DNA of 40,332 bases from Actinomycetes bacterium (GTDB lineage Bacteria; Actinomycetota; Acidimicrobiia; Acidimicrobiales; Ilumatobacteraceae): positions 1 through 40,332 of the forward strand of contig BJGC01000019.1 of the NCBI GenBank assembly GCA_014190235.1, in the 5' to 3' direction. Every line of letters begins with the position of its first letter. Position 1 is the first letter of the stretch. The translations under genes and the position numbers were made by a program. The notes beneath the pieces are model-generated. The model made no database searches. It worked only from the letters and a program-made list of their open reading frames with translations, and was not told the DNA's origin. This document shows, piece by piece, positions 1 through 40,332 of the stretch.

Positions 1-794
1 GCATCACGAAAAGATCTCAAAGCATCAGCCAGTGCATCTGGCGTACACAGCGTCATTGAGCCAGACAGTTGAGTGGCAAACTCAGGCGAAAAAACTTCAA
101 GATATTCATACGCAAAGGTCCGCAATGTTTCTGGGGCGTTTTTGCCTAGCGCAACAAAACTTCCCGTGATGTGTCGAGGCTTGACAGTTCGCCCGGCTGA
201 TTGCCACGCCTCTGATGTTGAGCGCACTTGACGCTTGACTTCGCGAGCATCGCCTAGCAATGTAAATCCACTCACCCCCGTTGCCCACTGCGCCACTCGT
301 GCTAATGACTTTGGACCCATTGCCGAGCCGTATAGCGGTGGACCACCATCTTGCAGCGGCTGAGGTCCAATTGATTCTCCATCGGCGGCGACACCACCAC
401 GCCACAATCGCTGAATCTCGTGTACCGCATCATCAAGGCGTTGATGACGATGCGCAAAAGATGATCCAACCGCGGCGTAGTCCTGCCAGCGGCCGCCAAC
501 ACCTACAGCGACATCTAGGCGACCGCCGCTCATCACATCGATTGTGGCGAGTTGTTTAGCGATGAGCGCTGTCGCATGCCAGGGCAACACAGCCACGTTC
601 ATCATCACGCGCACTCGTTCGGTGGCAACAGCAGCAGCCGCGCACAAAGTGAGTCCCTCAAGGTTTCGAAATGTGATCCTCTCCCCTGCTGAAATGCTTG
701 AAAACGGACCATCATCAGCCGCCGTGCACCACTGCAATACTGCTGCTCGATCAAGACCGCGTGCCATCTGGGGTATCGCGAGTCCTACATCCAT
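1..794 (-). CDS. LLM-class flavin/F420-dependent oxidoreductase, C-terminus cut by window edge
   Basis: Reading leftward from an ATG at 794, the frame stays open to base 1, giving 264 codons of a luciferase-like monooxygenase fold protein. Its N-terminus is MDVGLAIPQM. A mid-protein block (LATIDVMSGGRLDVAVGVGG) matches the family's SGGR-hxxGhG signature, and a GSAMGPKSLARVAQWATG segment follows, as is usual before the second half of the barrel. The family uses FMN or F420; fbiC in this window shows that F420 is made. The start is fixed by an in-frame TAG four codons upstream, and TAGAGT lies 6 nt before the ATG, so the mRNA is probably leaderless. It is divergent from the aminotransferase. 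The substrate cannot be told. Confidence is high for the family and low for the cofactor. Confidence 0.88.
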   Translation of the reverse strand, partial: MDVGLAIPQMARGLDRAAVLQWCTAADDGPFSSISAGERITFRNLEGLTLCAAAAVATERVRVMMNVAVLPWHATALIAKQLATIDVMSGGRLDVAVGVGGRWQDYAAVGSSFAHRHQRLDDAVHEIQRLWRGGVAADGESIGPQPLQDGGPPLYGSAMGPKSLARVAQWATGVSGFTLLGDAREVKRQVRSTSEAWQSAGRTVKPRHITGSFVALGKNAPETLRTFAYEYLEVFSPEFATQLSGSMTLCTPDALADALRSFRD

Positions 795-800
795 ATACCC

Positions 801-806
801 ACTCTA
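801..806 (-). promoter_or_regulatory. -10 box (TAGAGT) of a leaderless promoter
   Basis: TAGAGT on the minus strand lies 6 nt before the ATG at 794. It matches the actinobacterial TAnnnT -10 element at the distance expected if transcription begins at or beside the start codon. No Shine-Dalgarno is present. No convincing -35 was found. Confidence 0.5.
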
Positions 807-880
807 TTCAGTGTGCTCACATGGATACTGAGTTGACCTCGATGACCCAATAATGTGGTGATAGCCCAGAGGGAACCACT

Positions 881-2095
881 ATGCCCGGAAAGTTCTTACA
901 TCCGTTTGCTAAACCAGCACGCGAATCATTTATCACCATCGCTCGCGGCGAAGGCGCACTCCTCTGGGACGCAGACGGAAACCAACTCATTGATGGCATG
1001 GCAAGTCTGTGGTATTGCGCTATTGGTCACGGACGAGCAGAGATGGCTCACGCCATATCGAGCCAAGTAACAACTCTTGAGTCATACTCGGCATTCGACC
1101 CCTTCACAAACGCTCCCGCCGATCAACTTGCGCAACGAATCGCTCTTCTTTCTCCGCTCACAGACGCACGTGTGTTTTTGTGTTCAAGTGGTTCTGAATC
1201 GATTGACAGCGCCATGAAGATGGCTCGGCTAGCACATGTTCAGGCTGGACATCCTGAACGAACCATCATCATTTCACGCACACGCGGTTATCACGGCACA
1301 AACTACGGCGGCACAAGTGCTCAGGGAATCGCCCCGAACAAAGTTGGATACGGAACTCTCCTTGATGATGTTATTCAAGTTGATGCTGACGACATTGAAG
1401 CGCTTGCGCTCTTGATGTCTGAGCACAGTTCTCGGTTGGCTGCTGTTCTTGCTGAACCGATCCAAGGTGCCGGCGGTGTGTTTCCGCCAGAGCCTGGGTA
1501 TTTGGCTTCATTGCGCAGGCTATGCGACCAACACGGCGCGTACTTGATCTTTGATGAAGTGATCACTGCATTTGGACGCCTTGGAACATGGTTTGGTGCA
1601 ACCTACTTTGGTGTTGAACCGGACATGATTACTTTTGCAAAAGCAGTGACATCTGGATATCTCCCACTTGGCGGAGTTGTCGTTGGCCAAAGAGTTTGCG
1701 CCGCACTTGAATCAGATTCTGATTTTTTTATGCGTCATGGCTATACCTACTCAGGGCACGCCACAGCATGCGCAGCAGCACTTGCCAATATTGACATTCT
1801 CGAACGAGAAGCACTCTTAGAGCGTTCCGTTCACATTGGCGAGCGACTCAAGGCTGGGCTTCATGCACTTGCTGATGACGGAATTATCAAGCATGCTCGT
1901 GGCGAGGGTGCTGTCTGGGCTGCTGCATTACACCCTCATCAAGATGCCGTCAGAATACGAGACCGAATGCTCGAACTCGGAGCTATTACCCGCGCCATCA
2001 ATGACGCCAATACGTTTTGTCCACCTTTGGTGATTACCGACCCACAGCTTGATTCACTCATCGATATTTTTGCAACTGCGGCAAGCGGCAAATAG
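881..2095 (+). CDS. PLP-dependent class III aminotransferase
   Basis: This 404-residue protein has the full fold-type I aminotransferase layout. A substrate-site stretch DGMASLWYCAIGHG lies near residue 38, a phosphate-binding CSSGSES at 101-107, and YHGT at 137-140. The cofactor Asp is D225 in LIFDEVITAFGR, and the Schiff-base lysine is K254 in TFAKAVTSGYLPLGG. This is the beta-alanine/omega-amino acid:pyruvate type, which turns an omega- or beta-amino acid into a semialdehyde. A GAGGGA ribosome site precedes the ATG by 6 nt. It ends 9 nt from the convergent 3-hydroxyisobutyrate-type dehydrogenase, whose substrate or product would also be a semialdehyde. BioA or GABA aminotransferase specificity cannot be excluded. 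Confidence 0.9.
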   Translation: MPGKFLHPFAKPARESFITIARGEGALLWDADGNQLIDGMASLWYCAIGHGRAEMAHAISSQVTTLESYSAFDPFTNAPADQLAQRIALLSPLTDARVFLCSSGSESIDSAMKMARLAHVQAGHPERTIIISRTRGYHGTNYGGTSAQGIAPNKVGYGTLLDDVIQVDADDIEALALLMSEHSSRLAAVLAEPIQGAGGVFPPEPGYLASLRRLCDQHGAYLIFDEVITAFGRLGTWFGATYFGVEPDMITFAKAVTSGYLPLGGVVVGQRVCAALESDSDFFMRHGYTYSGHATACAAALANIDILEREALLERSVHIGERLKAGLHALADDGIIKHARGEGAVWAAALHPHQDAVRIRDRMLELGAITRAINDANTFCPPLVITDPQLDSLIDIFATAASGK

Positions 2096-2104
2096 CACTT
2101 TTCC

Positions 2105-2974
2105 CTATGAAATAAGACGTTTTATCAAACTGCTCGTGTCAAGACGGCTGTCTCCACGCGCGATGAGGTCTTCAAAATACGTCTGCACTAATTTTGTCAC
2201 GGGTGCATCTGCCCCAATTCGTGCTGCCTCTGCAAGACAGTAATTAACATCTTTCACCATCAATTCAACAGCAAAACCAAAATCAAATTTTTGTTCTACC
2301 ATGGTGTGCCCCCTGTTTTCCATCTGCCAACTGCCAGCAGCCCCTTTGGAAATAACGTCAATCACTTGATGTGCGTCGAGGCCAGCCTTTTGGGCAAACG
2401 CGACGCCTTCTGCGAGTGCTTGTACTAATCCAGCAATACATATCTGATTCGCCATTTTTGTGAGCTGGCCTGTGCCAATATCACCCATGCGCATACAGCG
2501 AGATGAATACGCCTCGGCAATACTGGCAAATCGTGCAAAATCTTCGTCAGTTCTTGCGCCACACATCACTGTGAGCACGCCGTTCACGGCGCCTGCTTGT
2601 CCACCAGATACTGGAGCGTCAATAAAGACTCCACCTGCACTCTCGATAACTTGCGCCATCTCACGAGCCAGTTCTGCGCTCGTTGTGGTGTGATCAATAA
2701 CCAATGTCCCTGGTCTCATTCCGGCCAGCACGCCGTTTGGCGAAGTCACGACCTCACGCACGTCGTTGTCGTTGCCCACACACATCATCACAACGTCACA
2801 TTGAGATGCCAATTCACGGGGCGTTTGGCAAACAGTTCCGGAGTGCACCGCCGACCACGCATCTGCTCGCTCACGTGTTCGGTTATAGATATGCACCGTA
2901 TGACCAGCGTCGACAAGATGGCCCGCCATTGGAGATCCCATCACTCCAATTCCACAGAATCCAATGCTTAACAT
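2105..2974 (-). CDS. 3-hydroxyisobutyrate dehydrogenase family NAD(P)-dependent oxidoreductase
   Basis: This is a 289-residue beta-hydroxyacid dehydrogenase. The Rossmann loop GFCGIGVMGSPMA is at residues 5-17, the substrate-binding DAPVSGGQAGA at 119-129, and the catalytic lysine is K173 in TGQLTKMANQ. The family oxidises 3-hydroxyisobutyrate, tartronate semialdehyde or related acids; the length is normal. The gene starts 35 nt after the carD stop on the same strand, so it may be co-transcribed with carD, but its ribosome site is weak. The convergent aminotransferase suggests beta-amino acid or valine/thymine catabolism. Exact substrate unknown; glyoxylate/succinic semialdehyde reductases look similar. 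Confidence 0.88.
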   Translation of the reverse strand: MLSIGFCGIGVMGSPMAGHLVDAGHTVHIYNRTRERADAWSAVHSGTVCQTPRELASQCDVVMMCVGNDNDVREVVTSPNGVLAGMRPGTLVIDHTTTSAELAREMAQVIESAGGVFIDAPVSGGQAGAVNGVLTVMCGARTDEDFARFASIAEAYSSRCMRMGDIGTGQLTKMANQICIAGLVQALAEGVAFAQKAGLDAHQVIDVISKGAAGSWQMENRGHTMVEQKFDFGFAVELMVKDVNYCLAEAARIGADAPVTKLVQTYFEDLIARGDSRLDTSSLIKRLIS

Positions 2975-3009
2975 CTCAGTACAACCGCAATAAAAGCGAC
3001 CGTGGCGAC

Positions 3010-3585
3010 TTAGAAGTCGTCGTCGTCGTCTTCTACTACCTTCTTGGGTGCTTCTGCTTTTTTCTTCGCAACTTTTGCTGGCTTGAGGACACCGCGCACA
3101 AGAGCAGCATTCAAGAATTCTTCTGCTTCTTCTGTAGACACCTTTAGCGCTGGTGCAATTTCAGAAATTAAATTGATTCGAGCGCGTTCGTACATGGTGC
3201 GTTCTGCTGCAGACAGCGAAGCATCGCGGTTTCGTGCTGCCAAGTTGCGCACAACTTCTGCGACTTGATACACATCACCGCTCTTGAGTTTTTCTTGGTG
3301 GTTCTTAAAACGACGAGACCAGTTGGCAGGCACACGTGGATCTGCTTTTGACAACACTCCAACAAGATCTTCAAGTTCGTCTGCAGACACTGGAGGCCTC
3401 ACGCCGACTCCACCCTGTCCAGAATGGGCACGATCCATGGGCACTTTGAGGTCCATCTCATTAATCACGGTTCGCAACAAGAGATATTCTTGGCGAGTTC
3501 CAAAAGCCATTATTTTTTTGGTTCCGAGAACGATACAGGCCCCATGCTGGGGATAAATCACCGTTTCGCCCTTCTTGAATGTCAC
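3010..3585 (-). CDS. carD: CarD-family RNA polymerase-binding transcription regulator
   Basis: This 191-residue protein opens with the CarD/TRCF RNA-polymerase-interacting domain (FKKGETVIYPQHGACIV, then EYLLLRT and LKVPMDRA, residues 3-53). The basic helical DNA-binding domain follows (VPANWSRRFKNHQEKLKSGD, about 83-102). CarD contacts the RNAP beta subunit and stabilises open complexes at housekeeping promoters. The mycobacterial protein is about 162 residues. The extra length here is a lysine/alanine-rich C-terminal tail ending in five aspartates and a phenylalanine. The start is a GTG with TAGAAT 8 nt upstream and no ribosome site, so the message is probably leaderless. Confidence 0.95.
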   Translation of the reverse strand: MTFKKGETVIYPQHGACIVLGTKKIMAFGTRQEYLLLRTVINEMDLKVPMDRAHSGQGGVGVRPPVSADELEDLVGVLSKADPRVPANWSRRFKNHQEKLKSGDVYQVAEVVRNLAARNRDASLSAAERTMYERARINLISEIAPALKVSTEEAEEFLNAALVRGVLKPAKVAKKKAEAPKKVVEDDDDDF

Positions 3586-3593
3586 AGTTATTC

Positions 3594-3599
3594 ATTCTA
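3594..3599 (-). promoter_or_regulatory. -10 box (TAGAAT) of carD, probably leaderless
   Basis: TAGAAT on the minus strand matches TATAAT at five of six bases. It stands 8 nt before the carD GTG, which places the transcription start at or within about two bases of the start codon. It lies in the 58-nt gap after the tRNA gene. Confidence 0.6.
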
Positions 3600-3643
3600 C
3601 GGCGTAGGCACGACAATGCCACAATTTGGACCGACAACACGTC

Positions 3644-3720
3644 TGGCGCCCCCGGTAGGAATCGAACCTACGACCTGCGGATTAGAAAACCGTTGCTCTA
3701 TCCAACTGAGCTACAGGGGC
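3644..3720 (-). tRNA. tRNA-Arg, anticodon UCU (reads AGA/AGG)
   Basis: A 77-nt cloverleaf reads on the minus strand. The acceptor stem GCCCCTG pairs with CGGGGGC (one G-U), the D arm is GCTC/GAGC, and the anticodon loop is TTTCTAA with anticodon TCT. The variable loop is AGGTC, the T arm GTAGG-TTCGATT-CCTAC, the discriminator base is G, and the CCA end is encoded. The anticodon stem ACGGT/TCCGC has only three Watson-Crick pairs, with A-C at 27-43 and T-T at 31-39. The gene lies between cinA and carD. Confidence 0.95.
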
Positions 3721-3737
3721 AATTGGTAACTCCGTCT

Positions 3738-3743
3738 ATATTA
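3738..3743 (-). promoter_or_regulatory. possible -10 box (TAATAT) for tRNA-Arg
   Basis: TAATAT on the minus strand ends 17 nt before the mature tRNA 5' end, leaving a short 5' leader of about 10 nt. It follows the cinA stop directly. No good -35 is seen, so this is tentative. Confidence 0.35.
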
Positions 3744-3763
3744 CCTGCGCAGTCACCTGAGCA

Positions 3764-4996
3764 TCATGCAAGCAAACCGCGCAACATATCAAGAGACGAA
3801 ATGACACTCATTTGACGCATCTGTTCACGTTGCCCAGGTAGAGCAAAGGTCTTGGTGTGGACTTGGCCATCAGGCAGCACCACTGCGACGCAGAGCGTGC
3901 CAACGGGTTGGCCGTCTTGTTGGTCTGGCCCTGCCACACCAGTGAGCGCAAGACCGACATCGGCGCCGAGAAGCTCTTTGGCTCCCTGCGCCATCTGGGC
4001 TGCCGCGGTCTCAGATACAACGGGTCCTGGCGATACATGCAGCACATCGTGCTTGACGTCACTGGCATACGACACAACTGCGCCGCGAAATACATCTGAT
4101 GCCCCGGCGATCTGTGTGAGTCGACCCGAGACCAACCCACCCGTGACTGACTCCGCCAACGCAAGAGTGAGGCCGCGCTTACGCAACATCGCAAGGACAA
4201 CGGACTCCATGTTGTCGCCGTCGACGCCAAACACAATGTCACCGACAACCTCGCGCACGCGTTGCTCCCAACTATTCAAGAGAGTATCTACTGCAGCTTT
4301 TGTTTCTGCTTTGGCTGTGAGTCGCACCTTGATGCCTTCCCATCCGCTTGCCAAGAAAGCAAGCGTCGTGTTGGGGCTGCGATCAAGTTCATTGATGAGT
4401 GGCTGAAGTCGTTCATTAAGACCAGACTCGCTGTCACCCCATGTGCGCAACACGCGACTAGCGATGACGGCTGTTTCGCCAGAACGCGCAATCAGGTCGG
4501 GGATGATCACGCGTTCCACCATGTCGCGCATTTCATGCGGAACACCAGGGACTGCGTAGATTACTTTTGTTCCAACCGGACAAATGAGCCCAGGTGCAGT
4601 GCCACGAGTTTGAGCAATCACCTGCGCGCCGACAGGAACCTCTGCTTGTTTAAGATTGTTCGCGGGCATTCGCCGCTTGCGCGATGCAAACATGGCTTCA
4701 ATAACAGCAGCAATGTCGTCATCTAGCTCAAGCGATACTCCCATCACGGTGGCGATGGCTTCGCGAGTCAGGTCGTCATGTGTCGGGCCAAGACCTCCGC
4801 ACACCACGACTGCATCTGCTTCTTGCAGGCGATCGCGAATTGCCGCGACAATGCGTTCTTTGTTGTCCCCTACTTTGATTTGCAAGAGAGAGTTGATTCC
4901 AACGGTGGCAAGTTGTTCGCCGATCCATGATGAGTTGGTGTCGACTATTTGACCAAGCAATAACTCGGTGCCGACTGCCACGACATCGCAACGCAT
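3764..4996 (-). CDS. cinA: CinA family protein: MoaB-like domain plus nicotinamide-nucleotide amidase
   Basis: This 410-residue two-domain protein starts with a MoaB/CinA N-domain (MRCDVVAVGTELLLGQIVDT; then GGLGPTHDDLTREA at 67-80). It ends with a PncC-like C-domain from about residue 250 (LALAESVTGGLVSGRL, SYASDVK, ALTGVAGPDQQDGQPVGT). The C-domain deamidates NMN for NAD recycling; the N-domain may have ADP-ribose pyrophosphatase activity. An upstream ATG at 5059 would add 21 residues inside pgsA. I chose 4996 because conserved sequence starts there and because TGA-G-ATG couples it to the pgsA stop. Last gene of a rimO-pgsA-cinA run. Confidence 0.93.
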   Translation of the reverse strand: MRCDVVAVGTELLLGQIVDTNSSWIGEQLATVGINSLLQIKVGDNKERIVAAIRDRLQEADAVVVCGGLGPTHDDLTREAIATVMGVSLELDDDIAAVIEAMFASRKRRMPANNLKQAEVPVGAQVIAQTRGTAPGLICPVGTKVIYAVPGVPHEMRDMVERVIIPDLIARSGETAVIASRVLRTWGDSESGLNERLQPLINELDRSPNTTLAFLASGWEGIKVRLTAKAETKAAVDTLLNSWEQRVREVVGDIVFGVDGDNMESVVLAMLRKRGLTLALAESVTGGLVSGRLTQIAGASDVFRGAVVSYASDVKHDVLHVSPGPVVSETAAAQMAQGAKELLGADVGLALTGVAGPDQQDGQPVGTLCVAVVLPDGQVHTKTFALPGQREQMRQMSVISSLDMLRGLLA

Positions 4997-4997
4997 C

Positions 4998-5561
4998 TCA
5001 GTTCGTTGCCTGGGGACGTTTTCTGGAAAGCACCGCCTGCGCTGCGTACTGCGCGCCACTCACAACCGTCAGCGCAACAGCCACCCATAAGAAGATCTGC
5101 CATGTCCAGGTTTGATCAACAGTCGTTATCGGAGCAAGAGCAAATCCAACGGCCATTTGCTGACTGAATGTTTTGACTTTGGCCAACTTGCTCGCAGGCA
5201 TGCTGACCCCACGCGCTCCGATAAAGACGCGATACACGCTGACGATGACTTCACGAAAAGCGATGATCAGCACAGGCAAGACCCAAAAGACATCGCGACT
5301 GACAAGTGTGAACATCGCGCCGAGCACCAACACCTTGTCTGCTAGCGGATCAAGAAAAGCACCACTACGTGTTGATCCGTGACGTCGTGCGAGATAGCCG
5401 TCTATGCCATCGCTCAGACACAGCACCATCCATAATGCAAGTGCAATCCAACTACCTCGACCATCAACGGGGATAAGTGCAAAGAGCAACGGCGAAATGA
5501 GCAATCGCATCACCGAGACTGCGTTTGCCCACGTGGCAATGGCTGACTCGTCAAAGGGCAT
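4998..5561 (-). CDS. pgsA: CDP-alcohol phosphatidyltransferase, likely phosphatidylglycerophosphate synthase
   Basis: This 187-residue integral membrane enzyme carries the CDP-alcohol phosphotransferase signature at residues 51-75: D51, D54-G55, A58-R59, G67, D71 and D75. These are the metal and CDP-phosphate ligands. Several hydrophobic helices surround it (about 15-50, 75-110 and 150-172). PgsA transfers the phosphatidyl group from CDP-diacylglycerol to glycerol-3-phosphate in phosphatidylglycerol/cardiolipin synthesis. The gene overlaps the end of rimO by 11 nt and abuts cinA, so translation is probably coupled. The same fold also makes phosphatidylinositol phosphate; the rimO-pgsA-cinA context favours PgsA. 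Confidence 0.88.
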   Translation of the reverse strand: MPFDESAIATWANAVSVMRLLISPLLFALIPVDGRGSWIALALWMVLCLSDGIDGYLARRHGSTRSGAFLDPLADKVLVLGAMFTLVSRDVFWVLPVLIIAFREVIVSVYRVFIGARGVSMPASKLAKVKTFSQQMAVGFALAPITTVDQTWTWQIFLWVAVALTVVSGAQYAAQAVLSRKRPQATN

Positions 5562-6846
5562 TGGTTACTCTCATCACTAGTGGTTGTTCAGATCCCGCAC
5601 GAGCGATGAGGTCGGGGCCGTAGGCCTGTTCGATTTCGACGGAATAAAATTCACCGACTTGCAGAGATTCATTCACCTGAATGACGCCATCAATTTCTGG
5701 CGCCTCTCGGTGGCTGCGCGCAATGCCGGGCTCATCAACCAGTACCTCAAGTCGTTCACCGATGAGTTCGTCTCGACGTGCTGCTGTGATTTCATCTTGA
5801 ATCTCGCGCAGTTCCGCGAGTCGGGTGTTCATCAGTCCTTCGTCGACGCGATTAGGCAAGCCGAGTGCGTGGGTGCCTTCTTCTGGGCTAAATGCAAAAA
5901 ATCCGCACCAATCCAATTGTGCTTGGCGAACAAAATCAAGTAACTCGTCATGGTCATCTTCTGTTTCGCCTGGATAGCCGACGATAAAATTGCTACGAAA
6001 GGTTGCCGTAGGTTCAAGACTGCGAATTCTTTGGATTCGTTCAAGGAATCGCGCACCGTCACCCCATCTGCGCATCCGTCGCAAGTGCGGCTTGCTGACA
6101 TGTTGCAGTGAGAGGTCGAAGTATGGAACTCCGGTGTTGATAATTGTGTCAATGAGTTCATCGCTTAAATCACTCGGGTACAGATACAACAATCTGGTTC
6201 GTGCAACTCGCTGGCTGACCTGGCGCACAAGTGGCACGATTGATCCTGCGCCTAACTCCCCTGGCTTGTCTTTGCCGTAACTTGCTAAGTCTTGAGCGAC
6301 AAGCACGATTTCATGCACGCCGAGAGCGTCAACTTCGGCAAGTATTGACTCGACAGTTCGACTGCGTTGCGGTCCGCGAAAACTCGGAATCGCACAGAAC
6401 CCACAGTTACGGTCACAGCCTTCTGCCACCTTGACATATGCCCATGGGGCTGATGCGGGTGGTCGCGGTAGGTTGAGTAAATCAAACGATGGTAATTCGG
6501 TTGTGACACCGAGTGGCTTGCGCCCAAGTCGTATTGGCACGCCGAATCCAGCGATCTGATCGGCCTCTGGCAGTGCGTCGGCGAGTTCTTGACCATAACG
6601 CTCTGCCATGCATCCAGTGACCACCAGACGAGACGACTTTTTACGCTGCTCATCAAGAGCCAGCAGTGTGTCAATGCTTTCTTTGCGCGCATCTTCAATG
6701 AAAGCGCACGTGTTCACAACAACAACATCAGCATCCGAGGGGTCTTGAGTGGCAACCAAACCTTGGTCGAGCAAAGTTCCCATGAGCTTGTCGGAGTCCA
6801 CCTGGTTTTTAGGGCAGCCCAATGTCTCGATATAGAAGCGTTGCAT
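5551..6846 (-). CDS. rimO: Ribosomal protein S12 methylthiotransferase (radical SAM)
   Basis: This 431-residue protein has the three methylthiotransferase parts. An N-terminal domain holds cluster cysteines C11, C47 and C79 (LGCPKN, VNTCAF, TGCMAE). A radical SAM core follows with C144-xxx-C148-xx-C151 (AEGCDRNCGFC). A C-terminal TRAM-like segment starts near residue 365 (LEVLVDEPG). RimO adds a methylthio group to an aspartate of S12. Features such as IETLGCPKN and FCAIPSFRG favour RimO over MiaB. It begins an operon with pgsA and cinA. TAGGAT sits 8 nt before the ATG, so a leaderless start is likely even though SMP-30 lies just upstream. Confidence 0.95.
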   Translation of the reverse strand: MQRFYIETLGCPKNQVDSDKLMGTLLDQGLVATQDPSDADVVVVNTCAFIEDARKESIDTLLALDEQRKKSSRLVVTGCMAERYGQELADALPEADQIAGFGVPIRLGRKPLGVTTELPSFDLLNLPRPPASAPWAYVKVAEGCDRNCGFCAIPSFRGPQRSRTVESILAEVDALGVHEIVLVAQDLASYGKDKPGELGAGSIVPLVRQVSQRVARTRLLYLYPSDLSDELIDTIINTGVPYFDLSLQHVSKPHLRRMRRWGDGARFLERIQRIRSLEPTATFRSNFIVGYPGETEDDHDELLDFVRQAQLDWCGFFAFSPEEGTHALGLPNRVDEGLMNTRLAELREIQDEITAARRDELIGERLEVLVDEPGIARSHREAPEIDGVIQVNESLQVGEFYSVEIEQAYGPDLIARAGSEQPLVMRVTNAL

Positions 6847-6854
6847 CGCCTCTT

Positions 6855-6860
6855 ATCCTA
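6855..6860 (-). promoter_or_regulatory. -10 box (TAGGAT) of rimO, probably leaderless
   Basis: TAGGAT on the minus strand is 8 nt before the rimO ATG. An AAGAGG stretch between them is only 2 nt from the ATG, too close to act as a normal ribosome site. It lies in the 29-nt gap after the SMP-30 gene. Confidence 0.45.
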
Positions 6861-6875
6861 CTCGCGGTTATGTTT

Positions 6876-7796
6876 TTAGTGGTTGAGGCTGAGCCCCTGA
6901 TATGGCCAAGGCATCGAGACCAAGCGCCCAGTGCCCGACAGAGTTATAAAGGCGGTGCGATTATCAGGTCCGCCAAAACAAATGTTGGTGGTGAGTGGGT
7001 CTTGTGTGGCGACATGATCCAGGATCTCCCCTGTTGGGGAAATCACAGTGATTCCGCCGTTGAGAAGTGTTGCAACACAGACATTGCCATCACCGTCAAC
7101 AGCGAGTGAATCAAGATACTGCAGTCCTGGAAGACCACACAGGCATTGCGTCGGGTCGACCATGCCTGCGTGCTCGATGACTCCTGGCGACAGGATGCGT
7201 CGTTGAAAGACGCGGCCCGTTTGCGTCTCTGCCCAATACAAACGCATACCGTCAGGACTCAATCCGATTCCGTTTGGTCCTTCAACCGGAAACAGCACTT
7301 CGGTGATTGCCGAACCATCTGCCTGGGCGTAATAAATGCCGGTGCGATCACTGAAGCGATCGTGGCGTATTCCGTGATCGGTGAACCAAAAACCACCATG
7401 TGCGTCAAACACAAGATCGTTGGGTGCGCGTAACGCAATGTCTCCACAATGCGTGTAGAGGTCTGTCACGGCTCCAGTTGCGATATCAACTTTTTGAATT
7501 CGACCACCAATGTAGAGAGATGGATCAAATGGTCCCGGAAACAACATTCCACCAACATCTACTGGCGTAAAAGCATTCCCGTTGTTGCACAGATACAACG
7601 ATCCGTCGGGTCCGACCGCTAAGCCATTTGGTCCACCTACGATGTCGGCGATTGTTTGTTTTGTTCCGTCTGGTAACACTCGCGTAATGCGTGGTCCAAA
7701 CATTTCGACCAAGATGACACTGCCATCTGGCATTGCGATCGGTCCTTCCGGAAAACGCAGTCCGTCAGTAATCTCTTTCAGGTCCGGTGTTGACAT
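6876..7796 (-). CDS. SMP-30/gluconolactonase/LRE family beta-propeller protein
   Basis: This 306-residue protein has six-bladed propeller repeats: LRFPEGPIAMPDGS near residue 13, IVGGPNGLAVGPDGSLYL near 50, LRAPNDLVFDAHGGFWFTDHG near 120 and VEGPNGIGLSPDGMRLYWAET near 175. The Glu of PEGP and the two Asn residues in GPNG/APND fit the family's divalent-metal site. Members hydrolyse sugar lactones or related esters. No signal peptide is visible. A GGGGGAT ribosome site precedes the ATG. It follows ftsK by 21 nt on the same strand. Its substrate is unknown and it is an unexpected guest between ftsK and rimO. Confidence 0.85.
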   Translation of the reverse strand: MSTPDLKEITDGLRFPEGPIAMPDGSVILVEMFGPRITRVLPDGTKQTIADIVGGPNGLAVGPDGSLYLCNNGNAFTPVDVGGMLFPGPFDPSLYIGGRIQKVDIATGAVTDLYTHCGDIALRAPNDLVFDAHGGFWFTDHGIRHDRFSDRTGIYYAQADGSAITEVLFPVEGPNGIGLSPDGMRLYWAETQTGRVFQRRILSPGVIEHAGMVDPTQCLCGLPGLQYLDSLAVDGDGNVCVATLLNGGITVISPTGEILDHVATQDPLTTNICFGGPDNRTAFITLSGTGRLVSMPWPYQGLSLNH

Positions 7797-7817
7797 GATC
7801 CCCCATGGTCTTTGGCT

Positions 7818-10229
7818 CTAGTTGTCGTCTTGAGAAGATTCCAATTCCTCTATTGACATCATGACAGCGCGCGCCTTGGAGCCCTCACTCGGACCAACAA
7901 TTCCGCGTTCTTCTAGCAAGTCCATCAGTCGACCAGCACGAGCAAAACCCACTTTGAGTTTGCGTTGCAACAACGAGGTCGACCCCACGCCGGCACGCAC
8001 CACAATTTCGATAGCTTGATTCAGCAATTCGTCGTCATCGCCGCCTCCACCTCCAAAAGAGCCTGAGGAGCCGTTGGCGTTGGCATCTCCTTCGATGCCC
8101 GTGACATACACAACCTCTGGCGACTGACGGCGCCAGTGAGCCACTACTTTGCGTACTTCTTCTTCACTCACCCATGAACCCTGGATTCGGTTGGCCACAT
8201 TGCTATTGCCTGGCAGCAACAACATGTCTCCTTGTCCGATGAGTTTTTCAGCACCGATTTGATCCAAGATTACGCGGCTATCGGTGAGACTTGACACAGC
8301 AAACGCCATGCGCGCCGGAATATTTGCTTTGATAACACCCGTGATGACATTCACGCTTGGTCGTTGTGTGGCAACAATAAGGTGCACTCCAACTGCTCGT
8401 GCTTTTTGAGCGATACGCGTGATGCTTTCTTCGACGTCTCGCGCTGCAACCATCATGAGATCATTTAACTCATCAACGACAACGACGATGTAGGGCAAGC
8501 GTTTGTATTCCGGCTGACCTTCTTCAATGGGCATTTCTCCACGATCGTACGCTGCGTTGTATCCAGTGATATCTCGAAAGCCGACTTCAACAAGCAAGTC
8601 GTATCGCCGCTCCATTTCTTTGACAGCCCAACTCAAAGCATTCGCGGCCTTTTTTGGATTAGTGACGGGTGCAGTGAGCAAATGTGGCAGACGTGCGTAT
8701 TGGCCCATTTCTACTTGTTTGGGGTCAATCAAGATCATGCGAACCTGATCGGGAGTCGTGCGCATAAGCAACGATGTAATGATGCTGTTGAGACCACTTG
8801 ATTTACCAGCACCGGTTGCTCCCGCAATGAGCAAGTGAGGCGTTGTAGCAAGGTTCAAGAACACCGCGCGACCTGCGATGTCTTTACCGATGGCAACATC
8901 GAGTGGATGAACCGCTGCGCGCGCCTCGGGTGATGTGATGAGATCTCCGAGCGACACCAATTGGCGAGATTCATTTGGCACTTCGACACCAATTGCTGAC
9001 TTACCCGGAATCGGCGCCAAGATGCGCACGTCAACTGCTGCCATTGAGTATGCGATGTCACGATTGAGGCTTGTAACGCGAGCAACTTTGACGCCAGGTC
9101 CAAGTTCGAGTTCAAAACGCGTCACAGTTGGACCGACTGTCATTCCCATCAGTCGCGTTTCAACTCCGTGCGATGCGAGCGACTCTTGCAAAAGTTCACC
9201 GCGTGCGGCAACACGTGCCTTGTCGACTTCGTGTGCTTCAGTTCGCGAGAGCAATGAGTTGTCCGGAAGAACCCAGATGCTTTTCTCTGCTGATGGGCCG
9301 AGATTGAGATGCGCTGGTTCATCCTTGCCACCAGAAGTTTTTCCGGGCTTTTGATGAAACTCCGGAGTGGCTGCTGGTGGCGGCGTCTCAGGCGTTTTTG
9401 TTTTTTTCAACTTCTTGGGCTGATCTGCAAAATCGGGGTCAAGACCCGCGTCATACAGAGTCGCTTGTGTTGGCAGCGGTCGAGGTTCGTTGAACTCTTT
9501 GGGTTCGTCCGTGAGATCGTCATAGACGTTGACATTGGGTCGGTCACTGCGCCCGAGTTGACGCAATCCAGTGCGTGCTGTTTGTGACGCAGGGCCAGCC
9601 ATTGTGCGTGAGAATTCGCGCACCTTGGTCATGAGTTCTGGCAATGACACGTCAGTAATGAGCAGCACCCCCGACACCATGACAGCAAATAGAACAACAC
9701 TTGCTCCTGCCCAGCCAATTGTTGATCTGAGTGGCTCTGCAAGAATTGCGCCCACCCATCCGCCAGCATCCGACATGGCGTCAACCGCAGCGATGATTTC
9801 ATTGCTGCCGTTTACTAAATGCAAGAATCCCAAAGTTGCAACGACACCAATCGCCCATCCAATGGACAACCGCACACGATGCTCGACTTCTTGGCGACGC
9901 ACCATGGCGACACCGATTCCAAGAATCACTAGTGGAAGTGCAAATCTCCCGAGACCAACAAGCCACCCAAGTGACGTATCAATACCTCTGCCGACTGGTC
10001 CTGCAAGATGCAGATAGAGCGCCAGCCCCAACAAGATTCCGGCGCTGATAAACGCGACTCCCCAAAACTCCACTTCGCGACCCGCAAACGCCGCACGCGT
10101 CAACGACTCACCCTTTGCCTCACGAGCCTTCGAAGTCCCAGACCCAGCCCGCGGACGAGAGCTTCCCTTGGGAGGTGTCTTGACGGACGAACCAGAGCGC
10201 CCAGACGATGAAGAACCCTTTGCAGACAT
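7818..10229 (-). CDS. ftsK: DNA translocase FtsK/SpoIIIE
   Basis: This 803-residue protein has a Ser/Gly/Lys-rich cytoplasmic start (1-45), then hydrophobic membrane helices (about 55-78, 88-110, 122-140 and 170-193). A charged linker rich in Pro and Lys follows to about 310. The motor has Walker A GATGAGKSS at 470-478 and Walker B IVVVVDELND. A C-terminal gamma winged helix (about 730-795) would read KOPS-like polar DNA sequences. It pumps DNA through the septum during chromosome segregation. The linker is short compared with E. coli FtsK and resembles the SpoIIIE/actinobacterial form. TACGGT 7 nt before the ATG suggests a leaderless message. Confidence 0.96.
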   Translation of the reverse strand: MSAKGSSSSGRSGSSVKTPPKGSSRPRAGSGTSKAREAKGESLTRAAFAGREVEFWGVAFISAGILLGLALYLHLAGPVGRGIDTSLGWLVGLGRFALPLVILGIGVAMVRRQEVEHRVRLSIGWAIGVVATLGFLHLVNGSNEIIAAVDAMSDAGGWVGAILAEPLRSTIGWAGASVVLFAVMVSGVLLITDVSLPELMTKVREFSRTMAGPASQTARTGLRQLGRSDRPNVNVYDDLTDEPKEFNEPRPLPTQATLYDAGLDPDFADQPKKLKKTKTPETPPPAATPEFHQKPGKTSGGKDEPAHLNLGPSAEKSIWVLPDNSLLSRTEAHEVDKARVAARGELLQESLASHGVETRLMGMTVGPTVTRFELELGPGVKVARVTSLNRDIAYSMAAVDVRILAPIPGKSAIGVEVPNESRQLVSLGDLITSPEARAAVHPLDVAIGKDIAGRAVFLNLATTPHLLIAGATGAGKSSGLNSIITSLLMRTTPDQVRMILIDPKQVEMGQYARLPHLLTAPVTNPKKAANALSWAVKEMERRYDLLVEVGFRDITGYNAAYDRGEMPIEEGQPEYKRLPYIVVVVDELNDLMMVAARDVEESITRIAQKARAVGVHLIVATQRPSVNVITGVIKANIPARMAFAVSSLTDSRVILDQIGAEKLIGQGDMLLLPGNSNVANRIQGSWVSEEEVRKVVAHWRRQSPEVVYVTGIEGDANANGSSGSFGGGGGDDDELLNQAIEIVVRAGVGSTSLLQRKLKVGFARAGRLMDLLEERGIVGPSEGSKARAVMMSIEELESSQDDN

Positions 10230-10236
10230 GCCATAA

Positions 10237-10242
10237 ACCGTA
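10237..10242 (-). promoter_or_regulatory. -10 box (TACGGT) of ftsK, probably leaderless
   Basis: TACGGT on the minus strand lies 7 nt before the ftsK ATG with no ribosome site between. The same hexamer precedes the DedA-like gene and dapB in this window. A terminator-like hairpin for the upstream gene rnj lies about 45 nt further upstream, supporting an independent transcription unit. Confidence 0.5.
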
Positions 10243-10285
10243 CCAATGGGCGTCCTGTGCTCTCGGGATACCCCTATGGATACAG

Positions 10286-10305
10286 CAAAACGCCTCGTTG
10301 AGGCG
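10286..10305 (-). terminator. Intrinsic terminator-like hairpin after rnj
   Basis: On the minus strand CGCCTC-AAC-GAGGCG forms a perfect 6-bp stem and is followed at once by TTTT. It begins 14 nt past the rnj stop and precedes the ftsK promoter. The stem and U-run are short, so termination may be partial. Confidence 0.55.
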
Positions 10306-10318
10306 GTCTGAACAGGAC

Positions 10319-11980
10319 TTACGTTGTCATGACGACAGGGACAATCATGGGCCGGCGCTTGGTGCGCTCATTCACGAATTTGCCCGCCGCCCGCCGTACT
10401 TCTTTTTCAAGACCATCAATATCGTGAACGCCTTCAGCCAGCGCGCGCTCGACTGCGCGAGACACTGTGTCGCATGCTTCATCAAGGAGATCTTCTGCTT
10501 CGGGTGCATAGACCCAACCGCGAGTAATAATTTCTGGTCCCGTTAACACGCGATTGGTTTCGCTGTCGACTGTCACCACGACCACGACCACACCTTCTTC
10601 GGCCAACACCCGACGGTCTCGCAAAACACCCTGCCCGACATCGCCAACGATTCCGTCCACATACAAATTTTGAGCAGGCACCCGCGAATGAAATGAAAGC
10701 CCCTTGTCGGTGAGCTCTAAGACATCGCCATTACTCACCAGCGTGATGTTGTCTTTAGCGACCCCCATTGTTTCTGCGAGCGCTGCGTTTGCCAACATAT
10801 GCCTGTATTCACCGTGAATTGGCACAAACCACTCTGGTTTGATGATTGATACGTACGTCTTGATCTCGTCTGCTTGAGCGTGCCCAGTGGCATGCACATC
10901 GGCGATTCCGGAGTGGACAACTTTGGCACCAGCACGCAAGAGTCCGTCGATGACTCGATTGACGTTGTACTCGTTTCCGGGAATCGCATGGCTCGACAAG
11001 ATAACTGTATCGTCTTGCCCCACTTTGACAAATTTATTTTCGCCGCGAGATAACAATGATAACGCCGACATTGGTTCGCCTTGCGAGCCAGTCGAAATAA
11101 TGCAAACTTTCTCTGGAGCCAAATCACGCGCGTCATCGATGTCAATAATCGAACTTGCTTTGACATTGAGCAGTTTAAGATCGATGGCTAATCGAACATT
11201 TTTTTGCATTGAGCGCCCAAGTGTTGCGACCACTCTTCCTTGCCCAACAGCGGCCTCAATAATTTGTTGAATGCGATGAATATGGCTGGCAAAACTTGCC
11301 GTAATAATGCGCCGATCTGCATGCTCAATGAAAAGTTGTTTCAGGACTTTGCCGACATTTTTTTCACTCGGAGCATGTCCTGCTTCTTCAGCGTTTGTGC
11401 TGTCACACATCAGTAATCTCACGCCATCAGACATCGCTAGTTCGCCGAGGCGAGACAAGTTCGTTCGCCGATTATCAACGGGGGTGAGATCCAGTTTGAA
11501 GTCACCAGAGTGAATAATGACTCCCTGAGGGGTATGCAAGACAATGGCATGAGCATGCGGAACAGAGTGAGTGACCGGCAAGAACTCAACATCAAACGGG
11601 CCAATCTTGCGACGTTCTCCATCCGTCACGGCAACGAACTCTGTCTGACGAGAGAGTCCTGCTTCTTCGATGCGATTGCGCGCGAGGCCCAATGTGAGTG
11701 CTGATCCAAAGAGAGGGAATGAAAGTTCGCGCAACAGGAACTGCAGACCTCCGACATGATCTTCATGCCCATGCGTTGCGACACAGCCCACAATGCGATC
11801 TGCGTTTTCGCGCAAGAAGGTGAAATCTGCCAAGACTAGGTCGATACCGTGCATATCGGCTGACGGAAACATCAGCCCGCAGTCAATAAGAAGCAACTTG
11901 TCTTGTTGTTCAATAACCATGCAGTTTCGGCCTATTTCGCCGAGACCACCCAAGAAATAAATACGTATTGGTTGGGCCAT
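10319..11980 (-). CDS. rnj: Ribonuclease J
   Basis: This 553-residue metallo-beta-lactamase/beta-CASP ribonuclease has the zinc motif H70-G-H72-E-D74-H75, GDFKLD and CDSTN in the core, and IPVHGEYRH towards the end. A C-terminal domain follows (about 450-553). RNase J does 5'-to-3' exonucleolytic and endonucleolytic RNA decay and rRNA maturation. An upstream ATG at 12085 would add 35 residues that read inside dapA. The chosen ATG begins the conserved MAQPIRIYFLGGLGEIGRN and is coupled as TGA-G-ATG to the dapA stop. The dapA-rnj pairing is common in actinobacteria. Confidence 0.96.
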   Translation of the reverse strand: MAQPIRIYFLGGLGEIGRNCMVIEQQDKLLLIDCGLMFPSADMHGIDLVLADFTFLRENADRIVGCVATHGHEDHVGGLQFLLRELSFPLFGSALTLGLARNRIEEAGLSRQTEFVAVTDGERRKIGPFDVEFLPVTHSVPHAHAIVLHTPQGVIIHSGDFKLDLTPVDNRRTNLSRLGELAMSDGVRLLMCDSTNAEEAGHAPSEKNVGKVLKQLFIEHADRRIITASFASHIHRIQQIIEAAVGQGRVVATLGRSMQKNVRLAIDLKLLNVKASSIIDIDDARDLAPEKVCIISTGSQGEPMSALSLLSRGENKFVKVGQDDTVILSSHAIPGNEYNVNRVIDGLLRAGAKVVHSGIADVHATGHAQADEIKTYVSIIKPEWFVPIHGEYRHMLANAALAETMGVAKDNITLVSNGDVLELTDKGLSFHSRVPAQNLYVDGIVGDVGQGVLRDRRVLAEEGVVVVVVTVDSETNRVLTGPEIITRGWVYAPEAEDLLDEACDTVSRAVERALAEGVHDIDGLEKEVRRAAGKFVNERTKRRPMIVPVVMTT

Positions 11981-11981
11981 C

Positions 11982-12881
11982 TCAGCGAGCGGCCGCTCGA
12001 GCACGATTAAGATTGTCGAGCACGATTTTTGCTTTTTCGAATACAAATTCGGGTGGTGCTCCCATCGGGAGTCTGGCAGGCCCAACGTTGAAGCCGAGCA
12101 ACTGCATCATTGCCTTTGTGGGAAGTGGGTTTGGTGCCTCGTCTCCGGTCTCAAAGGAAAAGCTCTCAACTAAGCGGTGATTAATTGCAATCGCCGTTGC
12201 AATGTTGCCCTTCTTAAAGGCTGTGATCATCTCTTTGTGATCAAAACCAGACCAATGGGTTGCAACTCCAATGACGCCGACTCCGCCGTAAGCCAGAAAT
12301 GCCAACGTCAAGCCATCGTCTCCGCTATATAACTCAAAACCTTGTGGAGCACGAGACATAAGGACAGCAGTTTCGGCCGGATTTCCGGCGGCATCTTTGA
12401 CGCCCCGAATATTGGCATTGTCTGCTGCAAGCGATAGCAATGTCGTGGTATTTATCTTGCGACCAGTACGCACCGGAATGTCGTACACAATCACTGGCAA
12501 TGTCGTAGCGGTGGCCATGGCTGAAATATGTGCGGAGATTCCGGCTTGAGAAGGTCTGTTGTAATACGGACATACCGCCAATATTCCTGCCACGCCGAGC
12601 GTGCTTGCTTGGCGAGTGAGATTCACTGAATGCAAAGTGTCATTTGATCCTGTACCAGCAACCACCGGAATCGTCACTGCAGCGCTCACTGCTTCCCAGA
12701 GCATCATTTTTTCATCATCCGTGAGTGTTGAGGACTCACCCGTTGTTCCCGTCAGCACAAGACCGTCATTACCATTGGCTTGCAACCATCGTGCTAATCG
12801 AATTGCCTCGTCAACATTGACATCACCATTTTCATCAAATGGTGTGATCATTGCTGTGAGAACTTCTCCAAAAATTGCCAT
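11982..12881 (-). CDS. dapA: 4-hydroxy-tetrahydrodipicolinate synthase
   Basis: This 299-residue TIM-barrel aldolase condenses pyruvate with aspartate semialdehyde at the entry to lysine and diaminopimelate synthesis. Visible catalytic features are T46-T47 in GTTGES, Y107 in YYNRP, Y133 in VYDIPVRTG with R138, and the Schiff-base lysine K162 in RGVKDAAGN. Length and motifs are standard for DapA rather than N-acetylneuraminate lyase. Its ATG shares one base with the TAA of the upstream winged-helix protein (TAATG), and it is coupled downstream to rnj. dapB, the next pathway step, is about 8 kb away. Confidence 0.96.
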   Translation of the reverse strand: MAIFGEVLTAMITPFDENGDVNVDEAIRLARWLQANGNDGLVLTGTTGESSTLTDDEKMMLWEAVSAAVTIPVVAGTGSNDTLHSVNLTRQASTLGVAGILAVCPYYNRPSQAGISAHISAMATATTLPVIVYDIPVRTGRKINTTTLLSLAADNANIRGVKDAAGNPAETAVLMSRAPQGFELYSGDDGLTLAFLAYGGVGVIGVATHWSGFDHKEMITAFKKGNIATAIAINHRLVESFSFETGDEAPNPLPTKAMMQLLGFNVGPARLPMGAPPEFVFEKAKIVLDNLNRARAAAR

Positions 12882-13495
12882 TAAAAAGATCCTTCCGCTT
12901 GACGATTGATGCCTTGAGAAAGAATCAAATCTTCGTGTAGTTCCATCCAGATGTCATGAAAACTATTGCACATCACGCCAGTGAACATTTTTTGTTCGCC
13001 CTGCTCGACTTTGTTGCAGGCGGCGGCAAGGCGAGGTGAGTATTGAGCCATGCGGTTAAGTATCTCACCAAAGCCGACGACAATCGGCTGTGTTTTAGCG
13101 TGAAGCGCAGACAGTTTGACCACAACTGATTTGTCGTATGACGAATCAGAGTGGTCGTTGGGTTGGCCATCTCGTAACTGCCATTCTCCGCAGAGTTCCT
13201 TGAAGGCTTCATTGAGGGCTAGAAACGGCTCGTATCCCCAAGCCAGTGATTCACTGCTTGAGCCGACGTCTTCTTGCAAGGCCTCACGATGCGCTTGTTT
13301 TCCGGCAGGAGTGAGTTGCCAAAGTGATCGCGCCTCCCGAAACAGCGCCAACTCATGCGATTGAAGGTGCTCAAGATTGGATTGCACCGTTCCCAAATCA
13401 AGAGTTGAGATCTCGCTCAACGTTTCTGTCGTCGCAAAGCCCTTAATGCGAAGGGCGTGATGAACAAGGAACTGTGGAGTTGATTGCTTCGCCAT
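12881..13495 (-). CDS. Uncharacterised protein with winged-helix-like N-terminus
   Basis: I do not recognise this 204-residue protein with confidence. Residues 8-75 resemble a winged-helix DNA-binding domain of the MarR/PadR kind: helices around FLVHHALRIKGF and TVQSNLEHLQSHELALF, then a basic SLWQLTPAGKQAHREAL wing. The rest is mostly helical and acidic. It may be a regulator. Its stop overlaps the dapA start (TAATG), so the two are co-translated, which hints at a link with lysine/cell-wall precursor supply or simply a shared promoter. A GAGAGG ribosome site precedes the ATG, with TACGCT 10 nt upstream. Confidence 0.75.
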   Translation of the reverse strand: MAKQSTPQFLVHHALRIKGFATTETLSEISTLDLGTVQSNLEHLQSHELALFREARSLWQLTPAGKQAHREALQEDVGSSSESLAWGYEPFLALNEAFKELCGEWQLRDGQPNDHSDSSYDKSVVVKLSALHAKTQPIVVGFGEILNRMAQYSPRLAAACNKVEQGEQKMFTGVMCNSFHDIWMELHEDLILSQGINRQAEGSF

Positions 13496-13505
13496 ATCGC
13501 CTCTC

Positions 13506-13511
13506 AGCGTA
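13506..13511 (-). promoter_or_regulatory. possible -10 box (TACGCT) before the winged-helix/dapA/rnj operon
   Basis: TACGCT on the minus strand lies 10 nt before the ATG, in the 30-nt gap after the diiron gene. Transcription from it would leave a leader of only a few bases, in which GAGAGG could still act weakly as a ribosome site. Confidence 0.35.
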
Positions 13512-13525
13512 GTGACTAGCAGTGG

Positions 13526-14653
13526 TCAAGACGGAGTGGAGATGTCTTTGCCTAATTCGAAGGCCAGATACTCTTCGCCAGTATCTTCCCAGTCCTCGAA
13601 TTGAATCACGCCCAAGTCTTCAAAGCGATGACGAAGCCACTTGTCGTTGCGATCCAGGAGCCCCAACTTTTTACAGTTCGGCACAATCTTGGCAAACAGC
13701 ATCTGCTGAAAAATTGTGCGAGTCGGGTCTTGCAACAAGATCGGAGCAATTTCTTTTGTGTTCACTCCGAGGCGATCCCAGACTTCTTGCTGCAAGAAAC
13801 GGTCACGCATGCGAACGCTTGCCTCAAACGCAAACTCTTGACGCTCTTTGATCTCCACGTCGGTCATCTGGGCATACACCTCTTGCAGGCTCAGCACACC
13901 AAAAGCAACGTGACGCGCCTCGTCGCTCATGACGTATCGCAGCAATTTCTTGAGCAATGGCTCCTGTGTGGTTTGGTGCAAAAAGCCAAAAGCGGCAAGA
14001 GCAAGCCCTTCCACCATGATCTGCATTCCCAGGTATGTCATGTCCCAACGGCTGTCGGTGATGATGTCATCAAGCAACAGGCCAAGGTGGGCATTAATTT
14101 GATATCCACCACCAAGTTTTTCGTCAAGATATCGAGCAAATACTTCGACATGTCGTGCTTCGTCTACTACTTGAGTACTTGCATAAAGTTTGGCGTCATA
14201 CCACGGGACGGTCTCAACAATTTTTGCTGTACACACAAGTGCACCTTGTTCTCCGTGCAAGAACTGTGATAACTGCCAGCGACGACCTTCGATTCCGAAG
14301 TTGAGCCATTCTTTATCGCCCCACTTACTGAGCGAGGACTCAGAGAACAACGAAATATCAAACCCTGCACCGAGCGTTGCTTGATCTTGGGCAATAGTTC
14401 TTTCGACGTCAACTTCGGTCTCCCACGGAAGGTCGGTTGTGCCGTTCCACTGACTGGTCTTGGCTTTTTCGTACAACTTGCGCAATGGTGGTCGAGTCAG
14501 TGAATAGTCCCACGTGAACACTGTGTCGACAGTGTGTGGCACAAGGTGCTCCGTGGCATCTCTGTCGGTATTTGTGATAGCAAGAATCGCTTCGATGTCG
14601 TTAACTTCGTCTCGACCAATGAGATCTTGGTTTGTGTTATCGATAACAGTCAT
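13526..14653 (-). CDS. Ferritin-like (R2-type) diiron protein, function unknown
   Basis: This 375-residue helical protein has a complete carboxylate-bridged diiron ligand set in two half-sites: E135, then E165-xx-H168 (DEARHVE), then E215, then E245-xx-H248 (DEARHVA). The spacing fits ribonucleotide-reductase R2-like and acyl-ACP desaturase-like oxidases. No ribonucleotide-reductase R1 gene is nearby, and I cannot name the substrate; oxidation of an organic compound is the family expectation. An upstream frame to 14800 adds 49 unconserved residues. I chose the ATG at 14653 because AAAGGA precedes it by 5 nt and conserved-looking sequence starts there. It follows tetR by 34 nt and is probably controlled by it. 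Confidence 0.85.
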   Translation of the reverse strand: MTVIDNTNQDLIGRDEVNDIEAILAITNTDRDATEHLVPHTVDTVFTWDYSLTRPPLRKLYEKAKTSQWNGTTDLPWETEVDVERTIAQDQATLGAGFDISLFSESSLSKWGDKEWLNFGIEGRRWQLSQFLHGEQGALVCTAKIVETVPWYDAKLYASTQVVDEARHVEVFARYLDEKLGGGYQINAHLGLLLDDIITDSRWDMTYLGMQIMVEGLALAAFGFLHQTTQEPLLKKLLRYVMSDEARHVAFGVLSLQEVYAQMTDVEIKERQEFAFEASVRMRDRFLQQEVWDRLGVNTKEIAPILLQDPTRTIFQQMLFAKIVPNCKKLGLLDRNDKWLRHRFEDLGVIQFEDWEDTGEEYLAFELGKDISTPS

Positions 14654-14687
14654 ATGTATCCTTTTTTTGTCTTTTTGTTGTACGTGT

Positions 14688-15275
14688 TTAGAGAATTGAA
14701 TGAGTAGAAGTATTGAAATATGCCTGCACAAATCGGCGAGTGCTGTCTTCGTTCGAAAAATCAACGGTCTGAGAGGGCGCCAAGAAATACGAGATGACAA
14801 GACGGCTCATAATGTCAACCATTTCTGCAGCCTCTTGCGCCGTGATGAATCTTTCGGCTAGTGGCGTGATAAATGCGGTCGCGATACGAATAATGCGCGG
14901 CACTCCGCTCACTGTGAGGTCACCAAGCGCTTCACCCGGAGCCGTCGCCATGAGTGCGGCCAGGTGCTCGTCATGTTGAAGTTCAGAAGTTGCGACAACG
15001 ATGCTGCGCACCAAGAGGTCTTCAAGCGAATCTGCGTCCTCGATATGTGCTCGCAAGAGTGTGAAGAACTCCTCAAGACTGCGTTCGCGCAACGCTTCTA
15101 ATAAAACGTCGCGTCCGCCGGGAAACAACCGATACACCGTGGCCCGAGATGCAATGGCAGCCTCGCAAATGTCATCCATCGTGACATTTGCAAAACCAGA
15201 CGAGTCCACACATGCCCGTGCAGCATCAAGAACACTGAGATGCGCTGGACTGCGGTATTCGTTGAACTTGACCAC
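14688..15275 (-). CDS. TetR-family transcriptional regulator
   Basis: This 195-residue protein has a typical TetR N-terminal three-helix DNA-binding domain (about 12-58). The recognition helix region is MDDICEAAIASRATVYRLF. A variable helical ligand domain follows. The start is a GTG, supported by TAGTGT 6 nt upstream in a promoter with a perfect TTGACA -35. A 7-bp inverted repeat overlaps that promoter, so autorepression is likely. The diiron gene lies 34 nt downstream and is the obvious target. The ligand is unknown. Confidence 0.93.
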   Translation of the reverse strand: MVKFNEYRSPAHLSVLDAARACVDSSGFANVTMDDICEAAIASRATVYRLFPGGRDVLLEALRERSLEEFFTLLRAHIEDADSLEDLLVRSIVVATSELQHDEHLAALMATAPGEALGDLTVSGVPRIIRIATAFITPLAERFITAQEAAEMVDIMSRLVISYFLAPSQTVDFSNEDSTRRFVQAYFNTSTHSIL

Positions 15276-15277
15276 GA

Positions 15278-15304
15278 TGAGACACTAACCCCTTTTTTGT
15301 CTCA
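15278..15304. promoter_or_regulatory. Probable TetR operator (inverted repeat TGAGACA-N13-TGTCTCA)
   Basis: Two perfect 7-bp arms, 15278-15284 and 15298-15304, have centres 20 bp apart, about two helical turns, as expected for a TetR dimer pair. One arm overlaps the -10 region of tetR. The other falls in the -35/-10 spacer. Repressor bound here would block RNA polymerase. Confidence 0.65.
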
Positions 15305-15311
15305 CTGTCAA
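15282..15311 (-). promoter_or_regulatory. tetR promoter: TTGACA-N18-TAGTGT, leaderless
   Basis: On the minus strand the -35 TTGACA (15311-15306) is a perfect consensus. An 18-nt spacer leads to TAGTGT (15287-15282). The GTG start follows 6 nt later, with no usable ribosome site in between. This is the best-formed promoter in the window. Confidence 0.7.
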
Positions 15312-15360
15312 TATCTGGACCTACTCCAGGACGACAGAATAATGGGCATTCCTACTCTTT

Positions 15361-15369
15361 TGCTAGGGT
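15361..15369 (+). promoter_or_regulatory. possible extended -10 (TGCTAGGGT) of the ABC importer operon
   Basis: TG-n-TAGGGT resembles an extended -10 element and lies 29 nt before the ATG of the binding protein. That leaves a short leader containing a TGAAAGG ribosome site. No -35 is clear, which extended -10 promoters can tolerate. Confidence 0.4.
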
Positions 15370-15398
15370 TTGACCTGTTCATCTCCTGAAAGGCCCGT

Positions 15399-16280
15399 AT
15401 GCGTCGTTTTTTGATCTCTCTTGCCGTTGTTAGTTCATTGGGCCTTGCCGCTTGTGGCAGCTCTGATTCGAGTTCCGACACAACAGCCGCTGGTGGCGCA
15501 GCAAAACTCGCCGGTGGCACTGGCAATGACTGCACCACAGACAAGACACTTACCGCTGCAACCTTGACCATCGGAACGGGCACACCTGCCTATGAGCCAT
15601 GGGTAGTTGGAGATGCACCGGAAAAAGGAGAAGGGTTCGAGGCGGCCGTGGCATATGCAGTCGCGACAGAACTTGGATTCGATAACGAGCACGTCTCGTG
15701 GGTACGCACAAGTTTCGATGAAGCTGTTCAGCCAGGAAAAAAGAATTTTGACTTCAACTTGCAGCAATACTCCATCACCGAAGAGCGCAAAAAAACTGTG
15801 AGCTTTAGCGATGCCTACTACACGACCAATCAAGCGATTGTCGGATTTGCTGATTCATCTGCTGCTGGTGCAAAGTCCGTTGCAGATCTCAAAGGACTCA
15901 AGTTCGGAGCACAGACCGGAACAACAAGTCTTGACTTTATTACGAATGTCATCAAGCCTGATGCAGAGCCATTTGTCTACGACGATAATGCTGGAGCAAA
16001 AGCAGCGCTTGAAGCCAAGCAGATTGATGCGATTGTCGTTGACCTACCAACAGCATTTTATATCGCTGCCGCAGAAATTGAAGGCGCCGTTGTCATTGGC
16101 CAGTTCCCTGCTGATGCAAATGCAACTCCAGAACAATTCGGCCTGGTCTTGGACCTTGAGAATCCGCTGGTGGCGTGTGTTAATACCGCCTTGGCGACAC
16201 TGAAAGATAACGGAACACTCGCCAAAATCGAATCAACATGGTTGAGCGACAAGACCGGCGCACCCGTCATTAGCCTTTAA
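15399..16280 (+). CDS. Amino-acid-type ABC transporter substrate-binding lipoprotein
   Basis: This 293-residue family 3 solute-binding protein has a lipoprotein signal peptide (MRRFLISLAVVSSLGLAAC). The lipobox LAAC puts the lipid on C19 and anchors the mature protein outside the membrane. A Ser/Thr/Gly-rich tether leads to two lobes: GTPAYEPWVV near 53, the GEGFEAAVAYAVATELG region near 76, SFSDAYYTTNQAIVG near 134, and a hinge block LKGLKFGAQTGTTSLDFI near 164. Such proteins deliver polar amino acids or related small ligands to the permease. First gene of a three-gene operon; the ligand cannot be read from the sequence. Confidence 0.92.
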   Translation: MRRFLISLAVVSSLGLAACGSSDSSSDTTAAGGAAKLAGGTGNDCTTDKTLTAATLTIGTGTPAYEPWVVGDAPEKGEGFEAAVAYAVATELGFDNEHVSWVRTSFDEAVQPGKKNFDFNLQQYSITEERKKTVSFSDAYYTTNQAIVGFADSSAAGAKSVADLKGLKFGAQTGTTSLDFITNVIKPDAEPFVYDDNAGAKAALEAKQIDAIVVDLPTAFYIAAAEIEGAVVIGQFPADANATPEQFGLVLDLENPLVACVNTALATLKDNGTLAKIESTWLSDKTGAPVISL

Positions 16281-16306
16281 AAATCGCAGCACCAGGTGGC
16301 GATGCG

Positions 16307-17146
16307 ATGACCGTAGAACCACTCTCGCGCCGACAACTATTTGAACGCGCGCAACGTCGCAAATCAACGCTGATTGCTGCGGCAAGCTCGTCTTTAATTG
16401 TCTTGCTTGTCGTTATCTTGATACCAAAGATGCCTCGATGGGGCCGAGTTCGTCAATCATTTTTTAATGCCGAACGATTTACAGACTCCTTCCCACGACT
16501 GCTGCATGCTTTTGTGCTTGACATAAAAATCTTTACATGGTCTGTTCCGTTCATTGTTGTGTTGGCGTTACTTGTTGCAATCACTCGCAACAGCAGATCA
16601 CCTGCACTCTTTCCCCTTCGAGCAATTGCCATTGCGTATACCGACATCATGCGTGGTGTTCCTGTTTTGCTGTGGATCTACTTAATTGGGTTTGGCGTGC
16701 CAGGCCTTGGCATGGATCGGCCATGGAACAGCCCATTGTTGTGGGGATCAGTTGCGTTAGTTCTGACCTACGCCGCCTATGTCGCAGAGGTCTTTCGTGC
16801 TGGTATTGATGGTGTGCACGAGAGCCAACGGGCAGCCGCTCGGTCCTTGGGTCTGTCGAACATGCAATCACTCAGATTTGTCGTGTTGCCTCAAGCAATT
16901 CGCAAGGTAATTCCACCGCTCATGAACGATCTCGTCAGCCTGCAAAAAGATGTTGCGCTCGTCAGTTTGATTGGTCCAGTTGAAATCCTGCGACAAGCAG
17001 GTATCGACAAATCGAAGTTCGCCAACTTTACGCCGTATCTTGCAGCAGCGGCAATTTTCTTGCTGCTCACTATTCCGCTGACCCGCACTACTGACTGGTT
17101 GCTTGAACGCGAACGTCGTCGCACGAGTGGAACGAGGGTGAGATGA
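16307..17146 (+). CDS. Amino-acid-type ABC transporter permease
   Basis: This 279-residue inner-membrane protein of the His/Glu/Gln/Arg permease family has about five hydrophobic helices, beginning near residues 24-44, 75-95 and 107-130. The EAA loop that contacts the ATPase is at about 180-200 (SQRAAARSLGLSNMQSLRF, followed by VVLPQAIRKVIPPLMND). It starts 26 nt after the binding-protein stop, and its ATGA overlap with the ATPase gene implies coupled translation. It probably works as a homodimer, because no second permease gene is present. Confidence 0.92.
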   Translation: MTVEPLSRRQLFERAQRRKSTLIAAASSSLIVLLVVILIPKMPRWGRVRQSFFNAERFTDSFPRLLHAFVLDIKIFTWSVPFIVVLALLVAITRNSRSPALFPLRAIAIAYTDIMRGVPVLLWIYLIGFGVPGLGMDRPWNSPLLWGSVALVLTYAAYVAEVFRAGIDGVHESQRAAARSLGLSNMQSLRFVVLPQAIRKVIPPLMNDLVSLQKDVALVSLIGPVEILRQAGIDKSKFANFTPYLAAAAIFLLLTIPLTRTTDWLLERERRRTSGTRVR

Positions 17147-17892
17147 CCACGCCTAAAATCTCGCTGCGAAATATCTCAAAGCGTTTCGGCACCGTCACAG
17201 TTCTTGATGGCGTTTCGCTTGACATCTCGTCAGGTTCGGTGGTCTCCATCGTGGGTCCAAGCGGTTCTGGCAAAAGCACGCTCTTGCGCTGCATCAACTT
17301 GCTTGAACACATTGATGATGGCGAACTTTTACTTGATGGCAACGATGTTTCGATTCCGGGATTCGACCCAAACATTGTTCGTCGCAGAATCGGAATGGTG
17401 TTTCAGAGCTACAACCTGTTTCCACACATGTCTGTCTCCGACAACATCACGCTTGCGCTGCGGCGAGTGCTCGGCTTGAGCCGCGTTGCTGCCCAGGATC
17501 GTGCTCGTGAGTTATTGGCGCGATTTTCATTAAGCGATAAAGAACTCTCGTTTCCGGATCAAATGTCTGGAGGCCAGCAACAGCGCGCTGCCATTGCACG
17601 GGCCGTTGCTATGGAACCAGAGGTGCTGCTGCTTGACGAAATAACCAGTGCCCTTGATCCAGAACTTGTCGGCGAAGTTCTCGATGTTGTGCGTGAATTA
17701 CGAACCGTGGGCATGACAATTGTTTTAGCCACGCACGAGATGGCGTTTGCCCGCGATTCAAGTGACTTGGTGTGTGTTCTTGATCAAGGACGAATCATCG
17801 AGAGTGGCACGCCCTCTCAGATATTTGGAGCACCGCAACAGGAGCGAACGCAACAATTTTTGCAACGGGTGATTAACTCTGGACGTTTGTAA
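17143..17892 (+). CDS. Amino-acid-type ABC transporter ATP-binding protein
   Basis: This 249-residue ATPase has Walker A GPSGSGKST (38-46), a Q-loop in GMVFQSYNLFPHMS, the signature MSGGQQQR, Walker B VLLLDE followed by TSALDPE, and the H-loop ATHEM. It matches the GlnQ/HisP group in layout and length and powers the importer encoded just upstream. Its start overlaps the permease stop by 4 nt. It ends 3 nt from the stop of the convergent acyl-CoA ligase, leaving no room for a separate terminator. Confidence 0.95.
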   Translation: MTTPKISLRNISKRFGTVTVLDGVSLDISSGSVVSIVGPSGSGKSTLLRCINLLEHIDDGELLLDGNDVSIPGFDPNIVRRRIGMVFQSYNLFPHMSVSDNITLALRRVLGLSRVAAQDRARELLARFSLSDKELSFPDQMSGGQQQRAAIARAVAMEPEVLLLDEITSALDPELVGEVLDVVRELRTVGMTIVLATHEMAFARDSSDLVCVLDQGRIIESGTPSQIFGAPQQERTQQFLQRVINSGRL

Positions 17893-17895
17893 ACG

Positions 17896-19524
17896 TTAGG
17901 TACTCGGCAATACGTATTCAGCAAATCGATCACGTAATGTTTTTTTAGAGAATTTACCGACGCTTGTTTTTGGAACTTCGTCGATAAAGACAACATCATC
18001 TGGAATCTGCCACTTGGCCAACTTTGGCGCCAAGTACGTCAAGATGTCTTCTTTGGTCACTGTTGAACCAGGCTCAATCACCACGCACGCCAGCGGTCGC
18101 TCTGACCACTTTGGGTGAGAGACGCCAATGACAGCAGCCTCTTTGATAAGGGGATGTGCCATCAGTTCATTTTCGATCTCCACAGAACTGATCCATTCTC
18201 CGCCAGATTTGATGAGATCCTTGGTGCGGTCAACGAGCCTGATACGGCCATCGCTGTCCATCGTGGCGACGTCTCCGGTGCGCAACCATCCGTCCGTTGT
18301 GAAACTTTCTGCCGCTCGATCGTCGTTGTAATACGACGATGCGATCCACGGTCCGGCACACTGCAGTTCTCCGCTGGTCTCGCCATCCCATGCCACAGCA
18401 ATTGATGTACTCGGGTCAACAACACGACATTCCACTCCAAAACTAATGACACCAACTGTTGTGCGTAGGTCGGCTTGTTGCTCTTGAGGCAAGAGTCTGT
18501 CTGCAGCAGACAATGTGCACACGGCTGCGATAGGACTTGTCTCTGTCATTCCCCATGCTTGCAAAATCGGCAGGCCTGTCTGCAGCCTGAATCCTTCGCT
18601 CAATGATTTAGGAACTGCAGAACCACCACACGGAATTGCGCGCAATGAGGATGTGTCACGACCTTTGAGTTCTGGCAAGACGCCCATCCAAATGGTCGGG
18701 ACTCCAGCCGCGACCGTGACTTTTTCTTCGACGATCAAATTAGCAATCGCTGCGCCACTCAAGTCAGGCCCTGGCATCACAAGACTCGCACCTGCTCCGA
18801 CAGCGGCGTGTGCGAGACCCCATGCATTGGCATGAAACATTGGCACAACTGGCAAGATCACGTCTGACTCACGCGCGCCAAGTGAGTCGACTGTCATCGC
18901 CCCCATCGTGTGCAAAAACGTACTGCGATGGCTGTACACCACTCCCTTGGGATTACCAGTCGTTCCACTCGTGTAGCACATACTGGCTGCTTGATTTTCG
19001 TCTGGTGCGACAAACTCAATCGGTTGCGAAGCCGCCAGAAGATGCTCGTAGTCGTGCACCTCAAAACCTTTCACCGACGTTGGAGCATCACCTTTGCCAT
19101 CATCCATCACAATGAGATGCTTGACCGTGGTAAATGTCTCCAGTAATGGCGCAATCAATCCAAAAATAGACTTGTCAATAAAAATGACTTCGTCTTCTGC
19201 ATGGTTCACGATATAGGTGAGTTGTTCCGGAAATAATCTGATGTTTAGCGTATGCAAAACGCGACCTGAACACGGTGCCGCAAAATACAGTTCAAGATGA
19301 CGAGCGGTATTCCATGCAAATGTTCCGACACGTCCTTGGGCCGAAACGCCCAGGGTATTGAGCACTCCACCTAGTTGACGCGTGCGGTGAGCCCATGTTG
19401 CGTAATCGGTGCGCTCTCTGCCGACACCCGTTGCGGTTGTCACAGTTTTATTGCGATGATATTTCTCGGCACGCTCAAAGATGTGATTAATCGAGAGCGA
19501 TGTTGACTGCATCAGACTTTTCAT
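17896..19524 (-). CDS. Long/medium-chain acyl-CoA ligase (AMP-forming)
   Basis: This 542-residue ANL-superfamily enzyme has the ATP-binding P-loop [11 protein letters not shown] at 184-194 and the GMTETS motif ([11 protein letters not shown]). GWLRTGDVA, the hinge [16 protein letters not shown], and the C-terminal adenylation lysine K524 in [10 protein letters not shown] follow. It activates a carboxylic acid to acyl-AMP and then acyl-CoA in the cytoplasm. AGGGGGGA precedes the ATG. Fatty acids are the likely substrates, but aryl or branched acids are possible. Its 5' end faces the DedA-like gene. Confidence 0.92.
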
Positions 19525-19604
19525 GGGTCCCCCCTGTTGTGAGGCAACAGATTCACTGTCGCAACACTCACGGTAGCAATCACGCCCAACCCACGCCTCA
19601 CGGC

Positions 19605-19610
19605 TACGGT
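19605..19610 (+). promoter_or_regulatory. -10 box (TACGGT) of the DedA-like gene, probably leaderless
   Basis: TACGGT lies 6 nt before the GTG at 19617 with no ribosome site between. This spacing is the main reason for choosing that start over an upstream ATG inside the divergent acyl-CoA ligase. Confidence 0.45.
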
Positions 19611-19616
19611 GTCAAT

Positions 19617-20222
19617 GTGCGCAAATTGGTAGTGACCCTGACTTCGGTGCTTTTTATCTGCGGAACCATTGGATCTAATATTGGGCCCGCACTTGTTGAT
19701 GAGCACCCCGTATATGTCTTGTTTTTGAGCGCCCGAAACAGAAACCTCTTTGGATCAGTGCCATTCATTGATCCACTTCCCTACTTTGCCATTGGCTTTG
19801 TGCGTCTGATGCTGGCCGCTATGGCCCTGTTTTTTGTGGGTCGTTGGTATGGCAACCGAGCCCTCAACTGGGTGTCAGGTCAGGTCACAGAGATGCCAGC
19901 GATCTACCGCTGGACAGAGAGGGCAACCGCGCGTGCTGGCTGGTTGGCAATTCTGTTGATGCCCGGCTCAAATATTGTGTGCCTGCTGCTGGGCCATCAT
20001 CGCATGGACCCACGACGTTTTGTCTCCCTTGCCTGCGCAGGGGTCGCACTCAAGCTTGTTGTGCTCTATATCGGTGGACATATCTTTGAAGACCAGATCC
20101 GATCCGTTTTGTCGTTCATCGAGTCGTATCAATGGTGGATTGTCGTTGGACTATTTGCCATCACGATTGCCCAATCTATGCGTCGCAAATCGCCGGGCTC
20201 CCCCGAGGGGCTCGCACCATAG
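19617..20222 (+). CDS. DedA/VTT-like integral membrane protein
   Basis: This protein of about 201 residues has hydrophobic helices near its start (LVVTLTSVLFICGTIG), at FVRLMLAAMALFFVG, and two near the end. FFVGRWYGNRALNWV and the later AILLMPGSNIVCLLLGHHRM followed by RRFVSLACAGVALKLVVLYIGGHIF resemble the re-entrant core of DedA/SNARE-associated proteins, which move phospholipids or carrier lipids across the membrane. The match is partial. The frame is open back to an ATG at 19500, but that would overlap the divergent ligase start; the GTG at 19617 has a well-placed -10 box. It ends 17 nt before tpx. Confidence 0.6.
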   Translation: MRKLVVTLTSVLFICGTIGSNIGPALVDEHPVYVLFLSARNRNLFGSVPFIDPLPYFAIGFVRLMLAAMALFFVGRWYGNRALNWVSGQVTEMPAIYRWTERATARAGWLAILLMPGSNIVCLLLGHHRMDPRRFVSLACAGVALKLVVLYIGGHIFEDQIRSVLSFIESYQWWIVVGLFAITIAQSMRRKSPGSPEGLAP

Positions 20223-20227
20223 ACGGT

Positions 20228-20233
20228 TAGACT
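20228..20233 (+). promoter_or_regulatory. -10 box (TAGACT) of tpx, probably leaderless
   Basis: TAGACT lies 6 nt before the tpx ATG, in the 17-nt gap after the membrane-protein gene. There is no purine-rich ribosome site. Confidence 0.45.
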
Positions 20234-20239
20234 CGTGGT

Positions 20240-20737
20240 ATGGCTCAAACATCATTTGGCGGCACGCCCGTCAACACCGTCGGCGATCTTCCTAAAGTCG
20301 GACAATCGCTCCCATCCTTTTCGCTTACTGCGAGCAATTTGCAAGAGTTCGGCAACGACTCACTTGCAGGAAAGCGCGTCATATTTAATATTTTTCCGAG
20401 CGTTGACACACCAACCTGTGCCACAAGCGTTCGCACATTCAACACGCTTGCATCTTCGCTTGACAACACAGTCGTCTACTGCGTTTCTGCCGACCTTCCG
20501 TTTGCACAAGGTCGCTTTTGTGGTTCAGAAGGACTGAGTAACGTCGATAACGCTTCATCGTTTCGTACTGATTTCGGTCAAGCATTTGGTGTCGGGCTCA
20601 ACGAAGGAGCATTCTCTGGTCTTCTTGCGCGCGCCGTCGTCGTCATCGACGAAAAAGGCAAAGTGCTACATACAGAACTTGTCTCAGATATAGCCAACGA
20701 ACCAAATTATGATGCAGCCATTGCTGCGCTGAAATAA
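20240..20737 (+). CDS. tpx: Thiol peroxidase (atypical 2-Cys peroxiredoxin)
   Basis: This 165-residue peroxiredoxin has the Tpx pattern: peroxidatic C60 in NIFPSVDTPTCATSVR and resolving C94 in GRFCGSEG, which form an intramolecular disulfide. The catalytic T57 and R64 environment is conserved. It reduces hydrogen peroxide and organic hydroperoxides in the cytoplasm using thioredoxin. The N-terminal TSFGGTPVNTVGDLP is typical of Tpx rather than AhpC or Bcp. C81 is an extra cysteine in the core. Convergent with dapB, 19 nt apart. Confidence 0.96.
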   Translation: MAQTSFGGTPVNTVGDLPKVGQSLPSFSLTASNLQEFGNDSLAGKRVIFNIFPSVDTPTCATSVRTFNTLASSLDNTVVYCVSADLPFAQGRFCGSEGLSNVDNASSFRTDFGQAFGVGLNEGAFSGLLARAVVVIDEKGKVLHTELVSDIANEPNYDAAIAALK

Positions 20738-20756
20738 TATTTCGCGCTAAAAACTC

Positions 20757-21539
20757 TTACAACAGAGAATCAATTCCCATGGTGAGGCCTGCTCGGCCCG
20801 ACACCTCTCGACATGCCAACACAACACCTGGCATAAAACTCACTCTGTCGTTGCTGTCGTGACGAATCACAAGTGTTTGTCCTGAGGTTCCCAAGATCAC
20901 CTCTTGAGAAGCGGTCATGCCTACCATGCGCACAGAATGCACGCGAATTCCGGCAGGTCCTTGTCCTCCGCGCACACCGACAATAACTTCGTGCTTTGTC
21001 GGGTCTGTCGCCCACGTGTCACTCGCTGCGGCCATTCGTTGTGCCGTTGCTGCTGCTGTACCGCTTGGTGCATCGGACTTGTCGTTATGGTGAAACTCGA
21101 TAATTTCTGCAGTCTCAAAAAACGGCGCAGCCTGCTCCGCAAATTTCATCATCAGCACCGCACCAATCGCAAAGTTTGCTGCAATAAGGCAGTTGCTTCC
21201 GCTGAAAGCTTTTCGAAACGACGCAATATCATCCTCAGAAAAACCAGTGGTTCCGACAACAGCGTGCATCCCGTGTAGCGCTAGCCAGGGCAATGTCACT
21301 CGCGCCGCACTTGCCACCGTGAAATCAACAACGACCTGGGCATGTGCATCGGCAAGTGCCTTGAGCTCTTGCGCAACTGTCAGTCCATGAATTGAGCGAC
21401 CAGCACCTTCAGTGTCGACCACTGCTACAAGTTCAAGTCCGTCGGCAGCGACAATTGCGTCACAGACAGTCGCTCCCATGCGACCGCATGCTCCGACGAC
21501 TCCGACTCGAATCACGTCTGTGCTTTTCTTGCTAGCCAT
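20757..21539 (-). CDS. dapB: 4-hydroxy-tetrahydrodipicolinate reductase
   Basis: This 260-residue enzyme has the NAD(P)H loop GVVGACGRMGATV (13-25), VDFTVASAA (71-79), VVGTTGFS, and the catalytic block EFHHNDKSDAPSGTA with H150, H151 and K154. It reduces the DapA product towards diaminopimelate and lysine. The chosen ATG has no good ribosome site. Two 13-bp tandem repeats and a possible 6-codon leader frame lie just upstream. It follows pnp on the same strand with a gap of about 90 nt that carries its own promoter-like element. Confidence 0.95.
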   Translation of the reverse strand: MASKKSTDVIRVGVVGACGRMGATVCDAIVAADGLELVAVVDTEGAGRSIHGLTVAQELKALADAHAQVVVDFTVASAARVTLPWLALHGMHAVVGTTGFSEDDIASFRKAFSGSNCLIAANFAIGAVLMMKFAEQAAPFFETAEIIEFHHNDKSDAPSGTAAATAQRMAAASDTWATDPTKHEVIVGVRGGQGPAGIRVHSVRMVGMTASQEVILGTSGQTLVIRHDSNDRVSFMPGVVLACREVSGRAGLTMGIDSLL

Positions 21540-21562
21540 GTTGGTTACCCATGTTGATTACC
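21537..21562. repeat. Two 13-bp tandem repeats (CATGTTGRTTACC) at the dapB start
   Basis: CATGTTGGTTACC and CATGTTGATTACC follow each other directly and are followed by a further CATG. Each unit carries an ATG on the minus strand, giving three ATGs 13 nt apart, in different frames, of which the last starts dapB. Confidence 0.75.
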
Positions 21563-21571
21563 CATGCCCAA

Positions 21572-21577
21572 ACCGTA
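21572..21577 (-). promoter_or_regulatory. -10 box (TACGGT) upstream of dapB, with flanking palindrome
   Basis: TACGGT on the minus strand lies 6 nt before the first of three ATGs (21565). A perfect 13-bp palindrome, GTCGTGCCACGAC (21578-21590), lies immediately upstream in the spacer region, and a second inverted repeat (CCACG-N6-CGTGG) covers 21590-21605. The palindrome could be an operator. Confidence 0.4.
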
Positions 21578-21631
21578 GTCGTGCCACGACCACGTCAGGG
21601 CGTGGATTGATCAGTTTTTGCGACGAAAGTT

Positions 21632-24385
21632 TTAGCGATGACGACGGCCTCCGCCGCCACCTTCGCGTTCGTTGCCACCGGCTTGCCCACCAGGTCCAAG
21701 ATCTCCGAACTCAGAGCGCAATTCAGCGTCGAACTCATCTTCAAAAGACACGGCGACTGCAGCGCTTGGCGCACCACCTCCGCGTTCTTGGCGAGGGGCA
21801 CGCTCTTGGCGAGGCTCGTCAGATGACACAGCCAAGTCTTTGCCGTCTGCGCCTACTGGCATGAGACTGACTTTGCCGCGGTCATCAATGTCTTCGACGC
21901 GAACTGTCATCTCGTCACCAACTTCAAGAACATCTTCGACGCGATTCACACGTTGACCGTTGCCCAACTTGCTGATGTGCACAAGACCATCACGACCAGG
22001 AAGGATGTTGATGAACGCACCAAATTTTGTGATGCTCACAACACGACCGGTGTAGATGCCGTCAATATCTGGCATTTCTCCCTGTTCGCTACTGCGATCG
22101 TTTCGTTCGCGACGTGGTTCGCGATCATTTCTATCTCCGCGAGGCTCACGTTCGCGACGTGGCTCTGAGGATCCGGCGCCGCCAAGTGACTCACCGTCGG
22201 GACCGACCGGAACAAGACTGACCTTGCCCTTGTCGTCAATGTCTTCGACGCGCACCATGATCTCGTCACCGAGTGTCAATACATCTTCGACATTGTTGAC
22301 GCGTTGACCATTGCCCAACTTGCTGATGTGTACAAGACCATCACGACCAGGAAGGATGTTGATGAACGCACCAAATTTTGTGATGCTCACAACACGACCG
22401 TTGTAGATGCCACCGAGATCTGCTGTTGGTGGATCAACAATGGCAAGAATCCTGGCCTTTGCTTCTTCCACTTTGGCGTTGTCTGGCGAACCAATTGTGA
22501 CGATTCCGACAGAACCGTCGTCGTCGACAGCGATTTCTGCACCGGTCTCTTGCTGAATGGTGTTGATGACCTTGCCCTTTGGTCCGATGACTTCTCCCAC
22601 TTTGTCGAGCGGGATTGTGATCGTGACAATTTTGGGTGCTGATTCAGCAACAGTGTCGCGAGCAGTTGCCAACGTCTTGTTCATGACATCCAAGATGGCC
22701 ATTCGTGCATCACGTGCTTGTTGCAATGCCGCACCAAGAACGTCGGCAGGAATACCGTCGATTTTGGTATCAAGTTGCAATGCCGTTACCGCATCAGATG
22801 TGCCGGCGACCTTGAAGTCCATGTCTCCAAAAGCATCTTCTGCTCCGAGAATGTCTGTCAACGTGAGGTATTTCCCTTCGGCGTAAATCAGACCCATAGC
22901 GATTCCGGCAACAGGTGCCTTAATCGGAACGCCCGCATCCATGAGCGAAAGGCTCGATGAACACACTGATGCCATTGATGTCGAACCATTTGACGCCAAT
23001 ACTTCACTCACCAAACGAATGACGTAGGCGAAATCTGTTTGACTTGGAACGACGGGCAGCAACGCACGCTCTGCAAGAGCACCGTGTCCGATCTCGCGAC
23101 GCTTTGGTGTTCCAACGCGACCTGTCTCACCATTAGCCCATGGAGCCATGTTGTAATGATGGATATATCGCTTTTGATTATCAGGTCCAAGTGTGTCAAG
23201 CAATTGGTTCATGCGAGGCATAGCCAATGTGCACACATTCATTACTTGAGTCTCTCCACGCTGGAACAATCCGGTTCCGTGCGCAGTGCTCAACAATCCG
23301 ACTTCGGCTGAAACTGGACGCAGGTCACGCGGACCGCGGCCGTCAATACGAATACCATCTTCAACGACGCGCTTGCGCACCATCTGCTTGGTCAAACTGC
23401 GGACAGCTTCTTTGACGGCTTTTTCTTGACCAAAAAATGGTCCAGGCGCCGCGGATGTTCCGACAAGTTCTTTGGCGGTTTCATCTGCTGCTGCATCGGT
23501 TGCTGCGTTGCGGTCTGCCTTGATTGCGATCGTGACTGCAGTTGCCAACTTTGATGTTGCAACTTTTTCTACCGCCGCAAATATCTCAGGCGTGTAGTCA
23601 AGTACTGGCGTATACGCCAACGGAGTGATTGGACCATGTGTTGCAATAACGCTGGCTCGCAACTGACGTTGGAGTGCGATTGATTCTTTGATCCAGACCT
23701 TTGATGCTTCGAGACCTTCTGTAATGACAATCTCTGACACTTTTGGTGCGCCTGCTTCGTAGTAGTCGAAGCTCTTTTCTGTTCCGCCTGCTTCGACCAT
23801 CATGATGGCGACGTCGCCATTGTCTAGTTCGCGTCCGGCAACAACGATTTCGAATGTTCCTTCTTTTCCTTCGTCATACGTTGGATGAGGGATCCATGTT
23901 CCGTCCTGCGAATATGCAAGTCGAACAGCACCAATTGGGCCATCAAACGGAATACCGCTGATCATCAACGCGGCAGATGCAGCATTGATAGAGATGACAT
24001 CGTGTGGGTTCTCCATGTCTGCACCAAGAATGGTGAGAACAACTTGAACTTCGTTGCGAAAGCCATCAGGGAACGCTGGTCGTAACGGTCTGTCAGTGAG
24101 ACGACACGTCAAAATTGCCTGCTCAGATGGCCGCCCCTCGCGACGGAAGAATGCGCCAGGAATTTTTCCTGCTGCATACGAACGCTCTTCGACGTCGATC
24201 GTGAGCGGGAAGAAATCGATCCCGTCACGCACCGAGCGTGCAGCGTTAGCAGTTGAGAGAACAGTGGTTTTGCCGATTGAGGCCACCACTGCACCCTGTG
24301 ATTGTTGAGCCAATTTTCCGGTCTCAAATGTAATAGTTTTGTCAGTCCCCGACACGGGTCCCGACACGCGAATCGCGTCAGTCAT
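21632..24385 (-). CDS. pnp: Polyribonucleotide nucleotidyltransferase (PNPase) with two tandem S1 domains
   Basis: This 917-residue phosphorolytic 3'-to-5' exoribonuclease has two RNase PH cores. The first contains FFRREGRPSEQAILTCRL; the second contains GSSTSMASVCSSSLSLMDAG and DILGAEDAFGDMDFK. A KH domain follows (VGEVIGPKGKVINTI), then an S1 domain near 658-735. The protein is longer than the usual 700-800 residues because a second, near-identical S1 domain (about 775-850) follows an Arg/Glu-rich linker. A Gly/Arg-rich tail ends it. The start at 24385 is chosen over an ATG at 24472 because AGGAAAGGAA precedes it and conserved sequence begins at MTDAIRVSG. Downstream of rpsO, as usual. Confidence 0.95.
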   Translation of the reverse strand: MTDAIRVSGPVSGTDKTITFETGKLAQQSQGAVVASIGKTTVLSTANAARSVRDGIDFFPLTIDVEERSYAAGKIPGAFFRREGRPSEQAILTCRLTDRPLRPAFPDGFRNEVQVVLTILGADMENPHDVISINAASAALMISGIPFDGPIGAVRLAYSQDGTWIPHPTYDEGKEGTFEIVVAGRELDNGDVAIMMVEAGGTEKSFDYYEAGAPKVSEIVITEGLEASKVWIKESIALQRQLRASVIATHGPITPLAYTPVLDYTPEIFAAVEKVATSKLATAVTIAIKADRNAATDAAADETAKELVGTSAAPGPFFGQEKAVKEAVRSLTKQMVRKRVVEDGIRIDGRGPRDLRPVSAEVGLLSTAHGTGLFQRGETQVMNVCTLAMPRMNQLLDTLGPDNQKRYIHHYNMAPWANGETGRVGTPKRREIGHGALAERALLPVVPSQTDFAYVIRLVSEVLASNGSTSMASVCSSSLSLMDAGVPIKAPVAGIAMGLIYAEGKYLTLTDILGAEDAFGDMDFKVAGTSDAVTALQLDTKIDGIPADVLGAALQQARDARMAILDVMNKTLATARDTVAESAPKIVTITIPLDKVGEVIGPKGKVINTIQQETGAEIAVDDDGSVGIVTIGSPDNAKVEEAKARILAIVDPPTADLGGIYNGRVVSITKFGAFINILPGRDGLVHISKLGNGQRVNNVEDVLTLGDEIMVRVEDIDDKGKVSLVPVGPDGESLGGAGSSEPRREREPRGDRNDREPRRERNDRSSEQGEMPDIDGIYTGRVVSITKFGAFINILPGRDGLVHISKLGNGQRVNRVEDVLEVGDEMTVRVEDIDDRGKVSLMPVGADGKDLAVSSDEPRQERAPRQERGGGAPSAAVAVSFEDEFDAELRSEFGDLGPGGQAGGNEREGGGGGRRHR
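21951..22060. repeat. Direct repeat copy A within pnp (second S1 domain)
   Basis: 110 bp that differ at three bases from 22302-22411, offset by exactly 351 bp (117 codons). Weaker similarity extends down to about 21857. It encodes the core of the C-terminal S1 domain. Confidence 0.9.
22302..22411. repeat. Direct repeat copy B within pnp (first S1 domain)
   Basis: Partner of 21951-22060, encoding the core of the first S1 domain. Two of the three differences are silent; the third changes Asn to Thr. Weaker similarity extends down to about 22208. Confidence 0.9.
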
Positions 24386-24438
24386 TGGAATTTCCTTTCC
24401 TCTGACCGCCAGCACACGCCGGTTCCCAGTTGACAACC

Positions 24439-24456
24439 CCGCACAACCGTGTGCGG
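24439..24456 (-). promoter_or_regulatory. RNA hairpin between rpsO and pnp
   Basis: CCGCACA-N4-TGTGCGG makes a perfect 7-bp stem with a 4-nt loop in the 123-nt rpsO-pnp gap, about 55 nt before the pnp start. No U-run follows, so it is not a standard terminator. It sits where E. coli has the RNase III hairpin through which PNPase controls its own mRNA. Confidence 0.55.
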
Positions 24457-24508
24457 AACTCTCCACTGACAACCGACTACATCAAAATGGATGCTGGCGG
24501 TGTATGTG

Positions 24509-24763
24509 TTATCGGCGAAGGCCGAGTTCTTGGAGCAAATCGCGGTAGCGAGCAACGTCACGATCGCGCACATAATCGAGCATGCGACGGCGACGACCCA
24601 CCAACATCAAAAGGCCACGACGACTGTGGTGGTCTTTGGGATGTGTTTGGAGGTGTCCGGTTAATTGATTAATACGGTCTGTCAGCAACGCAATCTGGAC
24701 ATCCGGCGATCCGGTGTCGGTAGCGTGTTGGCGATGGGCCGCAATTGTGTCTTGCTTAGACAT
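24509..24763 (-). CDS. rpsO: 30S ribosomal protein S15
   Basis: This 84-residue protein matches S15 from its conserved [20 protein letters not shown] through [21 protein letters not shown]15 binds the 16S rRNA central domain early in 30S assembly. It is about five residues shorter at the N-terminus than the usual 89. GAGG lies 4 nt before the ATG. It stands directly upstream of pnp, the usual bacterial order, but its usual upstream partner ribF is separated from it by the inserted ribE/AroQ-VOC/fbiC block. Confidence 0.97.
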
Positions 24764-24886
24764 TCTGCCTCATTTCACAGGAGGTCGCTGGTCACGGATG
24801 TGAACAGCATCCAATCAGAGTCGAAACCCCAACGGACATCTCAAGGCTATTGGTATTCCCCCAATGCTTCCAACCTCCAACAGGAT

Positions 24887-24892
24887 TAGTGT
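24887..24892 (+). promoter_or_regulatory. -10 box (TAGTGT) of ribE, probably leaderless
   Basis: TAGTGT lies 7 nt before the ATG at 24900 and is the same hexamer as in the tetR promoter. It would drive the ribE / AroQ-VOC / fbiC block. An ATTGG/CCAAT inverted repeat lies about 20-35 nt upstream. Confidence 0.45.
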
Positions 24893-24899
24893 CTCAGGT

Positions 24900-25463
24900 A
24901 TGTTCACGGGGATTGTTGAAGAATTGGGCACAGTACAGAGCCGACAGGGAGACCGACTGCGTATCGGCGCGGCTGTTGTCCTGCAAGGCTCTGATCTGGG
25001 TGCCTCGATTGCAGTGAATGGGTGCTGTCTCACGCTTGTGGCACAAGGCCCCGACTGGTGGGAAGCGGATGTCAGTGAAGAAACGTACTCCCGCACCAAT
25101 CTCGGCGCGATGAAACCTGGTGACCCCGTAAACCTAGAAAGACCGATGGCACTAGGCGAACGCTTGGGTGGACATATTGTTTTGGGTCATGTTGACGCAG
25201 TCGGAACCATCGTGTCGCCCGCTCCCGCTTTAACTGTGCGCATTCCGCGCGACCTCATGCGCTATGTCGTTGAAAAAGGTTCAGTCACCGTCGACGGCAT
25301 CAGTCTCACGGCATTTCACTTAGGAGACGACACATTTGATGTCGCAGTCATTCCTCACACTGTCCAAGTCACAACTCTGGGACATCGTCGCGTAGGCGAC
25401 AGCGTCAACATTGAAATCGACGTGCTGGCAAAGCATGTTGAGCGACTCGTCAACCACGACTAG
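24900..25463 (+). CDS. ribE: Riboflavin synthase (alpha chain type)
   Basis: This 187-residue protein is two tandem lumazine-binding barrels. The first begins MFTGIVEELGTV and the second GHIVLGHVDAVGTI near residue 92. VNGCCLTL in the first and VTVDGISLT in the second are the usual binding loops. It dismutates two 6,7-dimethyl-8-ribityllumazine molecules to riboflavin and 5-amino-6-ribitylaminouracil. That second product is also a precursor of Fo, made by fbiC two genes on. A possible start 12 codons upstream is not conserved. No FMN riboswitch is visible in the 136 nt before it. Confidence 0.95.
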   Translation: MFTGIVEELGTVQSRQGDRLRIGAAVVLQGSDLGASIAVNGCCLTLVAQGPDWWEADVSEETYSRTNLGAMKPGDPVNLERPMALGERLGGHIVLGHVDAVGTIVSPAPALTVRIPRDLMRYVVEKGSVTVDGISLTAFHLGDDTFDVAVIPHTVQVTTLGHRRVGDSVNIEIDVLAKHVERLVNHD

Positions 25464-25473
25464 ACATATAGAC

Positions 25474-26244
25474 ATGGCATCACTTGACAACCTCCGATCA
25501 GAGATCGATGACATCGATCACGCGATTATTGATCTCTTGGCACGACGATTGCGCATTTGCGCAGATGTCGCTCGCATTAAAGCCGAAACAGGTTCGACGG
25601 TTATTCAGCCAGCACGGGTGCGCGATGTGCTGTCAACTCGACGTCAATGGGCAATAGATCAAGGAGTTGATGCTGATTTTGCTGAACACCTCTTTCGCAC
25701 ATTGCTGGCCGAAACTCACCGGATAGAAGTTGCTGACAGTCGTGCCGAACCAGCACCACTAAAAAATGCAGACGCGGTCGTGCGCTCAGAACTTGACACG
25801 GTTGCCTGTCGTATCGACCATGTCGTTGTGGCAGTAGTTGACTTGATTGCGGCACAAAAGTTTTTCTCCGACATGGGATTTCGCATTCAACAAACTGACG
25901 ATGTCAACATCGTGTCTGCTGAGGCTGGCGGTGTTGCAGTAGTACTCGTTGGTCCAGGCGACGACCCGGCAGTAGCGGCCCAACTCAGCGCACATGGTTC
26001 TGGCGTGCAACACATAGCGATCGAAGTTCTCAATGCAGGATTCACCCGTGACGCCCTTGATGCTGCTGGAGTACCCCGTCTGACCGATGTCATTGTTGAC
26101 TCTGACGGGCATGAGCAGGTCTTTACTGTTCTTGACCCAGCAACTGGCGTGCAACTGGGCTTCATCAGCCGAACAGGCCACCGAGTGCCCATGAACAGCC
26201 ACAATGTTCGGGCAATGTTTTCGGCACTCTCGGATGACGCCTGA
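25474..26244 (+). CDS. Chorismate mutase (AroQ)-VOC domain fusion
   Basis: In this 256-residue protein, residues 1-88 form an AroQ helical chorismate mutase. R8, R25, K36 and R48 have exactly the spacing of E. coli R11, R28, K39 and R51, and E85 falls where E. coli has Q88, as in yeast chorismate mutase. V49 replaces E. coli E52. After a linker, residues 113-235 are a single glyoxalase/VOC module (RIDHVVVAVVD with H116; GVQHIAIEV with H180 and E184; a late VLDPATGVQLGFI strand). The second motif resembles 4-hydroxyphenylpyruvate dioxygenase. It would make prephenate, a tyrosine precursor; the VOC role is unknown. It starts 10 nt after ribE. An earlier ATG at 25411 lies inside ribE and is rejected. 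Confidence 0.85.
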   Translation: MASLDNLRSEIDDIDHAIIDLLARRLRICADVARIKAETGSTVIQPARVRDVLSTRRQWAIDQGVDADFAEHLFRTLLAETHRIEVADSRAEPAPLKNADAVVRSELDTVACRIDHVVVAVVDLIAAQKFFSDMGFRIQQTDDVNIVSAEAGGVAVVLVGPGDDPAVAAQLSAHGSGVQHIAIEVLNAGFTRDALDAAGVPRLTDVIVDSDGHEQVFTVLDPATGVQLGFISRTGHRVPMNSHNVRAMFSALSDDA

Positions 26245-26297
26245 CAGCATCTATATCGGCATTGGCGAGATAAGGTAAAGGTGCACGGTCTTTTGGG

Positions 26298-26332
26298 AAT
26301 CTCAACCGAACCTCTTACATACGGCTGAGATT
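26298..26332. promoter_or_regulatory. Imperfect inverted repeat in the fbiC leader
   Basis: AATCTCA-A-CCG (26298-26308) faces CGG-C-TGAGATT (26322-26332) across 13 nt, ten of eleven positions pairing. It lies 54-88 nt before the fbiC start. It could be a dimeric-regulator site or an RNA stem; no U-run follows. Confidence 0.5.
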
Positions 26333-26385
26333 TCGACCGGCACTGGCATATAACCGATCCGTTTCTCAGCCCATTGGAGGGTGTT

Positions 26386-28797
26386 GTGTCGTCGAGCCAG
26401 TTTTCACGTACCGAACTCATGCAGTCGTTCCCTATTGATTCATCTGTGCTGGACTTTGTCGCACATGCCTCGCTAAAAGATCTGCAGCAGCGTGCTCGCC
26501 AGATTAGAGACACAACGTTTGGGACACGCGTAACGTTTTCTCCCAAAGTATTTATCCCGCTCACTATGTTGTGTCGCGACAAATGTGGATACTGCACATT
26601 TGCTCAGCCGCCAGCACGACTTGAAAAGCCGTACCTCACTGCCGAAGACGTCTTGGCTATCGCTCGTCAAGGAGCGCGCACCGGATGTCATGAGGCGCTC
26701 TTCACTCTTGGTGAGCGACCAGAACTGCGATATGAAATTGCTGCTGACTGGCTTCGTACAAATGGCTTTGATTCCACCGTGCATTATCTGCACGACATGG
26801 CTCAACTCGTGTTGCAGGAGACTGGTCTTTTGCCGCACGCCAATGCAGGTGCGCTGTATCGCGATGAGCTAGAAATGCTTCGATCTGTCTCGCCATCACA
26901 AGGGATGATGCTCGAGTCCTTGCGCGATGATTTGGATTGCCACAAAGGTGCACCAGATAAACAGTCTCAGCGACGCATTGACACGCTGTGTCACGCAGGC
27001 GAACTTCAGATTCCGTTTACAACCGGAATCTTGGTTGGTATCGGAGAAGATCGTTCAGATCGCATCGAAGCATTGTCACTCATTGCTGCTGCGCATCAAC
27101 AATACGGTCACGTACAAGAAGTCATCGTGCAGAATTTTCTGCCAAAAGCGCGTACTGCAATGCAGTCTTCACTCGCTTGTCCCGAAGATGAGTTCTTATG
27201 GTCAATCGCGGCGGCACGAATCCTTTTGCCGGCCAGTATCCACTTACAAGCGCCACCAAATCTGTCAGACGATTTCGGCTCTCTGCTTGATGCTGGTATT
27301 GACGACTGGGGTGGTGTTTCACCAGTCACGGCTGACCACGTGAATCCAGAGCGACCCTGGCCCGCGCTTGAACGCTTGCAACACGTCACAGAGCAACGCG
27401 GTCATGTTTTGGCCTCGCGCCTCACGATTTATCCAGAATATGTTCGTCAGCCCGAGCGTTTCCTTGATGACGCCTTGCGTTTTTACGTGATGGACCGTAG
27501 TGATGCTGAGGGTCTTGGTCGAGATGATCCAGGTGCATTGTGGCCCGAAAAAGTAACTGCTGCTGACGTCGTACAAGATGGCGCTGAAGTTGTGTTAGTC
27601 GGGCACAAGTCAACACAGTGGTACTCGGGCTCCAATGTCAAACCATTGATACTGATCCCCCATCAGGACCCACGAGCAACGGGCAGAATCGCCGAGATCA
27701 TTCAAGGGCATCGGAGTGGTCAAGAAATCGGACAAGACGAGATCGTCGCACTTTTTAGTGCACGCGGACCCGAGGTGGGTGCAATCGCTCAATACGCCGA
27801 CCAGTTACGTCGCGAGGTTGTTGGAGACGATGTCACTTGGGTGCACAACCGCAACATCAACTACACAAATGTGTGTACCTACAAATGTCGATTCTGTGGT
27901 TTTTCTAAGGGGCCGTTAAGTCTCAACCTCCGGGGCACGCCGTACTTGTTGACACTCGATGACATTGCGCAACGCGCTCAAGAAGCGGCGGTCTTAGGAG
28001 CAACTGAAGTCACCTTGCAAGGTGGCATTCACCCTGATTTTGACGGTGATTATTACATTGACGTCACTCGGGCCGTGAAAGCAGCAGTCCCTGATATGCA
28101 CGTACACGGTTTTACGGCGCTCGAAGTGACCGAAGGAGCCACGCGCAACCAAGAACCATTGCGTGACTATCTGCTACGCCTCAAAGATGCTGGATTGGCT
28201 TCACTGCCGGGTACTGCTGCCGAAATTCTTGACGACGAAGTGCGCGCAATCCTGTGCTCCGACAAAGTCAACACCGAAGAATGGCTTGAGTGCCATCGAC
28301 AAGCACACCTCATCGGCCTTAAATCAAACATCACCATCATGTTCGGAAGCATTGAACACCCAGAATCGTGGGCTCGTCACATGATTGTCACCCGTGACCT
28401 GCAAAAGGAAACGGGTGGGTTTACAGAATTTATCCCGCTGCCTTTTGTGCACATGGCATCACCGATTTATCTGCAACACAAGGCACGCCGCGGCCCGACT
28501 TTCCGGGAGACGGTGTTAATGCATTCCATCGGGCGTCTTGCGTATCACGGACTGATTGACAATGTTCAAGTCTCGTGGGTAAAAATCGGAACTGCAGGTG
28601 CTGCGCAACTTCTGCAGGCTGGTTGTAATGATCTGGGCGGAACACTGATGGACGAAAACATCTCACGTGCAGCCGGAGCAAACCACGGTCAAGCAATGAC
28701 AGAGGGTCGCTTCGGAGAAATCGTGGCACCATTGCGGCGCACGCTTCGTCAGCGCACCACTGGATACAAAATGTTCAGCGTTGCGGCTGGTGATTAA
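26386..28797 (+). CDS. fbiC: 7,8-didemethyl-8-hydroxy-5-deazariboflavin (Fo) synthase, CofG-CofH fusion
   Basis: This 803-residue protein fuses two radical SAM enzymes. The first half is CofG-like, with C63, C67 and C70 in CRDKCGYC. The second is CofH-like, with C497, C501 and C504 in CTYKCRFC. Together they join tyrosine to 5-amino-6-ribitylaminouracil to make Fo, the chromophore of coenzyme F420. The fused form is typical of actinobacteria. I chose the GTG at 26386 because GGAGGG lies 5 nt before it; a TTG at 26374 is also in frame. Its 3' end overlaps the convergent ribF by 23 nt. The upstream genes ribE and AroQ-VOC touch both substrate pathways. Confidence 0.97.
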   Translation: MSSSQFSRTELMQSFPIDSSVLDFVAHASLKDLQQRARQIRDTTFGTRVTFSPKVFIPLTMLCRDKCGYCTFAQPPARLEKPYLTAEDVLAIARQGARTGCHEALFTLGERPELRYEIAADWLRTNGFDSTVHYLHDMAQLVLQETGLLPHANAGALYRDELEMLRSVSPSQGMMLESLRDDLDCHKGAPDKQSQRRIDTLCHAGELQIPFTTGILVGIGEDRSDRIEALSLIAAAHQQYGHVQEVIVQNFLPKARTAMQSSLACPEDEFLWSIAAARILLPASIHLQAPPNLSDDFGSLLDAGIDDWGGVSPVTADHVNPERPWPALERLQHVTEQRGHVLASRLTIYPEYVRQPERFLDDALRFYVMDRSDAEGLGRDDPGALWPEKVTAADVVQDGAEVVLVGHKSTQWYSGSNVKPLILIPHQDPRATGRIAEIIQGHRSGQEIGQDEIVALFSARGPEVGAIAQYADQLRREVVGDDVTWVHNRNINYTNVCTYKCRFCGFSKGPLSLNLRGTPYLLTLDDIAQRAQEAAVLGATEVTLQGGIHPDFDGDYYIDVTRAVKAAVPDMHVHGFTALEVTEGATRNQEPLRDYLLRLKDAGLASLPGTAAEILDDEVRAILCSDKVNTEEWLECHRQAHLIGLKSNITIMFGSIEHPESWARHMIVTRDLQKETGGFTEFIPLPFVHMASPIYLQHKARRGPTFRETVLMHSIGRLAYHGLIDNVQVSWVKIGTAGAAQLLQAGCNDLGGTLMDENISRAAGANHGQAMTEGRFGEIVAPLRRTLRQRTTGYKMFSVAAGD

Positions 28798-29734
28798 CTA
28801 GCGCCTTGCGCGCATGTTCAATATCGATATCAAGTTGAGCACGCAGAGAGTCAATGCCATCGAATTGGCGCTCACTGCGCAAGAAAGCAACGAATTTTAT
28901 TGACGCTACTTCGCCGTAGAGGTTGTCGTCAAAGTCAAACAAGTATGCCTCGAGCAATGAGTGATCTGCGTTCGTATAAAACGTTGGTCGACGGCCAATA
29001 TTGACAGCACAGTGATACTCCGTGCCATCGGGGCGCGCGTACAGGGCGGCATACACGCCATCTGCTGGCATGCACATTGACCTGGGCACCTCGACATTGG
29101 CTGTCGGGAAACCAATTGTGCGACCGCGCTTGTCGCCGGTCACCACCACGCCTCGAAGCTCGTACAAACGACCCAGCAGACGATGAGCAGTTTCGATTTC
29201 GCCACCGGCCAATGCGCGACGGATTGCCGTTGAACTAATTGGTTCATCAATGCCATCTTGGCGCGGCACCAAAATGAGTGGCTCCGATACAAAGTCGTGC
29301 CGTAGACCCATTTCATGTAAAAGCGTGAGGTTTCCCTGTCGCATATATCCGAAATGAAAATCGCTTCCGACAATGACAGCCTTGGCAGCGAGTGCATCTA
29401 CAAGAACTCTGCGAACAAAATCGACGGGGGTCTCGTGAGCCTGCGCGTCATCAAAAGACACCACAACAACGGCATCAATGCCCGTTGCTTCGAGAAGCTC
29501 GAGGCGCTGATCGAGATTTGACAGCAACAGCGGGGCCGACTCTGGTCGCACCACGCTTGCGGGATGACGGTCAAAAGTGACAACCACACTTTTGGCATGC
29601 AGCTCTGCGGCGCGTGATTTAACTTGTGCGATGACAGCAAGATGACCCAGGTGAACTCCGTCGTACGCGCCAATTGTGAGAACGCTTCGCTCCCCAGGCC
29701 ATGCGCAAACCGTGAGATCAGTAATAACTTGCAT
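28775..29734 (-). CDS. ribF: Bifunctional riboflavin kinase / FAD synthetase
   Basis: This 319-residue protein has an N-terminal FMN adenylyltransferase with the nucleotidyl-transferase motif GAYDGVHLGH (22-31) and ISSTAIRRAL near 170. A C-terminal riboflavin kinase has GRTIGFPTANV and NIGRRPTF. It converts riboflavin to FMN and FAD. A frame to 29794 adds 20 residues reading into truB. The chosen ATG begins the conserved part and lies 11 nt after the truB stop. It is the last gene of the rbfA-truB-ribF operon, with its tail overlapping the convergent fbiC. Confidence 0.96.
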   Translation of the reverse strand: MQVITDLTVCAWPGERSVLTIGAYDGVHLGHLAVIAQVKSRAAELHAKSVVVTFDRHPASVVRPESAPLLLSNLDQRLELLEATGIDAVVVVSFDDAQAHETPVDFVRRVLVDALAAKAVIVGSDFHFGYMRQGNLTLLHEMGLRHDFVSEPLILVPRQDGIDEPISSTAIRRALAGGEIETAHRLLGRLYELRGVVVTGDKRGRTIGFPTANVEVPRSMCMPADGVYAALYARPDGTEYHCAVNIGRRPTFYTNADHSLLEAYLFDFDDNLYGEVASIKFVAFLRSERQFDGIDSLRAQLDIDIEHARKALVNHQPQR

Positions 29735-29745
29735 TGCTACAGAAC

Positions 29746-30618
29746 CTACCTGCCACCAAACACGACTGTCGGTTTTGCTAAATCGTTCTTCCATGTTTCG
29801 TACACCGCAATCAACTCACCAGCCTCGTTGAGAATTGCCCACGGGCCAGTGCCGTCCCACGACGGCAACGGTCGTCCATACAGCACATTGTCGATGCCAT
29901 CAGCGTCAAGAGTCACTTGCTCCATCTCGCGCACGGCTGTCAAAACATTTTGTAACACTGGCTCATCAAGCGAGCATGCGTCAGATAACCCGAACGGACC
30001 CACGCTTAGGCGCCGCAACGCTTCAATATGTGCACCGCCACCGAGGGCTGTTCCAAGATCAGCGCCCAACGAACGAATGTATGTGCCAGACCCACATCTC
30101 ACAGTTGCCTGCAGCACCATTGGATCGGCTGTTGCGCTCACATTAAATGCATGCACGTGCACGGGTCGTGGCGCTCGATCAACTTCTATTCCTTCGCGTG
30201 CCAACTGATGAAGACGTTTTCCGTCTACTCGCAGAGCAGACACCATCGGAGGTATCTGCAAAATATCGCCAACAAATTGCGCATTAATAATACGTTGTGT
30301 CTCAGCAAGATCTGGTGGCGACATTGCATAGGTTTGCGTGACGGCGCCAGCACTATCAAGGGTGTCCGTTTCTGATCCAAAGACAATGTGGGCGACGTAT
30401 TCCTTGTCCATGCCGCTCATGAAGCGCATCAATCGCGTGGCGTTGCCAACTCCGACAACCAAAACTCCTGTTGCATCTGGGTCTAGCGTGCCAGCGTGTC
30501 CGACACGCTTTTCTTTGAGTGATCTTCGTAATTGTGCAACGACATCGTGGCTTGTCATGCCTGCTGGCTTGTCTACAACGACGAGCCCATGCACCGTGGG
30601 TGGTTTACGCCGTGCCAT
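29746..30618 (-). CDS. truB: tRNA pseudouridine-55 synthase
   Basis: This 290-residue enzyme isomerises U55 in the T loop of tRNAs. It shows GLVVVDKPAGMTSHDVV (11-27), the catalytic aspartate D46 in GHAGTLDPDATGVLVV, and a RCGSGTYIRSLGADLG motif further on. The start overlaps the end of rbfA by 14 nt, so the genes are translationally coupled. An ATG at 30666 would add 16 unconserved residues within rbfA and is less likely. Order rbfA-truB-ribF is standard. Confidence 0.95.
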   Translation of the reverse strand: MARRKPPTVHGLVVVDKPAGMTSHDVVAQLRRSLKEKRVGHAGTLDPDATGVLVVGVGNATRLMRFMSGMDKEYVAHIVFGSETDTLDSAGAVTQTYAMSPPDLAETQRIINAQFVGDILQIPPMVSALRVDGKRLHQLAREGIEVDRAPRPVHVHAFNVSATADPMVLQATVRCGSGTYIRSLGADLGTALGGGAHIEALRRLSVGPFGLSDACSLDEPVLQNVLTAVREMEQVTLDADGIDNVLYGRPLPSWDGTGPWAILNEAGELIAVYETWKNDLAKPTVVFGGR

Positions 30619-31054
30619 TCGCTTCGTCGTCTGCTTGAGGCGCAATGGGATTATTATTGGCATCAAGTGGTCTGATTCGGAGCAGTTCTTCTATTCGTTC
30701 AGCCCCACGAATAACTTCGTCTGGCTTAAATGACAACACGGGTGTTTTGCGAGCATGCATTTGGCGATTGATTGACGCCTGAATGCGAGCCCGATGCTCG
30801 CCGAATGCTTCTTGAATTGCAGCATCGCCTTCTTCTCCGGACATTGAGTCATAGAACACGATCGCCCGATTCATCTCGCTGTCCACATCAATCGAGGTCA
30901 CCGAGACGAGATCGAGTCGTTCGTCGTCAATGCGGATGAGTTCGTCCGCGATGATTTCGCGTAAGACCTGGGACAAACGCGCCGCACGAGGGTATCCGTG
31001 TGATGTTCCGCCCTTGGGCTGGCGTTGGCGAGATCGCGGATTCTGTTTTGTCAC
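30605..31054 (-). CDS. rbfA: Ribosome-binding factor A
   Basis: This 149-residue KH-type protein assists 30S maturation. It contains RAARLSQVLREIIADEL near residue 23, the VSVTSIDVDSEMNRAIVFYD strands and FKPDEVIRGAERIEELL near the end. A basic N-terminal tail and an acidic C-terminal tail flank the fold, making it slightly longer than E. coli RbfA. The start is a GTG. TACCGT lies 6 nt upstream; a GGAG between them is only 2 nt from the GTG, too close for a normal ribosome site. First gene of the rbfA-truB-ribF operon and divergent from leuS; infB/nusA, its usual upstream neighbours, are absent. Confidence 0.92.
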   Translation of the reverse strand: MTKQNPRSRQRQPKGGTSHGYPRAARLSQVLREIIADELIRIDDERLDLVSVTSIDVDSEMNRAIVFYDSMSGEEGDAAIQEAFGEHRARIQASINRQMHARKTPVLSFKPDEVIRGAERIEELLRIRPLDANNNPIAPQADDEANGTA

Positions 31055-31060
31055 ATCTCC

Positions 31061-31066
31061 ACGGTA
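31061..31066 (-). promoter_or_regulatory. -10 box (TACCGT) of rbfA-truB-ribF, probably leaderless
   Basis: TACCGT on the minus strand lies 6 nt before the rbfA GTG. It is back to back with the leuS promoter in a 70-nt intergenic region. Confidence 0.45.
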
Positions 31067-31109
31067 CCTACAGATACGCCAATGAGAGCGAACTCTGCGC
31101 CATGAGACC

Positions 31110-31115
31110 TACGAT
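31110..31115 (+). promoter_or_regulatory. -10 box (TACGAT) of leuS
   Basis: TACGAT lies 9 nt before the leuS ATG. AGAGAGG lies between them, so the message would have at most a few leader bases. Confidence 0.4.
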
Positions 31116-31124
31116 AGAGAGGCT

Positions 31125-33980
31125 ATGACGTCTCCTCAGCCCCCCGACTTTGCGGGCTCCATTCCGGCACACCGCTACACGGCTGCACTCGCTGCTGGCA
31201 TCGAACAACGCTGGCAAAACTATTGGCTAGAAAACCACACATTCGATGCGCCTAATCCCGCAGGGCCACTCGCCGATCCCGCTGGCGTCGCCAATCGCGC
31301 CAAACTTTTCGTACTCGATATGTTTCCATATCCTTCTGGCGCGGGACTCCACGTCGGACATCCACTTGGTTACATCGGCACTGATGTGTACGCACGATTC
31401 AAGCGGATGCAGGGATACAACGTTTTACATGCGCTTGGATATGACAGTTTTGGATTACCTGCTGAGCAGCATGCCATCAGCACGGGCATTCATCCACGCG
31501 TCAACACCAACGCCAATATTGCAAACATGCGTCGCCAACTGCGCCGTCTTGGTCTTGGCCATGACGAACGACGCAGCATCTGCACAACAGACGAAGAGTT
31601 TTACAAATGGACACAATGGATTTTCCTGCAGATCTATAACGCTTGGTTCGATCCTTCCATTAGTCGGGCACGCCACATCAATGAACTCATTGCTCAGTTC
31701 GCATCTGGTGAGCGCAGTACTGCTTCTGGTAACGCATGGAACACAATGACTCCGGCTCAAAAATCTTTGGAGACAGACTCATACAGGCTGGCCTACTTAT
31801 CTGATGCTCCGGTTAACTGGTGCCCAGGTCTTGGAACAATTTTGGCCAACGAAGAAGTCACTGCTGACGGTCGCAGTGACATTGGTAATTATCCAGTCTT
31901 TCGTCGCAATATGCGCCAATGGACTATGCGAATCTCTTTGTTCTCCGACCGTCTGCTTGAAGACCTTGAAAGACTTGACTGGCCAGAGCCCATCAAATTG
32001 ATGCAGCGCAACTGGATCGGCAGGAGCGAAGGCGCTCGTGTCTCGTTCTCATCATCGGCTGGTGCGATCAATGTTTTTACAACGCGTCCAGACACATTGT
32101 TTGGCGCAACATTCATCGTTCTGTCCCCAGAGCATCCTTTCGTCGATGCCCTCAGCACGACAGAGCAACGCGAATCCGTCACGGCTTACATCGCCCAAGC
32201 AAGCACGACAACTGATACAGACCGTCAAGACGATTCGCGCGCCAAAACTGGTGTGTTCACTGGTTCGTTTGCGGTCAATCCTGTTACCAATCAGCCGATT
32301 CCGATTTGGATTGCCGACTATGTGTTGATGGGCTACGGAACAGGAGCAATTATGGCCGTTCCGAGTGGCGACCAGCGGGACTTTGAATTTGCTCGGCAGT
32401 TTCAACTTCCGATTGTGGCAACACAAATGCCAGCGGGTGCATGGTTCGACTCGCATCACATCGCGCCAAGCAACGATTGCTCAACATGGCCAAGTGCATT
32501 CGTCGGCGAAGGAACATATGTGAACAGCGCCAATGATTCTCTTTCTCTCAACGGCCAACGCCCAATCAACGATGCGAAAAGCCTGATGAATGCTTGGCTT
32601 TCAAAACACAATCTCGGAGAAGCAACTGTCACGTATCGATTGCGTGATTGGCTTTTTTCACGACAACGGTATTGGGGCGAACCTTTCCCGATTGTGTACG
32701 ACGAAGACGGCCTTGCTCACGACATACCGGAGTCGATGTTGCCAGTGTTGCTTCCAGAACTTGCCGACTTCTCTCCGCAATCACTCGATCCAATGGACGG
32801 CACCTCTGACCCTGTCCCCCCGCTAGCGCGCGTCACTGATTGGGTGACAACCACGCTTGACCTTGGAGATGGCCCACGCACATATCGTCGCGAGGTCAAC
32901 GTCATGCCACAGTGGGCAGGCTCATGTTGGTACGAACTGCGATACCTCGACCCCACCAATGATCAATTCTTCGTTGACCCAGAAGTTGAAAAATATTGGA
33001 TGGGACCATCATCTGAGGGACATACAGGCGGAGTCGATCTTTATGTTGGCGGAGTCGAACACGCCGTGTTGCATCTGCTCTACGCGCGTTTTTGGCACAA
33101 AGTGCTGCACGACCTTGGTCACGTGTCGAGCGAAGAACCATTTCATCGGTTGTTTAATCAGGGCTACATTCAGGCATACGCGTATCGCGATGACCGCGGG
33201 CAAACTGTTCCTGCTGAGGAAGTCAAAGAACAAGATGGCTCATTTTTTTATGCTGATGAAAAAGTACATCGTGAATACGGCAAGATGGGTAAGAGCCTCA
33301 AGAACATCGTCACCCCAGACGAGATGTACGACGAATATGGTGCCGATACTTTTCGTCTCTATGAGATGGCAATGGGCCCCCTCGAGGCAAGCAGACCGTG
33401 GAACACTCGCGATGTTGTCGGGATGCAGCGTTTCTTACAAAGATTGTGGCGCAATGTCATTGACGAAGAGACTGGTCTGCTCGCTGTGTCTCAAGATGCC
33501 GTTCCAGAGATCTTGCTTCGCCAATTACACAAATGCATCTCAGGAGTCGCAGCCGATATGGAGGCGTTGCGATTTAATACCGCGATTTCAAAACTGATTG
33601 AACTCAATAATGATCTCACTCAATTTGTTAATTCTGGATATCGTGCACCGGTTGGAGTGATTACTCCGATGGTGCAGATGCTGTCACCGTTGTGCCCACA
33701 TCTTGCTGAAGAAATCTGGGCCCTGCTCGGTCACAGCACCTCGATCACATTTGAACCATTTCCTGTCGCCGATCCACACTTGCTTGCCTCAGAAACCATC
33801 GAAATTCCTGTCCAGATCAACGGCAAGGTTCGCTCCCGTATTGTGGTCGCAGTTGGCATGTCTCGCGACGACCTGCTTGCAGCAGCCATGGCAGACGACA
33901 AAGTGGCTACTGCCATCGGTGGCGCCACCCCCACAAAAACAATTGTCGTTGTTGGAAAACTCGTCAATTTTGTGCTGTAG
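31125..33980 (+). CDS. leuS: Leucyl-tRNA synthetase
   Basis: This 951-residue class Ia synthetase charges tRNA-Leu. The HIGH motif is HVGH at 76-79 in [17 protein letters not shown]. The CP1 editing domain follows ([12 protein letters not shown] near 320). The KMSKS loop is KMGKS at 720-724, followed by [20 protein letters not shown]. An anticodon-binding domain and the C-terminal [11 protein letters not shown] segment complete it. The Gly in KMGKS appears to be a lineage variant rather than a defect. Length is normal for the larger LeuRS type. Confidence 0.97.
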
Positions 33981-34033
33981 ATTTTTCATCCAAAAGACGC
34001 GCTCTATTTACTTGTATCGGTCACAATGGGACT

Positions 34034-34471
34034 GTGACCAAACACGAACTCGTCAGCCCCAAACACAAAGTCATCGCCCTAGTCGCACATGACAACATGA
34101 AAGATGAGTTGCTTGAGTGGGTCGAGCACCATCGCGACCAACTTTCTCTCCACACCCTGGTTGGCACCGGAACGACCGGAAAACTTGTATCCGATCAGAC
34201 TGGCCTGAGCGTAGAAAGACTTCGCAGTGGCCCTCTTGGTGGGGACCAGCAAATTGGAGCGCGCATTGCTGATGGCGATGTTGATGTTTTGTTGTTTTTT
34301 TGGGATCCACTAGAACCACAACCCCACGACCCCGACATCAAGGCGTTGCTGCGAATTGCTGTTGTCTGGAATATTCCTGTTGCGTGCAACCGCGCCACGG
34401 CTGATTTCATCATGTCATCTCCTTTGATTACAGATGAATATGTTCGCCATGTCCCAAGCCACGAGCGCTAG
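34034..34471 (+). CDS. mgsA: Methylglyoxal synthase
   Basis: This 145-residue protein turns dihydroxyacetone phosphate into methylglyoxal and phosphate, a bypass of lower glycolysis when phosphate is short. H19, D71 (GPLGGDQQIGA), D91 (DPLEPQPHDPD), H98 and D101 all sit at the family's catalytic or phosphate-site positions. The length is standard. The start is a GTG with CACAAT 6 nt upstream, so it may be leaderless. Its TAG overlaps or abuts the start of the PQ-loop gene (TAGTGATG), suggesting co-translation. Confidence 0.95.
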   Translation: MTKHELVSPKHKVIALVAHDNMKDELLEWVEHHRDQLSLHTLVGTGTTGKLVSDQTGLSVERLRSGPLGGDQQIGARIADGDVDVLLFFWDPLEPQPHDPDIKALLRIAVVWNIPVACNRATADFIMSSPLITDEYVRHVPSHER

Positions 34472-34473
34472 TG

Positions 34474-35076
34474 ATGTCGGTGACCTGGGTTCTTGGCACA
34501 TGGTGTCTTCTTGTCAGCCTCTCGTTTATCTGGCCACAAGTGTGGAGAGTGTTTAATGAGGATTCAACGCACGGTTTATCAACATTGGGAAATCTCTACA
34601 GCCTGATTGGCTCAATTCTCTGGATGACCTACGGAGTATTCAAGCACCGGCCGCCGATTTATATCAGCAACTTTTCATTCTTGGTGGCAGGATCATTGAT
34701 CTGTTGGCAACTCGCTCGCCACAAAAAAATGGCACGGTCACATATTCTTGCTGTGTACATCATCGGAATTTTGATTGCTTTTGCGGCTCATTCGGTTTCT
34801 GTTGCCACGGTTGGCTGGGTAGCCATTGTGGTCAGCACTTCTGGAATCTTGCCCCAGACAATTCATGTCATCAATACCCACAGCCTGCATGGCATCTCTG
34901 TCGTGAGCTACCGCATTACTTTGACATCATCTATCTCATGGCTCATCTTTGGCCTCACTGTTCATGATCCGATTGTGGCTCTCCCCAACCTCATCATCGG
35001 TCCATGCGTGGCATATATCTTGATCAAAGCGCAACGCTGGCACTCTGCTGCGCGCTCTGTCGAAGCAACTTTGTAA
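34474..35076 (+). CDS. Membrane protein with two PQ-loop (SWEET-like) repeats
   Basis: This protein of about 200 residues and seven hydrophobic helices has two PQ-loop repeats: SFIWPQVWRVF with THGLS near residues 18-37, and SGILPQTIHVI with LHGIS near 124-143. Bacterial SemiSWEETs usually have one triple-helix repeat of about 90-100 residues. This one has two in a single chain, joined by a linker helix, as in eukaryotic SWEET and PQ-loop carriers. It may carry sugars or other small solutes, but the substrate is unknown. A GTG at 34471 overlapping the mgsA stop is an alternative start. Its stop abuts the stop of the convergent LLM gene. Confidence 0.8.
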   Translation: MSVTWVLGTWCLLVSLSFIWPQVWRVFNEDSTHGLSTLGNLYSLIGSILWMTYGVFKHRPPIYISNFSFLVAGSLICWQLARHKKMARSHILAVYIIGILIAFAAHSVSVATVGWVAIVVSTSGILPQTIHVINTHSLHGISVVSYRITLTSSISWLIFGLTVHDPIVALPNLIIGPCVAYILIKAQRWHSAARSVEATL

Positions 35077-35865
35077 CTACAACAAAAACTGCGCTGCTGC
35101 TGCAAGAGCATTGACATCAGGGGCGCCACTGCACAGCAGCACAATTCGATTCACGCCTTCGTTTTGCCACTGCACACGTTGTGGATGACTGGGGTCAAGA
35201 AGCGCGTCATCCCATTTAACCCACATAGAGAGAATAAAATCTGGTCGGTCTTTTGACGCCTCACGCGCCGACGCAAGGATGTCGAGTCGCCGTGGATGCT
35301 GTGCCCACACATTGACGCCATCTGAGTGTTGACCAGCAATCCGCGCCAAAGAAACGCTATTGACGCCAACAATTACAGGAATTGGAGTGTGTGGTTTCGC
35401 AAAGCCCCGAAACTTTTCATCTCGTTGCGGCTCCCATATTTGGCGCAGACTGGTAAGTGTCTCCACTACTCTTTCGTGACGTCGCGCCAGGACCGGTTCT
35501 ACCGGGTTGCCCAACGCGTGTTGCTCAGCAGCAAACGTACTGCGCGGAGATGCTCCAGCACCGACACCGAGAATAAAACGTCCACCTGAAATTTCATGCA
35601 CTGTTGTTGCGGCGAGCGCCAACAGACCAGCACTTCGGTTGGCGACATTAGCCACTAACGCACCAATGTTGACAGAGTGCGTTACTGCAGCGAGTGCCCC
35701 TAGTGTGGTGAAACATTCTTTCATCGAATCTGAGCCAAAGACTGCACCAGAAAAATGATCCAACACCCACACGGTGTGAAAACCTGATTGTTCAGCGACG
35801 TGCGTGGCCTCAACTAACGACGACCACGAACACGAACCTTGGTTGAACTGGACGTCGATAATCAT
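35077..35865 (-). CDS. LLM-class flavin/F420-dependent oxidoreductase
   Basis: This 262-residue luciferase-like barrel protein starts MIIDVQFNQG. It contains HTVWVLDHF near residue 29, THSVNIGALVANVANRS near 62 and the signature ISGGRFILGVGAGASP near 92. A closing PIPVIVGVNSVSLARIAGQHSDGVN block follows. It is shorter than many members (300-350). It probably uses F420 or FMN. Its ATGA overlaps the stop of the HAD-type gene by 4 nt, so it belongs to that operon. The substrate is unknown. Confidence 0.9.
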   Translation of the reverse strand: MIIDVQFNQGSCSWSSLVEATHVAEQSGFHTVWVLDHFSGAVFGSDSMKECFTTLGALAAVTHSVNIGALVANVANRSAGLLALAATTVHEISGGRFILGVGAGASPRSTFAAEQHALGNPVEPVLARRHERVVETLTSLRQIWEPQRDEKFRGFAKPHTPIPVIVGVNSVSLARIAGQHSDGVNVWAQHPRRLDILASAREASKDRPDFILSMWVKWDDALLDPSHPQRVQWQNEGVNRIVLLCSGAPDVNALAAAAQFLL

Positions 35866-37850
35866 TGGCTATCGAGTAGCCGCACCCACTCATGGTGGGC
35901 CTCGGGCCAACTTTGAATGATTTCATTTGCTACATGCGAGTGGCGCGGATGCTTTTGCCAACACCGCAACGAACCCTGCCACCAGTTGTCATGCATCAAG
36001 GTTGACACTACTTTCCCATAATTTTCGTCTGGTGGTTCCTGCCGAACGAGCGGCTCGCCGTCTCCTTCATGGTCGATTGCCGAAACATGGCAAATCATTC
36101 CTAAAAGTTCAACCTCTTCTGGTCGTGGGTCATGCCCAATCTGCATGATTGATGCCCACACAGCAGCACCGGTGACATCTGCACCAGTAATGCCACTGGG
36201 GTGCGTTGCATTCAGTATCTGAAGAGCAGTCTCAACTGCATACTGACCAATAGGTCCGACCGTTGTTTCATACGCACGCTTCTCTGGCTCGGTGTCAACA
36301 AATATCGGATCAAAGTTCTGATCGATCCCTTTGTAATTAACGACAGATCCGTGAGGCGCTGTCATCAACGCCTCAAGTAATTTGAGAAGTCCCAACAACA
36401 TCACATTTGTCCACATTCCAGAAAAATCACTCACGGCAGATGATGACATTGCGAGTCGAGTTCGCTGTGCTGTGGCATCCCAATACAGGCCTGTAAAGAT
36501 TCCCTCAATTATTGAATCCCCATCACTCTGCAAGGACACGAGATCTGCAAGATCTGCAAACGTACTTCCGGTCCATCCCAAATCAATAATGAAATGTCTG
36601 CCAGAGGACAACAGCCCTTGGTGCTGGAGATACCCCAATAGCCGCTCTCGCAACTCATGCGATGACTCGATCAGGCGTGTCTCGTTGTGCGCGATCAATG
36701 CTCGCCCACTATGTACGTTGACTAGTTGGTCTCCTGCAACTGCAGCGCCATCTTTATAAAGCTCAAAGCCCAAGCGCCTGTTGAGGCGATCTACAGATAG
36801 CACCTCATCGTTGCCAATCATTTTTTGCAGCACCGTCAGCGTTGCTTGGTTGATAGCGGCTCTCCAAACAACAGAACGAGACATCGCTATGTATCCAGCA
36901 TCACCCATCGATGGATTGTCTTTTTGTAAAAGATTCCAGACCTTGTGCGACAAATAACCGTCGCGTGCGGCGAAATGGACAGTTGCCCCTGGTGACGCTT
37001 GCTTCGCCATTCGCGCACGCTGAATTTGATCAACAATGACGAGCGCCACAGTTGTGGTGCCTGCGATGCGCTCGACGCTCCAGTGTTGGTCACACAACTC
37101 GTCACGCACATATGCCTCGAGTCGTGAATGGGTCAGCACACTTGGGGCCGTATTGAACTGTGCCCGATGGGATCGATTCATGTCGCCATTAACAACAAAC
37201 CCGATGCCCTGGCGCGATGCTTGTACTCCGTCCGCTTCGGCATTGTCTCCTACGTGCAGAATCCTGATCGGTTCAACACCTAGACGATCAAGGACTGTCT
37301 TCCAGAGATGCCCATTTGACTTCATGCCTGCATGTTCACAGCTTACGAAAAAATCTTCTATTGATAATCCTCTGATACCCGCAGATTCTGCCATTCGCAG
37401 TAGTTGACTGCTCGGCAAATAGTTGTCACTTACAACCACGACTCGAACACCATGTTGGCGAGCCTCTTGGATCAATGCCACGGCACGGGGAACTGCCCGA
37501 CACATCTGCACTTCAAGATCCATCTCCATTTGCATTAAAGAGACTCTCTCGCCATAATTTACTCCCAGTCGAATTTGCAGTTGATGGTAAATCTCCTCGA
37601 TCGTGACATCACAGCGATCATCTATTGCTTCTTGATGCTTTCGGGCATCTCGCTCTGCTTCAATGCGAATGCGCGCGAAGCCGTGGCGGTGTCGTTGTCC
37701 TTTTTCAAGAAGAATTTTTTCCATCGCAGCAAATACATGCGTGGGTTGCGCAACATTGCGGGTCACCAGCGTGTCAAAGAAGTCAATTGAAAGAACTGAA
37801 ATTGTGCCGTTCGACAAATCAAATGGCTGAATTGACAATGCGCGAGTCAT
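35862..37850 (-). CDS. Large HAD-superfamily protein with uncharacterised C-terminal region
   Basis: This protein of about 662 residues begins with a haloacid-dehalogenase fold: motif I SIDFFDTLVT (nucleophile Asp about residue 23), motif II VVVVSDNYLPS, and motif III/IV in HVGDNAEADGVQASRQGIG. The residue two after the nucleophile is Phe, as in dehalogenase-like and COG5610-type members. The remaining roughly 400 residues include HFAARDGYLSHKVW and FIIDLGWTGSTFADL and match no domain I can name. Such proteins accompany surface-polysaccharide genes, which fits the glycosyltransferase just upstream. A TTG at 37868 overlapping that gene is an alternative start. Confidence 0.75.
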   Translation of the reverse strand: MTRALSIQPFDLSNGTISVLSIDFFDTLVTRNVAQPTHVFAAMEKILLEKGQRHRHGFARIRIEAERDARKHQEAIDDRCDVTIEEIYHQLQIRLGVNYGERVSLMQMEMDLEVQMCRAVPRAVALIQEARQHGVRVVVVSDNYLPSSQLLRMAESAGIRGLSIEDFFVSCEHAGMKSNGHLWKTVLDRLGVEPIRILHVGDNAEADGVQASRQGIGFVVNGDMNRSHRAQFNTAPSVLTHSRLEAYVRDELCDQHWSVERIAGTTTVALVIVDQIQRARMAKQASPGATVHFAARDGYLSHKVWNLLQKDNPSMGDAGYIAMSRSVVWRAAINQATLTVLQKMIGNDEVLSVDRLNRRLGFELYKDGAAVAGDQLVNVHSGRALIAHNETRLIESSHELRERLLGYLQHQGLLSSGRHFIIDLGWTGSTFADLADLVSLQSDGDSIIEGIFTGLYWDATAQRTRLAMSSSAVSDFSGMWTNVMLLGLLKLLEALMTAPHGSVVNYKGIDQNFDPIFVDTEPEKRAYETTVGPIGQYAVETALQILNATHPSGITGADVTGAAVWASIMQIGHDPRPEEVELLGMICHVSAIDHEGDGEPLVRQEPPDENYGKVVSTLMHDNWWQGSLRCWQKHPRHSHVANEIIQSWPEAHHEWVRLLDSQ

Positions 37851-37857
37851 GGCCAAA

Positions 37858-38910
37858 TTATGCAGCAATGCGTCGCTTGATAGCCCGAAGTCCGTGTGCC
37901 GGATTCAGCAAAACTCGAACGATGCGTCGCCACAATCGACGCTGCTCAATGACATGCACTATCTGATGAGCAATACTTTGGCTAGGGTTGTCGCCAGCAA
38001 TAGACAGTTGCAAGTCGCGAACAACGCGCTCTAATTCTTCTACTCGTATGCGCCAGTTCTCCATCGATCGCACTGATTCACCAGCCTGACGTGCTCCTGC
38101 TGCGGTGATCGCTAATTGCCCTTTGTTCAGGCCATTTGGCATTGTCACGTGAAGCCAGCGATCAACGATGAGATCTCGGGTAGCAAGTTCCAACTCAACC
38201 GAGGCCGGAGCGCGATGAACGTTTTCTTCCTCGCTCCGAACAGAACGAACATGGTGACGCATCAATGTCTCATGAACTGCCACTAATGAATACTGTTCGG
38301 CAATACGAACTAGAAATTCCCAGTCGTCGAGCATGGGGATTGACTCATCAAAGGCTCCTACATCACGAGTCAGAGATCGGCGCAAAAGTACCGCACCAGA
38401 TGGGAGCAATTGACCAGCGATGAGCGACGTAAACGTTAATTGGCCATCCTCAACCGCCTGAAGAGCCTCGTGGATTGGCCACAATCGATTGCCGCGCTGA
38501 GTCTCGAGAACACGAGCAGAACTTGCGACACCTGCTGCGGCAGTTTTTTGAGAATCAAGGGTGTTCACCATCACTTTTAAGAAGTCGGGGCTCCAGGTGT
38601 CGTCGTCGTCATGAAGCACAAAATAATCAGAGTCACACTGCGCTAATCCGCGATTTGAAGCGGCACCCGGGTTGACGCATTCGTCAAGGTGAAGAACAAG
38701 AATTTGCTGAGATGTCTGCGTCGAAGACTGAGCAGCAATCTTGACGATTGAATCAACTGCTCGTGGGTCACCACCGTTGTTGACAATCACCAAGACCCAG
38801 TCCGTGAGGGTCTGGTTCTGAACACTGGCGATTGCCCGAGCCAAGAGCACTGGTCTCTCAAACGTACGCATAATGACGGCCACCCGTGCGGTGGAGAGCG
38901 ATGTAGTCAT
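37858..38910 (-). CDS. Family 2 glycosyltransferase
   Basis: This protein of about 350 residues has a GT-A fold start (ARVAVIMRTFERPVLLARAI), then VIVNNGGDPRAVD and the nucleotide-sugar/metal motif HDDDD at 100-104. LDDWEFLVRIAEQY near 225 is typical of the acceptor half. A C-terminal helical tail of about 90 residues follows. It would transfer a sugar to a surface glycan or lipid. An ATG at 38943 would add 11 residues; conserved sequence begins just after the chosen ATG. It ends 7 nt before the HAD-type gene start. Confidence 0.85.
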   Translation of the reverse strand: MTTSLSTARVAVIMRTFERPVLLARAIASVQNQTLTDWVLVIVNNGGDPRAVDSIVKIAAQSSTQTSQQILVLHLDECVNPGAASNRGLAQCDSDYFVLHDDDDTWSPDFLKVMVNTLDSQKTAAAGVASSARVLETQRGNRLWPIHEALQAVEDGQLTFTSLIAGQLLPSGAVLLRRSLTRDVGAFDESIPMLDDWEFLVRIAEQYSLVAVHETLMRHHVRSVRSEEENVHRAPASVELELATRDLIVDRWLHVTMPNGLNKGQLAITAAGARQAGESVRSMENWRIRVEELERVVRDLQLSIAGDNPSQSIAHQIVHVIEQRRLWRRIVRVLLNPAHGLRAIKRRIAA

Positions 38911-38958
38911 CTCGTAAGTGTAGAACCCAGGGCCCGCCGCCATGGTGAAGCCGGCACA

Positions 38959-38981
38959 AAACCGTGCTTCGAACGCGGTTT
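38959..38981 (-). terminator. weak hairpin at the sulfatase stop
   Basis: AAACCG and CGGTTT form a 6-bp stem around an 11-nt loop on the minus strand, followed by TG rather than a U-run. It overlaps the sulfatase stop codon. It may attenuate but is a poor terminator. Confidence 0.25.
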
Positions 38982-40332
38982 ATTGAGTTGCAAGACTGGC
39001 GCGAAACTCGCCATCTGCGATGAGCGCAGCAATTTCAGGAGAAGGTTCGGACAGCCTTTCAAGAGTGACGCCTTTAATATCTCCGGTAAACCTGAACACA
39101 TGCGGATACGGTCCGACTGGAGATCCAGTATCAAGCCCGATATCAAATGATTCACCACTCATCGAGAACACGATTGGCACGGACTTCTCTACGCGCGCAT
39201 ACGCAGTAGCAATACCATCGATCAGGAGCACGGCATAACCACCAGCCCCAAACCCGCCGTCATAAACATAGTCAACGATAATTTCGTGGTGACCAACAGA
39301 CAACGAAGTCGCTGCCCGAGCAACATAGTGTTCGTGGCCTAACCAGTTGTAGTGATACACCACATGACCATCATGGTCAACATACAACGACCACCCCGCC
39401 ATGTTTCCGCCCTGACACGCGATCACACCACGCACTCCCGTGCTTGGCACGTCAACTACTGCAGTGATACGAAAGGAGCAATTCTTCAGATTCACAACAG
39501 ATCTTTCGGGCATACGTACATGATCAGGTGTGTACGTAAATTTATTTAGTCCACCCAAACTCTCTGGCGGCACCATAGCGAGACCAAATGATGAGCCAGG
39601 TTCGCGCATCGGATAAATATTGTGCCGATTAGCTTGGTCATCAAACATGGCTCGCAACTCAAGAAGTTTCTCCGGAAATGCCTGCGCAAGATCTTTTCCT
39701 TGAGAAAAATCATCTCGAATGTTATACAACTCCCATTTTTCCTCTGGCCCATCAAACGGAAATGTGCCAAAACGATTCCATGGCACTCGACCGTGGTAGC
39801 ACGACGCGATCCAACCATCGTGATACAGGGCTCGATTACCAAACATCTCAAAATACTGCGTCGTGCGCGTGCTGAGTGCAAGTGCATTGTCAAAGGTGTA
39901 CAACATTGACACGCCATCAACTGGCATCTGCTGGATTCCGTTCACATACGTGGGCATCTCGATTCCGGCTGCAGCCAAGATAGTTGGCATGATGTCAATG
40001 ACATGATGAAACTGATCACGCAGTCCACCAGCATCTGTTATCGCCACTGGCCACGACACAGCCATTGCGTTACGTGTTCCGCCAAAGTGTGATGCAACTT
40101 GTTTCATCCACTGAAACGGTGAGTCGAGTGCCCATGCCCACCCAACGTTGTAATGATTCTCGCAACGCGCTGATCCAAAATCATCCATATGATCAAGCAA
40201 CCACTCAGGGTCTTCTGGAACGCCATTTTGAAATGACGGCGCGCTCCACGCCCCATGAATGGTTCCCTCCGCAGATGCACCATTATCGCCCGTGATGTAG
40301 ATAAACAGCGTGTTGTCTTCGATGCCTAGTGC
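38980..40332 (-). CDS. Sulfatase, N-terminal part beyond the window
   Basis: The frame is open to the right edge, giving 450 residues of the C-terminal part of an alkaline-phosphatase-fold sulfatase. The metal-site motif GDNGASAEG is near the edge, followed by SFQNGVPEDPEWLLDHMDDFG, HFGGTRNAMAVSWP, HHVIDIMPTILAAAGI and VDGVSMLY. The last 190 residues look like a beta-sandwich (VVNLKNCSFRITAVVDVP to HVFRFTGDIKGVTLERLS), as in large AtsA/AtsD-type arylsulfatases. The formylglycine CxPxR site lies outside the window, so its presence cannot be checked. It lies upstream of the glycosyltransferase with a 69-nt gap. Confidence 0.9.
   Translation of the reverse strand, partial: ALGIEDNTLFIYITGDNGASAEGTIHGAWSAPSFQNGVPEDPEWLLDHMDDFGSARCENHYNVGWAWALDSPFQWMKQVASHFGGTRNAMAVSWPVAITDAGGLRDQFHHVIDIMPTILAAAGIEMPTYVNGIQQMPVDGVSMLYTFDNALALSTRTTQYFEMFGNRALYHDGWIASCYHGRVPWNRFGTFPFDGPEEKWELYNIRDDFSQGKDLAQAFPEKLLELRAMFDDQANRHNIYPMREPGSSFGLAMVPPESLGGLNKFTYTPDHVRMPERSVVNLKNCSFRITAVVDVPSTGVRGVIACQGGNMAGWSLYVDHDGHVVYHYNWLGHEHYVARAATSLSVGHHEIIVDYVYDGGFGAGGYAVLLIDGIATAYARVEKSVPIVFSMSGESFDIGLDTGSPVGPYPHVFRFTGDIKGVTLERLSEPSPEIAALIADGEFRASLATQ

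Follow-up and report, generated by a model that had tools for sequence, protein, structure and literature searches.

Cofactor F420 is important in redox chemistry and, in mycobacteria, in activating nitroimidazole drugs; little is known about how its synthesis is controlled. HPPD and hydroxymandelate synthase, which are structural matches to one domain of the locus described here, carry a 2-His-1-carboxylate metal site. Among cofactor genes, the FMN riboswitch of rib operons is a known cis-acting leader, as described in passages of PMC12855090. When fbiC and riboswitch were combined in a search of the open-licence PMC literature, the riboswitch passages of PMC12855090 that were retrieved concerned the FMN riboswitch; the same literature yielded no F420 riboswitch, no leader RNA of fbiC, no description of an HxlR-type regulator of fbiC, and nothing joining acIV, Ilumatobacter, and F420. 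Judged by titles and the starts of abstracts, it also yielded no paper on a chorismate mutase fused to a VOC/glyoxalase domain.

Gene content of the rpsO-ribF slot

In the window (the whole 40,332-nt stretch that was analyzed), ribE, AroQ-VOC, and fbiC were all recovered as plus-strand ORFs in the order claimed by the sequence-only reading, and Pfam confirmed the genes on either side, so that its placement of the block between rpsO and ribF stands:

24509..24763, minus strand: rpsO, left border of the slot (Ribosomal_S15, 120.9 bits)
24900..25463, plus strand: ribE, riboflavin synthase (NF006767 and two Lum_binding stretches)
25474..26244, plus strand: AroQ-VOC fusion, 256 aa (Pfam CM_2 and Glyoxalase_4 above cut-off)
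26386..28797, plus strand: fbiC, Fo synthase, a CofG-CofH fusion with a GTG start (TIGR03550 and TIGR03551)
28775..29794, minus strand: ribF, right border of the slot (Pfam FAD_syn and Flavokinase)

The left flank (rpsO and pnp) and the right flank (ribF, truB, and rbfA) lie entirely on the minus strand according to Pfam. The likelier start of ribE is 24900, with the stop at 25463, and its product scored 212.8 bits with riboflavin synthase model NF006767 (cut-off 155). FbiC contains both the CofG half (446.1 bits, cut-off 213.35) and the CofH half (504.6 bits, cut-off 374.1) in one protein, and scored slightly under the cut-off of the full-length FbiC model (1004.8 vs 1018 bits); a TTG at 26374 is a possible start besides the GTG at 26386. 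The same genome encodes overlapping cofD (311.8 bits, cut-off 257.45) and cofE (247.9 bits, cut-off 180.65) at L209:6737-8451, and because these genes downstream of Fo are present, we count it as the genome of an F420 producer. Confirmation of cofD is confined to this genome, and PF01933, matched in 22 of 22 sampled genomes, was left out as F420 evidence since the family also matches in E. coli and C. glutamicum.

Ten nucleotides separate ribE from AroQ-VOC, and the two are probably cotranscribed, whereas 141 nt lie between the AroQ-VOC stop and the fbiC GTG. We think it reasonably likely that the slot consists of two units, one being ribE with AroQ-VOC and the other a separately transcribed fbiC controlled by a new cis-acting leader RNA. 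The three genes would then be neighbours with separate jobs and not one cofactor-supply block.

The leader RNA before fbiC

The gap before fbiC contains an 11-nt inverted repeat (26298-26308 / 26322-26332, 91% complementary) and folds at -47.3 kcal/mol (z = -2.38; 4 of 200 shuffles were equally good). The repeat is one part of a larger element:

26271..26276, plus strand: TAAGGT, -10-like box (TANNNT) of the presumed fbiC promoter (alignment of leaders)
26280..26353, plus strand: structured leader RNA of fbiC, with P1, 5-nt bulge, P2/P3, loop, and conserved tail (model R2 and covariation)
26282..26290, plus strand: 5′ strand of P1, TGCACGGTC, pairing with 26335-26342 (MFE fold; pairs counted)
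26298..26332, plus strand: P2/P3 and loop, the inverted repeat of the sequence-only reading (both-side changes in all five counted P3 pairs)
26309..26321, plus strand: apical loop with a conserved UCU(A/U)(A/G)C-type core, here CCTCTTACAT (alignments)
26343..26348, plus strand: conserved unpaired tail CTGGCA (C, T, C, and A invariant in the alignments)

The T, A, and T of the TANNNT box are invariant in 42 of 42 aligned leaders, and by a loose test each of 61 cut-out leaders has a TANNNT in its first 22 nt, placed 3-7 nt ahead of the first GC of P1. A scan of 24760-26450 with the sigma-70 two-hexamer consensus found no promoter. RNAalifold predicted no pairs on a plain MAFFT alignment of 42 leaders (A2); a subgroup alignment and covariance models were used instead. 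Alignments A7 and A13 represent two lineages, each fitted to its own model: in A7 (37 distinct rows), 88.8% of cells are paired vs 34.6-41.3% when slid, and 12 of 20 pairs change on both sides, a count reached by 12 of 500 shuffles; in A13 (20 distinct rows), 88.1% of cells are paired vs 22.8-50.3% when slid, and 9 of 15 pairs change on both sides, a count reached by 1 of 500 shuffles. The pairing percentage was reached by 0 of 500 shuffles in either alignment. Folded singly, 16 of 22 leaders gave the exact shape and L006 and L008 nearly so; L005, L011, L023, and L037 did not.

Covariance model R2, built from ten sequences including the window's own, recovered the leader on its own genome with 75.8 bits (E 3.6e-17), the next best match having an E-value of 0.25. 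In 22 genomes of the genus, R2 placed the leader immediately upstream of fbiC (25-79 bits, E ≤ 0.002); model R1, built without members of the genus, did so in nine genomes spread over three further genera (30-93 bits, E ≤ 3e-4). Away from that site, matches reached at most 27.7 bits with R2 and 22.2 bits with R1, and scores above 28 bits occurred only before fbiC. The leader also goes with fbiC elsewhere in the genome, at L097 of G037 (without the fusion) and at L107 of G052. Across lineages, R2, built without the other-lineage loci tested, matched on site in L033 (E 4.4e-4), with weaker on-site matches in L107, L188, L055, L172, L167, L049, and L162; six of the 34 rows of that search were off site, one of them inside ftsK (window 8799-8872). 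The best R1 match was on site in L004, L005, L007, L009, and L026; in 10 of the 15 genus loci R1 had either no match or its best one elsewhere, and an R1 search at E ≤ 1 did not reach the window's leader. E-values above about 5e-4 are not proof of a leader, given those six rows and the off-site R2 matches at 7.7e-4 to 0.0095 in G045, G096, G083, G117, and G079.

Rfam 15 gave no match to 26200-26450 at E ≤ 10, and Rfam gave none to the leaders of seven relatives at E ≤ 5. Several candidates were rejected by eye: an alternative 8-nt pairing (26323-26330 / 26364-26371) is not kept in L113 and L114; pairing of the loop with the Shine-Dalgarno sequence, or of the UGGC tail with tRNA in T-box fashion, is not maintained from one lineage to another; and the same goes for the frames of a leader peptide. 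A leader before other genes was likewise discarded, the R1 and R2 matches there being only weak and off site.

That fbiC might be separately controlled had been suggested from the inverted repeat, and because this repeat sits in a covarying leader behind a conserved TANNNT box, fbiC probably is. Its transcript would start at a promoter of its own and begin with a hairpin of ~70 nt made up of P1, a five-nt 5′ bulge, a long P2/P3, and the conserved loop and tail. The leader would be cis-acting, with fbiC as its target; in the simplest case, a ligand or protein would prompt it to alter the translation of fbiC or the stability of its mRNA. Its conserved covarying structure 5′ of a gene would make it riboswitch-type, although it matched no known class in Rfam. 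Alternatively, the hairpin could be a structural 5′ end that only stabilizes the mRNA or binds a general protein, with no sensing. We regard this as possible but somewhat unlikely: one gene per genome carries the hairpin, and no terminator, conserved alternative fold, or known aptamer was found in the leader region, but sequence conservation is higher in the apical loop and unpaired tail than in P2/P3, unlike in a plain stabilizer, and other relatives have a regulator gene in place of the hairpin. This HxlR-type gene stands beside fbiC in 14 of 20 fetched loci outside the slot and in 0 of 28 at the slot, and three of the 14 were confirmed as PF01638. Neither leader nor HxlR gene was found at L036, L042, L047, and L053, where fbiC follows a transporter-protein gene.

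The AroQ-VOC fusion protein

The protein encoded between ribE and fbiC has two domains:

Residues 4-87 of the fusion: AroQ chorismate mutase domain (CM_2; structural match to chorismate mutase)
Residues 111-252 of the fusion: VOC domain (Glyoxalase_4; structural match to hydroxymandelate synthase/HPPD)

It scored 76.4 bits with CM_2 (PF01817, Pfam cut-off 27) and 34.4 bits with Glyoxalase_4, above the Pfam cut-off, and was modeled by AlphaFold2 with a pLDDT of 78 and a pTM of 0.60. The same genome has a weak second match of the fusion (C43, E 0.006).

Among 149 genomes including the window's own, 62 carry the fusion, called at E ≤ 2e-18. Its AroQ half is the PF01817 match in 61 of the 62 and the sole one in 60, each of these assemblies holding, by the PF01817 and AroH searches, a single chorismate mutase and no stand-alone second one; G021 has a second, partial copy at a contig end, and the contig of G023 holds only the C-terminal end of the fusion. 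AroH (PF07736) was found in 44 of the 149 genomes and in none of the 91 that belong to the family. Prephenate dehydrogenase is present in 22 of 22 sampled fusion genomes and prephenate dehydratase in 19 of 22. From this gene content, AroQ-VOC looks like the only chorismate mutase of the cell detectable by the PF01817 and AroH searches, working for ordinary amino acids, and is predicted to serve the Phe/Tyr pathway. Arg8, Arg25, Lys36, and Arg48, which we take to be the AroQ substrate-binding residues, are invariant in 61 of 61 fusion proteins, and Glu85 is also invariant. Val49, present in 61 of 61, occupies the position where 3rmi has a Glu, presumably the equivalent of Glu52 of the E. coli enzyme, and the acidic residue after the second motif Arg is missing; this appears to lower the case for an ordinary AroQ but not for a protein that works as the mutase.

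The best profile match of the fusion is the hydroxymandelate synthase 2r5v (3e-13 vs 4.7e-8 for the best epimerase), as it is for the VOC part alone (6.4e-14 vs 3.4e-8). In structure comparison, 2r5v is best by VIA-align (Z 14.0) with the human epimerase MCEE close behind (Z 12.7), and Foldseek ranks an epimerase first. The VOC half differs from HPPD and hydroxymandelate synthase: it apparently lacks the 2-His-1-carboxylate site and has one VOC module vs two. Where those enzymes have their metal-binding Glu, all 61 fusions have Gly or Ser, a position set by co-linear alignments to four HPPD/synthase chains in which each stretch scores only 4.4-6.8 bits, so that loss of the metal ligand is suggested by a weak but recurring alignment. 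Because of the Gly or Ser at this position, the VOC half is probably a sensor domain; most likely it would bind a prephenate-derived aromatic keto acid and thereby regulate the mutase, as ACT domains do elsewhere. That the VOC half is instead a working metalloenzyme, of the epimerase, glyoxalase, or dioxygenase kind and with a prephenate-derived substrate, seems unlikely to us. H116, H213, and E214 are invariant in 61 of 61 fusions and H180 is kept in 58, so another ligand set is possible, and the epimerase fold match (Z 12.7) is in keeping with such an enzyme; yet three fusions have Gln in place of H180, all 61 have Gly or Ser at the carboxylate position, and the scores fall far under the curated cut-offs for epimerase (TIGR03081, 37.7 vs 114.95 bits) and HPPD (27.3 vs 277 bits).

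The neighbourhood in relatives and comparison with known systems

Within the best 80 of 146 named public loci, picked by similarity and so biased toward near relatives, fbiC lies downstream of the fusion on the same strand within the locus in 72 and ribE upstream in 77, with a gene-sized gap or larger in 4 of the 72 and 3 of the 77. Across 40 fusion loci, ribE is at most 5.2 kb upstream in 22 (absent 11, contig edge 7), an ABC permease is present in 11 (absent 21, contig edge 8), and an NMT1/THI5-like binding protein in 13 (absent 21, contig edge 6); rpsO lies at most 5.2 kb away on the left in 34 (absent 2, contig edge 4) and ribF at most 12 kb away on the right in 26, the remaining 14 reaching a contig edge first. 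In 26 of these 40 loci fbiC lies downstream of the fusion, with fbiC absent in 8 and a contig edge in 6. The sequence-only reading was to fall if the genes were not neighbours in related genomes, and this is so in several larger-genome genera but not in the small-genome ones.

The fusion of larger-genome relatives is located among ABC-importer genes. Transporter genes were found in the slot only in g9, g11, g12, g15, g16, g19, g22, and g24, whose genomes span 2.4 to 5.8 Mb; the slot of g1, g2, g4, g6, and g10 showed none. Several genera have the fusion beside transporter genes without fbiC there, and many relatives carry fbiC elsewhere in the genome. The slot binding protein of the larger-genome relatives has a general NMT1/THI5 family match only (77.2 bits), the eight transporter loci gave no Rfam riboswitch match, and one candidate type for this importer would be a riboflavin ABC transporter of RibXY type. 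The confinement of slot transporters to those groups and the scattered positions of fbiC favor a by-product of genome reduction, in which the transporter genes were lost, fbiC ended beside the fusion, and the recurrence is vertical inheritance. In g9 and g19, however, the slot has fbiC behind the binding-protein gene already, so that loss by itself does not account for fbiC joining the slot, and we consider the genome-reduction account improbable. The proposal that ribE, AroQ-VOC, and fbiC are one operon supplying and balancing both Fo substrates, with AroQ-VOC as a dedicated F420 accessory, is very unlikely, since the tight ribE-AroQ-VOC spacing, a gene order shared by the majority of the 80 similar named loci, fbiC (E ≤ 1e-60) in 58 of 62 fusion genomes (within the family 57 of 61 vs 16 of 30 fusion-free genomes, several of the latter incomplete), and fbiC following a transporter-protein gene of the same slot in larger-genome loci L036, L042, L047, and L053 are set against the fusion being the only mutase found, the presence of Phe/Tyr-branch genes, fbiC in 70 of 87 fusion-free genomes, four fusion genomes without an fbiC match (G008, G045, G063, and G078), the variable neighbourhood that includes genera with the fusion by transporter genes and no fbiC there, and the TANNNT box and leader that fbiC has for itself.

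At its most ambitious, the two-unit reading would make the leader a riboswitch for deazaflavins and the first known RNA to bind Fo or F420, exerting feedback on Fo synthase in Ilumatobacteraceae and replacing the HxlR-type regulator of other Acidimicrobiales, and would at the same time make AroQ-VOC a mutase under the control of a dioxygenase-like sensor domain for 4-hydroxyphenylpyruvate or prephenate; we find this combination distinctly improbable.

The AroQ half of the fusion has the all-helical fold of AroQ mutases and the isochorismate-pyruvate lyase PchB (PF01817), and its best solved relatives are 3rmi and PchB, the latter likewise having Val at the Val49 position where 3rmi has Glu; it differs from them in being joined to a VOC domain. 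That domain shares the GVQHIA motif and a similar C-terminal GxxNxxALxxA end with hydroxymandelate synthase and HPPD, which have two VOC modules and a Glu ligand where the fusion has one module and Gly/Ser. Methylmalonyl-CoA epimerase has a single VOC module, as the fusion does, but the fusion scores below the epimerase cut-off. The arrangement may resemble ACT-regulated enzymes of the Phe/Tyr branch, in which a ligand-binding domain is fused to a branch enzyme, with VOC in place of ACT; in the window's own genome the ACT domain of the dehydratase is above cut-off and that of the dehydrogenase below it. With no other mutase found across an entire clade, the fusion points to a new kind of control at the entry to Phe and Tyr.

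The HxlR-type regulators of relatives occupy the same place beside fbiC as the leader but are protein, not RNA, and where lineages have no HxlR gene beside fbiC, a conserved leader reserved for Fo synthase would offer a direct handle on F420 control. Unlike the known riboswitch classes, the fbiC leader matches no Rfam family; like riboswitch-type leaders such as the FMN riboswitch, as portrayed in the passages retrieved from PMC12855090, it is the 5′ leader of a cofactor gene with a conserved loop and covarying stems.

Organization of the rpsO-ribF slot

Contig C19, which forms the window, belongs to a 2.02-Mb assembly that is 96% complete, and three plus-strand genes lie where the sequence-only reading had placed them, ribE having a more likely start at 24900. 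With the leader discussed below, the block comprises:

from 24900 (more likely start), plus strand, ribE, riboflavin synthase by family scores
25474-26244, plus strand, AroQ-VOC, a fusion of CM_2 and VOC domains by family scores
26280-26353, plus strand, structured leader RNA
26386-28797, plus strand, fbiC, a CofG-CofH fusion (Fo synthase) by family scores

ribE and AroQ-VOC are separated by 10 nt and AroQ-VOC and fbiC by 141 nt, the latter gap containing the inverted repeat that had been described there. The block is flanked by rpsO-pnp on one side and ribF-truB-rbfA on the other, all on the minus strand. The neighborhood was counted in 40 loci of fusion-bearing genomes, with rpsO and ribE sought within 5.2 kb and ribF within 12 kb. 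rpsO was found to the left of the fusion in 34 loci (absent from two, contig edge in four), ribF to its right in 26 (contig edge in the remaining 14), ribE in 22 (absent from 11, contig edge in seven), and fbiC beside the fusion in 26 (absent from eight, contig edge in six); locus L042 was scored as lacking fbiC, which lies farther away on the same contig. The proposed ribE/AroQ-VOC/fbiC neighborhood is real, but it is lineage-bound and not constant across fusion loci. In genus g6 (loci L071 and L068), a DUF222 gene and a PemK/MazF-like gene lie between AroQ-VOC and fbiC (L071:6891-8725; families determined for L071), an insertion that leaves the leader still joined to fbiC.

Several larger-genome genera carry ABC-importer genes in the slot, in the order rpsO, (ribE), ABC ATPase, ABC permease, AroQ-VOC, NMT1/THI5-like binding protein, (fbiC), ribF, and the slot of small-genome genera is without transporter genes. 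AroQ-VOC is flanked by the permease and the binding protein in L038, L040, L043, L045, L046, L048, L050, and L052. In L036, L042, and L053 an fbiC ATG and the stop codon of the binding-protein gene overlap, and the two genes are 22 nt apart in L047; this adjacency hints at an importer tied to flavin, pyrimidine, or Fo metabolism. No match to known RNA families was detected in eight transporter-bearing loci.

A leader RNA dedicated to Fo synthase

The RNA preceding fbiC has no Rfam match and is dedicated to Fo synthase, and it is a stronger finding than the suggested F420 role of AroQ-VOC. Two covariance models were built, R1 from 13 leaders of one group and R2 from ten leaders of the window's genus, the window included. 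Within the genus, R2 found the leader in 22 genomes, at 31-41 nt upstream of the first matched residue of fbiC (G006 being placed through its public copy, L118); in the other four genus genomes with an fbiC match, either only the C-terminal part of the gene is in the match (G010, G017, and G018) or the contig ends 61 nt upstream (G019). R1 matched ahead of fbiC in nine genomes of genera g4, g6, and g10. On-site scores were 25.0-78.9 bits for R2 and 30.2-92.9 bits for R1, and the off-site maxima were 27.7 bits (G045, E 7.7e-4; four others at E 0.002-0.0095) and 22.2 bits, respectively. A further set of 34 R2 matches comprises 21 strong ones, all immediately upstream of fbiC, and 13 weak ones (E 0.005-1), of which seven are on site, making 28 on-site matches in total. 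A weak R2 match within ftsK (window:8799-8872, minus strand; 21.2 bits, E 0.0056) was taken as chance. R1, which was built without genus members, performed less well on the genus: in 15 genus loci its best match was on site in five and off site in eight, with none in two. The leader travels with fbiC rather than with the fusion: it precedes fbiC in a fusion-free genome (L097, G037; E 0.041) and in a genome with fbiC and the fusion on separate contigs (L107, G052; E 0.017).

A −10-like TANNNT box has its T, A, and T invariant in all 42 aligned fbiC upstream regions, and among distinct leader cut-outs (61 of 61) the stem's first GC follows such a box by 3-7 nt. Single folds gave a common shape in 16 of 22 cases: stem P1, a 5′-side run of five unpaired bases, the long P2/P3 stem, an apical loop, and a CUGGCA-like tail left unpaired. 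The folds of L006 and L008 came close to this shape, and L005, L011, L023, and L037 folded differently. In alignments from two lineages, whose counts are biased toward the structure because the alignments were fitted to the models and their rows are related, changes on both sides were found in 12 of 20 pairs in A7 (37 distinct rows; count reached by 12 of 500 shuffles) and in 9 of 15 pairs in A13 (20 distinct rows; reached by 1 of 500), and pairing held in 88.8% of A7 cells versus at most 41.3% when slid and a shuffled mean of 78.5%, and in 88.1% of A13 cells versus at most 50.3% and 75.2%, with 0 of 500 shuffles as high in either.

The surroundings of fbiC were compared between 20 fetched loci outside the slot and 28 at the slot. 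Outside it, an HxlR-family gene lies no more than 0.3 kb from fbiC in 14 of 20 loci, divergently oriented in 11 and in line in three (three proteins confirmed):

L092:7343-7807, HxlR-family gene beside fbiC
L104:7354-7869, HxlR-family gene beside fbiC
L098:7555-8064, HxlR-family gene beside fbiC
11 more loci, HxlR-family gene beside fbiC

No such gene was found in L096, L097, L105, L107, or L110, and L100 ends 116 nt upstream; at the slot there was none in 28 loci, L041 having only 391 nt upstream. Leader and HxlR gene were never seen together in the 48 loci, a pattern that makes a regulatory role for the leader likely. Neither lies directly before fbiC in L036, L042, L047, or L053. An R1 match in L042 (15162-15232, G049; 19.5 bits, E 0.09), immediately upstream of the binding-protein gene that fbiC follows, is too weak to count. 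By eye, a AACAGAACTCACT-like stretch lies ahead of fbiC in several HxlR loci, and no paper naming both fbiC and HxlR was found in the open-licence PMC literature.

AroQ-VOC as the probable chorismate mutase of the cell

The window genome encodes overlapping cofD and cofE (L209:6737-8451), and genes for steps past Fo are thus present. Two luciferase-like monooxygenases in the window (3-803 and 35077-35865, both minus strand) have F420-dependent families as their best NCBIfam models, both below cut-offs. The window genome and its relatives (149 genomes) were surveyed for the fusion at E ≤ 2e-18, and it was detected in 62, incompletely in G008, G018, and G023 (partial) and G059 (over two contigs). 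fbiC matched in 128 of the 149, in 58 of the 62 fusion-bearing genomes and in 70 of the 87 that lack the fusion; inside the family the figures are 57 of 61 versus 16 of 30, which may merely reflect relatedness and gaps in the assemblies. A class-wide sample of 395 genomes gave 21 matches at E ≤ 1e-12, 20 in the window's own family and one, in G358, to the AroQ half alone. A shorter, partial AroQ-VOC from another family of the order (G094, L051:1918-2640; 241 aa, 45% identical) aligns with gaps in its VOC half, and its residue at Gln45 is Ala.

The AroQ half provides the PF01817 match in 61 of the 62 fusion genomes and the sole one in 60; in G021 a contig end carries another, partial copy, and only the C-terminal end of the fusion is on the G023 contig. 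AroQ without the fusion occurs in 20 more genomes of the same family, and AroH (PF07736) in 44 of the 149 genomes and none of the family's 91. Among 22 sampled fusion genomes, each at least 90% complete, prephenate dehydrogenase was found in all and prephenate dehydratase in 19 (missed in G034, G036, and G054); in the window genome both were confirmed by Pfam and the dehydratase also by NCBIfam. Given the lone AroQ match, the lack of AroH in the family, and the presence of dehydrogenase and dehydratase, these draft assemblies point to the fusion as the housekeeping chorismate mutase. Rather than the F420 accessory that had been proposed, this protein is better understood as a chorismate mutase serving the cell, joined to a second domain of an unusual kind.

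Searched with a profile built from 37 fusion proteins, the VOC proteins ranked with hydroxymandelate synthase (2r5v, 3e-13) first, followed by 7yvv (6.6e-10) and methylmalonyl-CoA epimerase (4.7e-8); the VOC part alone (21 proteins) gave 6.4e-14, 7.8e-11, and 3.4e-8, respectively, and a 61-protein profile of nearer relatives matched 2r5v at 1.3e-11. For an AlphaFold2 model of the fusion (pLDDT 78, pTM 0.60), 2r5v and HPPD were the best structural matches (Z 14.0), with chorismate mutases at 13.2 and 12.4 and the epimerase at 12.7; Foldseek alone put the epimerase first. H116, H180, and a Glu position correspond to the dioxygenase metal ligands. H116 is invariant and H180 is present in 58 of 61 fusion proteins, and the Glu position is Gly in 50 and Ser in 11, a placement that comes from C-terminal stretches of just 4.4-6.8 bits each, although these align co-linearly with each of the four dioxygenase-type chains shown. 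Because two His residues occur without the carboxylate, and H213, E214, R233, and R237 are invariant, a ligand-binding domain would fit better than a dioxygenase. Because the ligand of the related enzymes is 4-hydroxyphenylpyruvate, a compound one step past prephenate, feedback sensing would be the simplest guess for the VOC half.

The genome suggests that the fusion acts as a mutase and not as a lyase. The AroQ active site is an unusual one: its Arg/Lys set is invariant, but Val replaces the Glu of 3rmi, and the same position is also Val in PchB.
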